A DNA stretch of 9,775 nt from positions 1-9,775 of the forward strand of contig JASLLL010000052.1 of assembly GCA_030747075.1 (NCBI GenBank). The letters run 5' to 3'. The position numbers were made by a program, and so were the translations under genes. The first letter of the stretch is position 1. Each line of letters begins with the position of its first letter. This stretch comes from Gemmatimonadota bacterium. Its GTDB lineage: Bacteria; ARS69. Under the pieces are notes generated by a model. That model saw nothing but the letters and a program-made list of their open reading frames with translations. It was not told the DNA's origin and did not search any database. Shown one piece after another: positions 1 through 9,775 of this stretch.

Positions 1-13
1 AGGGGGCCGCGCG

Positions 14-1171
14 ATGTTTCGCGACGCCGGAGAAGGTCTGCACCTGTTCGAGACAGCACTCGGTGTGTGTGCGTTCTCGTGGACTCCTCGCGGGGTGGAT
101 CGGTTTGTCCTGCCGTCTGAGAATCGCGCGGCGGTCGTCCGGTGGCTGCGCGCGGAAGGGGAGGAGCGCAGCGAAACGGATCGCCCGCCGCGGGTGGTCT
201 CTCTGGTGGCGCGGCGAGTGCGTGCGCACCTCGGCGGGAAGCCGGACAGTTTGCGCGACATTCCGGTGGATCTTCAGGTGGCGCCGTTTTCAGGGCGCGT
301 CTACCGCGCGCTCCGCCGCGTGGATCCCGGGGAGGTCGTGACCTACGGGGAACTCGCGCGTCGGGCGCGTTCCCCGGGCGCGTCTCGTGCAGTGGGGCGC
401 GCCATGGCGACCAATCCCGTGCCGCTCCTCGTGCCGTGCCACCGTGTTCTGACGCACTCGGGGGGGCTGGGCGGATTCACCTCCGAAGGCGGACTTCCGC
501 TGAAAGCGCGGATGCTGCATGCGGAGGGGGTCATCCCGGATGAATCGCACTCGCGCGGGATGGCGCATCTTTCGCGTCGGGATCCGGTTCTGCGTCGAAT
601 CATCCGCGGCGTGGGGCCGTACACCGCGGGAATCGGGGCGCCGGGAGATCCGTACGATGTGCTGGTGGAATCGATCATTCACCAGCAGATCTCGATGAAG
701 GCCGCCGCGACCATCGCCGGGCGGGTTCGCGCGTTGACCGATGGCCCGGCATTCCCGCGCCCGCACGACTTCCTCGGGGCGGACGGGCGCCGTCTTCGCA
801 AGGCGGGGCTCTCGAAGCAGAAGGTGTCCTACCTGCGCGATCTGTCGCGCGCGGTCGAGTCGGGCGAACTTCGCCCGGGGGCGCTCCGCCGGCATGACGA
901 CGAACAGGTGGTCGAGTGCCTGACGCGCGTCCGCGGGATCGGGCGGTGGTCGGCCGAGATGTTCCTGATCTTCCACCTCGGGAGGCTGGACATTCTCCCG
1001 GTGGACGATCTGGGCCTTCGCGCGGGGATCCAGGCGGCCTACGCGCTGGCCGAACCGCCGACCAAGGCCGAGGCGCTGGCCAAGGGTGAAGACTGGCGGC
1101 CTTTCCGGTCGATGGCGACCTGGTATCTGTGGCAGCACCTGAAGCGGGAAGCGGAACGGAGGACGCGATGA
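14..1171 (+). CDS. Fused O6-alkylguanine-DNA alkyltransferase / AlkA-type 3-methyladenine DNA glycosylase
   Basis: This 385-residue protein joins two DNA alkylation repair activities. Residues about 1-176 are an Ogt/MGMT-type suicide alkyltransferase. They contain the PCHRV active-site motif with acceptor Cys142, the VTYGELA segment, a probable arginine finger at Arg125 (SRAVG), Asn134, and the GGL..K..ML..EG tail. Residues about 180-380 are an HhH-GPD glycosylase of the AlkA type. They contain the IIHQQIS helix (221-227), a helix-hairpin-helix around RGIGRWSAEMF (307-317), and LPVDD, where Asp332 aligns with the catalytic Asp238 of E. coli AlkA. By family knowledge the first half removes alkyl groups from guanine O6 and the second excises N-alkylated purines. 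No Ada-type regulatory zinc domain precedes the alkyltransferase. The ATG at 14 is supported by AGGGGG at 1-6 and by the family N-terminus. The stop overlaps the next start as ATGA. Confidence 0.9.
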   Translation: MFRDAGEGLHLFETALGVCAFSWTPRGVDRFVLPSENRAAVVRWLRAEGEERSETDRPPRVVSLVARRVRAHLGGKPDSLRDIPVDLQVAPFSGRVYRALRRVDPGEVVTYGELARRARSPGASRAVGRAMATNPVPLLVPCHRVLTHSGGLGGFTSEGGLPLKARMLHAEGVIPDESHSRGMAHLSRRDPVLRRIIRGVGPYTAGIGAPGDPYDVLVESIIHQQISMKAAATIAGRVRALTDGPAFPRPHDFLGADGRRLRKAGLSKQKVSYLRDLSRAVESGELRPGALRRHDDEQVVECLTRVRGIGRWSAEMFLIFHLGRLDILPVDDLGLRAGIQAAYALAEPPTKAEALAKGEDWRPFRSMATWYLWQHLKREAERRTR

Positions 1172-1584
1172 AGACGACCCCTTGCGTCACGGTGAAGATG
1201 GGGGAGGGAACACGGGTTCTGGCGGATGCGCGGGGACACCAGTGGGTTGCGGACGAACCGAAGGAGGAGGGCGGAACGGACGACGGGCCCACCCCGAAGG
1301 AGATGCTTCTGGGTGCGCTGGGCGCGTGCACGGCCATCACGCTTCGCATCTACGCGAAGCACAAGGAGATCCCGCTGGAATCGGTCGAGGTGAGTTACGA
1401 GTTGATTCATGGCGAAGGCCGATCGCGTCCGGCGGAGTCGATTCGCGCCCGCGTGCGGATCGACGGGGACTTTGACGAAGGACAGCGGCGGCGGTTGACG
1501 CAGATTGTGGGGCGATGCCCCGTTCACCGGATGCTGGAGCACGGGGTTCCAATGGACGATTCGGTAGAGTTCGCGGCGGACTAG
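1168..1584 (+). CDS. OsmC/Ohr-family protein (probable thiol peroxidase-like)
   Basis: This 138-residue protein belongs to the OsmC superfamily, whose studied members reduce organic hydroperoxides using two cysteines. Both expected cysteines are present: Cys54 in GPTPKEMLLGALGACTAITL (40-59) and Cys117 in GRCPVHRML (115-123). The length is normal for the family. The pattern resembles the YhfA-like branch more than true Ohr, so the substrate is uncertain. An in-frame ATG lies 13 codons upstream, inside the preceding gene. The start at 1168 is preferred because it gives an ATGA overlap with the alkyltransferase-glycosylase stop, has GGAGGA at 1158-1163, and begins at the family's usual N-terminus. 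The overlap implies co-translation with the DNA repair fusion, which suggests a shared stress role (inference). Confidence 0.85.
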   Translation: MKTTPCVTVKMGEGTRVLADARGHQWVADEPKEEGGTDDGPTPKEMLLGALGACTAITLRIYAKHKEIPLESVEVSYELIHGEGRSRPAESIRARVRIDGDFDEGQRRRLTQIVGRCPVHRMLEHGVPMDDSVEFAAD

Positions 1585-2258
1585 TCTGCGGGAGTGCGTG
1601 TATACCGCAGGAGGAGGTCCTCCCCGAGGCGGCGCGCCTCCTCAAGCCGGAATCGCGGGAACGCCTCAGGCGGGAAGCCGTGACCGTCGAAGGGGCCGGG
1701 TGCGCGGGCATCGCCGATGACGAGCGGCGCGATGGTGAAAGACACGCGGTCGACGAGATCCTGCTCCAGGAAGAGCGCGTTGGTCCGCCCGCCGCCGAGG
1801 CAGACGACCCTCCCGCCTCCGGCCAAGGAGCATGCGTGCGCAAGGCAGTCCGACAGCGAGAGGTCGTCCGGAAGCGGCAGGAGTTCCGCCCGGCCCCGGA
1901 AGTCGGCGCCCCTTTCCGCGATGGCTTCGGCGGAGGCCGCGACCAGTGCCGGCGCGGAGTCTTCGTCGAATGCGCGGCATGCGGGATCCAGTTCAAGACG
2001 CGGAGAGAGGATCAGTCGCGCGGGCTGAGGCGGGCGTCCCTCTTCCGTGCGGCGTTTTGACCACTCCGCCGGGACGGACAGCGACGGGTTTTCGGCTCGG
2101 ATCGTCGCGGCGCCCGCCACGAGAAGATCCGATTCGGTCATCCGGGACAGGAGCCACTGGCCGTCCTCGGGGCCCGACCAGATCCAGGGATCGCGCCCGG
2201 CGGTGGAGATGCGGCCATCCATCGACAGTGCGCAGACGACTTCGACCGAGAACTTCAC
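1581..2258 (-). CDS. RibD C-terminal-domain reductase (dihydrofolate reductase-like fold)
   Basis: This 225-residue protein is a stand-alone RibD_C domain, the NADPH-dependent reductase half of bifunctional RibD and a relative of dihydrofolate reductase. Typical segments are SMDGRIS (12-18), ESDLLVAGAATIRAENPSL (42-60) and CLGGGRTNALFLEQ (153-166), followed by LVDRVSFTIAPLVIG (168-182). No N-terminal deaminase domain is present. It could act on the pyrimidine intermediate of riboflavin synthesis or on another pterin- or pyrimidine-like substrate; no rib gene lies nearby to decide. The GTG at 2258 is chosen because GGGGAGG precedes it with a 5-base spacer and because the nearby ATG at 2263 is out of frame. 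It converges on the OsmC gene, with both stops inside CTAG. Confidence 0.82.
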   Translation of the reverse strand: MKFSVEVVCALSMDGRISTAGRDPWIWSGPEDGQWLLSRMTESDLLVAGAATIRAENPSLSVPAEWSKRRTEEGRPPQPARLILSPRLELDPACRAFDEDSAPALVAASAEAIAERGADFRGRAELLPLPDDLSLSDCLAHACSLAGGGRVVCLGGGRTNALFLEQDLVDRVSFTIAPLVIGDARAPGPFDGHGFPPEAFPRFRLEEARRLGEDLLLRYTRTPAD

Positions 2259-2282
2259 TTCATCCTCCCCTTGTGGACGGCC

Positions 2283-2311
2283 ATACTATCAGCCCGGAAG
2301 GAGACTGTCCG
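2283..2311 (-). promoter_or_regulatory. Candidate sigma70-type promoter for the RibD_C-like gene
   Basis: Read on the minus strand, CGGACA (2306-2311; 4 of 6 matches to TTGACA) is followed after 17 bases by TAGTAT (2283-2288; 4 of 6 matches to TATAAT). This lies 25 bases upstream of the GTG start at 2258. It was assigned by eye and is only moderately matched, but both the spacing and the position are right. Confidence 0.4.
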
Positions 2312-2334
2312 TTGCGGGGATTCGCCCCTATACT
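2305..2334 (+). promoter_or_regulatory. Candidate promoter for the moaDEA run
   Basis: TATACT at 2329-2334 matches the -10 consensus at 5 of 6 positions and stands out in a G+C-rich stretch. The best-placed -35 is weak: CTGTCC at 2305-2310, 18 bases upstream, matches at 3 of 6 positions. Transcription would begin near 2341, leaving a leader of about 20 bases. That is too short for a molybdenum-cofactor riboswitch. The -35 region overlaps the divergent minus-strand promoter candidate. Confidence 0.4.
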
Positions 2335-2359
2335 GGGCGGTGCATCCGCGGAGGGGCCT

Positions 2360-2614
2360 GTGCCGGATCAGGAACTCACCATCCGACTCCATGCGCACGC
2401 GGCCGATCTGGCCGGGGTGCGGGAGATTCGCGCGCCCGGGGGTGCGGGGGATACCGCAAAGGACGTGAAAGACGCGCTCGCGCGGGTCTGCCCTCCGCTG
2501 GCGCCGCTTCTGCCTTCGTGTGTTCTGGCTACGGATTCCGAGTATCTTCCGGATTCCGGGGTGGTCGAAGGGGACCGCACTCTCCATCTGATCCCACCCG
2601 TCAGCGGAGGCTGA
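2360..2614 (+). CDS. moaD: Molybdopterin synthase sulfur-carrier subunit MoaD
   Basis: This 84-residue beta-grasp protein has the MoaD/ThiS architecture. The decisive feature is the C-terminal LHLIPPVSGG (75-84), whose terminal Gly-Gly is adenylated and converted to a thiocarboxylate that donates sulfur to precursor Z in the MoaD-MoaE complex. EGDRTLHLIPP matches the conserved strand before the tail. The open frame extends far upstream without stops, but that extension lies opposite the reductase gene and does not look like protein. The GTG at 2360 gives the family's normal length and follows GGAGGGG (2350-2356), though the spacer is only 3 bases. It leads a moaD-moaE-moaA run and sits 3 bases before moaE. 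Confidence 0.88.
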   Translation: MPDQELTIRLHAHAADLAGVREIRAPGGAGDTAKDVKDALARVCPPLAPLLPSCVLATDSEYLPDSGVVEGDRTLHLIPPVSGG

Positions 2615-2617
2615 TCC

Positions 2618-3082
2618 GTGCCCACGAGAATCCTCTCCCGCATTACTCAGGACCCGCTCCACGAAGCGGAGCTTCTCCGGTTTGTGGAGACTCCCGCGTC
2701 GGGGGGCGTGGTCCTCTTCTCGGGAGTCGTGCGAAACCTGCACGAAGGGCGCGCCGTTCACTCCATCGACTACTCCGCCGCCGAGGAACTGGCGTCGGTG
2801 AAGCTGGCCGCGATCTGTGCGGAAGTGCTGGAGGCCGAAGATGTCCACCGCGTGGCGGCGGTCCATCGGCTGGGCCTCCTTCAGGTGGGGGAGCCGAGCA
2901 TTCTGGTGGCCGCGTCGTCCGCACACCGGGACACGGCATTCCGTGCCGCGCGGCAGCTGATCGACCGCGTCAAGGAGGTGCTTCCCGTCTGGAAGCGGGA
3001 ACACTTCGACGATGGCGAAACGAAGTGGTCGGCGGGGACGCGCGTTCCGACTTCCGTCCGCACCGGGGAGGCGTCGCCATGA
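2618..3082 (+). CDS. moaE: Molybdopterin synthase catalytic subunit MoaE
   Basis: This 154-residue protein is the catalytic subunit that converts precursor Z (cPMP) to molybdopterin using two MoaD thiocarboxylates. Family segments appear in order: GGVVLFSGVVRN (29-40), IDYSAAEELA (50-59), HRLGLLQVGE (83-92), SSAHRDTAF (100-108) and the catalytic-site RVKEVLPVWKRE (117-128). Lys119 and Lys126 fall at the same residue numbers as the two key lysines of E. coli MoaE. The start is GTG at 2618, with CGGAGG at 2605-2610 acting as ribosome-binding site inside the 3' end of moaD. The stop overlaps the moaA start as ATGA, so the three subunits are probably made from one message. Confidence 0.93.
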   Translation: MPTRILSRITQDPLHEAELLRFVETPASGGVVLFSGVVRNLHEGRAVHSIDYSAAEELASVKLAAICAEVLEAEDVHRVAAVHRLGLLQVGEPSILVAASSAHRDTAFRAARQLIDRVKEVLPVWKREHFDDGETKWSAGTRVPTSVRTGEASP

Positions 3083-4065
3083 GCCTGTTGGATGCGCACG
3101 GACGCTCCATCGTGAACCTCCGCGTTTCGGTGACGGACCGGTGCAACCTTCGGTGCGCCTATTGCCTTCCGCACGAGAATGTAGAGTGGATCCCGCGCGC
3201 GGAGATTCTCTCGTACGAGGAGATCGTGCGCTTCGTTCGAGTGGTGGCGCCTCTCGGCATTCGCAAGGTGCGCCTGACAGGCGGGGAACCGCTCCTTCGA
3301 AAAGACCTGCCGGATCTTGTGAAGCGCATCGTGTCCGTCCCGGGCATTGAGGATGTGGGCATGACGACGAACGGGATTGGACTGGATCGCATGGCGGACC
3401 CTCTTCTTCGCGCGGGGCTTCGTCGCGTGAATGTGAGCCTGGACACGCTGGACGGGGGAGTCTTCCGCGAACTCACGCGCCGGGATTCGCTGGAAGCGGT
3501 TCTTCGCGGGCTGGACGCCGCGTTGAGCGTCGGTTTTCGCCCGGTGAAGATCAATGCCGTCATCCGGCGCGGGATCAACGACGACGCCATCCTTCCGTTG
3601 GCGGGATGGGCGCGGGAGAAGGGGTGTGTGCTGCGCTTCATCGAGTACATGCCGATCGGGAACGACCGCTGGAACGCGGACATGGTGGTCACGAACGCGG
3701 AGATTCTGCGAGTTCTCTCCGAAGGCGTGGGGCCCCTTCTTCCTGTGGAGGAGAGCGCGAAGGCCGGACCCGCCGCGCGCTGGCGCTACGAGGACGGCGG
3801 CGGTGAGGTGGGACTCATCGGAAGCGTGACGGAGCCTTTCTGCGGCCGGTGCGACCGCATCCGCGTCACCTCCGACGGGAAGCTGCGCACCTGCCTCTTT
3901 TCCACGGCGGAACGGGATCTTCGGGAACTGCTGCGCGAAGGGGGAACGGACGCGGAGATCGCGGACCTTGTGCGGAAGGCGGTGGACCGCAAGGAACCCG
4001 GCCACCGTATCGGGCAGGAGGATTTCGTCCGACCGGATCGAACCATGTCGGCGATCGGGGGTTGA
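3079..4065 (+). CDS. moaA: GTP 3',8-cyclase MoaA (radical SAM)
   Basis: This 328-residue radical SAM enzyme catalyses the first step of molybdenum cofactor synthesis: cyclisation of GTP to 3',8-cyclo-dihydro-GTP, which MoaC then turns into cPMP. The N-terminal cluster motif is CNLRCAYC (Cys22, Cys26, Cys29). LTGGEPLLR (67-75) is the SAM-binding GGEP region. The second, C-terminal cluster has Cys255, Cys258 and Cys272 in the FCGRCDR and LRTCLF segments. The protein ends in MSAIGG, carrying the C-terminal Gly-Gly that MoaA needs for activity. The ATG at 3079 overlaps the moaE stop (ATGA) and gives the normal family start; the frame stays open upstream only as a G+C-rich shadow of moaD and moaE. 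moaC is not in the window. Confidence 0.95.
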   Translation: MSLLDAHGRSIVNLRVSVTDRCNLRCAYCLPHENVEWIPRAEILSYEEIVRFVRVVAPLGIRKVRLTGGEPLLRKDLPDLVKRIVSVPGIEDVGMTTNGIGLDRMADPLLRAGLRRVNVSLDTLDGGVFRELTRRDSLEAVLRGLDAALSVGFRPVKINAVIRRGINDDAILPLAGWAREKGCVLRFIEYMPIGNDRWNADMVVTNAEILRVLSEGVGPLLPVEESAKAGPAARWRYEDGGGEVGLIGSVTEPFCGRCDRIRVTSDGKLRTCLFSTAERDLRELLREGGTDAEIADLVRKAVDRKEPGHRIGQEDFVRPDRTMSAIGG

Positions 4066-4102
4066 TCCCTTCGAACCGCGCCTCACACCACGGAGAGTCC
4101 CC

Positions 4103-5233
4103 GTGAACCGAAGGCTCCTTCCCGGCACCGCCGCCGCACTTCTTCTCTGGGTGGTGACTGCCGTCGCGCTTCCGCCCGGCAGCACGCCCCGGGAAACGGA
4201 ACTCGGGCAGGAGGCGGCGTTCGATATCGAGCGCTCCGTGCTTCTGGTGGACGACGAAGAGACGCTGGAGAAGCTCTCGGGGATGCTCGCCGAGATCGCG
4301 GCGGCCACTTCCCGGCCGGATGTGGAGTACATCCCGCACATTGTCGCGTCTCCTGTGGTCAACGCCTTCGTGGTCCCCGGCGGCTGGGTGTATGTCACGC
4401 GCGGGCTGTTGGATGCGGTTCAATCCGATGACGAACTGGCGGGCGTTCTCGGACACGAGATTGCGCACAATGTCCGGCAGCACGCCATCGAGCGCATGCG
4501 CAACGCGCCCAAGGGCCTGGGCCTGTTGCAGCTTGCGTCGCTGGCAGCGGTCGTGCTGGGGAAGTCCCCGGAGGCGGCCATGCTCGCCGGGGCGGCCGCG
4601 AACGCCATCACGGCGGCGGTCCTGAACGGTGGCTCCGTGGCGGCCGAGGTGGACGCGGATCAGGAGGGCGTGGGGTATCTGCTGAAGACCCGGTACGATC
4701 CGGTGGGCTTTCTGACCTTTCTGGAGAGGATGGCGGGTTCTTCCGGGAAGTTCATCGAAGAGGAACTGGGGATCTACCGCACGCATCCTCTGTCGAAAGA
4801 CCGAGTGCGCCAGGCGCGGGACTTTCTCCTGGAGAAGAACATCCCCATCCATCGCAGGCTGGTCACGAATCCTCCCCAGCCGGAAGCCCGGTCCGTGCGG
4901 AGCGAGGCGGGGGAACCGCGCACGGCCGTCGTTTTTACGGGAAGGACGCTCTTCCTTCTGGCCGGGCATGACGAAGAGCGATCGGCCGAAGCGGTGGCGA
5001 CGGTTTCGTGGGCGCTGGATCACGAAGTCCCGCGCGGGGAGATCCGTATCGTGCCGGTGGAGGGAGGCGTGCGCGTGATGGCGGGCTCGGGGCCGCCGTT
5101 GTTTCTTTCCCCGTCGGATGGAGAGGCGAACGGCGTGACGGATGCGGTGCTCGGGGGGCGCGTGCGGGGAGTTCTTGCGGATCTGGTCGAGGCGGAGAAG
5201 AATCGGATTCTGGCGAACTACCAGTTGTACTGA
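4103..5233 (+). CDS. Exported M48-family zinc metallopeptidase
   Basis: This 376-residue protein begins with a signal peptide or N-terminal anchor (MNRRLLPG, then a hydrophobic stretch to about residue 23). It continues with an M48 peptidase domain: NAFVVPGGWVYVTRGLL (87-103), the zinc motif HEIAH (His118, Glu119, His122), and EVDAD (182-186), where Glu182 is the likely third zinc ligand. Relatives such as BepA and LoiP act in envelope protein quality control, and a similar periplasmic role is inferred here. THPLSKDRVRQA (227-238) ends the usual peptidase core. Residues about 270-376 form an extra domain that I do not recognise; no TPR repeats are evident. The GTG at 4103 is chosen because GGAGAG (4092-4097) precedes it and the signal peptide starts there. 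It lies 37 bases after moaA, so it may share that transcript. Confidence 0.87.
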   Translation: MNRRLLPGTAAALLLWVVTAVALPPGSTPRETELGQEAAFDIERSVLLVDDEETLEKLSGMLAEIAAATSRPDVEYIPHIVASPVVNAFVVPGGWVYVTRGLLDAVQSDDELAGVLGHEIAHNVRQHAIERMRNAPKGLGLLQLASLAAVVLGKSPEAAMLAGAAANAITAAVLNGGSVAAEVDADQEGVGYLLKTRYDPVGFLTFLERMAGSSGKFIEEELGIYRTHPLSKDRVRQARDFLLEKNIPIHRRLVTNPPQPEARSVRSEAGEPRTAVVFTGRTLFLLAGHDEERSAEAVATVSWALDHEVPRGEIRIVPVEGGVRVMAGSGPPLFLSPSDGEANGVTDAVLGGRVRGVLADLVEAEKNRILANYQLY

Positions 5234-5298
5234 GAAGATGCTGGCGGGGGAGTTCAACTCACTTTGAAGGGGCACGGTCCCCGGGGGAGGAGTGACCC

Positions 5299-5595
5299 AT
5301 GAGACTTCGCGCATTCTGGATTGCGACCTTTGCGGCTGGCGTGCTCGCGCTGTCCGGCTGTGCCACGCGCACCGTCTATGTGAGAACTGCGCCGCCCGCT
5401 GCCCGGAAGGAAGTCCGTCCGGCCAGCCCCGGAGCCACGCATGTCTGGAAGGCGGGGCACTGGACCTGGAAGCGAGGTCGGTACAAGTGGGTTCCGGGGC
5501 ACTGGGAGAAGTCCCGGCGGGGAGCCCACTGGACTCCGGGGCACTGGAAGAAAACGCCGCGCGGCTGGGTCTGGCGTCCCGGGCACTGGAAGTAG
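5299..5595 (+). CDS. Small lipoprotein with four WxxGHW repeats
   Basis: This 98-residue protein has a lipoprotein signal peptide: MRLR, a hydrophobic core, then the lipobox LSGC with Cys21 as the expected lipidated residue. After a short Ala/Pro-rich linker, the C-terminal half is built of four tandem 14-residue units. Each contains WxxGHW, with the first Trp at residues 50, 64, 78 and 92. This matches the WxxGxW/YxWGxW-type repeat seen in small envelope proteins of unknown function. The repeat region is rich in Trp, His, Lys and Arg and should be strongly basic. The ATG at 5299 follows GGAGGA at 5286-5291. It lies 65 bases after the M48 peptidase gene, and both products should be envelope proteins. 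Its ligand is unknown. Confidence 0.82.
   Translation: MRLRAFWIATFAAGVLALSGCATRTVYVRTAPPAARKEVRPASPGATHVWKAGHWTWKRGRYKWVPGHWEKSRRGAHWTPGHWKKTPRGWVWRPGHWK
5446..5592 (+). repeat. Four 42-bp in-frame tandem repeats encoding WxxGHW
   Basis: The nine bases GGGCACTGG occur four times at exact 42-base intervals (starting at 5455, 5497, 5539 and 5581), each encoding the Gly-His-Trp of a WxxGHW unit. Bases between these cores are more diverged, so the array is an old coding duplication and not a fresh expansion. It lies wholly within the small lipoprotein gene. Confidence 0.9.
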
Positions 5596-5618
5596 AACTG
5601 CCGGAGGTCGGTGGGAAT

Positions 5619-5645
5619 GTGCGGTGCCTGTTTCAGGCACCGCAC
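5619..5645. terminator. Perfect 12-bp hairpin between convergent genes (probable bidirectional terminator)
   Basis: GTGCGGTGCCTG is followed by the loop TTT and its exact reverse complement CAGGCACCGCAC, a flawless 12-bp stem with a 3-base loop. It sits 23 bases after the lipoprotein stop and 6 bases beyond the stop of the symporter on the opposite strand, so it can serve both. Neither side has a clear T tract, so it may instead act as a barrier or RNA-stabilising hairpin. Confidence 0.6.
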
Positions 5646-5651
5646 GCGGCC

Positions 5652-7307
5652 TCATCGAAACGGCACATGCTCCCGGGAGAAGTACTCCTTCGTCTGCCCC
5701 CGCACCTTCCCGGTCAGCAGGAAGATGGCGATGAGGTTCGGGATACTCATCAGCCCCAGCGCAAGATCCCCGAACGCCCACACCACTTCCAGCGCCAGCA
5801 CCGCGCCGAGGAACACGAACGCCGTGTACAGCAACCGGTAGATCCGAACCGCACCGATCCCGAAGATGTACTCCGTGCAACGGTCGCCGTAATACGACCA
5901 CGAGATGGTGGTGGAGAGCGCGAAGAGGAAGACGGACAGCGTCACGATCCACTTGCCGATGACTCCAAGGCGATCTCCCAGTCCGCGCTGGAACGCCCAG
6001 GTGGTGAGTGCGGAGGAGTTGAGGAGGATCTTCCCGCCGTAGCGAAGGCTCTCGCCGCCCACGAGCGCGCCGGATTCCGCGCGGAGCATCCCGGTGAACG
6101 GGGTTCCGTCGGCGTCCAGCACGAGCGCGTCGAGTACGAACCCGTCGTTCACCGAAAGGGCCGCGCCGGTGAGAAGTCCTTCGGTGACCGGGAACTCCGC
6201 GGAAAGAGGAGGCGCGTCCGCGACCACATCCCCGCGGACCGGCGTGGCGAGGACGGTATGGATGGAGCAGGATGACAGCGCATCCTCCACCGGCTTGTGC
6301 GCGGACCACGAACCCGTCAGCACGATCACCAGACCGGTCATCGTGCAGATCATGAGCGTGTCGATGAACGGACCGAGCATGGCCACGAGGCCTTCCCGTG
6401 CCGGTTCATCGGTCTTGGCCGCGGCGTGCGCGATGGGGGCGCTGCCCTGTCCGGCCTCGTTGGAGAAGAGCCCGCGTTTGACTCCCCAGATGAGCGTCGT
6501 CACGAAGACTCCCGCGGCGGTTCCCCCGACACCGGCGGTCGGGTTGAAGGCTTCGCGCAGGATGAGCGCGAACGCATCCGGGATCTCTCCGATGTGCCGG
6601 ACCAACACCGTGAGCGCACCGAGCGCGTAGAGCACGAACATGGTCGGCGCGAGGCGCGAGGAGACCGCCGCAATCCGGCGGATACCGCCCAGGATGACCA
6701 GACCGACCACGGCCGCCATGACGAGACCGGTGATCCAGGTGGGCGCGCCCAGCGTCGTGTGCGCGGAGAGGCTGACCGTATTCGCCTGATTCATGTTCCC
6801 GCTGCCGAAGCTGCAGATGACTCCGCAGAATGCGAAGAACAGTGCCATCGGCTTCCAGTTCTTCCCGAGTCCGCGCTCGATGTAGTACATGGGTCCGCCC
6901 GCCGCTTCGTTCTTCTCGTCGAAGACGCGATGTCGCATGGAGAGCGTGCATTCGGTGTACTTGAGCGCCATGCCGAAGACCGCGGTGACCCACATCCAGA
7001 AGAGCGCCCCCGGGCCGCCGTAGTGGATTGCCGTGGCGACTCCGGCAATGTTCCCGATTCCCACGGTGGCGGAAAGTGCGGTCGTCAGCGCCTGGAAGTG
7101 GGAGATGTCGCCGCTGTGGGATGGGTCGTCGTAGCGTCCGCGCACCACATCCCATGCGTGACGAAACCCCCGGAACTGAATGAAGGCGAGCCGGAGCGTG
7201 ACGAACAACCCGGCGGAAAGGAGAAGGGCCACGAGAAGGGGGAACTTCGCGGGCCAGCCCCAGACGAACCGATTGCCGACATGAACGAAGGTCTCAAAGA
7301 ACTCCAT
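5652..7307 (-). CDS. AGCS-family sodium:alanine/glycine symporter with an enlarged loop
   Basis: This 551-residue membrane protein is a member of the alanine-or-glycine:cation symporter family, which imports small amino acids with sodium. Hallmarks are ALSATVGIGNIAGVATAI (77-94), AAGGPMYYIERGLG (135-148), GSGNMNQANTVS (168-179), KRGLFSNEAGQGSAPIAHAAA (277-297) and the late segment LFALSTTISWSYYGDRCTEY (461-480). Many hydrophobic helices span the length. Typical members are roughly 450-480 residues. The excess lies mainly between TGSW (331-334) and SSALTTWAF (431-439), where family members usually have only a short linker. The ATG at 7307 is preceded by GGAG with a 7-base spacer. The gene converges on the lipoprotein gene, and its upstream gap holds a C9 tract. 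Confidence 0.92.
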   Translation of the reverse strand: MEFFETFVHVGNRFVWGWPAKFPLLVALLLSAGLFVTLRLAFIQFRGFRHAWDVVRGRYDDPSHSGDISHFQALTTALSATVGIGNIAGVATAIHYGGPGALFWMWVTAVFGMALKYTECTLSMRHRVFDEKNEAAGGPMYYIERGLGKNWKPMALFFAFCGVICSFGSGNMNQANTVSLSAHTTLGAPTWITGLVMAAVVGLVILGGIRRIAAVSSRLAPTMFVLYALGALTVLVRHIGEIPDAFALILREAFNPTAGVGGTAAGVFVTTLIWGVKRGLFSNEAGQGSAPIAHAAAKTDEPAREGLVAMLGPFIDTLMICTMTGLVIVLTGSWSAHKPVEDALSSCSIHTVLATPVRGDVVADAPPLSAEFPVTEGLLTGAALSVNDGFVLDALVLDADGTPFTGMLRAESGALVGGESLRYGGKILLNSSALTTWAFQRGLGDRLGVIGKWIVTLSVFLFALSTTISWSYYGDRCTEYIFGIGAVRIYRLLYTAFVFLGAVLALEVVWAFGDLALGLMSIPNLIAIFLLTGKVRGQTKEYFSREHVPFR

Positions 7308-7355
7308 GGTCTCACTCCGGGGGTGGCGGAAGGCGGGGTTTCGTGAAGTCGGCGC

Positions 7356-7384
7356 ACGCTAGCACACCCCCCCCCGATCGTAAA
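7356..7384 (-). promoter_or_regulatory. Weak candidate promoter with a G9 tract in its spacer
   Basis: On the minus strand, TTTACG (7379-7384; 4 of 6 matches to the -35 consensus) and TAGCGT (7356-7361; 3 of 6 matches to the -10) are separated by exactly 17 bases. Nine consecutive Gs (C9 at 7367-7375 on the plus strand) lie in that spacer. It is about 50 bases upstream of the symporter start. The -10 is poor, so this is tentative. Confidence 0.22.
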
Positions 7385-7396
7385 GGCGACCGGGGG
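7371..7396 (-). terminator. Possible hairpin after the DUF1786 gene
   Basis: CCCCCGATCG (7371-7380) pairs with CGACCGGGGG (7387-7396) around a 6-base loop, with one A-C mismatch. It lies 12 bases past the end of the DUF1786 gene in the direction of transcription. On that strand it is followed by four more Gs, not a T tract, so intrinsic termination is doubtful. It overlaps the candidate symporter -35. Confidence 0.3.
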
Positions 7397-7408
7397 AGGA
7401 GGGCGCCG

Positions 7409-8473
7409 TCAGGAGGTTCCGAGGAGTCTCTCCGCGAAGCGCACCAGTCCGAGAGGCCCGGTCATCATCATGTCGCCGCCGGGAGCGGGAAAGAGAGTGT
7501 CGAGATCGGTCTCGAGAAGGAGGCCCCGGTTCGGCCCGGTAACGAGGATCCGTTCCACGGCGTGGAAGCCGGGCGGGTCGAAGTGCACGGCGCCCTCGCC
7601 TCCGTCTTCGCGAACCTGCTCGTCCGAAAAGTCACCGTCCGCGAATCGGCGGAGCGTGTCGCCGAGTTCAAAGGCACGCTTGCGGAACATACGCGTGTGA
7701 TGCTCCATGGCGGAAAGGATGCGGTCGCCTCGGAAGACACCCGCCATCAGGTGGCAGTTTCCGACATTCACCAGCAGGTCCACCCCGTCGCTCGGGAGTT
7801 CGGCGCGGCAGCCCATGAGCGCGGACATGGGCGTGTCCGCCGCAAGAGCCGGGACACCGGGGAGGTCTCTCGCCAGACGATCGAGTCCTGACTGCATGCG
7901 ATGGAAGCCATCGGGCAGGTCGTCGCGTGTGAACGCCAGGGCGGAAGGATGCGGGTTTTCGGAGAGGCGCTCCGCGAAGGTCCGGAATCGGGACACGCGA
8001 TTCAGCTCCCCCTCCTCGTACGCACCGTGGTCCTGCACGGCGAACGCGACGGCGTCGAGGTTGTCGAGGTCTTCGTCGTGCGCGTGGAGAAAGTCCCGAA
8101 GCGCGGGAATCTCCATTTCGTCGAGATGAATGCGCGTGCCGCTGCCGGAGTCTTCCGGGAGGTCGTCCGCGACTTCGATGCCGGCCTTTCGAACATCCTC
8201 GACGCGGTTCCGCACGAGAAAGCAGGTGCGGGAAGTGGTTCGGACGCGGTGCCCCTTTTTCACGAGTTCGCGGAGCGCGTAAGCAAGGGGGCCTCCGCCG
8301 ACGGTGTCGCCCACGACATCCAGATCGCCCGGTCTGGAGAGCACCCGGTCCGCATAGCGTTGGGCCGGAGCCCCGACGACCACCTTGACGCAGTTCTCCA
8401 GGTTTCGGGTGGAGTCGTAGAGAAGGACATCCTTGGTGCCGTGCCCGATGTCGATGGCGAGGATGCGGCTCAT
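7409..8473 (-). CDS. DUF1786-family protein, ASKHA-like probable nucleotide-binding protein
   Basis: This 354-residue protein resembles DUF1786, a family sometimes named as a putative pyruvate formate-lyase activating enzyme although it lacks a radical SAM motif. Visible features are the N-terminal MSRILAIDIGHGTKDVLLYD (1-20), a phosphate-1-type loop of actin/Hsp70/sugar-kinase folds; DTVGGGPLAYALRE (56-69); DAVAFAVQDHG (140-150); a phosphate-2-like LLVNVGNCHLMAGVF (233-247); and the C-terminal MMMTGPLGLV (335-344). ATP binding is inferred from these motifs; the reaction and substrate are unknown. The ATG at 8473 overlaps the stop of the FmdE-like gene as ATGA. No ribosome-binding site is visible before it, so translation probably depends on coupling to that gene. 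An in-frame upstream extension to 8578 lies inside the FmdE-like gene and is rejected. Confidence 0.75.
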   Translation of the reverse strand: MSRILAIDIGHGTKDVLLYDSTRNLENCVKVVVGAPAQRYADRVLSRPGDLDVVGDTVGGGPLAYALRELVKKGHRVRTTSRTCFLVRNRVEDVRKAGIEVADDLPEDSGSGTRIHLDEMEIPALRDFLHAHDEDLDNLDAVAFAVQDHGAYEEGELNRVSRFRTFAERLSENPHPSALAFTRDDLPDGFHRMQSGLDRLARDLPGVPALAADTPMSALMGCRAELPSDGVDLLVNVGNCHLMAGVFRGDRILSAMEHHTRMFRKRAFELGDTLRRFADGDFSDEQVREDGGEGAVHFDPPGFHAVERILVTGPNRGLLLETDLDTLFPAPGGDMMMTGPLGLVRFAERLLGTS

Positions 8474-9162
8474 GAGGGGGACCGCCCGGTTTCGTCGAGG
8501 TCCCGGGGCTCGTAGTAGTGGCCGACTTCGCAGGAGCGGCAGGTCGTGCCCCCCGTGGAGAGGAAGAGCTCTTCGCACTGATCGCAGGCGACGACCGGTG
8601 TATCGATGCCGAGTTCACGGGTGGTCATCCGGACCGGTGTGGCGGTCAGGACCTTGCGGCGTGCTTCCAGCACCTGGAGTGAGACGGGCGCCCAGCGCTC
8701 GCCCTTCGGCACGGAGTGGTCGAGCAGGCGGCGGAACCAGTGGTCGATGGCCGGGAACTCCGGCGTGCGGCGGGTATCGAGGTGAATGCGATAACCGAGC
8801 CCGGTGTCCTTGTCATAAAAGGTGCAGGCGATCTTGTGCAGGTCCCGGACGCGGAACTGTGTCTTCCCGAGACGATGCCGCAGCACGGTGTGGATTCCGC
8901 TCGGGAGGCAGAGCCAGCTTTCGATGACCGTTCCCATGCGCTTGGTCTCCGGCATGAGTTCCAGCGCCCAGTCGGCCATGAAGACGGCGATCAAGGTGCC
9001 GGGGACCGGAAATCCGTGGAACTCAATCGCGAGGCGGATGAGGTCGTTGAGGGTGTACTCGTCCGGCCGGGCTTCCGTCGCGGAGCCGGGGGGGGATTCG
9101 CCGCGTCGTCCTCGTTCGATGAGGTCGACCACTCGCTTTGCGTCGGAGTCGGGTGCGGTCAT
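8470..9162 (-). CDS. FmdE-like domain protein with C-terminal zinc ribbon
   Basis: This 230-residue protein resembles the FmdE (formylmethanofuran dehydrogenase subunit E) domain, a widespread family not confined to methanogens. Core segments are FHGFPVPGTLIAVFMADWAL (48-67), corresponding to the usual HGHLCPG region; TVIESWLCL (78-86); HRLGKTQFRVRDLHKIACTFY (96-116); and GLGYRIHLD (121-129). Residues 193-211 form a zinc ribbon with Cys193, Cys196, Cys208 and Cys211. Several family-typical metal-binding positions appear replaced: the Cys and second His of HGHLCPG are Val53 and Phe51, and the Cys of the GC-TxGK-type segment is His96. Only Cys85 seems kept. The ATG at 9162 has AGAGGAGA on its strand with an 8-base spacer. 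It lies 40 bases after the cysteine desulfurase gene and overlaps the DUF1786 gene. Its function is unknown. Confidence 0.62.
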   Translation of the reverse strand: MTAPDSDAKRVVDLIERGRRGESPPGSATEARPDEYTLNDLIRLAIEFHGFPVPGTLIAVFMADWALELMPETKRMGTVIESWLCLPSGIHTVLRHRLGKTQFRVRDLHKIACTFYDKDTGLGYRIHLDTRRTPEFPAIDHWFRRLLDHSVPKGERWAPVSLQVLEARRKVLTATPVRMTTRELGIDTPVVACDQCEELFLSTGGTTCRSCEVGHYYEPRDLDETGRSPS

Positions 9163-9202
9163 GGGGAGGGTCTCCTCTTGAGCGGATGGTATTCCTGATG
9201 GC

Positions 9203-9775
9203 TCATGCGGGGAACAGCGGCTGTCCGCAACACTCATCCGAGCCGTCGCCCGGCGGTGCGGCCTGTCCTTGTGCGATGGCGGCGTATGCGCGCGCGCTTT
9301 CCACGGCTCCCGGAATGCGCCGGAGGACTTCGTCGATGTCTTCGCCGGTCGTGTGGATGCCCAGACTGAAGCGGATGGATCCGTCCACGCGCGAGGCGTC
9401 CATGCCCATGGCGCGGAGGACATGCGAGGGGCGGGGATCTCCGGCGGCGCAGGCGGAACCCCGGCTGGCCGCGATCCCTTCCAGCGCGAGGGCATTGACG
9501 AGCGCGCGCCCGGGGACAGCGCCGAGATGGAGGTGCGTGGTGTTCGGGAGCCTGCCCGCGCGATCGCCGTTGACGGACGCACCGGGGAGCGCCGCGACAA
9601 TCCCTTCCTCCAGGCGGTCGCGAAGCGTGGCGCACTTCGCCAGTGCCGCTGCCCACGCGGGCTTGCGCACTTCCCGGGTCCATGCGTGAAGCCCGGCCAA
9701 TGCGGGGATGTCCGGCGTTCCGGCGCGGAGCCCGCCTTCCTGTTCGCCGCCGTGGACCCTCGCCATGATGCGCAC
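9203..9775 (-). CDS. Cysteine desulfurase (NifS/IscS family), 3' part only
   Basis: The gene runs off the right edge of the window, so only its last 190 codons are present and the start is not visible. The fragment has the PLP-enzyme signatures of cysteine desulfurases: HGGEQEGGLRAGTPD (8-22 of the visible part), the active-site segment ASRGSACAAGDPRPSHVL (103-120) with persulfide-forming Cys109 (visible numbering), and DGSIRFSLGIHTTGEDID (131-148). These enzymes take sulfur from cysteine for iron-sulfur clusters, thiolated tRNA or molybdopterin. The C-terminus carries a short extra tail with two adjacent cysteines (ECCGQPLFPA, visible residues 181-190) that is not a usual NifS feature. The next gene on this strand, the FmdE-like one, begins 40 bases later, so they may share a transcript. 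Confidence 0.92.
   Translation of the reverse strand: MRIMARVHGGEQEGGLRAGTPDIPALAGLHAWTREVRKPAWAAALAKCATLRDRLEEGIVAALPGASVNGDRAGRLPNTTHLHLGAVPGRALVNALALEGIAASRGSACAAGDPRPSHVLRAMGMDASRVDGSIRFSLGIHTTGEDIDEVLRRIPGAVESARAYAAIAQGQAAPPGDGSDECCGQPLFPA

Follow-up and report, generated by a model that had tools for sequence, protein, structure and literature searches.

A DUF1786 protein paired with an FmdE-like protein: a candidate helper module for molybdenum and tungsten enzymes

Organization of the FmdE-like and DUF1786 genes

The window (the entire stretch of DNA that we analyzed, 9,775 nucleotides) is a whole contig, and its readable minus-strand sequence begins inside a cysteine desulfurase gene. 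From there, the order of transcription on the minus strand is the end of the desulfurase, an FmdE-like gene, and a gene of the DUF1786 family. The relevant features are as follows.

9203 to 9775, minus strand: C-terminal portion of a NifS/IscS-type cysteine desulfurase, truncated where the contig ends (NCBIfam TIGR03402, 142 bits; PF00266)
9172 to 9176, minus strand: AGGAG, the ribosome-binding site 9 bases 5' of the ATG of the FmdE-like gene (sequence)
8470 to 9162, minus strand: FmdE-like gene, 230 amino acids, FmdE core domain and C4 zinc finger (PF02663, 65 bits; PDB 3d00)
8470 to 8473, minus strand: ATGA, in which the stop codon of FmdE overlaps the start codon of DUF1786 (sequence)
7409 to 8473, minus strand: DUF1786 (PF08735) gene, 354 amino acids, predicted ASKHA fold (Pfam, 171.6 bits; predicted model)
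2369 to 2614, plus strand: moaD (Pfam ThiS, 23.8 bits)
2618 to 3082, plus strand: moaE (Pfam MoaE, 116.3 bits)
about 3031 to 4065, plus strand: moaA (Pfam Mob_synth_C, 119.9 bits)

The DUF1786 ATG (8473 to 8471) shares bases with the FmdE TGA (8472 to 8470), giving ATGA. No Shine-Dalgarno-like site precedes the DUF1786 ATG (...CGGGCGGTCCCCCTC, then ATG). Because the genes overlap and only the FmdE-like gene is preceded by AGGAG, their translational coupling is likely. This agrees with the initial annotation, which had noted the overlap and the missing ribosome-binding site and proposed that the two proteins are made together. The desulfurase lies on the same strand, 40 bp from the FmdE-like gene, and may be the first gene of the same operon.

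The moaD-moaE-moaA genes lie on the opposite strand, 3.3 kb from the pair, and thus outside its operon. An Rfam search of the window gave no match, and no promoter or terminator pattern between positions 7200 and 9775 rose above chance. At the other end of the window (14 to 1171, plus strand), a single open reading frame encodes both a 6-O-methylguanine methyltransferase DNA-binding domain (PF01035) and a DNA glycosylase domain of the HhH-GPD type (PF00730).

DUF1786 has a predicted ASKHA-class fold

The DUF1786 protein is a full-length member of PF08735 (171.6 bits against a cut-off of 25; E = 2.4e-50). The family occurs in both archaea (Methanosarcina acetivorans among them) and bacteria, and one scan of genomes turned up at least 569 stretches that encode it. 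A literature search for DUF1786, PF08735, and COG4012 found no paper in the library covered. The structure predicted from a 59-member alignment had a mean pLDDT of 95.6 and a pTM of 0.93. Its best structural match was FtsA (Z of 14.4, spanning 231 residues), followed by PilM (13.8), diol dehydratase reactivase (13.6), and type III pantothenate kinase and N-acetylmannosamine kinase (13.4 each); a ROK repressor was also among the matches. The top PDB match of the sequence profile was weak, a PPX/GppA phosphohydrolase at an E value of 0.024. Since the Z values are closely spaced, they name a fold class and no single family. The model places DUF1786 in the ASKHA class, as initially annotated, with an actin-like two-domain fold and nucleotide loops, and a protein of this predicted build probably binds ATP.

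Conservation across the 59 sequences was examined with these loops in mind, the assignment of loops to motifs being our reading from sequence order and secondary structure.

8423 to 8452, minus strand: phosphate-1 motif DIGHGTKDVL of DUF1786, with invariant positions in 59 sequences

Within this motif D8, G10, G12, T13, and D15 are conserved, a result biased by the use of the pattern in the search. A phosphate-2-like loop (G238-N239-x-H241) and an adenosine-like loop (T-G-P-x-R316) are also conserved, as are QDHG, EHHT, R162, R192, and D213. DUF1786 therefore shares its predicted fold and the positions of its nucleotide loops with FtsA, PilM, type III pantothenate kinase, ROK kinases, and PPX/GppA, but differs from these families in the additional QDHG and EHHT motifs. 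The Pfam title for this family, “pyruvate formate-lyase activating enzyme,” was ruled out by fold and motifs. The radical-SAM motif CX3CX2C was present in none of the 59 members, so the title does not describe the family, and the window protein had no Pfam match to Radical_SAM.

The FmdE-like protein falls in a clade without the FHGHxC metal motif

The FmdE-like protein matched PF02663 with 65 bits (cut-off, 22.9; E = 9.6e-18), while the FmdE zinc finger PF23475 scored 19.4 bits, below its cut-off of 23.2. Solved members of the PF02663 family are 2glz, 2gvi, and 3d00 (PMC2954224). The nearest to the window protein is 3d00 from Syntrophus aciditrophicus (E = 5.6e-20, residues 36 to 217), and the fold of the window protein is presumed from this match. 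Two sites were of interest.

8509 to 8598, minus strand: C4 zinc finger of the FmdE-like protein (CDQC...CRSC), sub-threshold for PF23475, with four cysteines that align with those of 3d00
8998 to 9021, minus strand: FHGFPVPG, residues 48 to 55, a degenerate FHGHxC metal motif in an alignment of 67 FmdE proteins

The metal motif described for the FmdE family is FHGHxC (PMC2954224), which is typical of its members and not a requirement for membership. The window protein has FHGFPV instead, and the description of it as a degenerate FmdE-like zinc-ribbon protein in the initial annotation was apt, with the zinc finger found at a sub-threshold score. It shares the core domain and the C4 zinc finger with the family, and 3d00 likewise lacks the N-terminal zinc.

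In a tree of the 67 FmdE proteins, the window protein and 3d00 belonged to a clade of 12 members supported at 100/100. FHGHxC is absent from the entire clade, 3d00 included, which retains the zinc finger together with one conserved cysteine. All four of the DUF1786-adjacent FmdEs in this tree belong to the clade (hypergeometric p = 6e-4), and two further DUF1786-adjacent FmdEs from Riflebacteria likewise joined it. Other clade members lie among molybdenum or formate dehydrogenase genes, in the arrangement fdhA-FmdE-fdhD (L152), in an operon with fdhA and modABC (L140), and as fdhA-DUF364-FmdE (L146), and one is fused to the molybdopterin-binding domain PF00994 (L147). The window protein thus differs from the FmdE family at large in its FHGHxC-less clade, its pairing with DUF1786, and its position outside an fmd/fwd operon; no fmd/fwd catalytic gene lies beside it, its neighbors being DUF1786 and the cysteine desulfurase.

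The DUF364/DUF4213 “heavy-metal chelation” protein that separates the formate dehydrogenase gene from the clade FmdE (L146, 2740 to 3486, minus strand) is another candidate molybdenum or tungsten helper.

Pairing of FmdE with DUF1786 is rare yet recurrent

The initial annotation had suggested a survey of how often the two genes adjoin, and adjacency was not confined to the window. Among the 39 genomes of one phylum, identified as the Riflebacteria by the presence of L038, 13 encode DUF1786; directly upstream of it on the same strand lies moeA in 8 of them, FmdE in 3, and neither gene in the other 2. The genes moeA and FmdE thus share one slot directly upstream of DUF1786 in this group. FmdE is the immediate same-strand neighbor in one Riflebacterial locus (L038), and in two further genomes (G422 and G423) the FmdE stop abuts the DUF1786 start; a GTG start would give a four-base overlap with FmdE, and the downstream start codons a gap of a few bases. 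In another bacterium (G087), DUF1786 and FmdE overlap in the order opposite to that of the window, and mogA comes next. A member of the Altiarchaeales (L045) has FmdE and DUF1786 on the same strand approximately 480 bp apart, a loose pairing.

The pairing is nonetheless a rare, minority arrangement. Leaving out the window, FmdE occupied 3 of 168 slots adjacent to DUF1786 versus 1 of 594 far slots, a marginal difference (p = 0.035), and moeA, moaA, or moaB were commoner neighbors. None of 60 FmdE loci from other bacterial genomes had DUF1786 in the flanks retrieved, which spanned approximately 5 kb unless the contig ended sooner. At least four changes are required on the DUF1786 tree to account for the loci with FmdE. 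Constraining the window, L045, and L246 to one DUF1786 clade was not rejected (p-AU of 0.21), so these three may share a cassette. In the phylum of the window, DUF1786 was found in one of five genomes, that of the window itself, which fits either gain by transfer or loss elsewhere. Within the DUF1786 family, the window member is distinguished by its likely coupling to FmdE.

The gene upstream of the pair raises an explanation that we consider very improbable, namely that the trio in the window is a sulfur-handling operon. The desulfurase would supply a molybdoenzyme with sulfur by way of the FmdE-like protein, much as IscS and FdhD do for formate dehydrogenase, with DUF1786 as a helper. The position of the NifS/IscS-type gene, 40 bp before the FmdE-like gene and in the same orientation, fits this scheme, as does the clade FmdE that adjoins fdhD in L152. 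However, the desulfurase gene runs off the contig end, and no cysteine desulfurase was found near the other FmdE-DUF1786 pairs that we searched. As a conserved third member, the desulfurase was rejected, with matches only in L063 and L155.

Molybdenum cofactor genes lie beside DUF1786 in several lineages

We scored the neighbors of 87 DUF1786 loci for molybdenum cofactor (Moco) genes using HMMs seeded with E. coli K-12 Moco proteins, with key calls checked against Pfam. The 80 named loci were selected as the best on resemblance to the window protein and on the phosphate-1 pattern. Genes on fetched contigs were called with a longest-ORF script, so that starts are approximate, and most loci are metagenome assembled. 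With the window excluded, Moco genes occupied 22 of 319 slots at a distance of 1 to 2 from DUF1786 versus 1 of 594 at a distance of 4 or more (Fisher p = 8.6e-10, uncorrected for kinship).

About six lineages have a Moco gene (moeA, moaA, or moaB/mogA) beside DUF1786. In addition to the Riflebacterial moeA and to G087, where mogA follows the pair, one genome (G151) has overlapping DUF1786-moeA-moeA genes, and Proteobacteria and relatives have moaA-MobB-like-DUF1786 and moaA-DUF1786. In Chloroflexi, moaA is divergent from DUF1786, and in Methanosarcinales, moaB is.

Divergent moaA and moaB genes would suit a scheme in which the pair regulates molybdenum and tungsten enzymes or senses metal for them, instead of making cofactor. 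Here, the zinc-finger FmdE would bind nucleic acid or protein, and DUF1786 would act as a nucleotide-dependent switch resembling FtsA/PilM or a ROK repressor, all of which are among its fold matches. The FmdE zinc finger has been proposed to be regulatory (PMC2954224). However, Pfam found no DNA-binding domain in DUF1786, and we regard a regulatory unit as rather unlikely.

Approximately three-quarters of the DUF1786 loci had no Moco gene within two slots. This speaks for DUF1786 serving a different pathway as a small-molecule kinase or phosphatase (ROK, PanK III, or PPX/GppA type), with molybdenum neighbors by chance or through shared regulation. The fold class includes such enzymes, and the weak profile match to PPX/GppA points the same way. 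We judge this unlikely, as the neighborhood signal recurs in about six lineages, among which the Moco gene involved differs, and QDHG and EHHT are unlike the motifs of any kinase family known to us.

Three kinds of profile match were set aside. A MoaA match in L095 (+3) was discarded as a SPASM radical-SAM protein, a MoaA match in L013 (-5) was excluded from the counts after its sequence was judged by eye, and ModC matches were disregarded as unspecific for ABC ATPases.

Proposed role of the pair

Moco biosynthesis is usually regarded as a solved pathway. Since FmdE and DUF1786 recur together across distantly related microbes and their relatives lie beside molybdenum and tungsten cofactor genes, the pair are probably undescribed helpers of molybdenum or tungsten enzymes. 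The initial annotation had suggested a link to cofactor or metal-center handling, and gene context (Moco neighbors of DUF1786; clade FmdEs beside fdhA, fdhD, and modABC) now speaks for it. On this context, we believe that some role in molybdenum or tungsten cofactor metabolism is quite likely, and we lean toward an accessory module that makes or handles the metal-pterin cofactor rather than a regulator.

In such an accessory module, DUF1786 with its putative ATP site would be the driving component. It might act on the finished cofactor, or at or near the MogA/MoeA steps, in which molybdopterin is activated and the metal inserted. The FmdE-like protein would be its partner or a carrier of cofactor toward molybdenum or tungsten enzymes. 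The pair shares a gene neighborhood with the MogA/MoeA/MobAB steps and FdhD-type maturation factors but is not homologous to them and would, if this reading is right, be a parallel accessory. A narrower version, which we put forward tentatively and consider somewhat doubtful, would make DUF1786 an enzyme, so far undescribed, that uses ATP in the biosynthesis or insertion of the molybdenum/tungsten-pterin cofactor, with the FHGHxC-less FmdE clade as its dedicated carrier of cofactor.

DUF1786 adjoins moeA, moaA, or mogA in both prokaryotic domains and in the window is likely coupled to a member of the molybdenum-linked FmdE clade. If the accessory role is true, a widespread unnamed protein with a putative ATP site would supply a missing accessory step of the Moco pathway. 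It would also provide a functional lead for DUF1786 and FmdE, two families whose present names are misleading.

The genome of the window encodes MoaA, MoaE, MoaD, and a NarGH-type nitrate reductase, the last being a candidate client enzyme. Of the eight other DUF1786 genomes that we examined, seven contained an AOR-type enzyme, with a weak match in one of these, and none was found in the Altiarchaeal genome or in that of the window; as a molybdenum or tungsten link, the presence of these enzymes is only suggestive. The G087 genome (83% complete) has one AOR-type protein and no detectable MoaA or PF00384 protein. MoaA was present in six of seven DUF1786 genomes, but because MoaA is common, this co-occurrence is uninformative.

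Other genes beside DUF1786

Several further arrangements were observed around DUF1786. In L013 (9983 to 12477, plus strand), two consecutive moeA genes come right after it. In L027 (516 to 1142) and L031 (1375 to 1992), moaA and DUF1786 are separated by the gene of a MobB-like P-loop protein, which scores just below the Pfam cut-off and may be a divergent MobB or another helper. In seven Deltaproteobacterial loci (L032, L033, L034, L037, L039, L040, and L075), DUF1786 adjoins an RtcB-like gene on one side and, in most of them, a gene resembling the methylguanine methyltransferase open reading frame of the window on the other. In four loci of Methanobacteriaceae (L053, L061, L076, and L078), the two genes after DUF1786 are shared, one encoding what we read from the sequence as a PHP-like phosphoesterase and the other a membrane protein.
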